DNA of 64,000 nt from Motacilla alba alba (taxonomy: Eukaryota; Chordata; Aves; Passeriformes; Motacillidae), in assembly GCF_015832195.1 (NCBI RefSeq), contig NC_052034.1, forward strand, positions 6,101,501 to 6,165,500, read 5' to 3'. The translations under genes were made by a program, and so were the position numbers. This document shows positions 1 through 64,000 of the stretch, piece by piece. The notes beneath the pieces are model-generated. The model saw only the letters and a program-made list of their open reading frames with translations, was not told the DNA's origin and did not search any database. Numbering within the stretch: position 1 is the first letter of the stretch; the number at the start of each line of letters is the position of its first letter.

Positions 1-708
1 TTAGTTTCCTGCTCAATCCACAACCTCTGTTCTCTGGCTGCTGTCGGTACAACCTACGAGCCGAGCCAGCATCTCTGCCTTTCCATCCCTCCTTTTCCAA
101 GCCCTGCTTCTGCAGGACGTGGGGATTCACGGAGCAGCTGCTCCAGGTCTGCACAGCCTCGCCTTCACAGCTCATTGGTGCCTGGCTGGTGAGCAAACCT
201 TGCACAGCGAGGGAGGAACGTGTGTGGGGTGCATAAGGGTCGTCACCGAGCTGTCCCACTTTCACTTGCCGAGTTCAAACGCTTTCCACTGCTTTTCTCA
301 CCTTTAGGAACATCTCCTACTGAAAAGCTCAGCAATTTAAAGAAACACGAGTCAGAAGGGGAAAGAGCAGTTGGGCAGCAACTGACTCAGAGGCAGGAGC
401 GTGGGTGGGCATGTGCTCTTTCCCCAGGGATCGTGCTGGAGAGGGCGCAAAGTCCCTGATCTGGGAGTGACAAGGAACACAAAGCAGGCTGGTCACCTTA
501 TGGAGCACCAGCCTGTGGAGCTGGGAGGTGACCTGGATTGAGGAGAGGGGTGAGAGGAGAATGCAGAGGATGTTTGGCTGACCCAGGTCAGAGAACCAGG
601 CTCTGAGATAAGGCTCTTGGGCTCCACCAAGGCCCCTGCAGCCCCCGAGTCTTGCACTCCACAGGAACCCCGCGCCCTCCTTGCCCCCGAGGAACCCAAC
701 CTCGTTAC

Positions 709-1014
709 CGTTGCACGCGACAGCCACGTCCTCGTAGTGGTAGCAGTTGTGGATGCCCCAGCCGTGGCTCCAGCACTCACTCAGGGCTGCCTCCGGGCCC
801 TTGCAGTCCACGTTGTCCAGGAAGATGGGCCCACTGCCCTGGCCGAAGGTCATGGCGGGCGGCAGGGTGATGGCGTGGCCGCAGCCCAGCTGGCGACACA
901 CCACGTTGGCATCCACGATGTCCCAGTCGTCGTCGCAGACCGTGCCCCAGGAGCCGTTGTAGAGGATCTCCACTCGGCCCTGGCAGCGGCTGGGCCCGTT
1001 GGCCAGGCGGATCT
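709..1014 (-). CDS. SSC4D: SSC4D SRCR domain 1 exon
   Basis: This 306-nt phase 1-1 exon encodes a full SRCR domain from EIRLANG to VAVACNG. It contains [29 protein letters not shown], the FLDNVDC segment and an [23 protein letters not shown] end. The eight cysteines place it in group B. Acceptor CCACCCTCCCAG and donor CAACG/GTAACG flank it; the donor is slightly off consensus. No frameshift is visible. Confidence 0.92.
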
Positions 1015-4000
1015 CTGGGAGGGTGGAACAGAGGGGTCCCTCAGCAGGCAGCGGGCCACGGGGAGCAAATCTACGTCTAACTCCTGCTCCTTGGATAAAA
1101 TCCTGCCCCTCCTCTGGAGCATGAGGCAGTTGTTGGCTTGGTGCTGCTGGTGGGACACGGGCTGCCCTTCATTTCCACAGCAGCGGCTGTGGACACACAG
1201 CACCTCCCAATCCAGGACACACAGCACCTCCCAGTCCAGGACACACAGCACCTCCCAGTCCAGGACACACAGCACCTCCCAGTCCAGGACACACAGCACC
1301 TCCCAGTCCAGGACACACAGCACCTCCCAATCCAGGACACACAGCACCTCCCAATCCAGGACACACAGCACCTCCCAATCCAGGTGCACCGTCACCGAGG
1401 TCAGGCTGGGTGGGGCTTGGGACAGCCTGGTCTAGTGGAAGGTGTTCCTGCCCATGGCACTGAGATGTTTTTTAAGGTCCCTTCCAACCCGAACCGTTCT
1501 GTGGCTCAGTGGTGCTCCCATCATCTCCCCTGCTGATGGCAAAAACCCAAGGCTGAAGGGAAAAGCAGACATGTGGCACCACATGTTGACTTGCAATAGG
1601 TGACAAGTGACAAGATGCAATTAGCAAATTCTTATTAGGCTCAGTGAATGCATCCAGAGCTGGTCCCACATGGGAGCTGGTGGGATGGAGATGATCTCAG
1701 GCTGCTGGCGATGGGGAGCAGGCATGGAAGAGCCTGGGGTCTGCCACATCAAGGGAATTATTTACTTGTGTGTGGTGCATGGCACAGGGACAGGGACTCA
1801 GCAGGAGGTGGAAAATTCTCCTCTCAGGATAATTAGTGGAATAGAGATGATAAAGAATCTTTATTTTCTTTCTGTAAAAGAAGTTTAACTTCTTCTTGCT
1901 GCTTTTTTTTCCAAACCAGTATCTCTCCTTTTTTAAATTCCCCAAATCCCTTCTTTTACCTAAAAGTGCATTTTTCAGCTACAAAACTTCCTGAAGAAAA
2001 GTGATTTTCAGAGAAGAATCTCACCTGGGAATGGCAACGTCTCGGGCTCAGAGGTGGTGCCTGCAAGGGAGAAGAGGAAGGATCAGCTCGTCCCAGAGAG
2101 GAGGAGGTGCAGTTGGAGAGTGATGGCAGCAGGGATGGGATGGGGGTGGTGGGGACTGGCAGGACCCAGCAGCCCTTGGATCCTTCCCTTTCCTGCAAAA
2201 TCCTGGAGTTTGTAAGGGAAAAAATGAACACCCTTCCCCAGGGCATCGCTTCATCTAGTTCATAGGTGGGGAAACTGAGGCAGCATGGGAGCGACTGTGA
2301 CTCTGGTGGGACTGTGAAGCACAAGGTGACATGTGTGACCCTGATGAGCCCAATGGCTAGCAGAAGCCACTCCAGGTGGATCCTGTCTTGGGCCAGGTCT
2401 TGGGACCTGTTTGTCCGTCCCTGGCCCCATTGCTGGGGCCCTGGGCAGATCCTGCCCCCTCCTGCCCCATCACGCCATGGTGGTGAGATGGGAACAAGGA
2501 AAATCAATCCTGCCCAGCTTGAGAAACCCACTGGAGATCTCCTGATGGATGATGCTGCACTCTGTGAGCATTTTAATTGATTTTTTTTCTTTTAATTCCC
2601 CAACAAAATCCACTTTTTGGAAGCTCCATAATGCAAGTACCAGCACATCTGCTGATGGGGAGCAGCCACCTTAGGGGGTAACCCCCATCCACAGGGAGGG
2701 AAACCTCATCCAGAGGCAGGTGAACACTTGAAGGATGCAGGATGTGTCCTCATCTCTTGAGCCCCCCCTCCCACTGCTGGGCATTTTTTGGGCACAAAAT
2801 CCCCCTCAGCCCCACTGCTGAGTGATGTGGGATCCTCCCTGGAATGCTGCCAGCCTGGGTCACTGAGGGCTCCAGCTCGTCCAGGAGGTCACAGCAACAT
2901 GATCATGATGCCCTGGGGGATGGTGGATGGAGATGGGCAGCTGGCTCTCATAGACATCCCCGTCCACAAGCACTTGTCTGATGCTGGAGCCCAGCTCAGA
3001 TCTCCTCGGGCATCCGAGGTGTCCTGGGCTTGAGACTCTGGCTGCACAACCTTCTCCCATGGGTGGCACCTTCCAAAATCCTTCCACGCCGAGTGGATGG
3101 GGAGGTTTGGAACGAGATTAAGTTTTAAAGCTGCTTCCAACCCAACCCGTTCCTTGATTCTACGATGCCTCCGGGCTAATGACAGCACCCAAGGGCTGAT
3201 CAACACCTGCGGGGGCTCCGCGGCCTCTTTTCCTGCCGCTGTCCTGCCTCACGCCCAGCCCACAAGCAGTGACGGGGAGGTCAATCCCAGCCGCTCCGGA
3301 GGTGGATGTCAGCGCTGTGAGAGGCAGTGTGAGCCCGGGGGGACAGTGGAGCAGATGAACCCACCTCCCTTTTCCTCGCTAGGACGTTGCCTGGGAGACC
3401 ATTAAGTCAGCCAGAAATCAGGGCTGTCAAAGAAAGACCTAGAAGCCCCAGGAGAAAGGAGAAGAAGGCGACTGTCTGGATGTATCCATGACTTAGCAGG
3501 GATGCTGGGATGAGCATCAGCAGCCAGGGAGCTCCAGCATGGTCAGTGCTCCTGCCCCACCCAGCTGGACCAGGCATGGAAAGGGATGCTGTGGTTCCAG
3601 CAAGAGCTGGGGATTGAACAGGTGAGACCAGGGAGCAGAGAGGCTCTGCAGGAGAGGACAGGGAAGGGTACAGCAGCCCCAGCAGCTGGACAACAGGGTA
3701 GAGGTAATTCAGCTCACCCCTGCATCAAAACTGGGGAGATGTGTGGGTTTCTAGGAAGAGTGTTTGATCCTGGTTTTTATTGATTTTTAATACCTAGTCC
3801 ACTCCAGTGTCGAAAAGCAGTGGATAAAAAGGACATTGATAAATATTCATCTCCCTTTGAGTCAAAATCAAAGCTCTGAAATATTCATTTAAGAGCATCC
3901 TCCAGCAAAGTCAGGAGAGATCTGAAAAGAATATGCCTGGCGTGTCTACAATAATAAGGAGCTGTCTTTTTGAGAAGAGATAGAGCCCTCCAAGTTTCTC

Positions 4001-5033
4001 TGATCCAGCTTCACAAAGCCAAAAGAAAAAGGGAAACTGCTCCAGTCAACACCGCTGCTAAACAGAACCACCACACAAGGACAAACGGCCCTTCCTTAGT
4101 GACTAATCTGTGCCCTTTAAGGAGGAGAACCAGGACAGCCAGGCGACAGCAGGGGACCACGACAGAGCCACCAGGGTCCCCCCAGGGTCCCCACACCCGG
4201 AGTGTGAGCGCGGATGCTGCCACAGCATCCCCGGGGGAAAGGGAAGCACCAGCTGGGGGGGTGGGAAGGTAAAACCCAATTTAACTCAATCAGGATGTCT
4301 GAGTACATCTGAATTCCCATTTTTCCTGCTGGCTGTGCCTCGGCGTGGGTTTGGTGAGGCAGGAATGAGTTCCCCACCCCTGGCTGTAATGGCACGGATG
4401 GAGTCACGCTGGGGTAACCTCGCTGCCACAGCACTCTGGACCTGCCTTCCAGAGCGGGAAAGGCTTTCCCAGGTCTATTGAAATGCTTCCCATCCCCGCT
4501 GGACAGTGCCTGCAGGAGTGAGCAGAGACTGTTGTTCTCAGGGGATGGGTGCTCATTCCACCTGTTTCCTTGGCAGGACTGGTCCCACAGGTCCTGGGGA
4601 GCAACTCCAGGAGCATCCCTTGGCCATCAGCATGGGTGCTGCCCACTCCAGAGCCCAGAACTGCTCTGTCGCCAGTGCTGGCAGCTGCCTGCCCCATTCG
4701 CCTGCCTGTCCTGCATGCTGGGCTTGCCATCACAGCCAGGTCACCGTGGGACAGAACAGCTGAACTTGCTCCCTCCGTCCCTGTGTGCACTCGGGGATGT
4801 CGGGGACACCACAGTAATCCTGTGCCTGGAGACAATCTGCCCGCAAATCTGAGAGCAGGAGAGGGATCACAGGTGCCTAAAACCCCTCCCACTGCCCCAG
4901 GCAGGAGCTCACCGGCGGGGCTGAGGAGGATGAGGAGGATGAGGAGCGTGGCTGGCATCAAGGAGAGAGGCAGCACCTCGGTGTCCAGCCTCCTTGTGCC
5001 GTGCCGGGTGTCCGGACAGGGACAGGGTGTCAT
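709..5033 (-). CDS. SSC4D: SSC4D, scavenger receptor cysteine-rich group B protein (5' half; 3' part outside window)
   Basis: Three exons on the minus strand join in phase 1: 5033-4913, 2060-2025 and 1014-709 (463 nt). They encode an N-terminal stretch with a hydrophobic leader (residues about 26-40, [12 protein letters not shown]), a short acidic/proline linker (about 41-52) and one SRCR domain (about 53-154) with eight cysteines, the group B pattern. The SRCR domain is a single phase 1-1 exon, as usual in this family. SSC4D proteins have four such domains and are secreted; the other three and the stop codon would lie left of position 1. The name rests on domain type plus position: in humans SSC4D is on the opposite strand to DTX2 and near it. 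SSC5D or a CD163-type gene is the alternative from sequence alone. The SRCR assignment is very secure and the gene name fairly secure. Confidence 0.8.
1192..1384. repeat. 24-bp minisatellite, 8 copies, in SSC4D intron
   Basis: Eight head-to-tail copies of a 24-bp unit (ggacacacagcacctcccag plus tcca) lie in the intron between the linker and SRCR exons. One site separates two variants: copies 1 and 6-8 carry AAT and copies 2-5 carry AGT. Because 24 is a multiple of three, every frame stays open through it, which creates spurious repetitive reading frames on both strands. Confidence 0.95.
1390..1515 (+). mobile_element. CR1 non-LTR retrotransposon, 3' fragment
   Basis: The segment carries the CR1 3' end in sense orientation: a GTCAGGCTGGGTGGGGCTTGG block, a GGAAGGTGTTCCTGCCCATGG-like block and GGTCCCTTCCAACCCGAACC, ending near TTCTGTGG. 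It is 5'-truncated, as is typical of CR1 copies, and directly abuts the 24-bp minisatellite. Confidence 0.85.
2025..2060 (-). CDS. SSC4D: SSC4D 36-nt linker exon
   Basis: A strong acceptor (CTCCCTTGCAG) and donor (CCCAG/GTGAGA) on the minus strand bracket a 36-nt exon. Read in phase 1 it gives [11 protein letters not shown], which joins the leader exon to the SRCR exon without a frame break. The exon length is a multiple of three, so skipping it would keep the frame. Confidence 0.7.
2061..4912 (-). other. SSC4D: SSC4D first intron within the window
   Basis: This is the intron between the leader and linker exons. Apart from a degraded CR1 end I see no coding exon with convincing splice sites on either strand. 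Confidence 0.6.
3090..3170 (+). mobile_element. Degraded CR1 3' end
   Basis: The stretch GGAGGTTTGGAACGAGATTA followed by GCTTCCAACCCAACCCGTTC and GATTCTACGATG matches the CR1 terminal region with many changes. It lies in the first large intron of SSC4D. Confidence 0.65.
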
Positions 5034-5080
5034 TGCTGCTGCTCAGCCCTCCTGCAGGCGATTCTCCAGAGGACTCTGCC
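4913..5080 (-). CDS. SSC4D: SSC4D first coding exon: 5'UTR end, start codon, signal peptide
   Basis: The minus strand has an acceptor (TGTTTCAG) just before 5080 and a donor (GCCG/GTGAGC) after 4913. The first ATG in the exon is at 5033 and is in frame with a second ATG at 4958 that directly starts the hydrophobic leader. From 5033 the protein has a 25-residue hydrophilic extension before the leader; from 4958 it has a classical signal peptide. I annotate 5033 because it is the first ATG, but 4958 is equally possible. The exon ends in phase 1. Confidence 0.72.
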
Positions 5081-6169
5081 CTGAAACATGCAGACAGCAG
5101 TGTTAGTGGTGGTGGCCAGGAGAGGCTGTGGTCACCAAGGGCCGTGCAGGGCCTGTGAACATGTCACTCCTCAGTATTTCCAGGAGCAGCGGCCAGAAGA
5201 CACATGAAAAGAATTCCAGCTGGATTCATTGGGAACAAGCAAATGTTTTTGAGTGACAGGATGAAGCTGAAGGGCTGTACCCCACCTGCGAGATAAAACT
5301 CAGCAGCAGGGAATGTCAGCAGAAAATGAGGAAGAGATTCAGGATCTTAAGATTCCATTTCCCCCTCTTTTACTGCTCGCTGCCGAAGGGGAGGATTTCC
5401 AGCTCTGTCTCACTCGCAGGCTCTCTGGGGGCGGGGTGGGTGCTGGTCCTGCTGGCCAGGACTCCCGGGAGCCCGGAGCCCATCCCCGCGGTGCCCGCGG
5501 CCGGGCTGGGGCGGCGTGCGCTGGGGAGCAGTGCCATCGTGAGGAGCTCCCGCACGCCGCCTCCAAAGCCGGGCTGTCAGCTCAGCTCGGCTCAGCCGAG
5601 CCCTAAAATGAATCCCTCCAGCCCGCACGGGGCACACCATCTCCTGAAGGGATGTGGAAAAACTGCTGCCGCTTCAGGCATCTGCCGGTGGTCAGAAATT
5701 GGGAAAGGTCATCGAAATCCACTGTACCAGTGGCTAACCCCTCCTTCCCATGGAAACCCCTCATCCAGCCTCTCGCTGCTCCTGGTTTTCCATGAGGAGC
5801 CATGGCATGAGAAGAGCTCCCGGGGGGATCGTGTGCTGGTGTCCACCCAGCCAAGGCCCCTCCAGACCATGGGCTGGGGCAGCTCCAGAGCATCCAGACC
5901 AAGGCTTGGACCTCGTTCCTTCGCTGGGGTGAGATGACGGTGAAGCACAGGGCTTTCTGTGCACCGGCAGGAGGTGATGGAGGCGCAGGCAGGAGCCTGC
6001 ATGGGTGGGACACCGCCCCGCTCCATCTCCCTGATCTCTGCTCGACTCCCGCTGACCAAGCCCCTGCAGGAGACTGCAGCGGACAGACAGCTCAGTGATG
6101 GGGGCTGAAAACCAATCTACTCGCTGAGGTGGTGCCTTTCAATACTCCATTCATCCCTCCCGAAGCACC

Positions 6170-6390
6170 GAATAATGTCGCCTTTTGTCCCGCGGGCCCT
6201 CCCCTCTCTGCGGCGGGGCAGGGCTGACAGATGGCCCCTCGGCCGCCCTGTCCCGGCCAAACCCCGGCATCGCGTCCTGCCCGCAGGGACGCTGTCATCG
6301 CCGGCCACTTTTGTGCCGGAGCCAGCGCGTTCCTGCTCCCTCGCAGGGTGGCAGCGGGCATTAACCACTGCGGTGCTGCGCCGCGGCTGA
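6170..6390. promoter_or_regulatory. CpG-rich patch, possible SSC4D-side regulatory region
   Basis: A short GC- and CpG-dense block (CCGCGGGCCC, TGCGGCGGGG, GGCCGCCCTGTCCCGGCC) stands out from AT-richer surroundings about 1.1 kb upstream of the first annotated SSC4D exon. It might mark a promoter or enhancer. No TATA box or non-coding exon could be assigned. Confidence 0.25.
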
Positions 6391-6624
6391 CCCCCAAGAG
6401 GGAAAACCCAACTCTCCTCCTCCGCCTGTGCTTCTCCAGCTGCTTCCCAATGCTCACCCCAGCGCTCAGGATTCAGCTGAAAACGGAATCCCCCTTCCTC
6501 GAACCCGGGGTGTTAGGGGTCTTTCAGAATCTCCACAGATTAAAATCTGCTTTTAAGCCGTACTTAGTTATCATGGCACTGCAGCAAAACCCAGCATCCC
6601 TTTTAACATCACTCAGAGCAGCTG

Positions 6625-6785
6625 TGGCTGCCCCATCCCTGGAAGTGTCCAAGGCCAGGCTGGACGGGGTTTGGAGAAACCTGGCATAGTGGAGGGTGTC
6701 CTGCAGGGGGGTGCAATGGGATGAGCTTTAAGGTCCCTTCCAACCCAAACCATTCTATGATTTTGTGATGATTCTATGGTTTAAA
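6625..6785 (+). mobile_element. CR1 3' end
   Basis: A clear sense CR1 3' end: CATCCCTGGAAGTGTCCAAG, CCAGGCTGGACGGGGTTTGG, then AAGGTCCCTTCCAACCCAAA, CCATTCTATGATTTTGTGATG and a final ATTCTATGG. The terminal octamer-like repeats typical of CR1 are present. Confidence 0.9.
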
Positions 6786-9465
6786 GAGTTGCTCAATGCG
6801 AGTTTGTGGAATTCCCTTCACACCGAGGCTTTCAAGCTGTCAGGTGTCCTGCGAAGCCACCCCCGCCACGGACCTGCTGGGAAAGCAGCAAATCCTCCCT
6901 CACCCCCATGCTGCACAAGCACTGACCACCAGGGATGGTACGAAACGCACAGGGGAGGATCAGGGCTTTAACGTGGGGCACAGAAAGTCTCTGCTTTCAC
7001 CCCAAATAGCACAGCACAGCACAGACACGCTGTGCCCAGCCAGCCCTTTGCCCTCAGTGAAAACTCCCTCCTCCCACCTGGACACTGGACCCCACTGGTC
7101 CTTTCATCCCTTTTGGACCCCTTGGCCACAGCTGGAGTGAACCCCAGTTCTCTATTTATCACTTCTTCCACTTTTTGACTATTCAAACAACTTCAGGAGA
7201 AATCAGTTTTTCAGCTGCCACCACCCTGCCAGATCATTATTTGTAATTACCAACCCTGACCTAAAAAAAAAGCATCATAAATCCACGTACCTGGTTGGGA
7301 TTTTTCTCTCCAGTATAAAGATGGGTGTATCGAATCCCAGAAATATCCGTCCTCTTTTGAAATAAACAAAGGAACTGGCTAGTTAGTTATAAAATATTCA
7401 AAAATAACGATTGAAATTAATATTCCTGGTAAGATGGGATGGGGATAAGACAGGATTTTTTTTCTTTAGGTGAGATCTTGCTTAGTAAATTTAAAAAAAA
7501 AGCAAAAAGGGGGAAGAAAATGGATCTCATCCATCAACAGAACAGCTCCAGCCTGTCATCCCTTCACAGTTTTGGGGCTGCTGCTGCTGGGTTACAGCAG
7601 GATGGCAGCCCTGCAACCCATCCTGGGACAGATCATCCCCAAAGCAAAGGAGAAAGAGACAGAGCAGGAGAAGGGAGAAGAGGAGGAAGAAGAAGCAGAA
7701 AGAGGAGAAGAGAGGGAAGACCGCTAAGGAGACATGGTGGGGAGGGAATGGCTCGGGTTTCAGGGAGGCAGGCAGGGACACATCCTTAAACTGGGTACTG
7801 GCAGAGCCTGGGTTACGCCTCGAGGGGAAGGAAGAAGCTTTTTCAGAGGATTTGGGCTTTTCAGCTCCTTCCCACCTCCCTCCTCAGCTGTCTGAGTGCC
7901 CACCTGGAGAGGAAGTCAGCAATAACCATCTGGCTGGAAATACTTCTGTGGGTGCCTGAGCCAGCACTGGGATGCAGAGGAGGGGATGACTCTGACCTCC
8001 TTCCCTGCCTGGGGACCTCGGAGACATGATCCTTGGGCAAACCGTGGTCTTCCCTGCCTGTTCCTAGGCAAGAAATTACCCTTAGAGGTCCCTTTTCACA
8101 GGATTTTTCCTGTCTGACCATCCAAGGCATCTCTGCTGAGGACATTAGAGGGACCTCAGCTATCCTGGTGCTCTCAGGCTGTGGGGAGGGATGTCCTGTG
8201 GCTGGAAACCTTCCCCATCCACCTCCCCACCTTGTACTCTACACATTCATGTTGTCTTCTTCTGCTCCTGACCAGGCCATCTCTTTATTTTAAAAAGAAT
8301 TGTGTGTATTTAATAATTTGTATCTATTATAGCCTTTTAACCATTTTAACCATCATTGTAAGTGAAAGCCAGATAATGTGAAACTCTTGGGCCTTGAGGA
8401 CCACAGAAAAGGAACCTCCAAGCACACTGGGTTTCCCAGCCTTATGGATTCTTGAGTTCCCCAGCAATTTTAGGAGCCTGGCGTGCTTTTGGCTTTGAAC
8501 AAGTTGATTTTATCAGCTACAGGATTCCTGCCCTCCTTCTCACAGGAGGCAGAATTTGCCTTGTGGCTCTTGCTGCTGGGTTTTTCACTTGCTCCTGTGC
8601 AAAGCCCAGACATCTAAATGCCCTAAAAGGTCAGGGTTTTGTATTTTAACTGCATAAAGCCAGCTCTGGCTGCAACTGTTGCCAACAGCTTCTGCTGTTC
8701 CTTTCTTGCAGGGATTCAGTAATTAGCAATTAGGCACTTTTATTTCCCAGGAGCAGCAAAGTTCTAATTAACCAGATCATGAGCACAAGTTTCAAAGGTG
8801 CCTTTTAAGTCTGTTTTGCCTAAATTTTGACAAACTCCCCACATTCCTGGCTGCCTGCCAGGGCCCACGGACTGGAAATCATCAGCTCCAGCATCAATCC
8901 CCATCCAGGTTTTGCAGACCAGGAGCATAATGTGGCCATGCAGGGATGAGATGCTCTTCACCCTGCCCAGGGTTTCTCTGGGCATTGGGGCAGCATCTCA
9001 GCCTTTTTCCATGCTTACATCGTTCCTGTGTGTGCTTTGAGTGGCTTGGCAGTATCAGCCTGGGGGATTACGCTGCTCTGAGGAAAGGAAAACACAGCCA
9101 GCCTTATTCGAGGAGCAGCCACAACATAAGAAAGGCTAATTATAAAATTCCACAGGGCAGCAAGGCTGTTCTCTTGCATGCCAGGGAAAAAAAAAAAGAA
9201 GCTCTTTTTGTGCTTCCTGATGGTCCTGCTGCCTAGTCAGGCAGGGACACTCGGGGACACTCCAGAGATGCTCACAGGAGAGAAGCTTCTGGAGGACTCA
9301 GGGCCATCCCCACACACACTCAGCAGCTGCCACGTGCCATGAGCAGCTTCCTGTGGCAGTGGGTGGCATCTCCAGCAGACCTCTCTTCTGGCAGCAGTTC
9401 GGCCATGGGTAGAAACTGTGGGGAAACAAGTGGCTCATGAAACTGCAGAAAATACATGGCCTCCA

Positions 9466-9605
9466 GAAAAAAACCCAAAAAAACAAACAAAAAAAACCCC
9501 AAAAAAACCCCCAAAAACAAACAAAAAACCCAAACAAAAAACAAACAAAACCCAAATCAACCAAACAAACAACAAAAAGAACCCAAAAAAAGGAAACCAA
9601 AACTC
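9466..9605. repeat. A/C-only low-complexity tract
   Basis: About 140 bp made nearly only of A and C (AAAACAAACAAAAAAAACCCC type blocks), with almost no G or T on the plus strand. It is open in several frames and yields lysine/asparagine-rich reading frames that are not genes. Confidence 0.9.
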
Positions 9606-10685
9606 CAAAGTGATTTCCCTTTTCAATTAGTTGGGAAAATACAGAGGGGAGAGATAAATTCATTTGTCCAGGCTATACCAAGACCAGGAAATGCATTTGG
9701 GATGTAAAGAAGGGCTTGGTGCCATGTGAAAAAGCTGTAAGCTGAAACAAAAGGCATCTCCTTGCTGCCAGGAGGGAAGCACAGGGCGAAGAACACCAGT
9801 TGCTGTTTCAAGCCATTAGCTGGTTTATGAAGAATGACAGGGTTCCCCTGCTGATTGCTGAGCTAAATCAATGGGTATTTAGGGGGCTCCTGCTGCTGCT
9901 TTCACTTTTGGGAGCAGCGGCAGGAAAAATGCTGCATTTACAGCAGGATGGAGCCTCCCCTGCTCCCTCTGCTCCTCTTGGTGCTCCAGGCACAGCCAGC
10001 GATGGGATCCTGCAATGTGGGATCCTGCAATGTGGGATCCTGGCAGCTCTCAGCCCCAAACCAGCCTGTGTCCAGCAGCCTTTGAAGAAAGGAAAGATGT
10101 AAATCCAGGACAAAACCATTTTGGTTCCCTGTCCTGACACCAAGCCCCGCCTCGCTGCAGCTGGAGCTGTGCTCCCCGCACACCCCTGTGCTATTTGGGA
10201 ACCACGAGCTCATTTTCAGGCGTTTCCTGGCAGGTTTTAAGTACTGAAAGAAGAGCAGGGCTGAGGAAAGAGCAGTGGAAGCCCCTAGGGAGGCTCAGCA
10301 TCGCCCTGGGCTGCAGCAGGCTGGAGCTCGGGGAGCGGTACCCATCCCCTCCCCGGACAAAATCACCTTTGTTCCTCCCTAATCTGCTTCCTGCCCGGCG
10401 CGCTGCAGGAACCACCTCGGGCAGGTGGCAAGGAGCAGCCCAAGGACACGGCGCTGACAGGAGGCTCTCCGGAGAGCCATGGGCTCCAGCCGCCACCCAG
10501 GGCTGGGGACGAGCAGGAACAAACCCCATTTGTGGAGTAGGGGATGGGAAACGGGGAGCTGGGTCACCAAAGGCACTCGCTGTGGACCATGAGCTTTAGG
10601 GTGTGTCTGTAACTCCCTTTTCTGCCTGCTGTTACTTCTGTGGGTGAAACCTCACCTGGCAGCAGGATCCTATGGGACAAAAGCC

Positions 10686-11025
10686 ATATATATATATATA
10701 TATATTCATATTTATATTTATATTTATATTTATATTTATATTTATATTTATATTTATATTTATATTTATATTTATATTTATGTGTGTATATATATGTGTG
10801 TATATATACATATATATGTGTGTGTGGATGTAAATATATGTGTATATATGTATATGCATATTTATATATAAAAATATAATATATTACATATATTATATAT
10901 TCACAGGTTTTATATATATACATATATATGTACATATACACACATATATATACACATATATGTATATACACATATATATACACACACACATATATATATG
11001 TATATATACACAGGTATTTATATAG
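10686..11025. repeat. TATATT hexanucleotide array grading into TATATG/CATATA repeats
   Basis: A perfect (TATATT)n run of about a dozen units spans roughly 10,705-10,780. It is followed by degenerate TATATG, TGTGTA and ACATATATA blocks up to about 11,025. The whole tract is alternating purine-pyrimidine and self-complementary over long stretches. It is followed by a CpG-richer segment. Confidence 0.93.
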
Positions 11026-11660
11026 GTGTCTTTATTTTTATGACTTGTCCACTGGGACCAGCACTTGCTGGCTTCTCTGCCAGCCCAGGATAATTCATCC
11101 ATCCCACTCCTACTGCAGCGTCGCTGCTGTGAGATGGGACTGCCGCAGCCTCGGTGCTTTTAGATTCACTCCAGAGAGCCCAAACCGTGCCGAAGTGGGC
11201 GACTGGGGAGCGATGACCTGTGTGGGGACAGCCAGGCTGACAAGACAGACGGGGGGACATCGCTGCCTGCCAGCGCAGGATCCTGTGCGGGATGCAGAAG
11301 CCGTGCCCGAGCCTGGCGCTGCAGGGAACAGCTCGGGTTGGAGGCTCCTTGCGAGGCTGGTTGAGCTCCAGGAAGGCTCCGGAGGGATGGAGGGCCGGCC
11401 CCGGCGGCTGCCGCGCGGCTCAGCGTGCGCTAGGTGGCACGCAGCGGCAGGAGAAGCGCTGCGACAGCGGGGAGACGCTGGACTTGGGAACACGGGAAAG
11501 CACCCCTGGGAAAAGCTGGCAGAAGGCAGAACGGGATCAGTTCTGCCCCTAATTAGCAATAATGGCGAGGTGAGTGTGGCCAGAGCAGGTGAGACAGGGA
11601 CACACGCCAGAGGACTCGGCTCCAGAGTTTCCCGGCTGGATTTAGCAAGGGCAGGGATGG

Positions 11661-11915
11661 AGAGAGCCTTTTGATCGGGGTCAGTATGACAGGAGAAGGG
11701 GCTGGGATTTCAACTGAGAATGGTAAATTTAGGATTGGTGTAAGGAATGAATGTTTTATGATGAGTGTGGTGAGGCCCTAGTTGCCCTAGAGAGCCTTTT
11801 GATCGGGGTCAGGATGACAGGAGAAGGGGCTGGGGTTTCAACTGAAAATAGTAAATTTAGGATTGGCATAAGGAATGAATGTTTTATGATGAGGGTGGTG
11901 AGGCCCTAGTTGCCC
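11661..11915 (+). repeat. 128-bp tandem duplication
   Basis: A unit starting AGAGAGCCTTTTGATCGGGG at 11,661 is repeated from 11,789, giving two adjacent copies of about 128 bp that differ at few positions (for example GTCAGTATG against GTCAGGATG). The end of the unit (GGTGAGGCCCTAGTTGCCC) is CR1-like, so the duplication includes the left edge of the adjoining CR1 copy. Confidence 0.93.
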
Positions 11916-12065
11916 AGGGAAGATATGGATGCTCAAGTGTTCAAGATCGGGTTGGGTGGGGCTTGGAGCAGCCTGGGATGGTGGAAGGTGCCCCTGCCCA
12001 TAGCAGGGGGCTGGAACAACCTGGGCTGGTCCCTTCCAACATAAACTGTTCAAGATTCCGTGATT
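11885..12065 (+). mobile_element. CR1 3' fragment
   Basis: Reads GAGGGTGGTGAGGCCCTAGTTGCCC, then GATATGGATGC, GGGTTGGGTGGGGCTTGGAG, CAGCCTGGGATGGTGGAAGG and GGTCCCTTCCAACATAAACTG. This is the order of blocks in the last 200 bp of CR1. Its left end takes part in the adjacent 128-bp duplication. Confidence 0.85.
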
Positions 12066-14279
12066 TCCCCGGAGAAGGCAGGCAGTGGAACACAGAGAGC
12101 TGAGCTGAGCTCATGGGGCATCTCTCACTACCAGCAGGGATGAGGAACAGGAACAGCAGGTCCCTCTCAGCAGTAAATCCCAGGGACTGGACAGCAAAGT
12201 CACCCCGCAGGAGGACGATGCCCACACCACATCCATCCCTGCTTTGTCTCGCTGGTCCCTGGCAGGAACCAGCAGCAGCTGCTGCAGAGGAAAATGAAAC
12301 GAAATTTCACCTATTATCCTTTGCCTGCAGAGGAATTTCCTCCTAATTCCTGTCACTTTGGGTTTGTCTGCTCAGGGAAATTAATCTGAAATCGAGTGGG
12401 CTGTGAATTCAAAGTGCTGCAGCAATCCCAGCAGAGCTTGGACAGGCGGTTTCCTGAATGGCCAGGCTATTCCCTGGAGCACCAGGCTAAGCCTGGCAAT
12501 TTAACAGAGCCTCCAGCATCAGGTTTTGTAGACATTAGTGTAGGACCTCGAGCCAAAACCCTGTGAGAGGGAGCAGCCATGGGGAAATTAATCCAGCAGC
12601 CTTCCAGCACCACTGCAAGGAAAGGAGCAGGGGGAAGGCAAATATTTGGCTGGTTACCCCAGTGTGTGGATGGATCAGACAGGAGGTGATGCCTCCTTGG
12701 AGGACTCAGTGCTTTGCATACTGATTTGGGGAGCATGCAGAGAAGGGTGTGGGAAAGAACTGCATGGGAAAATAGGGATCCAGCTGGGAAAAATTTAAAA
12801 AAGCACAAGGGACTATGTTAAATCTGGAGAGCGTTAAGGTAAAAATCATGTAAAATATAAAATATTTTTGCAGGCAGCGAGGATTGTGAGGTCTGCATCC
12901 CAGTGAAAACAGGGTCCTTAGGGACAGCAGGGCACTGAGGTTCACCTTTTAGACGCGGGGATCACTGAGGATCCTTACAGCCACCCTCACAACACAGAAC
13001 AGTTGGGGGAAGTTGTGCAGTGGTGTCTGACAGGCTCAGCTGGTCACCAGACCCCTCATTCCTGTTGCCCATGGCTCTGTTAAACCCGTTTCAGGGTGTT
13101 GGAACATCGTGGAATGCAGGACAAGCAATGGAGAGGTGTGAGAAAAGGGAGACTGAGGACCAGCCCTGCGCTTGTACTGCTGAGGTGAGGTACCTCAGCC
13201 ACTCACTGTGCCTGGCAAAACCCTCCAGGGACCCTGAAGCAAAATCAGATCACGAATCCCTGCTCAAAAATAAAAAAATAAATAAATCCAATGCAATTTA
13301 AGACTCTTCCCACAGCTCAGCCACCACCTGGCTGCTTTATCTCCACCACACAGCCCTTCCCTCCACCCAGGAGCTGCACCCAGTTCACCTCTGCTCCCTC
13401 CCACCCTGCAGCCCTTATCAGTAGCACCTTCATCACCCTGGGGCCTCGCCCATCCTCTCTCACCAGCCTGGACTCCTCACGAGGAGCATCCCTTTATCTC
13501 CCAGCCATGCCACGAAGGTCTGCAAGGCTCAATAGAAACCCTTCTTCGCCATCCTCAAATCCCCCTGAAACCTTTTCCTGCTTAGGATCACAGATATTTC
13601 ACACCTGCCCACCCGTGCAACCGCACGGATCGCATGGTCTGCTCCCAGCACGGCTTTATGAAGCATTCCTATCTGCTTTTCAGGGGGAAAAAAACCCCTC
13701 TGCACTGCTCTGCAGTGTCTAATTACAGCCGCGGGAGACAGGAATCCCCAGCACCTGAGTTGTAAATGTGAAGCTTATTGCTTAGGCAGACACATTACAA
13801 GCAGGCTATCAATCACTTCTGGCAATTATTAGTACTTTGTGAGTATTTTGGACTCAAGCATGTGACAGCCTCATCCATCCTGGAGCAGAGAAACCCACGG
13901 GCTGAGCTGGGGGGGGTTGCAGCTCCAGAGGGTTTTCACTGGAGCTGTCGAGGTTATGTGCTTGGCACCGTGCATTTTTGGGATGAAAACCAACTTTATT
14001 CGGGCTCTGTAAAGATGAGTCTCACATGTTTAACCCTGGAAGAAGAGTTTTATTACATCCCTCCATTCCGCCAGTATAAAGTGCTTCTATAACACTTAAA
14101 TAACATGTGTATGTTATTTTTTTTGCTGTAACTACTGACTCCAAACATAATCTTCTTTATTTTATAAACCTTTTGGGGCAGGTGTATCATGGCATGGGTG
14201 AATCAGTGCCGCTGGGAGTAAAGTCCAGGGAGGTTTCAAGTCATTTGATAAGGACTGGTGAACATTTCCTGGTTCAGAA

Positions 14280-14345
14280 GGAATTATGATGATCTTAAGA
14301 GTCTTTTTCAACCTAAATGGTTCTCTGGTTCTGTGGTTCTTTAAT
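14280..14345 (+). mobile_element. Probable decayed CR1 3' tip
   Basis: ATGATGATCTTAAGAGTCTT, TTTCAACCTAAATGG and TTCTCTGGTTCTGTGGTTC resemble the CR1 terminus with heavy divergence. The upstream part cannot be recognised. Confidence 0.5.
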
Positions 14346-14772
14346 CACTGCTGCCGAGGTCTTGGTGGGGGTCCCAGGAAAGGAGAAAACCTGGGAGGGG
14401 TCTGACCTGCCTGTAAGAGAGCATGAAGAAGTGATGCAGCACCTTCCAGGATGCTCCGGGATCAAAGGAATTCCGAAATAAACGCACACATCTTGCAAGG
14501 GTGGTGATGGAGGAGCAGCAGCTGGGAGGGAGCAGCGCCGTGTCCTTGGAGAGATCTGTGGCACACAGGGCTGTGTTCCACCATCCTCACCCCAGACAAG
14601 GAACAGGCATCCCCAGGGCTTCGCTTCGGAGTAACTTGGACGTAAGCTAAACCCTCAGGGTGGTGAGCAGCTGATGAATGCAGGCTGGATCTGGCTCCAG
14701 GGGTCACAGCCACATTCCCACAGGAGCTCCCAGAGGTGTGAAACTGCAGGAGAGGCTGCACCGCTGGTGTGC

Positions 14773-15120
14773 AACACACACACACACACACACACACAAC
14801 ACCATCACACACACACACACACACACACAACACCATCACACACAGGCACACTCACACTCAGAGTGCCCTGCACACACAGAGCATCTCACCCCCTCAGTAC
14901 CACACATGCTTACACTCACATGGACAATATCACCTCACATGGACAGTATCACACTCACACGGACAATGTCACACTCACACGGACAATGTCACACACACAC
15001 GGACAATGTCACACTCACATGGACAATGTCACACTCACACGGACAATGTCACACTCACATGGACAATATCACACACACACACCCCCACACCCTCACACAC
15101 ACTATCCCCCACTATCCCCC
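14773..15120. repeat. (CA)n and about 20-bp CACTCACACGGACAATGT minisatellite
   Basis: Two (AC)n runs near 14,775-14,830 lead into about eight copies of a unit of roughly 20 bp with the core ACACTCACACGGACAATGTC, then more CA repeats and CCCCCACTATCCCCC blocks. G is rare on the plus strand outside the GGAC step of each unit. Confidence 0.92.
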
Positions 15121-15845
15121 ACCCACCAGTTCTCTCTTTCTCACACACTATCACTGCCACTATCACACAATCACTTTTCCATATCTATTCACGCTCCTTG
15201 TGGCACACAATCATTCACACACACTATCACACACTCATTATCATACACTATCACACAGGCACACTCACTATCACACGCACAGTCCCCAACACACGCCCAT
15301 TGTCACTCACTGTCACACACTGTCACTGGCTCTATCACCCAGAATCATACACGCTCATTATCACTATCACACACTCATTACCATGCTCGTTACCACCCTC
15401 GGTCCTTCACACTCACACTCACACTCATTACCACACTCAGTTCAGCATACTCACACTCATTACCACACTCATTACTGCACATTCATACTCTTTATCATAC
15501 TCATTACCATATTCATTATCACACTCATTAGCACACTCGGTCCGGCACATACACTCTCTATCATACTCATTATCATATTCATTATTACACTCATTAACAT
15601 ATTCATTATCACACTCATTACCACACTCGGTTCTGGATACTCACACTCTCTATCACACTCATTTCCATATTCATTATCACACTCATTACCATATTCATTA
15701 TCACACTCGGTCCTGCACACTCACACTCTCTATCACACTCATTACCATATTCATTACCACACTCGGTCCCGCACGCTCACGCTCATTATCACACTCATTA
15801 CCATATCATTATAATCCTCATTACCATATTCATTACCACCCTCGC
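15121..15845. repeat. G-poor CACTCATTACCATATTCATTATCA array next to the DTX2 CpG island
   Basis: About 700 bp of imperfect short units built from CACTCATTA, CATATTCATTA, TATCACA and occasional CACTCGGTCC or ACTCACACTCTCTATCA punctuation. The higher-order spacing is irregular. The array ends abruptly at about 15,845, where GC-rich promoter sequence begins. On the plus strand it is almost free of G and gives histidine/threonine-rich artefact reading frames. Confidence 0.92.
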
Positions 15846-16500
15846 TCCGCGCCGCCTCACGCTCGCCGTTCCTCTCCCTCACGCCTCCACCAATCACGTC
15901 CCTCCCTCCCGGCATGGCCCCGCCCCTGGCCCCGCCCCCGAGCTCGCCCCGCGTTGGTCCGGCGTGCGCACGCGCGGAGGTTCCGTGGCCGCGGGCCGGG
16001 AGCGGCAGCGCCGGGCCCTGCTCGGGGTGAGGGGCCGGGGGCAGCGGCGCCGGGACGGGGAGCTGGGCTGGCTTGGGTTGGGTTTGGCTGCGCTTCGCGG
16101 GGCGGGCACCCGCGGGCGGGCACCCCCGGCACGCCGTTCCCTGTGCCGCGCAGCCCGGGCCGTTCGCGAGGGGCCGCCCGGGCCGTTGCGGCCGCTCCGG
16201 CCCCGGTCTGCCTGGCGTCCCGTCGGCCCGCGGGCACGGGCGTCGTTCCCCTCGCACCGGGCCCCCGGCCCGCCGCAGCTTCCGGAGCGGTCGGTGTCGC
16301 CCGGACAGCCCGGGGGTGCCCGTGGTACCGGGCCGGTGGGAGCACAGGAGGCTGCGGGGGGTGGCGGGTGCCGCCCGGGACGGGGGGAGCTCCCTGAGGG
16401 GCGGGTGGCCCCCGCCGGGCCGGCCCCGGGCCGCCGGCTCCTCAGGCGGGACCCGGCTCGGCCGTTCCGGAGCTCCAGGAGCTCCTGCCCCGAGCTGGAG
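15845..16500 (+). promoter_or_regulatory. DTX2: DTX2 CpG-island promoter
   Basis: A dense CpG island begins sharply after the repeat array. It contains a CCAAT box (15,890-15,894), two GC boxes (GGCCCCGCCCC near 15,917-15,927 and 15,929-15,940), and a palindromic NRF1-type site TGCGCACGCGCG at 15,965-15,976. No TATA box is seen. It lies 4.3-4.9 kb upstream of the DTX2 start codon, so a spliced non-coding first exon is expected. SSC4D is too far away to make this a compact bidirectional promoter. Confidence 0.75.
15977..16026 (+). other. DTX2: Possible DTX2 non-coding exon 1 (approximate)
   Basis: Downstream of the NRF1 site the sequence runs to a donor-like GCTCGG/GGTGAGGG, with GT at 16,027. 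This fits a short untranslated first exon that splices to 20,726. The left edge is not determinable and the donor is one of several GT sites in the island. Confidence 0.3.
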
Positions 16501-19500
16501 CCGTGGGGGAGCTGGAGGAGCCCTCCAGGTGGTGCCAGGCTCTCACCTCGCAGAGCAGTGATTTCCCCCAAATAAATAACCTGCCTGGGTGCCCAGGAGG
16601 ACCCAGGAGCGGTCGGGTTGGACGCAAAGTGCGGTGAGATCCCGTGTCCAGGTGGGATCCCGTGTCTGGGTGTAGCTGCCCTCCTCTCGCTGCCTCAGTT
16701 CTTCAGTTCTCCCGTGCCCGAAACCAGCCCTCGGCTGAACTGACAGGCAAGCGCTTTGTTCCGCCTCAGTTGCCGTCTGTATTTTCCCCCTCTGAGGGGA
16801 ACTTGCTTAAAAGCTTGTTTTGAATGGAAGCAGTCCAGGTTTGGAGCAGCCGGGTTATTTCTTCTGCTTTGGCTGTCAACCCAGCCACCTTGTGCCGTGA
16901 GGACCAGCAGAGGCTGGGAGAGGGCAGGGCTGGGATGGATCTGCGTGCTGGGAGTTATTACTGTGACCCTTCCCTGCTGCCGAGCTCAGTTCTTTCTCTT
17001 GGGTTGGTGCTAATCGGTGCTGGGTGCCCGTGTAAGGAAAGCTGTGTTTGGGTATGGATTACCTGGCAACAGCTTCCAACCCCGTTGCATCGGGTTTTGC
17101 TGTGCCCAGAGGTGCAGCTCAGCTGGTGTGGGGGCCTGGTTTGGGGTCGGAGGAGGGCACGGGGCACCTGTCATGCTGCTGCAGTCATGCCCCTGCACAG
17201 GGTCACGTTTTACTGCAGCCCTGGGGCCTCCCTGTGCTTTATGTGCTCCCCTAATCCCTGTGTAATCTCTTCCCATGGGATCTTTGGTACCCTCCTAATT
17301 CTGTCTTTCAAAGTGGTGATGCTTAGCGATCCCTCCTGGGCACTCTCTCTTCTGAACAACCTGATGAAAAGTCTCTTATTTTACCAGTCTGATGGTTTTT
17401 ATTTTTAATTCAGCCCAGCTCAAGAGCTCCCAAGGCTCCTTTTCTTTTCCAGGTACAAGCTCGCATTTTGTCATAACTTTTATCAGCACTGGCAATTCAA
17501 GTTCAGAAACTTAACAAAAGGAGTTGGCATTTTTAGAAATCATCTCAGACCCATGAATTTTAAGATCCCACATTTAAAGCGAAAGAAAATTCGGCTTTCT
17601 GGAAGTAGAACAGAGAATTAAATACAGCTTTCAAAGGTTTCAATTCCCGTTCTCCAGCTTTCTCACCACCATTTGCTGGAGTTTGAGGAGCAGGGAGCAA
17701 AGCTGCTGGAAAACACATCTGAAATGCACTCAGTTTTTTTCCTGTCCAAGTCCCCAATTAAAGCCATGTGGACAAATGTTTCAGAGGTTGTGCTGGGCGT
17801 AAAGTTCCAACCAAACAAATCCATGCTCAAGCTCTGAGCCAGTGTTACCAAATACCTTCAAAGTGAAGGGCATCTGGCTGGAATATTTAAGTCTGCACTT
17901 GAATTAGCCAGGGTTTTGTTTTCACTGGAGGAAGGGTGGCCCAGAGAATTTCTGACTGGAGCCACGACTGTTTGGTGAATAAGAGCTTTTAGGGTTGATG
18001 TGAATTTCAGCTTTTCAAGGTATTTGTAAAGCTTGAGGTGAAGTGTTCTCGTCCATGGGATTTGAGTGAAGATGTCAGCTGGGATGTGTAACACATCCCA
18101 AACCACGTCCCACTCTTCCCCAAACCCTTTCTGCTGTGGTGCAGTGCTGAGCTCTGTACAAGCAGCTCCAGCATTGAACTTCTCAGCTTTTACTATTTGT
18201 GTGCTGCTGAATTCTCAAAGAGAAATCAGGAACTGCAACTTTAGGCCTTTTCTTTGTTATTTGCCATAACTCCAGGACTTGTGTAATTCTGGCTCACTGA
18301 TGCTCTCCCGCATTCCTCATTTCCCAATCCATGCAAACAGCTGCTGGCTGCAGCAGCTTTCAGCAAGACCTGGCAGGAGGCTGAAATACGCCCCTCACTC
18401 CTCCTTGGGAGCAGCAGTCCCAGCACAGGAAATATTTTTCCACTCTGATGGGGAAGTGGATGTCGGAGCACGCGACACTCACGCGCAGCCAGCCCGGGCA
18501 CCTTCACGTGTGGCCCAGGATTCACAGCCCCGCTGCCACCCCGGGGTGAGGGACAGGCTGCTGTCACCCAGCCGTTACCCCAGCGAGTGTGAGGTGGCAC
18601 GGGAAGGAGGTGGCTTTTCTGCTTGTTTGCATTTCCTGCTGCTGTTTCAGAAAGGAAGGAAAACGAGCCGCTGACTCCCTCCTCACAGCCTCCCTCCTCT
18701 CTGCTCTGCGTGTGGCTGCAGATGAATGTTTGGTAACAACTCTGGGGGGGAAAACGGGGTTGGTTCTGTATGTGGGGTTCAGAGCACCCAGTGCAGGTGG
18801 GTGGGACAGAAAATGCCACAGCCTGGCTTTTGCTCTGAGTTGAGCACGGACGATGCTGGTGGTCCTTGAGCTGGAAAAGTGTTGGTGTGAAACCTGCCAT
18901 AAAAAGAAGTGGCAGAGGCAGGTGTTGGATTTGATACCTTAAGTCTTAATTTGCTGTTTTGAGCAGTGAAATAACTGTCCTTGGTGTGTTAGGCGAGAAT
19001 GGATCACAAGGAAAAGATTAACAGCAGAGACCAGGGTAGGATCTTGGTGATCTTGGTTTGTCACCCAGACCAGTTGAGCTGGGGGTGTTGTATAAAAATC
19101 TCAGAGCAGCTCATAAACTGATTTACACTGAATTCCTGGGGAAACTGTTGCCTTCCTCTTAGAAATGCAGACGTGTGGGTGTGTCTGTTCTGTGCTCACT
19201 CTCCTCTGTCTTTTTTAAGCTATCAAGCCACACGGGCATGATGGATGGGACGCTCGGTGGAGCGTAGGATCTTCCCCCATCCGGCTGGGATGTCATTCTC
19301 TGTGCAGATGGCATCCTCCAGTAGAAGCCACCCACTGCTGCTCTGCCTCTTGGGAGACCTGAACTTTTCCATTGGATGGGAAGGAAGCTCCCAGCTCCTT
19401 GCTGGCTGCTGGGAGTTAAGCGAGCAATCGATGACGTGAGACCTCAGAAGGGAGAAGGCGAATTTATTTTAAAACAAAATGAGTTTCACTCATTCACAGC

Positions 19501-20725
19501 CAAATCCACCTACACCACCAAATCCCCTACAATGTGGGGATCTCCTAATGGTTGTCCAGCATTTGGACAGATGTGTGTGCAGATAGTTTGGACAGGATTC
19601 CTTGGAATGACACAACAGGCAAGGAATGTCAAATATCAGACTTCTGGTGTCTCTCGGTGATCATGTGATGCCTTTGGATCTGTTCTTTTTACATCCCTCG
19701 GGGGCTGAGAGTGGTGATCTCTTCTTGTTGGAATTTATTCACTGTCCTTTGTGTCTTTGTCTGATCTTTGGGCTCCTACCCTTTCTCTATTCTTCTCCAA
19801 ATCATCTCTTAAGGGCTTGAGTCTCTAGTGCTGATTGTCGTTTCAAGATGTTCATTTTTTTTCAACCTGAGAAGCTGCAAAATAGGTGTGCTTTGATCTT
19901 GAGGACTTACTAAATCAGTGCCCTCAGCACAGGCAGTTGATTATGCCCTGGTTCTCTTGTACACCTTCCCATCTGTTTTTTGCTGGGATCACACTGAACT
20001 GAAGAAGAGCATGTACTGTGATTTGCAAACTGTGCACTAAGAGTTGTCTTCTGGCTTTGTTTGCATGTGTAATGCTGCACAGGAGTCACAGGACTGATCC
20101 TGAGCCAAAACTAAGTGGTCAGAAGCCTGAATGGAGCTGATGATGTAGCCCTGGAGCTCAGATCAGTGTGAAGAGTTTGGGAACCATTTGTGTAACTCAG
20201 TCATTTCTGTGAATGAGTGTTTGGCCAGCATTTGGCAGCTCACATCGGGGTGGTCAGTGTGATGCTGCCAGGAGGGGCAGTGCTGATCATGGGGAAGGGG
20301 CAGAATGGCAGCTTGCCTTGGCACACTGCTGGCTAGTGAGTGTCTGTCTGAGCTCATGCCAAGGCTTACAGGTCTGCCTGACACAGATCAGCAGTGGCTC
20401 CGGGATGGTTTGGTTCAGATCTGTGGTGACTCAGGTGGTGTTTGGTGCCACAAACCATAGGAAACAGTCTCCCCGAAGAGTGTTTGGCCTCAATTAGCAG
20501 AAGTTGCCAGCACTGGCAGGCAGTGAGTGCTGGTATCTCACTCGCCCTCAGCCAGAGGGTTTTGAGGCCAGTCTGCTTCTCTGGAGTCTCCTAAATCCAT
20601 AGTGAACATCCTCTGTGGAAGTCAGAGCTTGTTTCCCTCTCAGATGCCTTGTGTGATGTGGATGTGGGGTGGGGCGATTCGGGACATCATTCTCAGCTCC
20701 TTGTGCTCTCTGTTTCTTGTTGCAG
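16501..20725 (+). other. DTX2: DTX2 first intron (5'UTR intron)
   Basis: No coding exon is recognised between the CpG island and the 5'UTR acceptor at 20,726. The sequence is ordinary mixed-composition intron with no large repeat. Confidence 0.5.
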
Positions 20726-21109
20726 GTCCCCAGGAGAAAATGGTGTAAGGCCAGCTCAGCTGCCACTTCCAGCCGCAGCGTGCCCGGAGCTCAGGGAGGA
20801 GCATGGCGGCAGCTCAGGGAGCGGGAAGCAGCTCAGCCGGGCCGTCCGGCCCGCCCGGCTCTGCCCCGGGGCACGGCAGCGGCTCCACGGCGGTGGCAGT
20901 GTGGGAATGGCAGGAAGAATTTGGCAGGTGGAGGCCGTACCGAGGCAATGTCTGCAGCTACATTGAGCAGGTGATCCAGGCCTCTCAGCAGAAGGGCCGG
21001 CGCTCGGGGTCGGGGCTGGTCAGCAGCATCCCTTTGGGACACGCGGATCCCGCCTTGGCTCCCTATGTCATCGACATTCCAAGCTTGACACAATTCCGGC
21101 AGGATACAG
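20726..21109 (+). CDS. DTX2: DTX2 exon with start codon, WWE domain 1 (5'UTR 20726-20802)
   Basis: The acceptor TTCTTGTTGCAG precedes 20,726 and the donor ATACAG/GTAAGG follows 21,109. The start ATG at 20,803 has a good context (A at -3, G at +4). The first 29 residues are Ala/Gly/Ser/Pro-rich, then [14 protein letters not shown] begins WWE1 and [17 protein letters not shown] ends the exon in phase 1. A minimal upstream reading frame (ATG GTG TAA, 20,740-20,748) lies in the 5'UTR part of this exon. Confidence 0.93.
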
Positions 21110-24100
21110 GTAAGGGAGCTTCCCCACCCATTCTGCTGGTGTGTGTGGGGACAAGCAGGGCCTTGTTCTGTAAGAGCCTTGCAAAGCTCTGCTGTTTGCT
21201 ACCATGCTGAGCAGCTCTGTGAGCACATCTGCTGCTCTCCTAATGCTGTCTGCTCTCCAACATGGAAAAATCTGTGGAGCTGGGTGCAGGCAGGCAGCCG
21301 TGATCTCTTCATGAGCATCGTCATGGGACTCCTGGAGCTCCCAGCCTGTGAGCCAGAGCTCTCAGAGCTGGAAACTTCCCTTCCCTCCCAATCCATTCAA
21401 GATCACTTGCGTAAAAAAGGCCTTTTTACGATTCCAACCCTCCTGCTTGAATCCCTTGCTCCCTCTGGAGTTGGAGTGCCAGCTGCTTTGCCTTGGCATG
21501 CAGCCCTGCTCAAGCTGCTTGTGAGTGCCTGCGGCCCCCGCGCGACACCAAAACGCTGCAGCAGAATATTCCCTCCACTTGTGCTGGGTGAGCCTGGCTC
21601 GCTTCCTCCCAGCAAGAAAGGGCAGGATGGGCTCAAGAGCAGAATGGAGACCTGGTTTTCATTCTGCTGTCTCCTGGGGTCACTGGGAGTAGCAGCTCAG
21701 AATTTGCAGAGATGAGTCCTGCCCTTTTTGCTCCAGATGTGCTGAGCAGCTGGAGCTTAGTAAAAGGGCAAGGATGGAATGCATGCACTTCATCCCTGGA
21801 AAATTCAGGGAGATCCCAAATTACACACCCCAAATGAATGGCTGCTTTGGAGAATTTTCCATCCATCAGTTTCCCCTTTGTCAGTGTCTCTCCCATCACT
21901 CCAGGACGCAGTTGAGCATCGTGCCAAGCTTTAAAGAGGGGCATGTGCTGGTTTCTTGCCAGTTGAAACAGTAAATGAGCAATATTTTGAATCAACTGCA
22001 CGATCAGCCAATTCCGGCAGGAAAGGGAAGTGGTTGGAGCAAATGTGAGTGGTCATCACAGCTGCATCCGTGTTTTTATTCTGACTTGGTGACCTTAGGC
22101 TGACTTTATCTAGTGGTGTCCTGGGTGAGGAGCTTTCTAAGCTGGATGCCCTGGCAGGTGTGCTCAGCTTGTCCTGTTCAAACATCTGGATGGCCAGCTG
22201 AGGCTGTGGCTTGGAGTGGAACAGTCTGGACCACCAGAGCTGGCACCAGCAGCTGTTTCTCTCCTGGTTTTTTCATGCCAAACTTGTGAAGGAGCCTTCC
22301 AGCCTCTGGCCCTTTCAGCCAGTGCTCCAGCCTGTGGGCAGCAGTCCTAAGCTGTCTGGTGAAGGTGAGCAGAGAGCCTGTGGGGCGGGTGAAACATGTC
22401 CCAGTGCTTAGAGGGTTTGTAGCTCTTCAGGTCCTTGTGAAAGATCTCGAAACACTCAGTGAATATTGTCCATTGCAGGGTGGTTTGGAGCTGTTCTTCT
22501 CTGGGGGACAGTCCAGTTCAGTTCTGGAAATGATGTTGGCTGGTATGATCTCATCTTTCCTCGGTCTAGATCTGAGTTTGGGTTGTTAAGAACCAAAAGG
22601 CTGATTCTGCTCCACAGCTCTCCTGCAGTGTTTCCCATTGATCCAAAGGGATGCTGAGCAGTGCTGTGAACCTCCCTCCACAAATACCTGTGTGCTCTGC
22701 AACGTGACTGCTGGAAAAGCTCTCATATCCCCTTGCCATGGCCCAGTTCTAAGCAAAGCTTTTTCTCCCTGCAAGGCTCTGCCTTAAACGTGAACCTTTC
22801 TGAGCGAGCCGCCAGCTGAACTTTGTCATGTGCTGGAGAAAAGAATCTCTACAGGAAACATCCCCATGAAAAATCTTTAAACAGTGCAAAAAATAGGCTG
22901 TTGTATTCTGCTCATTAGCTATTAGACAGATAAATAGGCTCTTCAAAGGAAGCCAGGGAGAATAACAGGAAGCCAGTGTTAACGGGAGCAGCGTCCCCAG
23001 CAGCAGGGAATGACAGCTGTGCGGGGGGATCTTGTGGGCAGGATTAGCTGTGGGCTTCAGCTGCTGCTCAAGGCAGATTAGCTAGGAGTGAGTGCAGGGG
23101 AGCAGCAGGAGTTGTCCTCTCACCACAGCTGTTTGCCCACCCTGGGGAGGAATGCCAGTTTCCCTGCCAGCCTGGGGGAAGGGAGATGTTTTCCAAGCGC
23201 ATTGCCTTGGTCTTGTTATTGACTCCTAAAAAATCTTCTTTCTACTGCTGTTTGAGGGTGTTTAAAACACACGTTGCTTGCAAGTCCTACAGTCCTCTTT
23301 ATGCTGCTTTTAGCTTCTGAGCTGCCAATGGAGCAGGGGAAGCCTTGCTAATCTCCTGAGATATGTCCCACTGGACACCTTGCCTTACCTGTAGTAGTCC
23401 CCTTTCTCTGGGAGCAGGTTGCCTGCACTAAATGCATGTCTCACCATCTCATTCCCAGTCCAGTCTCATCCCTAGTTCTCCTCCTGCTCAGGGGTTCATT
23501 CCTGAACTTATCCACCTTTTGAGGCTGTTCGTGTTTCTGAAACTTGGCAGGACTTGCTGGATAGGAGAAGTCATTGCTAGAGTCTGCTTTTGGCTGTTTA
23601 GTCTGCTTTTCCACTAAAACATCAATTCCAGGCTGGGCAGGTCATCTTGGTTCTACTGATAGTTTCTGCCAGAGGGAGGTCTGGTCCCACAGGAACCCTG
23701 AGCTCCATGGCTGAGCTGTTGGGGATGTTGCTGCGTTTGACTGGCTGCTAGCAGTGTTTCAAGTGTGCTGGTGAGATGCTGTTTGTTGGCTGGTGTCACT
23801 GGAGAGTCCTGCTCTGCAGTAAGCAGGATGTTTGGTGCTGCTCTGGAGCAGAAACACAAGTCCTGGCATTCCTTGGTCTGGCACATTGTGCCTTGGAGAG
23901 AGCCTTAGCCTTTGTGTCAGCTCTGGAGCTCCAGCAGTGCTAAGGAAACAGAGTTCTCACAATTATTGGGTACAATAACAGCAGCGTGATCCCCGTGCCA
24001 GCATGCAGGCAGGCAGAGCCTGAACACAGCAGCAGTTGGATTTTGGCAGTGTGGAGTCCCACGTGGGCTGTCCTCCCTCTTCTTTAGGATGTGCTTGTTG

Positions 24101-27100
24101 GGTGTGAAGCTTGCCTGGATTGCTTGTGTCCCACGGGGTCTTCAGTGATATCCTGGGGCAGTTCTCTTCCAGCTTTAGGAGGATAACTGGCCAATTTTCA
24201 CCTGGGGTCCTGAAGCATAGTGCCAGAACTCTCATGACCTCTTTAGAGGCTTTATTTTATTTCTCTTGGTGCTCTTCTTTGAACTCCTCCTGTGCTGTAA
24301 CAACTTGCTGCACCCCTGTTCACCCTCACCTTCCTAGATCCTCAGACTTGCTTTCCCCACAGCTTTTCCTGCTATGGAATGCTGCTGAGGCTTCTTCCTG
24401 CAGCAGCAGTTTTGACCCTGCTGCAAGAACCCATTTTTCAAAGGTTACAGAGCTTCTGTCCTGTTGGGTGGCTTCCTTCCCTCTCATTAGGCTGCTGCTT
24501 TTTTGAAGTGAGGGATAAAATACCCAGGAGTGAAGTCATCCTGGGAAGCCAGGCTTCCAGGGAGTTCGAGCTCCAGCTGTCGCTGTTGAGCGGCCTTGCA
24601 AGAGTAGTGTTTCTCCTTCCATTTCTCTCCCTTTGTCTGAACAGCTGCTCTCTCCACTTTTCAAGTTACTTCATTGTCTTCCCCTCTCCAGTCTTGCTCT
24701 CTCTCCCAGCAGTCAGAGCCTGCAGAAGTTTGCCCTTCTCCAGAGTCCTTGCCCTTGCCCCTTGTGGGACTTCACCCACTCTCCGAAGACCAAAATTGCC
24801 CGACCCTTGTGTAACAAAGTGGGTGTTCAGCCCCTTAAGTCCTCCTACAAAGTACTTCCCGATGGTGTCTTGTCTCTATAGTTACTCTGTTGTCAAGGCT
24901 GTGGGAGTTGTTTTTTTTTTAACCAGATCTGTGCCTCAGCCTGATTTTTTTTTTTCTTTTTCCTTTTTTTTCCTTTTAACGTCAGGGAGGCATATGTGAT
25001 CACTGTGCCTTTGTGCTCGGGTGTGTCTGCGTCTGCATCCTCTCTCCTTCCCTCCTTTCCCACCCTTCCTCCTTGCAGCTTTTGAACCTGCTGCCAGCCC
25101 ACAATCAGATTTGGCAGAGGGACAGGGATCTCAGGGATGGTGCATTTTTCTAAGCTTCATGAGCAAACCCAGCCCTGTTGGGAAGAGAATGTCTTTTAGT
25201 GCCCCTCTTGAGGGAGAATGAGAAAGGCCACCCCCATGTAGGCAGCACGGATGTGTACAGAAACAAATCCCCAGGACAGCATCCCTCCTGGTTCTCTGCT
25301 CACTAAATGGTTGTGTTTGTTCTCCCCCGCTCTCCCACGCAGGGACGATGCGGGCTGTCCGCAGGCACGTCTTCCCGGGGGACTCTGCCGCTGGCCAGGG
25401 CATCGTCTGGGAGTGGCAGAACGATGAGGGCGGCTGGTCCCCGTACGAGATGAACGTCTGCGTGTTCCTGGAGCAGGCCCGTGCCACCAACCACCAGCGA
25501 GTGGATCTCGGGCCCTTGGGCTACAACTACGAAGTTGACTTTGTGGCTCAAGTCCAGACCAACAAGACCACGAGGTTCCGCCGCAGCATTCAGAGGCGTT
25601 TGGACACCCCGTACCCGGTGACGACGTCCACCACACCCCTTCACACCGGGGTGGGATGTTCTTGCCAGCAGTGCTGGCCAAACAGCGGGACTGGCCCCAT
25701 CACCACGCGCTACCGTCACTCCATGACAAACTCTCCCAACTCTTCCGCTCCTCATCAGGTTCCCGGGAGGACAGCGTCAGTAAGTTCTTCCAGCGTCGGC
25801 TTCGTGCCCTATAACAAACCCGCTTTGACTGGAGCAAGGTCAACACCAAGACTCAGTGCACAGAACACCTTGGTTTTGGCTCAGCCTGGGAGCGTCAGCG
25901 CAGCACTGGCAGCACCTAACGGAGTCAGGTACAGATCCCAATTCACCTTTCAATACCATATGTGTGTCCAGGAGATCTGCTGGGCTCAGGTCTGCATCCA
26001 GGAGCCTCTCTGTCCCAGAGGACTTCACAAGGGTCTTGTCCCTAGGAGAGAGAGGTTTGTGCCTGTATACCCAGTACAGTGATGAAGAGACTTCCCCTCT
26101 GCTTTCTACCTATTTTCTTCCCATTTGAAATACAGTCTCTGTCTGCCAGTCTCCCTTAAACACAGGGCAGCTAACTCAGGTTGAGATTCTGAAGGCTTGA
26201 GAGAATTAATAGTGAGCACTGGTATTTTTGGATTAGGTTAAAAAGCAACTTTGAGGGGGACCCAGTGAAGGAAAAGGGGACTTGTAAACACACTTATTTA
26301 ATTCAAATTAGGCAGTAGAGTGGAACACTGCTCTGCATTCTAAGCTCTGCCACTTCAAGGAGGAACCACAGGACTCATTGCGTGTGGCTGAGATATCATG
26401 AGCTCTCTGTCAAAATCAAATTATTTTTCAGGCTAAGTGGTGATGAAGAGCAGAGGTGCCACGAGATTCACCGCGGTTCTCTGTCAGGTGTCTTCTGTGA
26501 CAGGGCTGGAACCAGTGTGCATCTCTCAGCCCAGGATTTCAGCTCCTGTCAACTAGAGCCAAAGCAGGGCTGTGTTTGCACCTTTCTGGTGGGGGAGGAA
26601 GAGCCTCACTTCTCTTCAGGCCTTTTGGTTGCTGCCAGCTCAGTGAAAAGCAGAGGCTTGTGGTCCGACAGCCCGGCTCCTCTCCATGGCATGGGCTGCT
26701 GGGGCAAGCCACAGTTGGTTATTCCACTTTCAGGATCTTAACTCTTCCTGTGCTCAAGCCCTTGCTGGCAGAGGTGTGTGCGGCTTGTCCGTGGCAGTGC
26801 TGGCACCGAGTGTGACCCAGCAAGGGCTGGCTGACTGCTCCCTCTGTTTGTGCATGGCTGGAAGTGGCAGAGCCTTACACTCACTTCACTGGGAGTAATC
26901 CAGCTGTTGAACTCCTGAGAAACTGCAGGGAACTTGCCAGGGCTGACTTACCTGTCCAAGTAAGAACAGAGATAAGAGATCTAGCAGAGTGTAGGGAGCG
27001 CATTCTGCTAATTGCACGAGGCACAGGGGTTTGAGGTTTGTTTTGAATCTCATTTGTTTTAAACAAAACTGTGAACCTTGAGATGTTTTTCTCAGTGTCA

Positions 27101-30100
27101 TGTCAGGACTTTCCCTCTTCAGGGTCATCTGAGTGAGATGACTTCTGACATCCTCTTCTTCTTTCTCACGGTCTTTTTTTGGGTGCTTTTTTCCACCTGG
27201 TGATTTTTTGTGTTGCCTTAAGCATCCACAGTGCTTCTCTGTTCCAGTCACCTTTGAGTGGGGCTGAAAATCAGCCCTCAGCACTGCCTGCAGGAGCCCC
27301 CAGCAAGGCTCCTGCTGTCTCCTGAAGAAGCTGCCAAATTCCCCCTCTCGCAGGAGTTGCTGGTGGGTGTGTGGGGCCACTGGGCTGCCCGGACCCCCAT
27401 CCCTCCCCAGAGGATTTGCCAAGTGACTCAGGGTGGGGAGTTTGAAAAGGAGGAGCCAAGTGCTGCAGCAGTTGCCCCACAGGCCTGTCAGGAGCCGATC
27501 AGGGTATGTTGGGTGCTACTGGTGGGGGGACAGGCTGTCCTGAAAGGAGGGAGGATGGGAGAGAGATGCTTGGAGGGGGCTGCCGCGGGCTCCTGACTAT
27601 GAACTGAGCCCATGGCCCAGGCAGTGCTGACTGGGAGGAGAGGGGTGGCCAGGAGGTGCCCATGGCTGGTTGAGGTTGGGCTGTTTGAACTTGTTTTGCA
27701 GCTCAGCTGTTTGTGTTGTGGAGGGGGTGAGGTGGCTGGTGTCCTGGCAATCATCCCCAGCCAAGCCAGCCTTTAGGGGGATGCCAAGGGATTGTACAAG
27801 TAAATCTATGCTGGGGACAGCAGGACATGCCACACCGGGCAGGTGGCAGCTCTTTGGATAGCTGGGAGGGTGTGAGTGCTGTCAGACTTGTGTAAAACCC
27901 ACACCCCCAGCGAGCCCCACTCCCTTGGCCGCCGGCTGTCTGTCCCTTGGGGTGTGATCTTCAGTCCTTTGGGATTAGTTTTGCAACTCTCCTTTAACCC
28001 TGCCAGAACAACAAGTGCACACAGGGGGGTAATCTGTCTTCCAGCAGGGTGCCATATGTGAAAGGGACTTTTTCATCCCCAGCTGACAGCTCGGGGTGGC
28101 TTTTCCCCATCAGCCCTGTGCTGGGGTTGAGTCGGAAATGCCACTGGGTGGGTGTAATTGCTCCTGGCTGGAGTTACAGGCTCAGGCTCATGAAACCCAT
28201 GTCCCAGCAGAAAATCCTTTAATTTCTGTGAATTAGGGGAAACCTGAGCAGCAAACTCTAACAATGTGTTTCATTTAATTCCTAAGCCCAGAGCATTCCT
28301 GAGTTATTTTATCCATTAGGTTCCCTGTCTTCCCCCCTTGGACATAGTATGGTGGTTAGTTCCCCTTCCCTTGCAGTCAATGCATCTCCCTACAGTCTAA
28401 CCATTTTGGCTAATTATCCTGCACTAATTATCCTGCCATGGGTTTCTGGCTGTGTTCTCTTGGCTGTGATGTGCAATTCCTGTGCTGGCCCGTGCTCAGA
28501 GACCCAAGGGAAAGGAGCACTGGGCCACGGTGGATCCTCTGGTGTCTGCTAAATGTTGTGTTGTGTTCACCCCACAAGCTTTGGCTCCAAAGCAGCCCTG
28601 ACACATTACTTGCTTTTACAAAACTGCTGATCTCCACAAAACTTGCAGAAGTGGCTGAGCTGCAACTGGCAGAAGGGCTCAAAAACTCCTTGGGGGAGCC
28701 TGAAAGGCAGTGCAGTTGTTTACACCCAATTTCTTTAGAAAACACAGCTAAAAATGGCAGCACCTCTCTCTTACAGGGCTGAGAACGAGGTGCAGTTCAT
28801 CCTGGAAAGCTGCCTGACTCCCTGTGTGGCTGTGACAGTTACTTCTAGCAGGCAGGCAGGGGTAGCCCCCAGAACAGGCATGCCCGGGCTGCTGTGCCAC
28901 TGAGGGTGATTAAATGTGTTTCCTGCTCGCTGGAGGGCGGATGCTGGTGTGAGAGCAGGCGGGGCTCCAGCGCTGCCAAATGCACTTTAATTTCCTCCTG
29001 CTCTCAAGAGGGTCAAAGGCCCTGGAAAACCCAGAGAGGAGTGCCAAGGCTTAACTAGATGCTAATATCCTTGGCTGTGCTGCTAATAAATTACATTCAT
29101 GTGGGCAAGTTATTTTGCTTCTTGGTGCATTAGTTTCCTCTGGTGGATTAAACACAGTTAATGAATGTGGCCTCTCTCATGGAAAGTGCTGGAATCTGCA
29201 CATGGAGAGTGCCACGGCAAGGGCTGTGTCCTTACCTCAGCACTGTTAACCAGGATCCCAGCCACCTCCTGGCAAAGCCTTCCCACCCCACAAGCATCAG
29301 TTCCCTAGGGCAAGAGCTCCCCTGTTCCCTGCCCTGTGCTGTCTAATTACAGAGTAAGGCACTCCTGGAGCACAGTAAGGAGTGCCCTGCTTGTAATATG
29401 AGCGAGTAAAGCTGCAGGAAGCAATCTTCTGGGGGACATTAATTAGTGTCCCAGCCAGGCAAATCCCTACAGCAGCTCTGCAGACTTCTCTGAGCTTATG
29501 TGGCTTTGGCTGCTGCTCTGGGTTGTTCCTACAAATAAGGCAGGCAGCTGATGGGGGCAGGGTTTTGTATAAAATCAGGGCCAATGGGGGTCTTGGGAGC
29601 TGGAAAAGGATGCTGACAGAATTGGGGTGTTCTTAAGAAAGGTCTGGTGCTGCACCCCAGATCTGCCATGGGGAGCAATACACAGTCAGTGCTTTGTAGG
29701 ATCAGGAAGGACCCTTTTTTTCAGGGCCTTTCCTTTTTTTCTCTCCACCTTTGTATCCTTCAGCTTTGTCCACAGGCATTCCCCTGAGCTCCTTGGGAGT
29801 GAAGAGCTGTCCTGGTGCTGGTTCCACTGTGCCCACTGTGAATTGTCCTGCAGCCCTTTTAGCCAGCATGGTGCTGCCACCAGATGGGGTCATTAATGTC
29901 ACCTGTCACTCAGGCCTGGGAAGGGGTTTGGACCTTAAGGTGTTTTGGTAGCACTTAGTGTGAAGCAGGGCTGTGTGCTGCCCTGCTCTGTGAGGAGAAG
30001 TGTTGGCTGTTGCCCAGAGGGCTACAGAGATCTGTGGCCTGCTGGTTGTGTGCAGGGGAGAGGAAGGAAGAAAGAGCCATACCAGGTGGAGAGGGTGAGT

Positions 30101-33100
30101 TCCTACAGGCTTCCCCAGCTCTGCTCCATTGGGGTATTGTGCATGTGTGGCTCTGGTGATGGCTCCAACCTGGCCACCCAGTGTTTGAAGTGGCAGCAGC
30201 CCTGGATTCCAAGCTGTTGACACAGTTCCTTGCTGGACTTGTGCTCTGCTGTCTCACTGGTGCTGCAGATTCTTGAAATTCTGGAGAAGCGAGTGGGTTT
30301 GTCATGCTGAAATCTCAATCTGCCCTGTCTGCCTCCTGTAGCAGACTGCCTGGGAAGCAGTGGTAGGAAATCTTACCAGGATCTTCTTGCTGAATCTCTG
30401 AGGACATTGTCTTATTTTGCATCCTTTTATTCACAACCTGGTAATCCCTGTTACGCTCAGGAACATCCAGCACACAGAGCAGTGGCAGGGCAGGAGCTGC
30501 AGCAAACGGCAGGACAAAATTGAACCAGGAAGGAGGAATTGATACCAGTACACTTTCAGAGAATTCAGGTGTTGCAAGCACCTGCAAGAACACTTGGCCA
30601 GGAGTCAAAGGCACTGCCTGGTGAGGAATGTCTGTGGGCAGCAGGAGCAGGTGTCTCAGTGGCTCCTTCTCGTCTCTCCACGCTGCAGTGCTTGCTCTTG
30701 CACTGATGCTACCCAAACCATCATTTTTTCTCCTAACTGAGCTGTTTTCAGTACACGAGCAGGACCTCTCCCCAGAAGCCAGCACTGGTGTGGCAATGCT
30801 GGAATATCTTGAGCTTGTGCTGTTCCATTATTGGATGCACAGTCCACGTTACACTACAATAGCAATATCCTTCCTTGTTACCTCATCCCCTTCCTCCTCC
30901 CAAGCCCCCACTTCAGACCCAGGCTAGGCTCTCAGGAGCATTTCCTCACCTTTTTTGGCACAGCAGCACTTCCTCCCACGCACTGTGGCTGCAGACCTGC
31001 CCAGGCAGTGTCGTGGTACCTCAGAGCCCCGTGGATTTCCCCTGATTTCGTCAGCCTCTGGGCTTTCTGCAGTTGTAACAGAACTCGGGGAGCGTGGCAG
31101 CCCTGCTCCCACAGTGCAGACTGGATGGGTCAGCATGTCCCACAGCACTGCCAGCTGAGATGCTGCTCATGAATGTGTGTATTTAGTGAAATAAGAAGGA
31201 TTTGGTTTCCCCATCATCACATCAGTTGGCTCAAAGCCTCCAGCAGCCAGAGCTGACACACTTTGCCTTTACAGCAGGAGGGCAGCTGACCAGTGTCTGG
31301 TTCCTGGCTCATGGGTGGTAATTTATCTGCAGTGCACTCACAGCTTCCCAAACACGATTGCTTGCAAATGCATCAAGTGCTTATCTGTTTCTCTCTGCAG
31401 ATCTCAAGGGCTCTTCTCACTTCTGTCGTGGTTTAACCCAGCAGACAGCCCCTCACCACACAGCCCCTCAACTCACTCCATCCTCCCCCAGGGCAATGGG
31501 GGAGACAATTGGAAGAAAAAAAATAAAAATTGTGGGTTAAAATAAGGACAGTTTAACAGGACAGAGAAGGGAAGGAAAATAATGCTGCTGATAATTGAAA
31601 CATACAAAACAAGTGATGCACCAAGCAGTTGCTCACACCCACTGACCAGTGCCCAGCCATTCCCAAGCAGCAGTCCCTACTCAGTTTTCTCCCTGGTTTT
31701 GCTACTCATCATGGCATCCTGTGGTCTGGAATATTCCTTGGGTCACTTGGGGTCAGGTGTCCCAGCTGTGTCCCCTCCCAGCTTCTTGTGCCCTCCAGGC
31801 TCCTCACTGCTGGGGTGGGGTGAGGGGCAGAAAAGGCCTCACTTGGTGTAGACGCTGCTCAGCAATAACTAAAACATCCCTGTGTTATCAGCATTATTCT
31901 CATCCTAAATCAAAACCAGCTACTAGGAAGGAAATGAACTCCATCCCAGCTGAAACCAGGACAACTTCATACAAGTTCTAACTCATGGATGACTTGGGTT
32001 TGAGTCTCACAACAAGAAGAGTGAAGGACGTCTCTGCCATTTTTTCAAAGCATGGTTACCAGTGATCCTCTTCCCAGGGCAGCTCTGGGTTTGGTTTCTC
32101 CAGCCTCAGGTGTCATGACCCTGTGCTCCAGCCCATTGGAAGGATTCCCTGCCCCCATCTCTTTTCCTGCTACAGTGGAAGGTTCTGCTTTGGGCTTTGC
32201 TTTATTTTTACCTTTCATGGGGAAGTGAAAGCACCCAAGGTGCTGCTTCATCTCAGGGCATGACAGCAAAACACAAACTTCTGTATCAGTCACAGGCTGG
32301 GGTGGAGGGGGTGCCCAGGTTCAGTGGTGTCTTCTTGGCTTCTCAGGAAGAAATGAGGGAAGGAAGGTCTAGAGTCTCTGATTTTTTGGGAGCAGTTCTG
32401 TCAACTTCTTGGTCCTCAAATATCCTTCATGTATGCAGCTGGAGAACAAGGAGTCCTGCTCCTTGCCGTCTTCTGAAGAGGATCATAAGGGCAGAGATGA
32501 AGCAAAGGGATGAAATAAAGAAGTAGAGAAATACCTAAGAAAAAGCTGTGACAAAGAGGGTGAATCAGGAAAGAAAGACAGTCATAAAGACATCTGATTT
32601 ATAGCCCTTTGAAATCACAGGGAAGATTTTCCCTGTGTTTGGTGGGTTTGAATTGTAGCCAGAACAATCTGTTGCATCATTTGAAGGCATTGCAAAATTT
32701 GGGGCAGCAAAAGGGAAAGCACAGCCTTTGAAAGAGGCAGGAGGGAAACCTCTGTGGTGCAGAGAGCTTTATAAGGGTCTGGGGGTGCTGATCTCACTGC
32801 CAGAGCTGCACCAAGCCCTTTGTCCTGCCCAGGGTTCTTCAAGGAGGCCAGCACACCTGTGGGAACCTATTCCAAACTGAGACAGGTAGGAGAGGGGACA
32901 GGTGGGGTGGAAAACAGCCTTGTGCCACTCAAAAATCTTTTCAGCCCTGGTCATTGTTATGTGAACATGAACAAAGATTTTAGCAAGACTGGAAAGAGGG
33001 ACCTCTGTGGTACCTTTTTGGGCAGGGCAGCTCTTGCATCCCAGCTGGACACAAGAAGCTTTCTCCTAAATAGTGAGATTTGGGCTCTTGACCACCTTAG

Positions 33101-36100
33101 TCTCTGAATTCCTAAGCAGCTGGCCAGGTCTGTGTAATTTTGGAGAGTCCTTGTGGGTTGTTGTCTGAATGCACCATGCATTAACTGCTGCTGAGGTGCA
33201 TGAGCCTCATCCATCCCAGACACATGGGCCACCTGAGACAAAGTCCGTGGGTGGCTTCTCTGGGCCAGCATCTGGATTCAAGTGTTCCTGCCCTGCTAAT
33301 GCAGATCCAGCTTGGTTTCTTCTCTGGAGATGCCCCATCAGCACTGATGCTGCTGCTCTCCTCTCCTCCCTAACTCCTGCTGATGGCATAACCCTGGCTG
33401 CCCGTGTATCCCAAAGCTGAAGTACAGCTGCCAGCACTGCCAAAACAAGCAGGTGAGGAACCTGAAAGGCACGTTTGGTGTCCATCTTGTCTTGATCTCC
33501 AAATGAAAACAGGCCAAGCTCTTCTAGGTCTCTTTCAGCCTTTCTTCCCTCATCCCCACATGCCCCTTGGATGTATAGTGCAGGCTGGCTGCTCGGTGGG
33601 GGAGTGGCAAGAGCAGGGAGGTGTCCCAGGATCAGAGCAGCGTCCAGCCAGAGGAATGGATGAGTTAGGAGAAGGTGGGGCTGGAAGCAGCTTAGGACAG
33701 CACAGCTCTAAGCCCCCCTTGCAGGTAAGTAAATCTAGGAGAGAGCTCCAGCAAGGACACAGCTCCTTAAGTACAGCTGCTGGCCCAGTGGGAGACGGGT
33801 GGGGTCCCAGCTGGGGCTCATCTGAGCAATTCATCCCTGCTAATATATCCAGGGCCCTCAGGAGGGAGCAGTGCATTGCTGTATTGTCTTTGTTTTGTCT
33901 CTGATCCTTGCTGTTAAAGTAAGCTCTTTTTTTTCTCTCTAGTGCCCAGGCCCTGCCTGTCAAGATGTCCAAAGCCAGCAGGGTGAGCCAGGCCCTGGCA
34001 GGTAAGAACTCCTCTGTGCTTTATTTGCTCAATCCTTAGGAGTAGGTGAATGAGAGGTTTGCCTTTCTGTAGCATTTACTTTCTATTTTTGACTTATGGA
34101 AAGAGTCAGAAATGTTGCTGGCCTTTAAGGTTTTAGACCCAAAGATTTTCCAGAGAAGCAAAGAGGACAGATTTGGGGGAAGATGGGATAGACAAACCTT
34201 ATGAACTGTTTTTCTCATCCTGAGTCTTTCAAAATAAGTGGGCTTATTTGGGGCATGGCTATTCATCTTCTTCTGTACATGTGGATGAGCAAGTAGCAAA
34301 GGAAAGGGCATGTGACTCAAGCTCAGTGCTAGCTGCTATTTTCTGCTTTTTTTTTTAAGTCAAAGGAGAGGAGTGGTGCAAGATTTTGTGTGGTTTTAAT
34401 ATAATTTTTTACAATGTGGCTTTATTAAAAAAGCTCAGCTGGTGTTTAGCTTAAAGAGGATTGTGATGCCTTGTCTTGGGAAAGGAGAGACAGAAGTTGA
34501 ATCAGACATTGTCTCCTGGTGCAGCAGGATGCAGGTTTGCTTGTTATCCAAACCTGTGAACCCACTACTGAATATACTGAGGAATCTATCTGGGAGGGAT
34601 GGAAGTGCCAGTTTTCAATGCTCCTTTTCAGAGTAGATTTGCCTGCTAAAGTTGAAGTGGCATTGCCTTGAAAATGACAGTTTGTGCTGTCAGCTCCCCA
34701 TGGAGGTGTTGCTGTGCCAAAAGCCACTGGCACCTTTGCTGTGTTTTGGCTCAGCTAGTGACCCTGGTGTGGTGGTACTGGGGGATTTGGGTGCTCTGGT
34801 ACCAGCTGTGCTCTCAAAACTGTATCATTACCTGGTAGAGGAGTGCTGAACATCTCATATCTGGTATTTTCAGGAGTTTGCTCTGTTTCAGACTCTACAG
34901 AATGTGTATTGGCCCTCTTCTTCTTCTGTCTCTTGTCCATGTGTGGTCTCTTGAGGTTATTAGTTCCTGGGACACCAAACTTTGCTCCTGAGTATGTAGA
35001 GACAGCTGCATTCTTGTTTTTCAAGATAATGGTTCCCACCTTATTCCAGAAAAGGTGTTTTGTCTCTTCAGCCAGGGTAAAACCTGGCACTCAAGAAAAG
35101 GGTCCCCAGGATTGATGTTTCCCTTCATCTAACATTGGCACCATCCTGAGAAGTGCCCTGCACGTGTCTGCAGCCAAACTGGCCCTGCATGAAGACTAAC
35201 ACAGGTGTCCTCTGGCATGCAGCCCATCTGTCTCCTCCTTAGCAAATCACTGTGGAAACGAGGTGTAAAGTCAAGCTCAGACCTTGTCTAGGTGGGTGAC
35301 CCGAGCAGAACTCCCCTTGCTTCTAACAGCTCAGCCTTTCATGCCCTGGCTGTCAGCACTGACTGTGTAATTAGGGACTTAATCACATCACAGATTAAAT
35401 AAATAAAATAAAGCACAGAGCTGATGAATCCAGGCTGTGTTAGTGTTGTTGTCTGTGATCTCATTCTCCGTGTCCACGAGGTGAATGTTTGCAGTCTGTT
35501 CATGCCTTGTGGTGCCACGTTTAGATAGAAAAGGCAGCAGGAAGTCCCAATAGAATAAATCATTTGCCACCATTTAACACAATCAAATGGTTTAATTTGT
35601 AATTGGTATCTCTGTTGTTGCAGTCTGGGGGTGTAAAGGAAGGGATAATTACTCAGTTTGATATTCTTTACCTCTCCCTGGGGCAGCCAGCACGAGGCAC
35701 ATGGAGATGGAAATGCAGAAGCAGCTCCCTGGGGCCAGGTCTCCTGCAGATCCAGGTCTTCACACAGCACAGCTTTGGGTGCTGTGGTGCTGCTGCCAAG
35801 TGTCCCACACCTCAGAGATGCAAGGGAGGAGGGAAATCTGAATTGGAGTCCTCAGAGTCACACAGAAGCAGAGGAAAGATTATCACAAGTAAATTAGGGA
35901 GTGGAAGGAAAGTAAATCTCTGGGGATATTTCTGGTGAAAAGCAAGCAGTGGAGTTCTGGTAAAAAGGAAAAGTTTTGCTGAAATATTAATTGTCTGGGT
36001 CTTTAGGGACACCTTCTTCCTCTCTATGCTCTGCTCTCTGTTTTTAGAACCTCTTCTGGGAAGTGGTATTTTGTTCATAATTAAAATCCTGCTGATGGTG

Positions 36101-39100
36101 TCCAAGTTACTAATTACTCAGGTTATTCTCTAACACAGGCTGGGCTCCTGTTGTTTTTCCAGTTCCCACCTAATGACTGCTTCCTACAGCATCAGTGGAG
36201 AAGGCTGGGGGACAGTGTTGTGGGGGGGAGAGAAGTCTCAGACGTTAATGAAGGAGGCTTTGTTTTTATTTTGGGAAGTGTGTCTTGGTCTCCATCCCCT
36301 GGCATCTCAGCAGCTTTGGCTCTGGTTTGAAGCTGGACAGATACAACCCCTGAATCTCATGGGTGATGTTGAGAAACGCTGCAGGTGCATCTCTTGGATG
36401 CAGAGGGAATTCTGGTGCCTAAACAGGAGATGAGGAACCCTGTGAGTCTGAATTAGAAGCTGGGTTTTGTTTGTGTGATGGGTGCTTGGGGATTTGTAAC
36501 ACTTGTCAACCCCACGTCTTCTGAAAGTACCTCTTGGGATCCCAGAAATCATGAAGCTGACTTTAAAACCATGTTTTGTACCAAAAAAAATAGTCTTTCC
36601 CTGCTTTCTGCTATTTTAATACTTCAAAGTGCATGTGGAAACTTGTCTTTTAAGCTTTTTCTTTTCCCTCAAGTATTTGATCAGTACAGTGAAATGCCAA
36701 ACAGGTCTAAGCAAACTGTGTTTAACCACAGTGCTGGTGTTTAAAGATCAGCTGGACTGACATTTCCTGGGAATAATGGATTTTAGCTGCTGTGCCTTGG
36801 GGCTCAGGGGTGGCAAGGTGCTCATGTAAAGGCCCTTCTAATACTATGTCTAAAATTAGGTCTGAAAGGGAGCTTTTTGTTAAATAAAACTGGGTGTTTC
36901 TTGTTTGCACGATTCCAGGAGCTGGTGCACTTGGGGATGTACTAACCATACTGATTTTGCTGGTGGATATAATTGTACAAATTAGCAGTGCTTTTCTGAG
37001 TTTTCACATTATCTGAAGGTAAGCTCTGCCCTGTACCAGTCTGAGGCCTGTGCAAATCCAGGTCAGTGGCCAGAGGGGCATGTTGGGCTGGGTGTGAGTG
37101 ACTGTGTGGCCAAGACTCATTACATAATGTCAGGCTGTTTTTCCTGTGCTCAGCTTCTGCACAGGATATTACAGAAAGTCCCTTATTTACACAGCAGGCT
37201 GAAAAAAGTTGGTGGATGTTGTCATAGCTCCAGTGAAAATAATTTTACCCCAAGGAGCCACTAATGTTGTATTTCTGGCCAAATAAGAGGCTTTGAGCAA
37301 GAGAAAAAAAGGCAGTTCTGCATGTGGTTATTGCACACACAGAATCAGATCAGATCCCAAAGGATTCCTTGCAATGCTTTCTGTCTCCTCCCTCCTGCAG
37401 CCCTTGCAGGGAAGAAACCCAGAGCCCAATGGAAAGTAGGAACATATAAAATAATATTTTTCAGGCTCCTGTACTAGCTAGTGAGCAGCAGGAAGTCTCA
37501 CAGGAACATGTCCAAAGCAATCTTGGTCTGGGCAAACTTGTCATGTTGCAACTTGTGTTCAGGTGAGAATTTATCCAGGTCCAGGGCTACACTTGCTCCT
37601 GGCGTAACTCCACAGACGCCTGGAACAGGTTCTGGCTTGAAATTGGTGTGAGAATTGGAGACTCAATCTGCAAGTGTGATGTGTGTCTGTATTGTTTTGG
37701 CACCTTGTAGGAAAACGCGCTCCCACCTAAGGCTGGGTCAGGGATGTCCCTTCCTGGGGACTGCAGTCCCCAAACTTGTGGCAGGATTAATAATGCTGAG
37801 ATTTCCAGTATTGTATTTAAACTTTCAAGGCAGCATTACAGCTGGGGGTTGACATGAAGCATCAGAGCAATGTAACACCAGAACCTTTGTGAATGCTCTC
37901 TTGACTTGAATCTGCAGAAGATGATTCATTGCATGTAGCTCCTAAGTCAGCAGAAGGTTTAAAATTGGCCAAGAAAAGGTAATTTCCCACTTAACACCTT
38001 TTCTTGACCAATGTAAGGTAGGAGAACATTGAGCTGGGGTAATTCTCCTGGTCCCCTGTTTGCCCTGGGTTTGTATGTCTGTGTGGAGTTGTAGATGAAT
38101 ATGCAGCTCAGAAAAACAAAAGAAAGCTTGTGGAACAAATGGTGGATTTCTGATTTTTGTTTTGTTTTGCGATGATTCATGATGCTGGCAGGCAGTTTTG
38201 GACGTGTTATTCCAGGTGTGAGGGGGCTGTGTCACAGAATAGCTGAACTCACCTGAGGTTCTGTGGCTCCTGCTTTTTGCTTGGTCTGGATTTTGTCTCC
38301 CTCTGCCATTGAGAGTCTGAAGCCAGTTGTTCAGCCCGAGCTTCTGTTTTCCCTTTTTTTCTTTTTTTTTTTTTTTTTTCTGGGCTCTGCCTGCTAATGT
38401 TAGCAAGACAGTATTGATCTCTTCAGAAGAACACATTAATTTTGCATTTGCCTATCAGACAGCTGTGCGTGGGTGGTGATAATCCCTGGTAGTCTTTGGA
38501 CTCGCTTTTCAAATGTCAGTCTGTGCCATCAGTGCTACTGCACTGCTTAGAAACAGCTTTTTTAGAGACAACTTCTCTGCACCAGTTCTAGGAATAGGAT
38601 TGTGCAGCCTCAGTGGGTCAGACTGAGATGATTTCCCCAGCTGCGGTGGGAGACCTTCCCTGTCTCTCAAGAACATTGTTCCTCCAGCCTCTCTAGTCAG
38701 AGTTGCTGCTGCTCTTCTTGGAATACCTCTGACTGTTCTCTGCTGGAAGGGAAAAGGACCTGAAAGGTGCAGGGGGCAGCTTTGGTGCTGCTGCTGGGCT
38801 TTGGGTTCCAGCTGCACTCACAAAAAAAAACAAGTAGCTTTTGTTCTGGGGACATTTGAGCTGTTTCTTAAGGCTCCCTGGGAGTAGTGGACTGCTGGCT
38901 TTGATGGGTTGAGAGCTTGCAATAGGCTTGTGGCCTTTAGTTAGGACTTAAAGGGAGTTACTTTGGTGGTGAAGTTTCTGGATCTGGTGAGCTCTGGTGC
39001 TGCCAGTAGGGCAAGGGGTACTAACCCAGTCTTTGTATGCTTTGGAAGTCCTCCTCTGGCTCTGCAGCTCCTGGGAACTGGGGGAACTCTAGATCTCAGA

Positions 39101-42100
39101 CCTGGATCCCCGTTGTGGGTGATCCATTGCTGCCTGGTTACCTATTTCCATTTGGAAGAGCATTTCACCATCCATTGGGCAGCCTGGTCTTGTGGTCGGC
39201 CCAGCTCTTCCAAAGGTTCTTGGGTAACCCTGGAGAATCTCCTTCCTCTGTCTCGGTCCCACCCCCTCTCTGGTGAAACCCTTTCTGTCTGTCTTTTGGC
39301 CCTTAGATGAGAAAGTTTTAGTAAAAACATTCAACTGTGGCTGTGAAGAAAGGAGTTGAACAGTTTCTGGAATACTTGTGCTCAGACCTTAGGAAAAGGA
39401 GGTCCAAATTGTGGTCAGCACTGTGTAGGAGTGATTCTGCTCGTGGGGCACTGAGGCAGGCTTTGCACAGGGGATTTGTAGTCACAGGACACACGTTCTT
39501 GACTGGTTGCATATTTGAGGCAGAAAATAGTCTTACCACTTGCACACAAAGCTGATGCTTCCCATCATAACTCGATTTTTCAGTCATGTGTGGGCAAGGT
39601 GCCTCATTTTGTCCTGAACAAATGTGCTCTAGAATCTTCTTTTCCCCATATGACTGAATAGAGGCTTGCAAAAATAAACTTTTTGGAAATCTCAGCTTTG
39701 GCCGTGCATTACTGAGCTGGAATGTCTGTAGCATTAGGATGTGGTTTGCATGCTCTGCCCTCAGAGGGGATTTCTGGGGAAATGCTGGCTTTTAGGTTTT
39801 CTGCTGTTGGTTTGCAACTCTAAGCATTTTTTCTTATTTCTGGTGCTGGCTGTTGCAGGTGGGAAGTTGCTCTTGGGAAAGCAAAAGCAGGTGTTCTCTT
39901 GGATGTGAGAGCAGTATAGTACCTTGGAAATGTTATGATTTGTAACCAGCCTGGATTTCACAGGCAAACATCATCTCGGATCAGCATGATCAGTCCTGTA
40001 GCTTTCTGTGTGCCAATTTTACCTTCAGGGAATGGCTGTCCTTTTTAATGATTCATTAGTTTTATCAAACTGCATCCCATGGATACAGCTGGCTGGGATG
40101 GGGGAGGATGAGGATTGCATTGCTGCTGGGAGTGAGGGAAAGCCAGAGTTCCAGGGAGGAGAGGGTGTGGGGGTGTGTGGGGCAGCTCTGCCCCGGTGTT
40201 TGAAGGCAGCTCAGCTGCACTCTGGGGATTGGTTCAGTGTGACACTGTTGAAATGTGTGGCTGTAGGGGGAAGCAGCTGAGCAGGGCCTGTAGGGCTCGT
40301 GGGTGATGCCCTTCATCCTCCAGGGCTGCTTGCAGGGCTCTGGTCAGCAGGAGAGCTTGGCACCACAGCAGACTTGGTGCCTGAGGAGCCCCGAAGTCCA
40401 AAGAGGAAGGTGCTCTTTACACACCAGCACAAAGGGTCACAGACAAGACATGTGCCCACACTTCCTCCCTTAATTTGCTGCCTGGGCTCATCCCTCTGAA
40501 AACCCCCAGATCCTCTCCTTGTGCTGACTCCAACCCCGTTACCTCTCGGACATTTTACGCCCTCAGAACTAAGGGCTTGGGTTTTATTTTATTTTACTTT
40601 ATTTTTATTTTCTTTGAAAGGTTCAAGTTGTTTTGGTTTTTTTTTTTTAATGAATGTGTTTCCCCATTGTTTCCTTCCTGCATGTTGACCTCGTACCCAC
40701 TGTAGGCATGACAGCTATTCTGATGTCAGCCGCCGGACTGCCCGTGCACCTCACCCGTGTGCCGCAAGCTGCCAGCACCCATAAGGCCACTAAAAAACAC
40801 AGCTCAGTTAAGGAGGGGAGGAAAGTGTCCAAGAAAGGTAGTTCCTGCTCAAACTCTGGTATTTGCTTCCATCTCCTTCTCTTTATCTCTCTGCACCCCT
40901 CTTTTCCTCTTGTCTCTCCCCCCCACCCTCGTGGCTCTTCTGGTTTGACTGATGATGTTCATCCCAGCGAGGGGAGAAGCAGGATGAGTGTCCCCTGACC
41001 TGCAGTGTCTGTGACAGGCTCCGAAATAAATAACATGCTGAAGTAGGTGTGGTCCTGTGGTAGGTCAGCTTGTTTCCACACAAAGTGAAAGCTGGAACAG
41101 ATCCGTGCTCTGCGTGTCAGACTCCACCAGCCTCCCCTGTGATCCTGCTGCACCCTCCTGGGGAGTGGCCACATACCAGGACCTTCTGAGTTGTTGGTGG
41201 GACGGGTCTGAGAGCTGAGGGACCATTAGGAACATCAAATCCATATGTGCTCTGCAGAGGAGATTTGCTTGTGAGCCATGTCGTGATTGAGTCATGGGAT
41301 GACAAGGATCTCCCAGACAAGCAGGCTCCTGAGTCATGTGGGGCTTTTTAGGTCAAATTGCAGAGGATTTGTTCTCTCCACCTCAGTCTGGGGTGCAAGG
41401 GAGTGAGCTGGAGCACTCTCAGGTGGACATGCACTGGCAGGAAGGGATGGGTTACCTCAGCTCTCTTGCTGAGTGGAGCCCTCTCCAGGGTAGGGCTTTC
41501 ACTTCTCCCCTTCATATCTCACTGGCACCCCTCACCTTCGCAGAGCCTGAGAGCCTGGATCCCATCCAGCCCTGGGGCTCTGCAGGGGTAGGTGTGAATC
41601 CAGCCTGCTGTAGCTCTAGAGGCTGTTTGCCAGCCTTGGCACAGGGGTGTCACCACCTCACCCACAGCACGTCCCCCTTTGGATAAGCCAGGTGGGGACT
41701 GGAGATGTTCAACACAGAGCTCTACCTTTAAGAAAGGAAAGAGCCCAGAGGTGGAGAGGAAGAGGCATCTGCCTGTCTAGGGAGTTTTTTTGTACCTTTT
41801 TCTCTCTTTGGAGTCCATGAGGTCCAAAGCTGTCTGAAGGAGGCAGGAAGGAAAATAGAAATGAAATGAGGAGGGAGGTATTTTATGGAAATGCATTATG
41901 GAGAGAGCTGTGAGAAGGAGTGAGAAAGCAAATGTGGAGTAGGATGTGTGATCTAGCGGGAGGAGAAAGCAGGGGCGGCAGGAGAAGCAGCAAAGAACAG
42001 GAGGAGCAGAGCAAAATGGGAGGTGAAGGAGAAGAGCTGAGCAGAGGTGGGTGGCAGAGGGGCTGGATGAGGCTGCTCCATGGGGCCAGCTGGCAGTGTG

Positions 42101-45100
42101 GTGGGGTTGTGTGGCTCCTGCTGCCTCACTCCTGGCATGGGCAGCACGCAAGGGCAGGAATGAGGGCTGGGTGATGGGGATGCCCTGGAAACAGTGCCAA
42201 AAGGGAGCTGTGCTGAGGCCAGGCCCTCCCACAGAGGCACTGGCTTGCCCCAGTTGCTGGAGGAGCCCTGAACAACGAGGGCCAGGTCTGCACTGATGTT
42301 GTTCACCTGCTGCTGCTTAGTGACATGGAACAGCTGTATTTAGGTCACAAGGTGGCCACAGACACAGGCTTGCTGGCTGCTGCCCTCTCCTCTGTGGGGC
42401 CTGCTGGCCCAGGTGCTGTCTGCTCCCAGCATCCAGCTCTCCCTGGCACTGTGTGAGCAGCCAGGATGCTGTGGGGGTGGGATGTTAACAGGAGGACGTG
42501 TCTTGTGGCTTCTGAGCAGCAATGCAGGGCATGGGAAGGGGAGTGGGAAGGATGGGACAGGGGCTGGGAGGTGAGAACAGCACACACTGCATTGGGAGTC
42601 CAGTGGCTCTATCTGGGCACCCCATCAGCATCACATCTTCAGTTCCCCAGTGCTGGCTCAGCCCCTGCCGGCTGGCTGCAGGCTGTCACCTCCCTGCCAG
42701 CTCGGCAATGCCACCTGCTGGGGCTGGGACATGTCTGGAGGAGCAGAGAGGCAGCACCAGCAGGAAGGATGGAATGGGAAAGGAGCATCAAGCATCTCCT
42801 TCTCCCATCCAGCATGGCAGGATTTGTCCCAGCTGTCCTCATCCTGCCCAGGATGTGCTGCAGAGACTTGCAGATCAGCCCTGTCCCACACTGACCCATG
42901 GGAAGGGGAGCCTTTCAGTGGTTTAGGTTGTTAAAATCCCCCCTCTTATTTTAAAAAGCAGGATTCCTGTTGGCGGGGGCTGCCATGCCAGTCCTGTGGA
43001 GTGGCTCATTTCTGGGGTGCAGAATGTGTTCAGTCCGTTCTAGGAGCAAGCTGTGTTTGTACAGCATCCCTCAGGGTTTAAGAACATTATTCTGCAGTGC
43101 AGGTACTGAGCCTGACTTTTGGCCAGACTGTTCTTTCCCTTCCCAGACCCTGAACTGCCAACAGACAAAGATGGGCTCGTTTTGTGCCCTGAATTTCTGC
43201 ATCGCGTGTTCTTGGCTGCTTCCCTTTAGGATGTTCCATCATGGAGAGCTCAGACAAGAGCTCTGCATCCAGGACTAGACCCAGCATTGCTGACTGACCA
43301 CAACCAGCTGGTGGTGGGTGCAGAGTGCCCCTGCTGAGCCCCTTCTCCCTCCCTGCTGCTGCTGCCAGCCCTGGTCCCACCCGGGTGAGGCAGCTGGCTC
43401 TGTGAATAGCTGGGGCGTGTTGAACAGGGGTGCTAATTAGTCAGGACTCGTTAGCCTTGCTGCTGCTGTGGCAGGGATGTCTCTGGCACAGCTGGGTGCT
43501 GCAGGGCTTGGGGAAGCCGTGGTCTCGGGCAGGCTCTGTGCTCTCCATGCTGGCACAGGGCCTGGCAGCCTCTGCCATCCTCATGGATCAGTGCTGCCTC
43601 GGGATGCTGCAGCTGCTCCCTGCCCTGTGCCAGCACTGCTGGGGCCTGACTGCTGGCCAGGAGGCAGGAAGGCAAGTGGCTTGCCCTGCTCTTTCCAAGT
43701 GCTGCTTGTGCGTGCTGCTGGCCACCCCAGGGCTCCCCAGCCTTTGCAAGGACCTCCAGGGGCTGCTTGGGTCTGCTGAGTCACTTGTTACCCACTTCCA
43801 GTTGATGAGGAGGTTTCCCTGCACATCCCTCCTCTCTGGCATGGGCAGTCACTGCAGGTGCTGCAGTGAAGAAGGAGAGGAGCACACTCATCCTCCCTTG
43901 CCATCCACCTGCAGCTGGATGTACAGACTGTGCCAGTGCCCATGGGATGGGTGGGACTGGGGAGCCCCTCAGAGCTGGGAGATCTTGTTGTTCCCGTGGG
44001 GAAACATCTGCTGAAGGAGACGGGCTGCACAAACAGGGATGCTCTGACCAGAGCAGCCTGGTCACTGGATTATCCTGCTGAAATGCTGAACATGGAGAAA
44101 TCCATAGATACAGCCTTTGCAAGTGCAGGGAGCAGAGGTGGTGGGAGCTGTGTGACTGTCCAGGACAATAACTAGGAACAACCAGAGTCTGGCCTGCAGA
44201 GGGTATCAAAAAAAGTCTGCTGGAAACCATATGGATTGTCTTGGACTACAGAAGGAGACATTACTGGTGCAAGCATTTGGTTGCTGTGCAGGGATTCAAA
44301 ACACATCTGTTAAACGTTGCCCATGGAAAGCCCTTGCTGCAGCAAGCAGCTTATTATCTACAGGGAGGAAGGGGAAGCATTAAAAACAATTTGATATTCC
44401 TGTCTTTGTAAATGAAAGAATGGTAAACATTCTTTGGCATCCTGGATAATCCGTAACACAGCTCTGGGCCAGCTGGTGATAAATGGCACTGGTAGATTCT
44501 TGCAGTCCATTTTCCATCCACTATTGAATCCAGAAAACTCTGGGGACTGACCAGGCTTTGATGATCCCAGGGGGTGGCCAGAACAAAGATTTGGAGGCAA
44601 ACACTTTTATGGACTAAACAGCCCTGTAAGGAAGTGCTTCACGTGCTGGAGCATACGTGGCTCGTGCCATGGTCCCAGCTGCCTCCTGGCTTCCCCTGTG
44701 CTGCTGGGATGTGGCCAGCCAGATGTGCTGGTCTGCCCGAGGAAGGCCATGTGGCCTTTGCTGCCCTTCCTGGAAAAGAGCTCTCCGCATCAAAAGTCCC
44801 TTCTTTGGGACTGTTCTTTGAAATGCTTGCAGCTGGGGATGGATTTTTCCAAAGTGTCAGGGCTGCCCAGCCCTTTCTCTCCCCAGGCAGCTTTGGTGGC
44901 TCTAAATGCATTAGAGCGTTGTCACAGCAAAGTGACAGGGACAGATTGCAGATGCCACAGTGCAAATCCATCAGGCATGGGTTTCCTCAGGGTAGCTGAG
45001 GGCTGCATCACCTTCTGCCTGTTTGGTTCCCTCAGCTCCATCCTAATGCCAGCTGGTGAAGTGATGTAATGCCCAAAATCCCAAGGACTTTCCTGTCTCA

Positions 45101-48100
45101 CTGTTACCCAGCTCTGCACCAGAACTTTTGTCTCCTTTCATTGATTTCATTTGAATGAGCCTGGCCAGTTCTTTTGTGAGTTATCTCTTTGTTCCTTGGA
45201 GCTGCTCCAGAGAAGAAAAGTCACGAGAGATTCTGTGGAAGGAGCATCCTCCACCACCCTGAAGGAGCTGAGCTGCTCTAAAGCTGCTCAGATCTGCTGT
45301 GCAGGTGGGAGCAGGTGAGCTGGGGCTTTCAGCCAAGTGCTGGGCAGGTGTTGCTGCTGGTGTGACACCCCCTCTCTGCTCCCTTCCCTCCCTGTCTTCA
45401 CCTTGGCTGTGCATCCTTTTGGCTTTGCTTCCTCCAGCCCAAAGCCAGAGGAGACAAGAAGGTCACTTCAGAAAGAGCCACCTGGAAAATGCAGGTTGGG
45501 TGGAGAAAGACTTGGTGGTTGGTCTGTCTGTCTGTCAGGCAGCACAGGATCCACAGGGATGAGAACATAGTGATCATCGTGGAAGTGGATGGCCTTAGGA
45601 GGATAATAGCTAGTCCTGCTCACAGCATTCTTCCTAAAACCTGTGAAGCAGAAGAAACTGAAGCCTCCGTCTCCTGTAGGGCCGTGAAGGTCTCCAGAGG
45701 CTGATTCCAAGTGCCATGCATGGAAAGTGCCCCCCTGTGTTTGCCAGCCTGGAGTACAGACATCACAGAGCACTGAGCTGGGGGGTTTCAGGCACAGTGG
45801 CTGGGACAGCTCGGACTGATCACATCCCCTTCAGACTCATTCCTACCTCTTGGTCCTCTGCATGCAAGCAAGGTCCCAGCAGAGCATTCCTGGAATTTCT
45901 TTTGGAAAAGACAAGACAAGGAGACACATTCCCTGTGAGATCTTGTGATGAGGCCTTGAAGCAGCTCCTGGCACTGCTGAACCCTTGGCCTCAAAGGTGG
46001 AAGCCTGAGGCTTGCCCAGGCTCCTCCCTGTTTCCTGCTCTTGGGACAGTTCTTGGAAATGCTTTTTCCAGGGGATTTTGGCCCCTGAAGAGGAAAACAC
46101 CTGCTTCTGTGTTGTTCTTTGGCTTAATGCTTAATCCTGTTGCCACCTGTCTGGCTTGGGATCTCCAGAGATTGGTCCTCACAGCCCTGCTCTGCCTGAG
46201 ATGTCAGGCATCCCTCCTGCCCAGCGCTGGCACTTGGAGTGAAAGTCCCTTCACCTCCTGGGCTCCTCTTGCTCTGTGCTCAGCCATCCCTTCCCCCTGC
46301 TACTGCTGCCAGAAAGCACAGATTTCAGGATGGCCAGGAATCCCCTTCTGAAAATATCTCATCTTAATGATTGTATTTGCATTTAAGAGAGGCCAGCCCA
46401 CAGTTCCTCAGCCTTCTTAGCTGAAGGATGTTGGTGCTCTGCCTTGCTCCCTTCCATGGTGTTCTAGGGAATGAGGGACTTCTACCTGGCACAGGCTCTG
46501 TGCCATCCAGGCCTTTTCCTATTCAACACCATTTGTGGCATGGGAGCAGTCCTTCCCTTCTGCTTCATGTTTGTGTCTCCATGAAAAGTGGTTATCCAGA
46601 AAATAGCACCCCCTCCTTCCTGCTTGTGGCAGACATGGATTTTTGGACTGGAATAGCAGCTCCAGAGGCTGCCTCTTGATGTGCAGCTTTTGGAACCACA
46701 GAGCCAATGCTTGTGAACCCTCTGTCTTCCCTGGGAGCCCCAGAGTGGATGGGGGAGCTGCAGGTGGGTAGTGCAGGTACAGCTGCAGCTCTGATCCCTG
46801 GCTGCTGCACGTGGTGATGCTCTGTGTCCTCCTGGGAATGTGGAGTTGGGAGCAGCAGTACTCTCCATGCTAAAGCGTCCACCTGGACAGGATGGAGATT
46901 GGAGAAGGAAGAGCTACACCTTGGCCAGCCTGTTTGGCACAGCACTGCTTTCTCCTGGTGTCCCCAGAAGTGGATTCAGGAAGGAAGGATGAGGCTCCCC
47001 CAAGCCAAGTGTCTGATCTCTTTGCCTCCTGCCAGGCAGAGCTGTAGCATCACTTGTACAAATGTTTCTTTCCCAGGCTGGTGGAGAAGCCTGGCAGCTT
47101 GTGGCAGGCCTGATGCCTGGTGAGGAGCTCCTCTCCTCTCACCCAGGGCCGGGTGTCTTGCAGAGGCATGGCATGCTCCCTGGCTTAAGCCAAGCCTTGC
47201 TAGGCAGCTCCAGGAGGATGGGCTGGGAGCTGAGCTGACAGTGGATGCACTCAGTGGTAATTTGCTCTTGGTGTTGTGTGATGTTTGTTGCTCCATCCCA
47301 CAATGTCTCCAGGGACCAGGCTGCTGGGGCTGCTGGGCTGCTCAGGTGTCTGTGCATGGGAGCAGGGATTATATTTGGGAAGATGCAAAGGTACTGTCTC
47401 ATGCTGCAGATAGGGTTCATGTCAAAAGCTGGTTTATTTTATACACCTGGTGGCTTGCACTGTGTCTTGCCAGGTGTGAGTGTGTGGAAGCTGAGGACCA
47501 GGGCCACTGTTTCATGATAAGCATGTGGAGCTCATTGTGCTCTGTTCAGAACTGGGCCTGAAGCTCAGGGTGTTGCTGGGTTTCCTTGCTGGGCACCAGC
47601 TGGGTGGTGTGGAAATGCCTTTTTTTCTCCTTTGACAAGACAGACTGGTGATCCTCTATCCCGTCAAGGCTGCCAAGTTTGATCCCAGCTAGCTTCTGGT
47701 GTGCACAGAGTCCAGCTGGGACGTGCCTGGTGTCACTTGGGCTGTGTGAGGAGAACAGGAGCACACCAGCTACAGAGCTGTGGCACTCACGGCCCTAGTG
47801 GGAGCCGTGGCTGAAAGCAAAGCCTTTGCTGGGCTTGTAGGGATCTGTTGGAGTGTTCTCTTCTCCCCCTCTAACCCTGACCTTTCTCCTTGGCATCCTG
47901 GCCAGTGACCTGCTTGTCTGCCTTCTCTCTAGCTCACCCCGCACGTGCCCATCGCACCAGAGAGTGTCTGACTTCTCTGTCTCATCTCTCCTTGTGCAGC
48001 CACACCAACAGAGCCAGAATCAGTGGTGAAGAAGTACCTAGAAGAGCTGAAGGGTGCTCCTGCTGATGAGGTAAGAGGACAGTGAAGTCACCAGCTCCAG

Positions 48101-50092
48101 CTTGCCCAGTTCACTGGGGTGCCAAGGAAAGCACGGCAGCGCCCAAGGGCCATCCCTGCTTGGGTGTCTGGTGTGGTACATGGTGCTGCTTGCAGTGGCA
48201 TTGTTGATGTGAGGTGGAGAGTCCTCAGCACTGCCCAAAAGTCACATGTGACAGCAGGTGACTTGTCCTCATCAGAGGATGTGATGAAGGCACAGTGTGG
48301 GTCGAATAGCTCATCCTGGCAGTGCCTCCCCATTTCCTTTGGAGGAAGGAGCTTGGTTTTGGTCTCAGTGCTGAGAGGTCAAAACTAGAGATCAAACCCT
48401 GCACTGGAGCTCCTTTGCAGAGGAGCAGGGTGTAACCATACTCTCCTCTCTGACTGAGGACAGCTCTCCACCTCCTGGACAGCACAGGAAGTGGAGCCAT
48501 ACCAGACAGACAAGGAAGCCTGTCTGTGTGTCCTTAAATCTCAGCTAAAGCTGAAGGCAGATCTTCCTGAAGCATGTCCTTGATGGCTTGCTTGATGCGT
48601 CAGTCCTCAGGAGCAGCCTGTGCTCACACCACGTGGTGGTTTCTCCTCTAGGACTGCATGATCTGCATGGAGAAGCTGTCCTCCCCCTCGGGCTACAGCG
48701 ACTCGTGCCCGTCCAGCACCATCCGGCCAGAGGCCGTCGGTCGCCTGAGGAACTGCCAGCACTCCTTCCACATGCTCTGCATGCTGGCCATGTACTCCAA
48801 CGGGAACAAGGTACTGAGCTGGCCCGTCCTCGCCAGGCCCCTGTGTGCAGCTGCCTGGGCTGTGCAGCTCTGATGTGGCTTCTCTCCCCTGGCAGGATGG
48901 CAGCTTGCAGTGTCCCTCCTGTAAAACCATCTACGGAGAGAAAACCGGTACCCAGCCCAAAGGGAAGATGGAGATCTCCACTTTCCCCCAGTCCCTCCCA
49001 GGACACAAGGACTGTGGGACCATCAGGATTGTGTATCACATCAGCAGGGGCATCCAGGTGAGTGCCCGGCGTGCTGGCAGACAGCACAAGCTGGGAGAGC
49101 CTTCCAGAAAAATCCTGGGATGCAGTGCAGCACCTGCTGGCAGCCCTTTGCTGAGCAGCCTGTGGTGCCTGGAGCCAGCAGCTGCTCTGGCTGTTCTTCA
49201 ATATGCGAGGTCTCCTCCATCAGAGATCTTTTCCTGAGCAGCCCCAGCTGCTCTGATGTCTGCCTGGAGCAGGGAGGAGACTGCCCATGGTCTGGTTTCA
49301 CAGCGCAGGTTGGTTTCAGTGGTGGGAGTGGACTTTGAAATGTTTGAGCTGTGTGGCCTTTTTGTGGTGTTACCAGAGCACATGGAAAAAGCAATGTTTT
49401 GGCGCTGTCTCTCACCAGAATTCAGGTAGATTTTAGATCAGGGTTTGTATCCCAGCATGAGACTGCTTCTGGAGGATGTGTAATACTCATGTGTGCTATA
49501 AGAACAAGTCAGACATGTACTCACCAGCAGTACCTTGCTGCCTTCACATGGAAGAGCTGGTTTGGGATGGGCCTCTGTCAGATCCTGCTGCTGATGGATT
49601 GTCCAATTCATCTGAAGATGGATGTGTCCATGACAAATCTGTCTCATCTCTTGCAGGGCCCAGAGCACCCCAACCCTGGGATGCCATACACAGCCAGAGG
49701 CTTTCCTCGCTATTGTTACCTGCCAGACAATGAGAAGGGCAGGAAGGTGAGGTGTCACACCCTGGTAACATCACCCTTCTTAAGTCGTCAAGCTCCTGAC
49801 AAGCTGCATTCGTGGCTCAAGTCTCCTAGCTGCTGCTCCTAGCTTTGTTTTTCCTCTCCCCCTGTAGGTCCTGGAGCTCCTGAAGGTGGCCTGGAAGAGA
49901 CGCCTGATTTTCACAGTGGGCACCTCCAACACCACGGGCGAGAGCAACACGGTGGTGTGGAACGAGATCCACCACAAGACTGAGATGGACTCAAACCTCA
50001 GTGGCCATGGCTACCCTGACCCCAACTACCTGGACAATGTGCTGGCAGAGCTGGCTGCCCAGGGTGTCACCGAGGACTGCCTGGGCCAGTGA
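20726..50092 (+). CDS. DTX2: DTX2, Deltex E3 ubiquitin ligase 2 (complete coding region, 9 coding exons)
   Basis: Coding exons 20803-21109, 25343-25928, 33943-34001, 40706-40837, 48000-48070, 48652-48810, 48896-49057, 49657-49746 and 49868-50092 join with matching phases into 1,791 nt (596 aa plus stop). Two WWE domains lie at about residues 30-103 and 105-185, a basic/serine-rich middle follows, then a RING (C387, C390, C420, H422, H425, C428, C444, C447) and the Deltex C-terminal domain to the end. His569 (in GHGYPDPNY) and Glu583 (in VLAELAAQG) match human H594 and E608, needed for NAD/ADP-ribose chemistry. Deltex proteins are RING E3 ligases that modulate Notch through the WWE domains. 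The middle region ([22 protein letters not shown]) identifies DTX2 rather than DTX1 or DTX4. Human DTX2 is 622 aa; the difference is in the middle linker. The span starts at the 5'UTR acceptor. Confidence 0.95.
21110..25342 (+). other. DTX2: DTX2 intron between WWE exons
   Basis: 4.2 kb with no recognised exon on either strand. Pyrimidine-rich tracts occur near 24,910-24,980 and 25,040-25,075. Confidence 0.7.
25343..25928 (+). CDS. DTX2: DTX2 coding exon 2: WWE domain 2 and linker
   Basis: The acceptor CCCACGCAG gives G/GG ACG ATG, which restores the [10 protein letters not shown] motif of Deltex proteins. WWE2 contains [17 protein letters not shown] and [14 protein letters not shown]. The rest is the DTX2-type linker with [14 protein letters not shown] and [12 protein letters not shown]. 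The donor GTCAG/GTACAG at 25,929 is in phase 2 and joins to 33,943 as a serine codon. Reading continues open past the donor, so retained-intron products would add about 50 residues before a stop. Confidence 0.92.
25929..33942 (+). other. DTX2: DTX2 intron holding a solo LTR
   Basis: 8.0 kb. The only recognised feature is the LTR at 31,424-31,963. Human DTX2 has about 45 extra residues in the linker at this junction. I looked here for a matching in-frame cassette exon and did not find one with fitting phases. Confidence 0.65.
31424..31963. mobile_element. Solo LTR of an avian endogenous retrovirus with 5-bp target-site duplication
   Basis: The element begins TGTCGTGGTTTAACCC and ends CTGAAACCAGGACA, so it has the TG...CA termini of an LTR. 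It is 540 bp long and flanked by a perfect 5-bp direct repeat ACTTC (31,419-31,423 and 31,964-31,968). The 5' end resembles a widespread LTR family of songbirds and other Neoaves as I recall it. A 5-bp duplication fits ERVL-like (class III) elements better than typical 4-bp gamma- or 6-bp beta-type elements. No internal viral sequence or second LTR is present, which indicates LTR-LTR recombination. An AATAAA lies near 31,520. Transcriptional orientation was not assigned with certainty. Confidence 0.88.
33943..34001 (+). CDS. DTX2: DTX2 coding exon 3 (59 nt)
   Basis: A pyrimidine-rich acceptor (TTTTTTTTCTCTCTAG) and donor (GGCAG/GTAAGA) flank a short exon encoding [19 protein letters not shown]. 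It corresponds to the human segment ending RVQQALAG. Phases 2 in and 1 out match both neighbours. Confidence 0.9.
34002..40705 (+). other. DTX2: DTX2 intron 33.9-40.7 kb
   Basis: 6.7 kb with no recognised exon. A T homopolymer lies near 38,362-38,379, followed by a smaller T-rich stretch before the acceptor at 40,590-40,650. Confidence 0.7.
40706..40837 (+). CDS. DTX2: DTX2 coding exon 4 (basic linker)
   Basis: After CCCACTGTAG the exon encodes [20 protein letters not shown] followed by a lysine/serine-rich stretch. The M-LMSA-GLPV-L-R core is shared by all Deltex proteins. The donor is AAGAAAG/GTAGTT. Confidence 0.92.
40838..47999 (+). other. DTX2: DTX2 intron 40.8-48.0 kb
   Basis: 7.2 kb with no recognised exon or large repeat. 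A purine-rich stretch (41,730-42,050) is conspicuous but has no coding character. Confidence 0.7.
48000..48070 (+). CDS. DTX2: DTX2 coding exon 5 (71 nt, pre-RING)
   Basis: Acceptor CTTGTGCAG, donor GATGAG/GTAAGA. It encodes [18 protein letters not shown] followed by APADE, the conserved helix just before the RING. It enters in phase 1 and leaves in phase 0. Confidence 0.93.
48652..48810 (+). CDS. DTX2: DTX2 coding exon 6: RING, first part
   Basis: Acceptor TCTCCTCTAG, donor AACAAG/GTACTG, 53 codons. It supplies C387-x2-C390 (DCMICMEKL) and C420-x-H422-x2-H425-x2-C428, separated by an elongated Deltex-type loop, and ends MYSNGNK. Confidence 0.96.
48896..49057 (+). CDS. DTX2: DTX2 coding exon 7: RING end and start of DTC domain
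   Basis: Acceptor CCCCTGGCAG, donor ATCCAG/GTGAGT, 54 codons. [20 protein letters not shown] completes the RING (C444, C447). [15 protein letters not shown] and [14 protein letters not shown] open the Deltex C-terminal domain. Confidence 0.96.
49657..49746 (+). CDS. DTX2: DTX2 coding exon 8: DTC domain
   Basis: Acceptor CTCTTGCAG, donor GGAAG/GTGAGG, 30 codons, phase 0-0. It encodes [20 protein letters not shown] and [10 protein letters not shown], the most conserved motif of the Deltex C-terminal domain. Confidence 0.96.
49868..50092 (+). CDS. DTX2: DTX2 last coding exon
   Basis: After CCCCCTGTAG the exon encodes [20 protein letters not shown], the [10 protein letters not shown] core, [20 protein letters not shown] and a TGA stop at 50,090-50,092. 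The C-terminus is EDCLGQ against EDCLEQQ as I recall it for human DTX2. Confidence 0.96.
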
Positions 50093-50520
50093 GCCTCAGG
50101 GGCCACCTAGTGCACTTATTCCTGATGCCTTAAGTTCCCGTGTCTGCCCACCCTCACACTGAGCAATAACAGTTCCGTGGGAGCCCTGCCCACTCTTCAC
50201 ATTTTTTTGGTGGGGGGGTGTGGGGGAGGGAAGGATGTTTTTGTAGAAGCTGTGCTTGTGTCTCTGGGTGGGATTGATGGCTGCAGCCAGGAGCAGCTGG
50301 GCTGGGACTGAGGTGACAGATCCCCTGGGGAAGGCAGGCCCTTCCTTTGGTAATGCCTGGGGACAGGATGGGAGAGGAGAGTGCCTTGCTTCCAGTAGAC
50401 CACCTGGAATCCAACAAGGTCCTCCTTTGGGACCCATCAGCTCCCTGTCTGAGGCACACCTTGCCTCCCTCCTGCCGTGTATCTCTGTTCAGTCCCAATA
50501 AACTTCATTCTCACAGCACG
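50093..50520 (+). terminator. DTX2: DTX2 3'UTR with AATAAA polyadenylation signal (50,497-50,502)
   Basis: A canonical AATAAA at 50,497-50,502 lies about 405 nt after the stop codon, with cleavage expected 10-30 nt downstream. The 3'UTR contains a G-rich GGTGGGGGGGTGTGGGGGAGGG stretch near 50,209-50,230. An ATTAAA further downstream (about 51,385) could serve a longer isoform, but nothing else supports that. Confidence 0.85.
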
Positions 50521-53268
50521 ACCCTGCTCTGCCTTCCTGCTGCCTTGGGGCTGGGGGTGGCTGTCTTTGGGGCACCAGCCTGCTCCGTGGATTCACGGGC
50601 CATTCATCCAGCCAGGAGGGAAAGCCCAGCTCTGCTGGAGGGACACATCTCACTGCAGGCTGCTCCCAGGGGTTGTGGATCCTGCCTGTCAGGGCTTTGG
50701 CCAGTGGAGCTTGGTGGTCTGTGGCCATGGTGCCAGCAGAGGTGACTCATCAGTGTCCACCCTGGGGGAAGCTGCAGCCCTCTGCTCTTGGCTGTGAACT
50801 GCCAGCCCCGCTCCTCTGATCCCGACGATGAGAGGCAGAACCTGTCCCTCTGTCCCCTTCTCTCAGCTGAAATGGCAGCAGGGAGGAGCTGCTGCGCTTT
50901 GTGCTGCTGCTGCAGGGATGCTGGTGCCACCAGCTGGTGACAGTCACCTTCCTCCCAGCAGCAGTGGAGGCCAGCCCAGGTGCCAGCAGCGATGCTCTGG
51001 CTCAGAGCCTGTTCCTGCTCTGGCTGCTGGCACCTTGCCAATGGGATATTGCCCCCGTCCCTGTGGCCTGCTGCACAGTGTCCCCAGGCTGCATGTCACA
51101 TGGGAGCCGATGTCTTTTGAAGAGCTGTTTCTTGTCACCGGGGGACTGATATCCTTTGAAGAGCTGTTTCTGGCTCTTCCCCTCCCTGTAGCCACCAGAC
51201 CCAGCTGCACATTAAATCCATCCAATCCATCCCTTTGGCACTGGTGCCAGCTGCCTCTTCACCTCCTTCCTGGGCAATCTGGGATGGGGCTGGGCTTTGT
51301 GGCAGCTCTACCTTGGCCTCCTCCTGGGACCAGCACATCCTGGACCAGATGAGGGACACTTTGCTCCTGTCGTGCCAATATAAAGATTAAAGGTTTTTCT
51401 GAGCCATAGAGGGGTGGAGCTTTCCCCAGTGTCCATCTGGGCATGCTGCAGGAAGGGCAGCTCCTTGGGAGCTGCAGGGCCGTGTCTGTGTTGCTAAACT
51501 CTACACAAATGGGCTCGGTCTGCTCCTCTCCCACCCCGCTTGCAAAAGGGAGAGGTCTTGAGTTGAAACCTCAGCTTTGTATCCCTGGATCATGTTATCC
51601 CAGCAAGCAAAGCAGTGAATTGAAGCGAAAATTGAAGCAGGGTTCACTCAGCCCTGTACAAAGCAAGAATTTCCTGCTGAGCCTGGCCTAAGGCATCCCC
51701 AGCAGCTGCTGCTGGGTGTGAATCAGCTGGAGCCTCCCTGCATCTGGGCTGGTCCAGGGCAGGGGCACGGGGCTGTGCTGAGCCAGCCCAGCTCAGCAGC
51801 TCACCCCGGCTGCCCTGGTTTTGGACACGAGGCATCTCCTCAAATCCTCGTCCTCTCTGTGCTGGGCCCAAGGTGGCCTGGCCCCCGCAGCAGGGGCATC
51901 CAAGGGGTGGAAGGGAACAGAGCCAGGTGCTCAGGCATGGTGGTGTAGGGAGATGCTTTGAAAGGTGGGGAGAAAGCATAACCATGGCTGCTCTCGGAGC
52001 CAGGAGGGGACAGAGCCCCAGATCAATGTTTGTGATGCTGCCAGGCACATTTGACCGAAAGCCTTGTGTCCCCCATCCCCAGCTGGAGCCCCAGGGAGGG
52101 GAGGGGGGTGTCTCTCCCAGCCCCTGCGGTGGTGGCTCATCTGCCACAGGGTGGTTATAATTAGCCCAGCCTTGACCCCGCAGCTATGCTGGGTACCGGC
52201 AGCTGAAACTGTGACTCACCGTCCCCCTGCGTCACCCCCCTGCGTCACCCACCCTGCCCCTCACCTTGCTGCTGGCTCCTTGCCGGCCGGGAGCACCAGG
52301 GAGGGGTCTGGGGGAACCGGGGGGGGGGGGGTCCCCGGGCAAGCGTTGCCGGGCAGGTGTGGGGGACAAGGAGGGGACAAGAAGGAGGAGGCACGGAGGC
52401 TGCAGCTGCGCCTGTTTTTCCCCTCCGCAGCTGGACGATGTAATCTTTGAATGCCCTTATTCCACTTAATCTGAAGGCGCGGTCCCGGCCTCTTGTGAAG
52501 GGGGGGAAATCTCCTCCCACGCGGGAGCGGGCAGCCGCTCCCCCGGGCAAACCCGGGAGAAGGAGCGCCCCGAGCCCTCTGCGGGGGGAGCGGCGCCGAG
52601 GGGCTCCCTGCCCGCACCCCAAGGGCTTGGAAGGGCTGCGAGAGATGGGGAAATGTCAGCGCGGGGTGGCCCCCGAGCTGAAAAGGCTCCCGCGCCCCTG
52701 GTGCTGGGTGGGACCGTTCACCTGAACGCTGGGATTTGGGCTGGCTCGGGTGTGATGCTTCGCAGCGCTTCCCTGCCCGCGGGGCAGGGCTGGCTCCACC
52801 CGAACCGGTCGGGCACGGGCTCACCCCTGGCTCCCGGGCCCTGGTGGGCTCACGGCATCCGCAGGGAGCTGGGTCTTGGTGCTGCGAGTGGGGTCCAGGA
52901 CGATTTGCCTGGCTGCCCCCACAGCGCCAGCAAAGACTCTGAGTGCTGCCAGTCCATCCCGAACATTTCCCCGGTGGCTCCTCTGCCTCAGTTTCCCCTT
53001 TCACATGATTGTCTTGTGCCTCGGGGGTCCTGCAGGACGGTTCCCAGCGGGTTTGGAACCAGCGGGTGACTCGGGATGCTCAGCTGTCCCCTCTGCCCGC
53101 GGGGCCTGGCCGGGCCGGCAGAGCCGGTGCAGGAATGCGGGGCTGGGAGGGTCCGGCTCCAGGACAGGCGGTCCCTGCTGCGGGGGCACTGGGGGCAGCT
53201 CGTCCCCTCGGCAGTGGGACGGGGTGGGCCGAGCAGGACAGCGCATCCAGCACCACCGCGACGACGCC
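50521..53268. other. Spacer between DTX2 and UPK3B
   Basis: No coding exon is recognised. A short direct repeat of TTTGAAGAGCTGTTTCT (about 51,114 and 51,156) and a run of 11 G near 52,321 are present. From about 52,240 the sequence becomes CpG-rich up to the UPK3B start, probably its promoter region. No TATA box could be assigned. Confidence 0.6.
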
Positions 53269-53326
53269 ATGGAGCTGCCGTGGGTGCTGCTGGCGCTGGC
53301 TGGGACGGGCGCAGCCGCGGACCTGG
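53269..53326 (+). CDS. UPK3B: UPK3B exon 1: signal peptide
   Basis: The ATG at 53,269 sits in ACGCCATGG (G at +4). It encodes a 19-residue hydrophobic leader ending AAADL, with donor CTGG/GTGACT in phase 1. A longer reading frame upstream is open but has no uroplakin similarity. Confidence 0.82.
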
Positions 53327-54931
53327 GTGACTCCCTGGGGACAGGGCAGAGGGGGACGGGGGCCTGGAGGGGCTGCGAGGCGTTTGTGCCAGGGAAGGGT
53401 TACGGGGCTGGGCACGGCTGGGGGTCCCCACCGGTGCTGGCACCTTGTGACATTCCCGTGTGCCAGCGCTGCTGCGGATGCAGGGTCAGGCGCTTGGGGA
53501 GCGGCGCAGAACGGGGGGTCCCCTGGCTCACTGCCCACTCCCCCAGCCCGGCTGCCCTACGTGCCCCAAGTGCCCCCCACGGCGCTGCTGGGCAAGGTCA
53601 CTGCCACCACCTTCGCGCTGGAGAGGCCCCGCTGCGTCTTCGACGGCCACGCCGACGCCTCCGACGCCGTGTGGCTGGCGGTGGCCTTTGCCAACGGTGA
53701 GCCCTCGCTGCTCCAGCACGACCCCCCTGGCAGGGGACACGGGGGACCCTCAGCCGCTCACCCCCAGCTGTGCCGCGCAGCATCAGCCGCCTTCAGAAAC
53801 CCGCAGTGCCGGGCTGAGGTGCCCCGGTACGAGCAGCTGCCCGCTGCCCGCTCCTACATGACCCTGGAGACGGCGGCGGCCGCGTTTTCCTGCTCGGCGC
53901 CGAGCTCGCCCGTCCTGCGGGTCGGGGGGGACACGGCCTGCAGGGAGCAGGGCAGACAGGACCCCTGCAATGGGCCCCTGCCCTCCCCGGGACCCTACAG
54001 GTAAGGCCAGAAGCCCAAATCCCGGCTGGGGTGACTCGCCGGCCGGGCCGGTTCCCCCCCGTGCCAGCCCCGCTCCCGCGGCAGGGTGAAGTTCCTGCTC
54101 ATGGGCTGCCGCGGGCCCAAGGCGGAGACGCGCTGGTCCGAGCCCATCCTCCTGCGCACAGGTACCTGTGGCACCGCCACCCCCCGCGGGTCCCCTGCCC
54201 CTCCCTGGCTGGGGTGGTGGCATCCGCAGCAGCCCCGTGCCGTCACCCCAAAAGCTGCGGGGAGAGGCGACCCCCGGTGCCGCATCCACCCCACATCCCT
54301 CGTCCTCCTCCCCCCAGCCGTCAGCCCGAGCACCATCGAGCCTGCCCCCGCTCGCCGCGGCAGCGCCGTGCTGGTCATCGCCTCCATCCTGGCCAGCCTG
54401 GGGGCCGTGCTGGCCACCGCCGTGCTCGGAGCCCTGGGGTACGGGGGGGGGCTACGGGGGGGGCAGTGTCCGCAGGGGCCTCAGGAGAACGCCCCAACTC
54501 GGCAACCCCATCAGCAGAGAAATGGAGATCTTTTTAACATTGAAAAAGCCTTTTTGTTCCTAAATTGGGGGTTTGCCGTAGTTTGCAGGAGAAAAGGCTC
54601 CCTGGGGGTGGCTGGTGCAGAGCCCCCCAGACCCCCCTTGATGCCTCTGCTTCTGTCTCCCTGCAGTGCCAAGGTGTGGGGCTCCCTGCGCCCCCAGGGC
54701 TTGGGGACCGACGCCTTCATCCGCAGATCCTACCGGACCCACCACATCCCCCCGGCCCTGCCCCAGCCCCTGCCCCCCGGCTGCGGGTGCAGCCCCCCAG
54801 GGCTGTGCCACTCTGCCCCCCAGCCCCCTGCGCCGTGTCAGACAATCGTGGAACACTTTGGGTTGGACGGGACCGTAAAGGGACCACCTCATTTCAACCC
54901 CAGTGCCACAGGCAGGGACACCTTCCACTAG
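53269..54931 (+). CDS. UPK3B: UPK3B, uroplakin-3b (complete, 6 exons; C-terminus derived from CR1)
   Basis: Exons 53269-53326, 53547-53696, 53781-54000, 54085-54161, 54318-54438 and 54667-54931 join in phases 1-1-2-1-2 into 891 nt (296 aa plus stop). The order is: signal peptide (MELPWVLLALAGTGAAA), a uroplakin-III-type luminal domain (LPYVPQVPPTALLGKVTATT, F-LERPRCVFDG, VLRVGGDTAC, PLPSPGPYRVKFLLMG, E-RWSEPILLRT), a transmembrane helix (about 184-206, VLVIASILASLGAVLATAVL), and a cytoplasmic tail with RRSYRTHHIPP, matching human KRYMTHHIPP. Uroplakin III proteins are type I membrane glycoproteins of urothelial plaques; mammalian UPK3B is also a mesothelial marker. Residues about 267-296 and the stop codon come from an antisense CR1 fragment, so this end is lineage-specific. 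Gene identity is strong; the exact 3' end is less certain. Confidence 0.9.
53547..53696 (+). CDS. UPK3B: UPK3B exon 2
   Basis: Acceptor CCACTCCCCCAG, donor CAACG/GTGAGC, phase 1-1. It encodes residues 20-69, from ARLPYVPQVP through KVTATTFALERPRCVFDG to VWLAVAFAN, nearly collinear with human UPK3B. Confidence 0.9.
53781..54000 (+). CDS. UPK3B: UPK3B exon 3
   Basis: Acceptor TGCCGCGCAG, donor CTACAG/GTAAGG, phase 1 in and 2 out. It encodes ASAAFRNPQC, SYMTLET, PVLRVGGDTAC and CNGPLPSPGPYR, the second half of the luminal domain. Confidence 0.9.
54085..54161 (+). CDS. UPK3B: UPK3B exon 4 (77 nt)
   Basis: Acceptor CGCGGCAG, donor CACAG/GTACCT. It encodes VKFLLMGCRGPKAETRWSEP followed by ILLRT. 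The 77-nt length and phases are identical in the neighbouring UPK3BL gene. Confidence 0.92.
54318..54438 (+). CDS. UPK3B: UPK3B exon 5: transmembrane segment
   Basis: Acceptor CCTCCCCCCAG, donor CTGGG/GTACGG, phase 1 in and 2 out. It encodes a juxtamembrane stretch (VSPSTIEPAPARRGS) and a 20-odd residue hydrophobic helix. Confidence 0.88.
54667..54931 (+). CDS. UPK3B: UPK3B exon 6: cytoplasmic tail running into CR1
   Basis: After CTCCCTGCAG the exon encodes AKVWGSLRPQGLGTDAFIRR, then SYRTHHIPPALPQPLPPGCG and a Pro/Cys-rich stretch. From about 54,838 the reading frame enters an antisense CR1 fragment and stops at TAG 54,929-54,931 inside it. A variant polyadenylation hexamer AGTAAA (54,943-54,948) lies just after. 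Confidence 0.8.
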
Positions 54932-54935
54932 ACTT
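54838..54935 (-). mobile_element. CR1 3' fragment, antisense, inside UPK3B terminal exon
   Basis: On the plus strand it reads CGTGGAACACTTTGGGTTGG, ACGGGACCGTAAAGG, ATTTCAACCCCAGTGCCACAGGCAGGGACACC and TTCCACTAGAC. These are the reverse complements of the successive CR1 3' blocks. It supplies about 30 codons, the stop codon and possibly the start of the 3'UTR of UPK3B. Confidence 0.87.
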
Positions 54936-54942
54936 TCTGACA

Positions 54943-54948
54943 AGTAAA
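54943..54948 (+). terminator. UPK3B: Candidate UPK3B polyadenylation signal (AGTAAA)
   Basis: AGTAAA is a known weaker variant of AATAAA and lies 12 nt after the stop codon. No canonical AATAAA occurs between the stop and the next gene's first exon. Confidence 0.35.
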
Positions 54949-55358
54949 ATCTGATTTTCATCTGCAGCTGTCTCCTCCTGGTCTTTGGCCAAGCAGGGCG
55001 GGACTGTGAAGGTGGGGGACCTCAAAAAGCACGTGGGGTCCTGGCTTGGTGGCACTTGGTGTCGGTGCGGGGGGCACTGGCTGCCACTGGTGGGGTCTGT
55101 GGGGCGCATCACCAGGGGACATCCCCTTGTGCCGGGTGACGCTGCCACCCACCCAGCCGCAAACGCAGCGGCTCTCAGCACGCCTCGCCGGCGGGCGCTC
55201 AAACATAACAAAAGCTCCCGGGGAAACGAGCCCAACCTGTTTGCCACGGGGCTGCGGCCGCGGCAGGAATGTGGGCGGTTGGTGACCACAGGCGGGTCCC
55301 AGGGGACGCGGAGCCCCGGCAGCCGCACTCCCGCCCTCGGCACCCAGGCGGCCGCATC

Positions 55359-55431
55359 ATGCTCCCGCTGCTCCCGCTGCTCCCGCTGCTCCCGCTGCTG
55401 CCGCTGCTCCTGCCCGCGGCACACGGCACAG
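55359..55431 (+). CDS. UPK3BL1: UPK3BL1 exon 1: repeat-encoded signal peptide
   Basis: The ATG at 55,359 is followed by four perfect CTCCCGCTG units and one CTGCCGCTG, giving (LPL)5, then LLPAAHGT and donor CACAG/GTGAGT in phase 1. Confidence 0.85.
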
Positions 55432-57257
55432 GTGAGTCCAGCGGCGCCGTCGGGATGGGCTCGGGGCTCCCCTGGCACCGCGGGGCTCCCCCGTGCTCAG
55501 GCACTGGACCCCGCGAGGTGTGGGGCAGCTGCTGCCCGCTTCTCTGGGTCCTGTTCTGGGTGCCACCTCCAGTCCCTGGTGTCGCTGGTCTTGGTTGACT
55601 GGCACAGTGTGGGCTTCTGTGGAGGTCCGTACTGGAGTCCACCCGGACCCCCCGAACCTGGAGGCGTAGGGATGCTGATGCCCCCCCCCCCCCCCCCCCA
55701 CTCTGGGTGCCACCCCAAGTGTCCCTGCTGTCACCCGCCCTGGTCCTGCGGGTGTTCCCCGCGGCTGGGAGCATGGAGTGTTTTTGCTTCCTCTTTGAAT
55801 GCAACACGTGTCTGAGCCCACACTGGGGCTGGGAGGGGAGCGGGGGCCCCGCTGCCGAGATCCCAGAGTGCAGCTGCCTCCTGCCCCTGTCCCCACCCCG
55901 AGCCCCGGCGCCGCCGGTGAGAGCTCCCGTTCCGGGGCTGCAGCGGGGGATCCACACCCTCCACCGCATCCCCTCGGCTTCTCCCGCAGCCCTGGTTGGG
56001 CCCAGGCCAGCCCTGACCCAGGAGCAGCTGGAGGGGGTGATAACTGCCTCCACCTTCGTGCTGGACCAGCCCCGCTGCACCTTCAAAGACTACGGCAACG
56101 CCGTCATCTGGCTGGTGGTGGCCCTGGACAAGGGTAGGTGGGAGCAGCCCAGGGCAGGGGCCGTGCAGGGGTCCCTGTGCCCCCCACCAAGTCCCCCCTC
56201 ACCCCCATCCCCATCCCCATCCCTGCAGATGCATCCACCTTCAACAACAGCGCGGAGCCGGGCACTCCCGAGACCGCATTCCAGAGCTTCCCGGACCCCG
56301 TCCGTGCCTACATGACCCTCAATGCCACCCTGGGCAGCTACCCCTGCCCCAAGCCCACCGGGGACATCACGGTGCTGCGCGTGGGCAGCGAGACGAGCTG
56401 CGCCCAGGACGTGATGAGACCCACGTGCAATGGCCCCCTGCCCGGCCCCGGGCCCTACCGGTGAGCCTGCCCGTGGGACCTGCCCCCCCCGGGCTGCCGG
56501 CGGCCCCCCGCCCCACCGGACCGTGGCCAACCTCCCTTTCGTTCTCAGGGTGAAGTTCCTCGCCCTGGAGGGCTCTGTGCCCGTGGCGGAGACAGCCTGG
56601 TCGGCGCCAATCATGCTGAGGACAGGTACTGGGGCTCGTGCTGTCCCCAGAGCCAGCCCACAGGGGGGATATGAGGTGGTCCTGGGCCTGTGGGGTGGTC
56701 CCAGGGGGCTGAATGCTGAGCAACAGTGGTTTGGGGTGAGGGCTCCTGTGAGCAGCTGGGGAAGCTGAGGCAGGGCTCTGCCGCGGGTGTCACTCGTGCA
56801 CGGTGGCGCCGTGTGAGGGCACGTTGGGTTGGCACACACGAGCACACCGTCACCCTTCCGGACCCCCGAGCCACTGCGGGGTGTGCGTCCCCGCATCCTG
56901 CTCCCTCTCCCCCTGCTCTGTCCCCAGCCAAACCCCCCAGCGCCATCCCCACGACGCGCAGCGGGCACAACGCCGGCATGATCGCCATCACCACCATCCT
57001 CTCCATCCTCTTCGCCATCCTCCTGGCCGGGCTGGTGGTCATGCTCGTCTTCTGGGGGTGAGTGCCACCACCCGGGCGTGCTGGGCAGGGTGAGGGTGAC
57101 GCCGTCATCCCTCCGTCCCCACCCTCATCCCTCGCCCCCTTCCCTCCCCAGCTCGGACTCCTGCGGCGGCAGCGGCTCCTTCAGCAAGCCGGAGTCGGTG
57201 ACGGTGCGGCGGTACAACACGCACCACGTCTATGACCAGCCGGCCGCCCGGCTCTGA
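55359..57257 (+). CDS. UPK3BL1: UPK3BL1-type uroplakin-3b-like protein (complete, 6 exons)
   Basis: Exons 55359-55431, 55990-56133, 56229-56460, 56549-56625, 56928-57057 and 57152-57257 join in phases 1-1-2-1-2 into 762 nt (253 aa plus stop). The order is: leucine/proline signal peptide, uroplakin-III luminal domain (ITASTFVLDQPRCTF, VIWLVVALDK, ITVLRVGSETSCA, CNGPLPGPGPYRVKFLALEG, AETAWSAPIMLRT), transmembrane helix (about 191-217), and a cytoplasmic tail with VRRYNTHHVYDQP. Sequons occur at N78 and N104. The tail resembles human UPK3BL1 (VRRYTTHLAF), and human UPK3BL1 also neighbours RASA4. It is a tandem paralogue of UPK3B 430 bp upstream, in the same orientation. Its role is presumably a membrane glycoprotein of uroplakin type; function in birds is not known to me. 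Confidence 0.9.
55681..55699. repeat. C homopolymer in UPK3BL1 intron 1
   Basis: A run of about 19 C lies between exon 1 and exon 2. Length in the assembly may be unreliable. Confidence 0.9.
55990..56133 (+). CDS. UPK3BL1: UPK3BL1 exon 2
   Basis: Acceptor CTTCTCCCGCAG, donor AAGG/GTAGGT, phase 1-1. It encodes ALVGPRPALTQEQLEGVITA, STFVLDQPRCTFKDYG and VIWLVVALDK. Confidence 0.92.
56229..56460 (+). CDS. UPK3BL1: UPK3BL1 exon 3
   Basis: Acceptor CATCCCTGCAG, donor CTACCG/GTGAGC, phase 1 in and 2 out. It carries both sequons (NNS, NAT), three cysteines and the GPLPGPGPYR signature. Confidence 0.92.
56549..56625 (+). CDS. UPK3BL1: UPK3BL1 exon 4 (77 nt)
   Basis: Acceptor TTTCGTTCTCAG, donor GACAG/GTACTG. 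It encodes VKFLALEGSVPVAETAWSAP followed by IMLRT. Same length and phases as UPK3B exon 4. Confidence 0.93.
56928..57057 (+). CDS. UPK3BL1: UPK3BL1 exon 5: transmembrane segment
   Basis: Acceptor CTGTCCCCAG, donor TGGGG/GTGAGT, phase 1 in and 2 out. It encodes a Pro/Thr/Arg juxtamembrane stretch and the helix MIAITTILSILFAILLAGLV plus VMLVFWG. Confidence 0.92.
57152..57257 (+). CDS. UPK3BL1: UPK3BL1 exon 6: cytoplasmic tail
   Basis: Acceptor CCCTCCCCAG. It encodes SDSCGGSGSFSKPESVTVRR, then YNTHHVYDQPAARL and TGA at 57,255-57,257. Confidence 0.92.
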
Positions 57258-57371
57258 GCCCCGCCGCCCCCGGAGCGGGGTAAATGTGACCCATCCCCGT
57301 GGGTGACACCGGCCCGCCGCCGTGGGGACACGGCCGGAGCCGCCGCCCGGCACGGGGCGGCGCAGCGGGAC

Positions 57372-57377
57372 ATTAAA
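57372..57377 (+). terminator. UPK3BL1: UPK3BL1 polyadenylation signal (ATTAAA)
   Basis: ATTAAA, the commonest variant signal, lies 115 nt after the stop, in GGGACATTAAAGGCTTTTCC. The resulting 3'UTR would be short (about 130-140 nt). Confidence 0.75.
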
Positions 57378-57379
57378 GG

Positions 57380-59110
57380 CTTTTCCGCATGCTTGGCGCC
57401 CGGCCTGTGCCCCCTGTTTGGGACCCCTCGATGCCCCCCGGAACGCCCCAAGGTCCCCTGCACCCCGCAGGGCAGGGGCGGCCGGGGATGCTCTGCAGTG
57501 GAAGACGTTGTCACACCCGGCTGTGGCACCGGTGCCACCTGTGCCCCAGACGGGGAAAAGTCCCCTGAGCGCAGGGCAGCGAGGGGAGCCTGGCCCCAGC
57601 CCTGCCGCTGGGGTGAGGGCACTGAAATGCCCCGGGGGGGGGGTGGGGGTGTTTCTCCAACCCCTTTTATCCCACACTGATCCCTCCTGACCAAGCCCAG
57701 AGGAGGGGCTCCCGCACCCCGAAATGACCCAATCCCTCCCGGCTGCAGCTCGGGACCCTCTGAGAGCCAGGAGACCCCAAAAGGGAACCCCGGGGTGTCT
57801 GATCCTGCACCGGGGGATACCCCTGAGCCTGACCTGGGGGATGTGGGGCTGATCCTGCGCCCTGAGCCCGATCCAGGCGATGTGGGGCGGATCCTGCACT
57901 GGGGTGTTGGTCCCTGACCCAGATCCAGGGGATGTGGGGCTGATCCTGCGCTGGTGACGGGTGGGCTGGGTGGGGAGGGGAAGCTGATCCTGCACCAAGG
58001 CTGGAAGGAACTGGATCCATCATTGCTGATCCTACAGTGGGGCGTGGGGCTCTGGTGATGATCTCAGGGCTGAGGATACCCTGATCCTGCAGCCCGGGAA
58101 GGAGGAGACCCCGCTGGGGCTGGAGACAGCCCCGTTATGGGTGGAGCCGGGGCAGTGTGTGTGTAATTACACACTCCATACACCTGTGCACTGTGTACCT
58201 ACTCACACCATACCCAAGCATTAAGTGCCCCGTTGTCCCCGCAGTCGCAGCGCCAGGGGCAGTGTCACCCTGCCAGCCCAGGCGGGTCACTGCGCCCTTT
58301 CGGGGTGTCCTTGTGCCGCCGGGGGGGTGTTAGCCTCCTGCCCCCCCGCTGCCGGAGCCGCCTCCGTGGAGCCCGGCCAGGGGAAATCAAGCAAATCCGG
58401 CGATTAACTCCTGCCGAGATCCGCGTGGGAGCAGCGCGGGGATGGCTCCATCCGGCCGGCGCGGGTCCTGCCCGCCCTGCACCCGAAATGAAGCGACTGC
58501 TTCACCTGCACTGGCTGCGGGGCTGTGGCGGCTGTCACCTGCCACGTGTGTGTCGCTGGAGCTGGGACATGTGGCCCCGACCGGCTGTGGGGCTGCAGCT
58601 GGCACACGGGGAGCCTCGTGGGGCGGTGGCGGGGACTGCGCCTTGTCCCCTTGCTGTCCCCCTGTGCGGGGGAGGCAGAGGGGCAGCGCTGTGGGAACAG
58701 AGCGGTGTGTTCCCAGCGTGTCCCTGCAGCGTCCCCACAGTGTCCCCGCGGCGAAAATGCCAAGGACCTTCTCGGCCGGCACAGCCCCGAGCCGCAGCGC
58801 TGGTGCCGGTCGGGTCCCCGAGTCCGGGTGGGTCTCGCCGTGGGGGGGTTCTCCGACCCTCCGCGGCTGTTTAGGGCACCAAGCACCCAGAAATGCCCCT
58901 GTCCTCGGGCGCGCTGCAGCCGGGGGCGCAGTACTTGACAAACAGACAAAAACCAGGTTAAAAATCAATAAACCCGTGCAGGTTTGGGGCGCAGAGCGGC
59001 GCGGCCGATGCTGCAGCCCCCAGGTTCGGGGTGGGTTCGATCCAATCCAGGCGGGCGCGGGCTGGGCAGGCTGGGGCTGAACTGCCCTGGAGCCGCGGGC
59101 GGTACCGGGG
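57380..59110. other. Spacer between UPK3BL1 and RASA4
   Basis: GC-rich with no recognised coding exon. Between about 57,800 and 57,960 there are three imperfect copies of a unit of about 55 bp containing GATGTGGGGCTGATCCTGC. Several long frames here and in the adjoining minisatellite are open only because of GC-rich low complexity. Confidence 0.6.
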
Positions 59111-59111
59111 G

Positions 59112-59487
59112 CTGAGGGGGACCGAGGGGACAGCGGGGGGACACAGCGGGAGCACAGCGGGAGCACAGCGGGGACAGAGCGGGGACAGAGCGGGGGCAGA
59201 GAGGGGACACAGCGGGAACAGAGAGGGGACACAGCGGGGACCCTGCGGGGACAGAGAGGGGACAGAGCGGGGACCCTGTGGGGACACGGCAGGGACACAG
59301 CGGGAACACAGAGGGGACAGAGCGGGTACAGAGGGGGGACAGAGGGGGGACATAGCGGGGGGACAGAGCGGGGACAGAGCGGGGACACGGCGGGGACACA
59401 GAGGGGACAGAGCGGGGACAGATCGGGGACACAGAGGGGACACGGCGGGCACGGAGCGGGGACAGAGCGGGGACAGAGCGCGGACCC
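59112..59487. repeat. 12-bp G-rich minisatellite upstream of RASA4
   Basis: Some thirty imperfect copies of a unit of about 12 bp (GGGGACAGAGCG and variants with ACACAGCG or ACCCTGCG) run for about 375 bp, with G-rich sequence on the plus strand. At 59,170-59,206 four G-tracts of four or more are separated by loops of 7, 7 and 6 nt, which fits the standard G-quadruplex rule. The minus strand gives a proline/serine/leucine-rich artefact reading frame. Confidence 0.93.
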
Positions 59488-59559
59488 CGCGGGACCCCGG
59501 CAGCGCGGGGAGCCCGGCCCCGCCCACCCGCTCAGGCCACACCCCCCGGCCGACAGCCG

Positions 59560-59725
59560 ATGGATCACCCAATGAGCGCCGCGGATGCGCCCCGGGCCGC
59601 GCCCCTTTCCCCGCCCCCGCGCGCTGATTGGCGGGCGCGGGCGCCGCTCCGCACATGGGCGCTGCGCTCGGGGCCGCGGGTTCGAGGCCGCGCTCGGCGC
59701 CGCTCGGCTCCGCTGCCCGCCCGCC
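59560..59725 (+). promoter_or_regulatory. RASA4: RASA4 CpG-island promoter and 5'UTR
   Basis: A CpG island with a forward CCAAT box (59,569-59,573), a GC box (CCCCGCCCCC near 59,610-59,619) and an inverted CCAAT box (ATTGG, 59,627-59,631) precedes the start codon at 59,726. No TATA box is seen. Confidence 0.7.
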
Positions 59726-59790
59726 ATGGCCCGGCGCAGCGCCCTCTCCATCCGCATCGTGGAGGGCAGGAACCTGCCCGCCAAGGACAT
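59726..59790 (+). CDS. RASA4: RASA4, Ras GTPase-activating protein 4, coding exon 1 only
   Basis: The ATG at 59,726 (CCGCCATGG, strong Kozak context) starts MARRSALSIRIVEGRNLPAK then D, the first strand of a C2 domain. It is nearly identical to human RASA4 (MAKRSSLSIRIVEGKNLPAKD) and less like RASAL1. The donor GACAT/GTGAGT splits an isoleucine codon in phase 2. RASA4 (CAPRI) has tandem C2 domains, a RasGAP domain, a PH domain and a Btk motif, and switches off Ras on calcium signals at the plasma membrane. The remaining exons are not in the window: no C2-domain continuation is found before 64,000, so intron 1 is longer than 4.2 kb. Confidence 0.88.
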
Positions 59791-59899
59791 GTGAGTGCCC
59801 CCGCGGCGGCCGAGAGGGGTTCGGGGCGGCGGCATCCCGAGGGACTCGCCGCTTTCGCAGGGGTGGTGCGGGGTGTCCCCCCAACAGGTCCCCGATGGG

Positions 59900-60480
59900 G
59901 ACACCACCCGCGGGGTGGCCTCAGAGCCTCCTCCCTGCTTTGGGGGCTTGCCCAGAATGGTTTGGGGGACCCCCAGCCATGCATGAGGTTTAGGGGCTCA
60001 CCCCCAGGTGGGTTTAGGATCCCCTTTTGGGGTGTCACCCCTCGGGGTGTTCCCTCCAGGATGGCTTTGCAGTCGCCCCGCATTGAGGATTCCCCCCAGG
60101 GCGGCTTTAGGGTCCCCCCAGCAGTGTGTTTACTTTGGGGGTTCCCTTCAGGGTAGATTTGGGGTACTCCCCCAGCCGTGCATCTACTTTGGAGGTTCCC
60201 CATAGGGTGGCTTTGGAATTCCCCTTGCTTTGGGGTTTCCTCCAGGATGGTTTTGCTGTTTCCTTGCTTTGGGGGTTCCCCCAGTGCGGTTTTGGGGTCC
60301 CCCTGGCTCGGGGGGTTCCCTTCAGGACATTTTTGTGTGCCCCCAGCAGTACTTAGCGCTCTGGGGGCCCCCTCAGCAGGGCTGTGATTTGGGGACACCC
60401 CCCGGGATGGGGTTGAGGTTTCCCCCCGGGCTGTGGGATGCAGTGTTTTGGGTACCCCAAGCAGCGCTCCCACTCTGGGG
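59900..60480. repeat. Degenerate minisatellite in RASA4 intron 1
   Basis: Units of variable length (about 45-60 bp) repeat the theme CTTTGGGGGTTCCC(T/C)CCAGG(G/A)(T/C)GG(T/C)TTTG. The array is diverged enough that copy number is unclear (about 8-10). Confidence 0.75.
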
Positions 60481-61242
60481 GCTCCCCCTGGGGTGCCACG
60501 GGGCAGGGCTGTCCCCACCACCGAGGGACCCTCGCAGGGACCCCCGGACGCGCAGCAGGACCCGGTACCTCTGTCCCCAAAGGAGCAGGGGCTGCCCCGG
60601 TGCTGTGTCCCCAGCTCCATCCCCGGCTCCATCCCACCTGGCTGAGGTCCGGGGGCAGCCCTTGGCTCGGGATTTCCCTCCCAGAAAATCCCGGTGCTCC
60701 CCTCATCGCTCTGATCCTTGTGGGGCGGGATGTAGGGACAGCCCCGGGGTGGCCCCAGCCGCCACCACGGCAGCGGGAAGCTGCTGAGGAGCGCTCGGCA
60801 GCCGGAAAACCAGCAAAAATCCCTGCAGCCGTCATGGAAAAAGAGGATAAACAAGGAAAGAAACATGACTTTTTTTTTTTTTTTTTTCTTTTCTTTTTTT
60901 AAATCCCGTGTGTCAGGGCCTGATTTTTAAATCCCTTGGCACAGCTCCCCGCCGGGGCTGGACCCAGCACGGGCGGGCTCTGCCTTTCGGGGGAGCCGGG
61001 GAGCCGCAGCTTTCCGGACCGCTGCCTTTGGGACGTGGCGCTGGGCCGGGACAGCGGGGAGGGAAACCCGAGCGCGACCTTGGCCGTGGCTGCCCCGGCC
61101 CCTTCCCCGCTGCGCAGCGCCCCGGGGGATCCGGTTCCCTGCCCTGGCACCGCTTTTGGGATCGCTGCTTTCCTCCGGGGAATTCCCTCCGCGCGGCGTC
61201 CCCAGCTGGGACCCTGCCGGCAGCAGCCTGGGGTGATGGAGC

Positions 61243-61752
61243 ACCCCCAGATCCCGAGGGGACCCCCCAGATCCCCAGGATCACCCCCAAATCCCCGGGG
61301 GGAACCCCCAGATCCCCCAGGATCACCCCCAAATCCCCGGGGGGAACCCCCAGGATCACCCCCAAATCCCGGGGGGAACCCCAGGATCACCCCCAAATCC
61401 CGGGGGGAACCTCCAGATCCCCCAGGATCACCCCCAAATCCCTGGGGGGAACCCCCAGGATCACCCCCAAATCCCCGGGGGAACCCCCAGATCCCCCAGG
61501 ATCACCCCAAAATCCCGGGGGGAACCCCCAGATCCCCCAGGATCACCCCCAAATCCCCGGGGGAACCCCCAGATCCCCCAGGATCACCCCCAAATCCCCG
61601 GGGGGAACCCCCAGATCCCCCAGGATCACCCCCAAGTCCCCGGGGGAACCCCCAGATCCCCCAGGATCACCTCCAGATCCCCGGGGGAACCCCCAGATCT
61701 CCCAGAATCACCTCCAGATCCCCGGGGAGAACCCCCAGATCCCCCAGGATTT
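61243..61752. repeat. CCCCCAGATCCCCCAGGATCACCCCCAAATCCCCGGGGGGAA minisatellite in RASA4 intron 1
   Basis: About a dozen copies of a unit of roughly 42 bp, with some shorter copies (about 30 bp) that lack the CAGATCCC block. Each unit contains a C5 tract and a CCCCGGGGG palindrome. C is strongly favoured on the plus strand. Confidence 0.93.
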
Positions 61753-61849
61753 GGCTCAGAGAGTTACGGGAGCCCCCCCAGCTGAGGCTGCCAAATGTTC
61801 CCCTGGTCTTTATCCCAGGAAAGCAAGGAAAAGGATCTGCCAGATTTTT

Positions 61850-62540
61850 TTTTGAATGGTTTTAAATATTTTCATTTCCTTTATTTAGTATTGATTTTTT
61901 AATGTGACATTTAATTTCTTCTATTTGAATTTCTGGTTTATTATTTATTTATTTTATTGGATTCTTTGAAGGTTGGGATAATAAATAACGCAATTAATTT
62001 TTAATCTTTAATTTATTCAAATCTATTCTATTTTTATTTCAGTATTTTCACTTTTTACCTTTTTATTTCATTATTTTTTAAAATTCTTTTTTATTTGCCT
62101 TTTTTCCCTTTTTTCCACTTCTTTATTGTTAATTTCTTCACTTATTATTCCTTGCTTTATTTTATTGTTTTATTTTATTGTTTTATTTTATTATTTTATT
62201 GTTTTATTTTATTATTTTATTTTATTGTTTTATTTTATTGTTTTATTTTTTATTTTATTTTTTATTCTTTTTTATTATTTTAAAAAATTTTCTTCTATTT
62301 TTCTTCTATTTTTCTTCTATTTTTCTTCTATTTTTCTTCTATTTTTAAAGTTATATTTTACATTTTTCATTCAATTTTAATTTTGCTTTCCTTTTTTATT
62401 TCTATTTTTTATTTTACTTTAATTTTCCTTGATTTTTTTAAAATTCTATTTTTTTAAAAATTCTATTCCACTTCAATTTATCATTCCATTTTCCCCCTTT
62501 CATTTTCAGTTCCACTTTTTATTTCCATTTTTATTTGCTT
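61850..62540. repeat. T-rich low-complexity block
   Basis: About 700 bp that is mostly T with A and little G or C. It includes TATTTTATTG arrays (62,155-62,260) and six copies of an 11-bp TTCTTCTATTT-type unit (about 62,288-62,346). It stands between very GC-rich sequences on both sides, so the base composition changes sharply at both edges. Confidence 0.92.
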
Positions 62541-63021
62541 ATTCCCACCACCCCCAGGGCAGATCAGCGCACCAGTTAATCTTTAATTCCCTCCCTGCGC
62601 GGCTCTGCTGCCCGAGGGGCGGCTGCGGGTTCCTTCCCCCTTTCCCCATCCTGCCCGGGCTCATTTCCTCTTTCCAAAGCCCTTCCCCTTTCCAGCTGCT
62701 TCCCGCACCCAGCGGTGCCCGGGCCAGCCCCGCACCCACCGCAGCGCCACCAACCCCCGGCGACATCCCGGGAGGGGACGCGGGGATTGCTCCTCACCTG
62801 TCCCCAGAGGCTGCGCGGCGGCTCGGGCACCTCCGCGGGCGGATCCTGCCCGTGCTGGCTGCGAATCCCTGGAAAACGCCCTGGCCGTGCCGGGTGTCCC
62901 CGCGCTGGGTCGGGGCTTCGCCGCGCGTTGCCGGGCGCGGCTGGAGCCGTTCCCGTCCCGCTGCCCGCTGCCGGGGCTTGGCACGATGGGCGGCAAATGC
63001 AGCGCGGGGCTCCGCCGGACC

Positions 63022-63175
63022 GAGCGGGAGCGGCTCCCTGCGAACCCCCCTGGCAGGGCTGGCATGGAGCGGGAGCGGCTCCCTGCGAACCACCCTGGCA
63101 GGGCTGATCGGAGCGGGAGCGGCTCCCTGCGAACCCCCCTGGCAGGGCTGAACGGAGCGGGAGCGGCTCCCGGCG
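63022..63175. repeat. 44/45-bp minisatellite, 3.5 copies
   Basis: Units begin GAGCGGGAGCGGCTCCCTGC at 63,022, 63,067, 63,111 and 63,155 (last copy partial), with spacing 45, 44 and 44 bp. The period shift between copies 1 and 2 moves the reading frame. Confidence 0.95.
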
Positions 63176-63284
63176 ACCTGCTGCGCCCCGGCCCCGCCGG
63201 GAACCGGGGTGACTGTGCTACCCGGGGTCACAGCCCGGAGAAATCCCTGCTGCAGTGTTGGCAGGGCAGGGAGCCTCCCAAACC

Positions 63285-63960
63285 CTTTCAGTCCCCTCCA
63301 ACCTCTTTTTAATCCCCCAAAACCCCTTTCAGTCCCCTCAAAACCCTTTCAGTCCCATCTCATCCCTTCTGAATCCCCCAAAATCGTTTTCAGTCCCCTC
63401 AAAACCCCTTTCAGTCCCCTCAAAACCCTTTCAGTCCCATCTCATCCCTTCTGAATCCCCCAAAATCGTTTTCAGTCCCCTTCAAAACCCTTTCAGTCCC
63501 CTCCCACCCCTTTTGAATCCCCCAAAGCACCTTCTGATTCCCCACAAGAACCCTTTCAATCCTCCTCAAAACCATTTCAGAACTCGCCAACCCCTTTTCA
63601 ATCCCCCAAAACCCCTTTCAGTCCCCTTCAAAACCCTTTAAGTCCCCTCCAACCTCTTTTGAATCCCCCAAAACCCTTTTCAGTCCCCCTCAAAACCCTT
63701 TAAATCCCTTCTAACTCCTTTTGATTTCCCCAAAACACTTTCAGTTCCCACCAACCCCTTTTGATTCCCCCAAACCACCTTCTGATTCCCCCCAAGGACC
63801 CTTTCAATCCTCCTCAAAACCATTTCTGTTACCTCCAACCTCTTTTGAATTCCCCCAAAACCCTTTCAGTCCCCTCCATCTCCTTCAGTCCCTCCAAAAC
63901 CCCTTTGGATTCCCCCAGATTCTTTCAGTTGTCCCCAAAACCCTTTCAATCCTCCCAGTA
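63285..63960. repeat. CAAAACCCTTTCAGTCCCCT-type array at window end
   Basis: About 675 bp of short imperfect units combining CTCAAAACCCTTTCAGTCCC with CCAACCTCTTTTGAATCCCCC variants. Two consecutive segments near 63,340-63,480 repeat a higher-order unit of about 95 bp. The plus strand is C/T/A-rich and G-poor. The array may continue past the window. Confidence 0.92.
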
Positions 63961-64000
63961 GCTGCCTCTCAGCCTCCCTATATTTGGGATGTGGAAATCA

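What the first reader, a model, noticed from the sequence alone, without database searches (positions are those of the whole stretch)
54838..54948. UPK3B C-terminus, stop codon and perhaps poly(A) signal derived from an antisense CR1
Seen: the terminal exon of UPK3B reads through the conserved RSYRTHHIPP tail and a Pro/Cys-rich stretch straight into a CR1 3' fragment in antisense orientation. About 30 residues (267-296) and the TAG stop are CR1-derived, and an AGTAAA lies 12 nt later. Known: mammalian UPK3B ends about 20-25 residues after THHIPP and has no such tail. Inference: CR1 insertion removed or replaced the original stop and lengthened the cytoplasmic tail, a possible lineage-specific gain in a plaque protein.
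Basis: partly seen in the sequence, partly recalled or inferred. Interest (0 to 1): 0.75.

Follow-up and report, generated by a model that had tools for sequence, protein, structure and literature searches.

The report
Retrotransposon-made tail end on songbird UPK3B
In songbirds an old CR1 retrotransposon fragment sits just before the original stop codon of the membrane-protein gene UPK3B, so in the gene model the last 30 amino acids and the stop come from the retrotransposon; it is a clean, datable example of a known kind of change, with no sign yet that the new tail does anything.

Summary
The spliced UPK3B model encodes 296 aa; its last 30 codons (54839-54928) and TAG (54929-54931) lie in an antisense CR1-type 3' fragment with many genomic copies. 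The interpretation needs three corrections. (1) The old stop was not removed: non-passerine UPK3B ends PC-P-A-K/E at this point, and the DNA after the CR1 reads TCT GAC AAG TAA, a likely relic of that end, now out of frame. A net 97 nt separated it from its gene. (2) AGTAAA is not CR1-derived; it lies in single-copy flank and overlaps the relic stop. (3) The insertion is old and shared: CR1 sequence appears in 22 of 22 listed oscine entries that read past Cys266; 52 listed non-passerine entries, 3 parrots included, end in the PxK/E/Q form without it; 3 suboscines read CHRN/CHGN, CR1-like but not proven. Tail length is what antisense CR1 copies often give (26 of 39), and the tail's divergence fits near-neutral drift. 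No RNA data were available: translation and polyadenylation are inferred. Lead: the ancestral stop may have lain inside the poly(A) signal (xAG|TAA|A).

The parts
53269..53326 (+). UPK3B exon 1, coding part (ATG at 53269)
   Evidence: GT donor; homologues
53547..53696 (+). UPK3B exon 2
53781..54000 (+). UPK3B exon 3
54085..54161 (+). UPK3B exon 4
54318..54438 (+). UPK3B exon 5 (transmembrane helix)
   Evidence: helix 184-206 in a low-confidence model of the relative P0001
54667..54931 (+). UPK3B terminal coding exon up to the CR1-encoded TAG
54836..54838 (+). TGT, Cys266, last codon before the CR1; the Cys is invariant in the 22 aligned sequences
54839..54935 (+). net 97-nt insertion (remainder 1 on division by 3)
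   Evidence: boundaries inferred, uncertain by a few bases
54841..54933 (-). CR1 (or CR1-tailed SINE) 3' fragment, antisense to the gene
54839..54928 (+). 30 codons of CR1-derived C-terminus
54929..54931 (+). TAG stop, inside the CCACTAGAC motif of the CR1 copies
54936..54947 (+). probable relic of the ancestral last codons and stop (TCT GAC AAG TAA), now out of frame behind the new stop
54943..54948 (+). AGTAAA, the only one of 13 poly(A)-signal-like hexamers tested that occurs in 54667-55400; not CR1-derived

Best explanation
A 5'-truncated CR1-type 3' end inserted in antisense into the last coding exon of UPK3B, directly after the Cys codon that precedes the last three codons (P-A-K-stop) of the ancestral gene, in an ancestor of the sampled oscines and probably of suboscines too. 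The net 97-nt insertion shifts the frame; ribosomes now read 30 codons of antisense CR1 and stop at a TAG in a conserved CR1 motif. The old stop stays downstream as an out-of-frame relic, and the AGTAAA that overlaps it is the likely poly(A) signal, so the message can still end normally. Three residues were exchanged for 30 at the end of a probably disordered cytoplasmic tail; the change was most likely tolerated and fixed by drift. Shown: the sequence, its copies, the gene model, the ends of relatives, the relic match. Inferred: insertion date, transcript end, translation, neutrality.
For: Copy matches end at about 54934; 75/93 to the copy majority. 20 listed oscine entries (19 species) continue past Cys266 with CR1 residues: 18 filed so, plus P0010 (ends CQ, misfiled by my pattern) and P0027; P0069 and P0113 read the same CR1 in another frame, making 22 of 22. 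7 complete entries from 6 species plus the window share the 30-residue tail without indels. 52 non-passerine entries end PxK/E/Q or a close variant. Joining the two flanks reads ...PPAPCSDK*; the relic matches the back-translated end at 9 of 10 constrained bases, which 0.55% of window positions reach within seven offsets (the motif was written after seeing both sides). Flank single-copy. PMC8665684 (passages) reports a large CR1 expansion, mainly CR1-X, between the New Zealand wren split and the oscine radiation.
Against: No other bird's DNA was available, so the empty site was seen only as protein ends. The read-through ibis model P0037, which could have shown the flank, did not align better than chance (0.137 of random stretches as good; 4 of 60). 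12 of the 20 oscine ends come from partial models that stop two or three residues into the CR1, and P0010 stops after one. Only 124 hits were seen; 109 of the 229 hits were not listed. Malurus cyaneus (P0069) changes frame upstream of the CR1, so the tail may be lost there, unless the assembly or model is wrong.
Confidence: 0.85

Rival explanations
1. Exaptation: the CR1 tail was kept by selection because it does something in the cytoplasmic tail of UPK3B.
For: Same 30-residue length and end in the window and all 7 complete entries; 0 of 21 pairs (7 sequences incl. the window) gapped in the tail, while the Pro/Cys stretch before it has gaps in 14 of 21 pairs, each leaving the tail in frame.
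Against: Mean pairwise tail identity 0.735 against 0.880 in the ectodomain; simulated drift without constraint gives 0.765 and 0.708 at nucleotide distances 0.12 and 0.15, which I recall as ordinary for such pairs. Stops would be gained in only 15-19% of cases at those distances, so their absence says little. Complete models are a survivor-biased sample. 26 of 39 genome copies give 29-37 residues in this frame by themselves.
Confidence: 0.15
2. One reading: the CR1 supplied the poly(A) signal and the original stop was lost.
For: AGTAAA lies only 11 nt after the CR1 TAG.
Against: Copy matches stop at about 54934, the copy majority continues CAGGTTGC where the window has TTTCTGACAAG, and 54934-55357 found only itself.
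Confidence: 0.04
3. The tail is rarely or never translated: UPK3B messages use another end, for example splicing from exon 5 or 6 to a downstream exon.
For: Some predicted models splice past the site (P0054, P0072, P0025, P0051) or stop inside intron 5 (P0068, P0110, P0115).
Against: 7 complete oscine entries use this end, and complete non-passerine models end in the homologous exon. All are predictions. No GTRAG donor motif was found in 54667-54960. In the window intron 5 (228 nt) is open in frame, so its retention would still lead to the CR1 tail and TAG (ORF 54035-54931).
Confidence: 0.12
4. The fragment is the CR1-like tail of a passerine SINE (TguSINE1) rather than of a CR1 itself.
For: TguSINE1 has a tail derived from CR1-X1_Pass; SINE activity began in the ancestor of Eupasseres and ceased before the oscine diversification (PMC5729268, passages).
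Against: Only about 93 nt of 3' end are present, so the part that would tell the two apart is missing; the SINE's four diagnostic bases were not tested.
Confidence: 0.15

Closest known systems
Transposed elements in last exons of vertebrate genes (PMC2911107, passages read)
   Same: A retroelement lengthens the last exon of a gene; chicken was among the species analysed.
   Different: Its passages say such insertions usually affect the UTR; here coding residues and the stop are replaced.
CR1 / CR1-X1_Pass retroposons of passerines (PMC8665684 and PMC5729268, passages read)
   Same: Truncated 3' end, many copies, activity at the inferred time.
   Different: Sits inside a coding exon; subfamily not assigned here.
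UPK3b and its tandem relative UPK3c (UPK3BL) (PMC3922775, passages read)
   Same: Both genes side by side in the window; homologous ectodomain, membrane helix and THH motif.
   Different: The C-terminal 30 residues of this UPK3b are foreign; UPK3c ends YNTHHVYDQPAARL (read by eye).

Membership tests
CR1 LINE 3' end | dispersed similar copies in the genome | tested here: met
   39 other places among the 40 scored of 377 candidates. The name CR1 itself is recalled; no repeat library was on hand
CR1 LINE 3' end | 3' terminal octamer repeat (ATTCTRTG; antisense CAYAGAAT) | tested here: inconclusive
   copy majority reads CATAGAATCATAGAATGG; the window has a decayed CAGACAATCGTGGAACAC; octamer from PMC5729268 passages
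CR1 LINE 3' end | 5' truncation, element sequence stops abruptly | tested here: met
   similarity ends at CACTAGAC, about 54933
CR1 LINE 3' end | diagnostic bases (CR1-X1_Pass against TguSINE1) | not tested
   no repeat library available
UPK3B orthologue | full-length similarity to annotated avian UPK3B | tested here: met
   P0001 90% over 100% (an unnamed product), P0004 uroplakin-3b 87% over 100%, P0003 Motacilla alba UPK3B 100% rounded over 84% (one mismatch seen)
UPK3B orthologue | uroplakin 3 family, single membrane helix | tested here: met
   only PDB sequence match at 0.001 is uroplakin 3A, 5.6e-13; helix 184-206 in a low-confidence model of P0001. Pfam gave no family above its cut-off
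UPK3B orthologue | single locus next to UPK3c | tested here: met
   all 6 protein matches lie on contig C19: five in UPK3B, one at 41% in the neighbour
TE-derived coding C-terminus | element codons in the mature mRNA and protein | not testable with these tools
   no RNA or peptide data

The most novel reading that the evidence does not exclude
In ancestral Neoaves the UPK3B stop codon lay inside the poly(A) signal (xAG|TAA|A), which would explain why the last residue varies only among K, E and Q (the NAR codons) by first-base changes; the passerine CR1 then pulled the two jobs apart, supplying a new stop and leaving the signal free of coding duty, and the new 30-residue tail later became useful.
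Probability: 0.2. Interest if true: 0.55.

Novelty: new member of a known kind. Interest (0 to 1): 0.36.

Why it matters
It lays out a case of a retroposon rewriting the end of a conserved vertebrate protein, with the old stop apparently still readable beside the new one and a date bracketed by parrots and oscines. It could serve as a presence/absence marker for early passerine branching (New Zealand wrens would decide), and the stop-inside-signal idea is cheap to test. Work on songbird uroplakins should not assume the C-terminus of other birds.

Tried and rejected
CR1-derived poly(A) signal: rejected. Loss of the original stop: rejected in favour of a relic. Using the read-through ibis model P0037 to recover the empty-site flank: neither the ungapped match (0.137 of 2000 random stretches as good) nor the gapped one (4 of 60) beat chance; dropped as evidence. 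A protein search limited to residues 257-296 gave one candidate and no hit; a search of residues 205-296 of P0001 gave 81 hits, 4 of them new. Rfam at gathering thresholds: no hit in 53000-58000. NCBIfam: none. AlphaFold model of P0001: mean pLDDT 45.7, the tail almost all below 50 with no element; uninformative beyond likely disorder. In print: searches for uroplakin with birds (20 of 28 papers listed), UPK3B with avian (15 of 34 listed), uroplakin with passerine (0), and CR1 with exonization, with stop codon, with exapted (0) or with coding exons, plus one on novel stop codons from transposable elements listed no paper that I recognised by title or abstract start as describing this; most listed papers were not opened. 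One search for a poly(A) signal overlapping a stop codon listed one paper, on octopus by its title, not opened.

A caution on my own counting: the pattern that defined the non-passerine class required a final K, E or Q (or named endings with them), so the K/E/Q result is partly built in. By eye, the 33 'other' rows hold no neoavian that reaches the PC site and ends there in another residue: P0096 reads CPAE and then continues, P0037 changes frame, the rest are passerines, truncated or spliced elsewhere, or the 5 galliform and palaeognath sequences, which end differently (P0107, P0108, P0109, P0111, P0112). Order names and the oscine/suboscine split are from general knowledge; the taxonomy tool gave no suborder. 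In one search the copies were read behind the window's own TGTCA, so their first C and the CA of the next codon are given, not observed.

Full report
What is there. The window is from a passerine, very likely the white wagtail: the closest partial match is Motacilla alba UPK3B (P0003, 100% rounded over 84% of the query; one mismatch). The genome itself is unnamed. The UPK3B model has six coding exons with GT/AG introns and 296 residues. The terminal exon runs through RSYRTHHIPP and a Pro/Cys stretch to Cys266 (54836-54838), then 30 codons and TAG 54929-54931. UPK3c (UPK3BL) starts 427 nt further on at 55359 (read by eye; name after PMC3922775, passages).

The repeat. A genome search with 54838-54948 scored 40 of 377 candidates: the locus and 39 other places at 78-88% identity, none of the 39 extending past query position 97. 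All 39 were aligned: the window agrees with the per-column majority at 75 of 93 positions, 54841-54933. That is a Jukes-Cantor distance of about 0.22 (my arithmetic), biased because the copies were chosen for similarity to this one. With recalled passerine rates of 2-3 changes per site per billion years it fits an age of many tens of millions of years. After the CACTAGAC motif the copy majority continues CAGGTTGC and the window does not; 54934-55357 finds only itself in the genome. So the fragment is a truncated CR1-type 3' end in antisense. The name CR1 is recalled from its sequence; whether it came from a CR1 or from the tail of the related passerine SINE was not tested (PMC5729268, passages).

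The old end. 124 protein hits were seen (120 of 229 listed, 4 more). One search filed 18 as CR1-tailed, 53 as ending in the PxK/E/Q form, 3 as CHRN/CHGN, 33 as other, truncated or alternative and 17 without the exon. One of the 53, P0010 (Vidua), is an oscine ending in CQ and belongs with the CR1 set; P0027 from the 'other' set has the full tail. That leaves 52 non-passerine entries (one of them, P0123, unnamed and placed by its sequence), including 3 parrots, that end PAK (22), PAE (15) or a variant. The flank behind the CR1 reads TCT GAC AAG TAA; joining the flanks gives PPAPCSDK-stop, against PPAPCPAK in relatives and CPDK or CPDE in P0095 and P0106. It matches the back-translated motif at 9 of 10 constrained bases; 0.55% of window positions do as well within seven offsets, with the motif written after both sides were known. 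I conclude that the insertion fell between the Cys codon and the last three codons, with a net length of 97 nt, and that the old stop is still there, 13 nt past the new one and out of frame. The attempt to support this with the flank of an ibis model failed to beat chance.

Who has it. All 20 listed oscine entries readable past Cys266 continue with CR1 residues (CQR, CQT, CQK, CQ or GQR), among them Climacteris, Malurus, a honeyeater and a jay (names); 7 of them show the whole tail, 12 only two or three residues of it and 1 a single residue. Two more, P0069 and P0113, read the CR1 in the window's second frame, making 22 of 22. The three suboscine entries that reach the site read CHRN, CHRN and CHGN; 18 of 39 CR1 copies read behind the window's flank begin CHRI (where C and CA are given by the flank), so I think the insertion is there too with a shifted frame, but this is inference from three residues. 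New Zealand wrens are not among the listed hits. A CR1 expansion between the wren split and the oscine radiation is reported in PMC8665684 (passages).

Is the tail useful? In the window and 6 other species the 30 residues show a mean pairwise identity of 0.735, against 0.880 for the ectodomain, with 0 of 21 pairs gapped (the Ensembl zebra finch duplicate was left out of the averages). Random drift of the 90 nt yields 0.765 at distance 0.12 and 0.708 at 0.15, with a stop in 15% and 19% of cases, so neither the identity nor the lack of stops requires selection. The lack of gaps is mildly suggestive. The length is unremarkable: 26 of 39 copies would give 29-37 residues in this frame, the other 13 give 1-22. 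AlphaFold gave no structure to the tail of P0001, with low confidence throughout. Mouse Upk3b is dispensable (PMC4229118, title and passages). I therefore rate tolerated drift above exaptation.

The poly(A) motif. AGTAAA at 54943 is the only one of 13 signal-like hexamers found in 54667-55400 and contains the relic TAA. Among the 52 non-passerine entries the last residue is K 32, E 18, Q 2, the residues of NAR codons; an order-level star count with K ancestral gives 12 changes (a resolved tree would give fewer), all explicable at the first codon base and none at the second. With equal odds that would be 0.0002, or 0.004 if only 8 changes are real. This hints that the nucleotides AG-TAA-A, not the residue, were conserved, as if the stop lay within the poly(A) signal. 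The class was selected by a pattern that demanded K, E or Q; by eye no neoavian was lost by that, while 5 galliform and palaeognath entries end differently. No nucleotide sequence of these species was seen, so it stays a lead.

Verdict. Confirmed observation, partly corrected interpretation, new member of a known kind.

Noticed in passing
window 55170-55290: A block upstream of UPK3c is read as coding tail (..RRRALKHNK.S.GNEPNLFA.GLR..QECGRLV) in predicted models of two suboscines (P0054, P0072); in the window the same frame is open. More likely a conserved promoter or leader of UPK3c than UPK3B coding sequence.
   Followed up: partly
window 54439-54666: Intron 5 of UPK3B is 228 nt, a multiple of three, and stop-free in the exon frame (ORF 54035-54931), so its retention would add 76 residues and keep the tail; in some relatives (e.g. 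P0068, P0110) the predicted protein stops inside it.
   Followed up: partly
window 55359-57257: Tandem relative UPK3c/UPK3BL with a run of PLL units in its signal peptide and an ATTAAA at 57372; gene ends read by eye.
   Followed up: partly
window 61240-61740: Minisatellite-like array of units such as AACCCCCAGATCCCCCAGGATCACCCCCAAATCCCCGGGGGG, seen by eye, behind the start of the next gene.
   Followed up: no
window 59727 onward: First coding exon MARRSALSIRIVEGRNLPAKDM, which looks like a RASA4/RASAL-type C2 domain start (recalled, not searched).
   Followed up: no
P0069 (Malurus cyaneus): The model reads the CR1 in another frame, apparently after a one-base change upstream, so the tail may be lost there, or the assembly or model is wrong.
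   Followed up: partly
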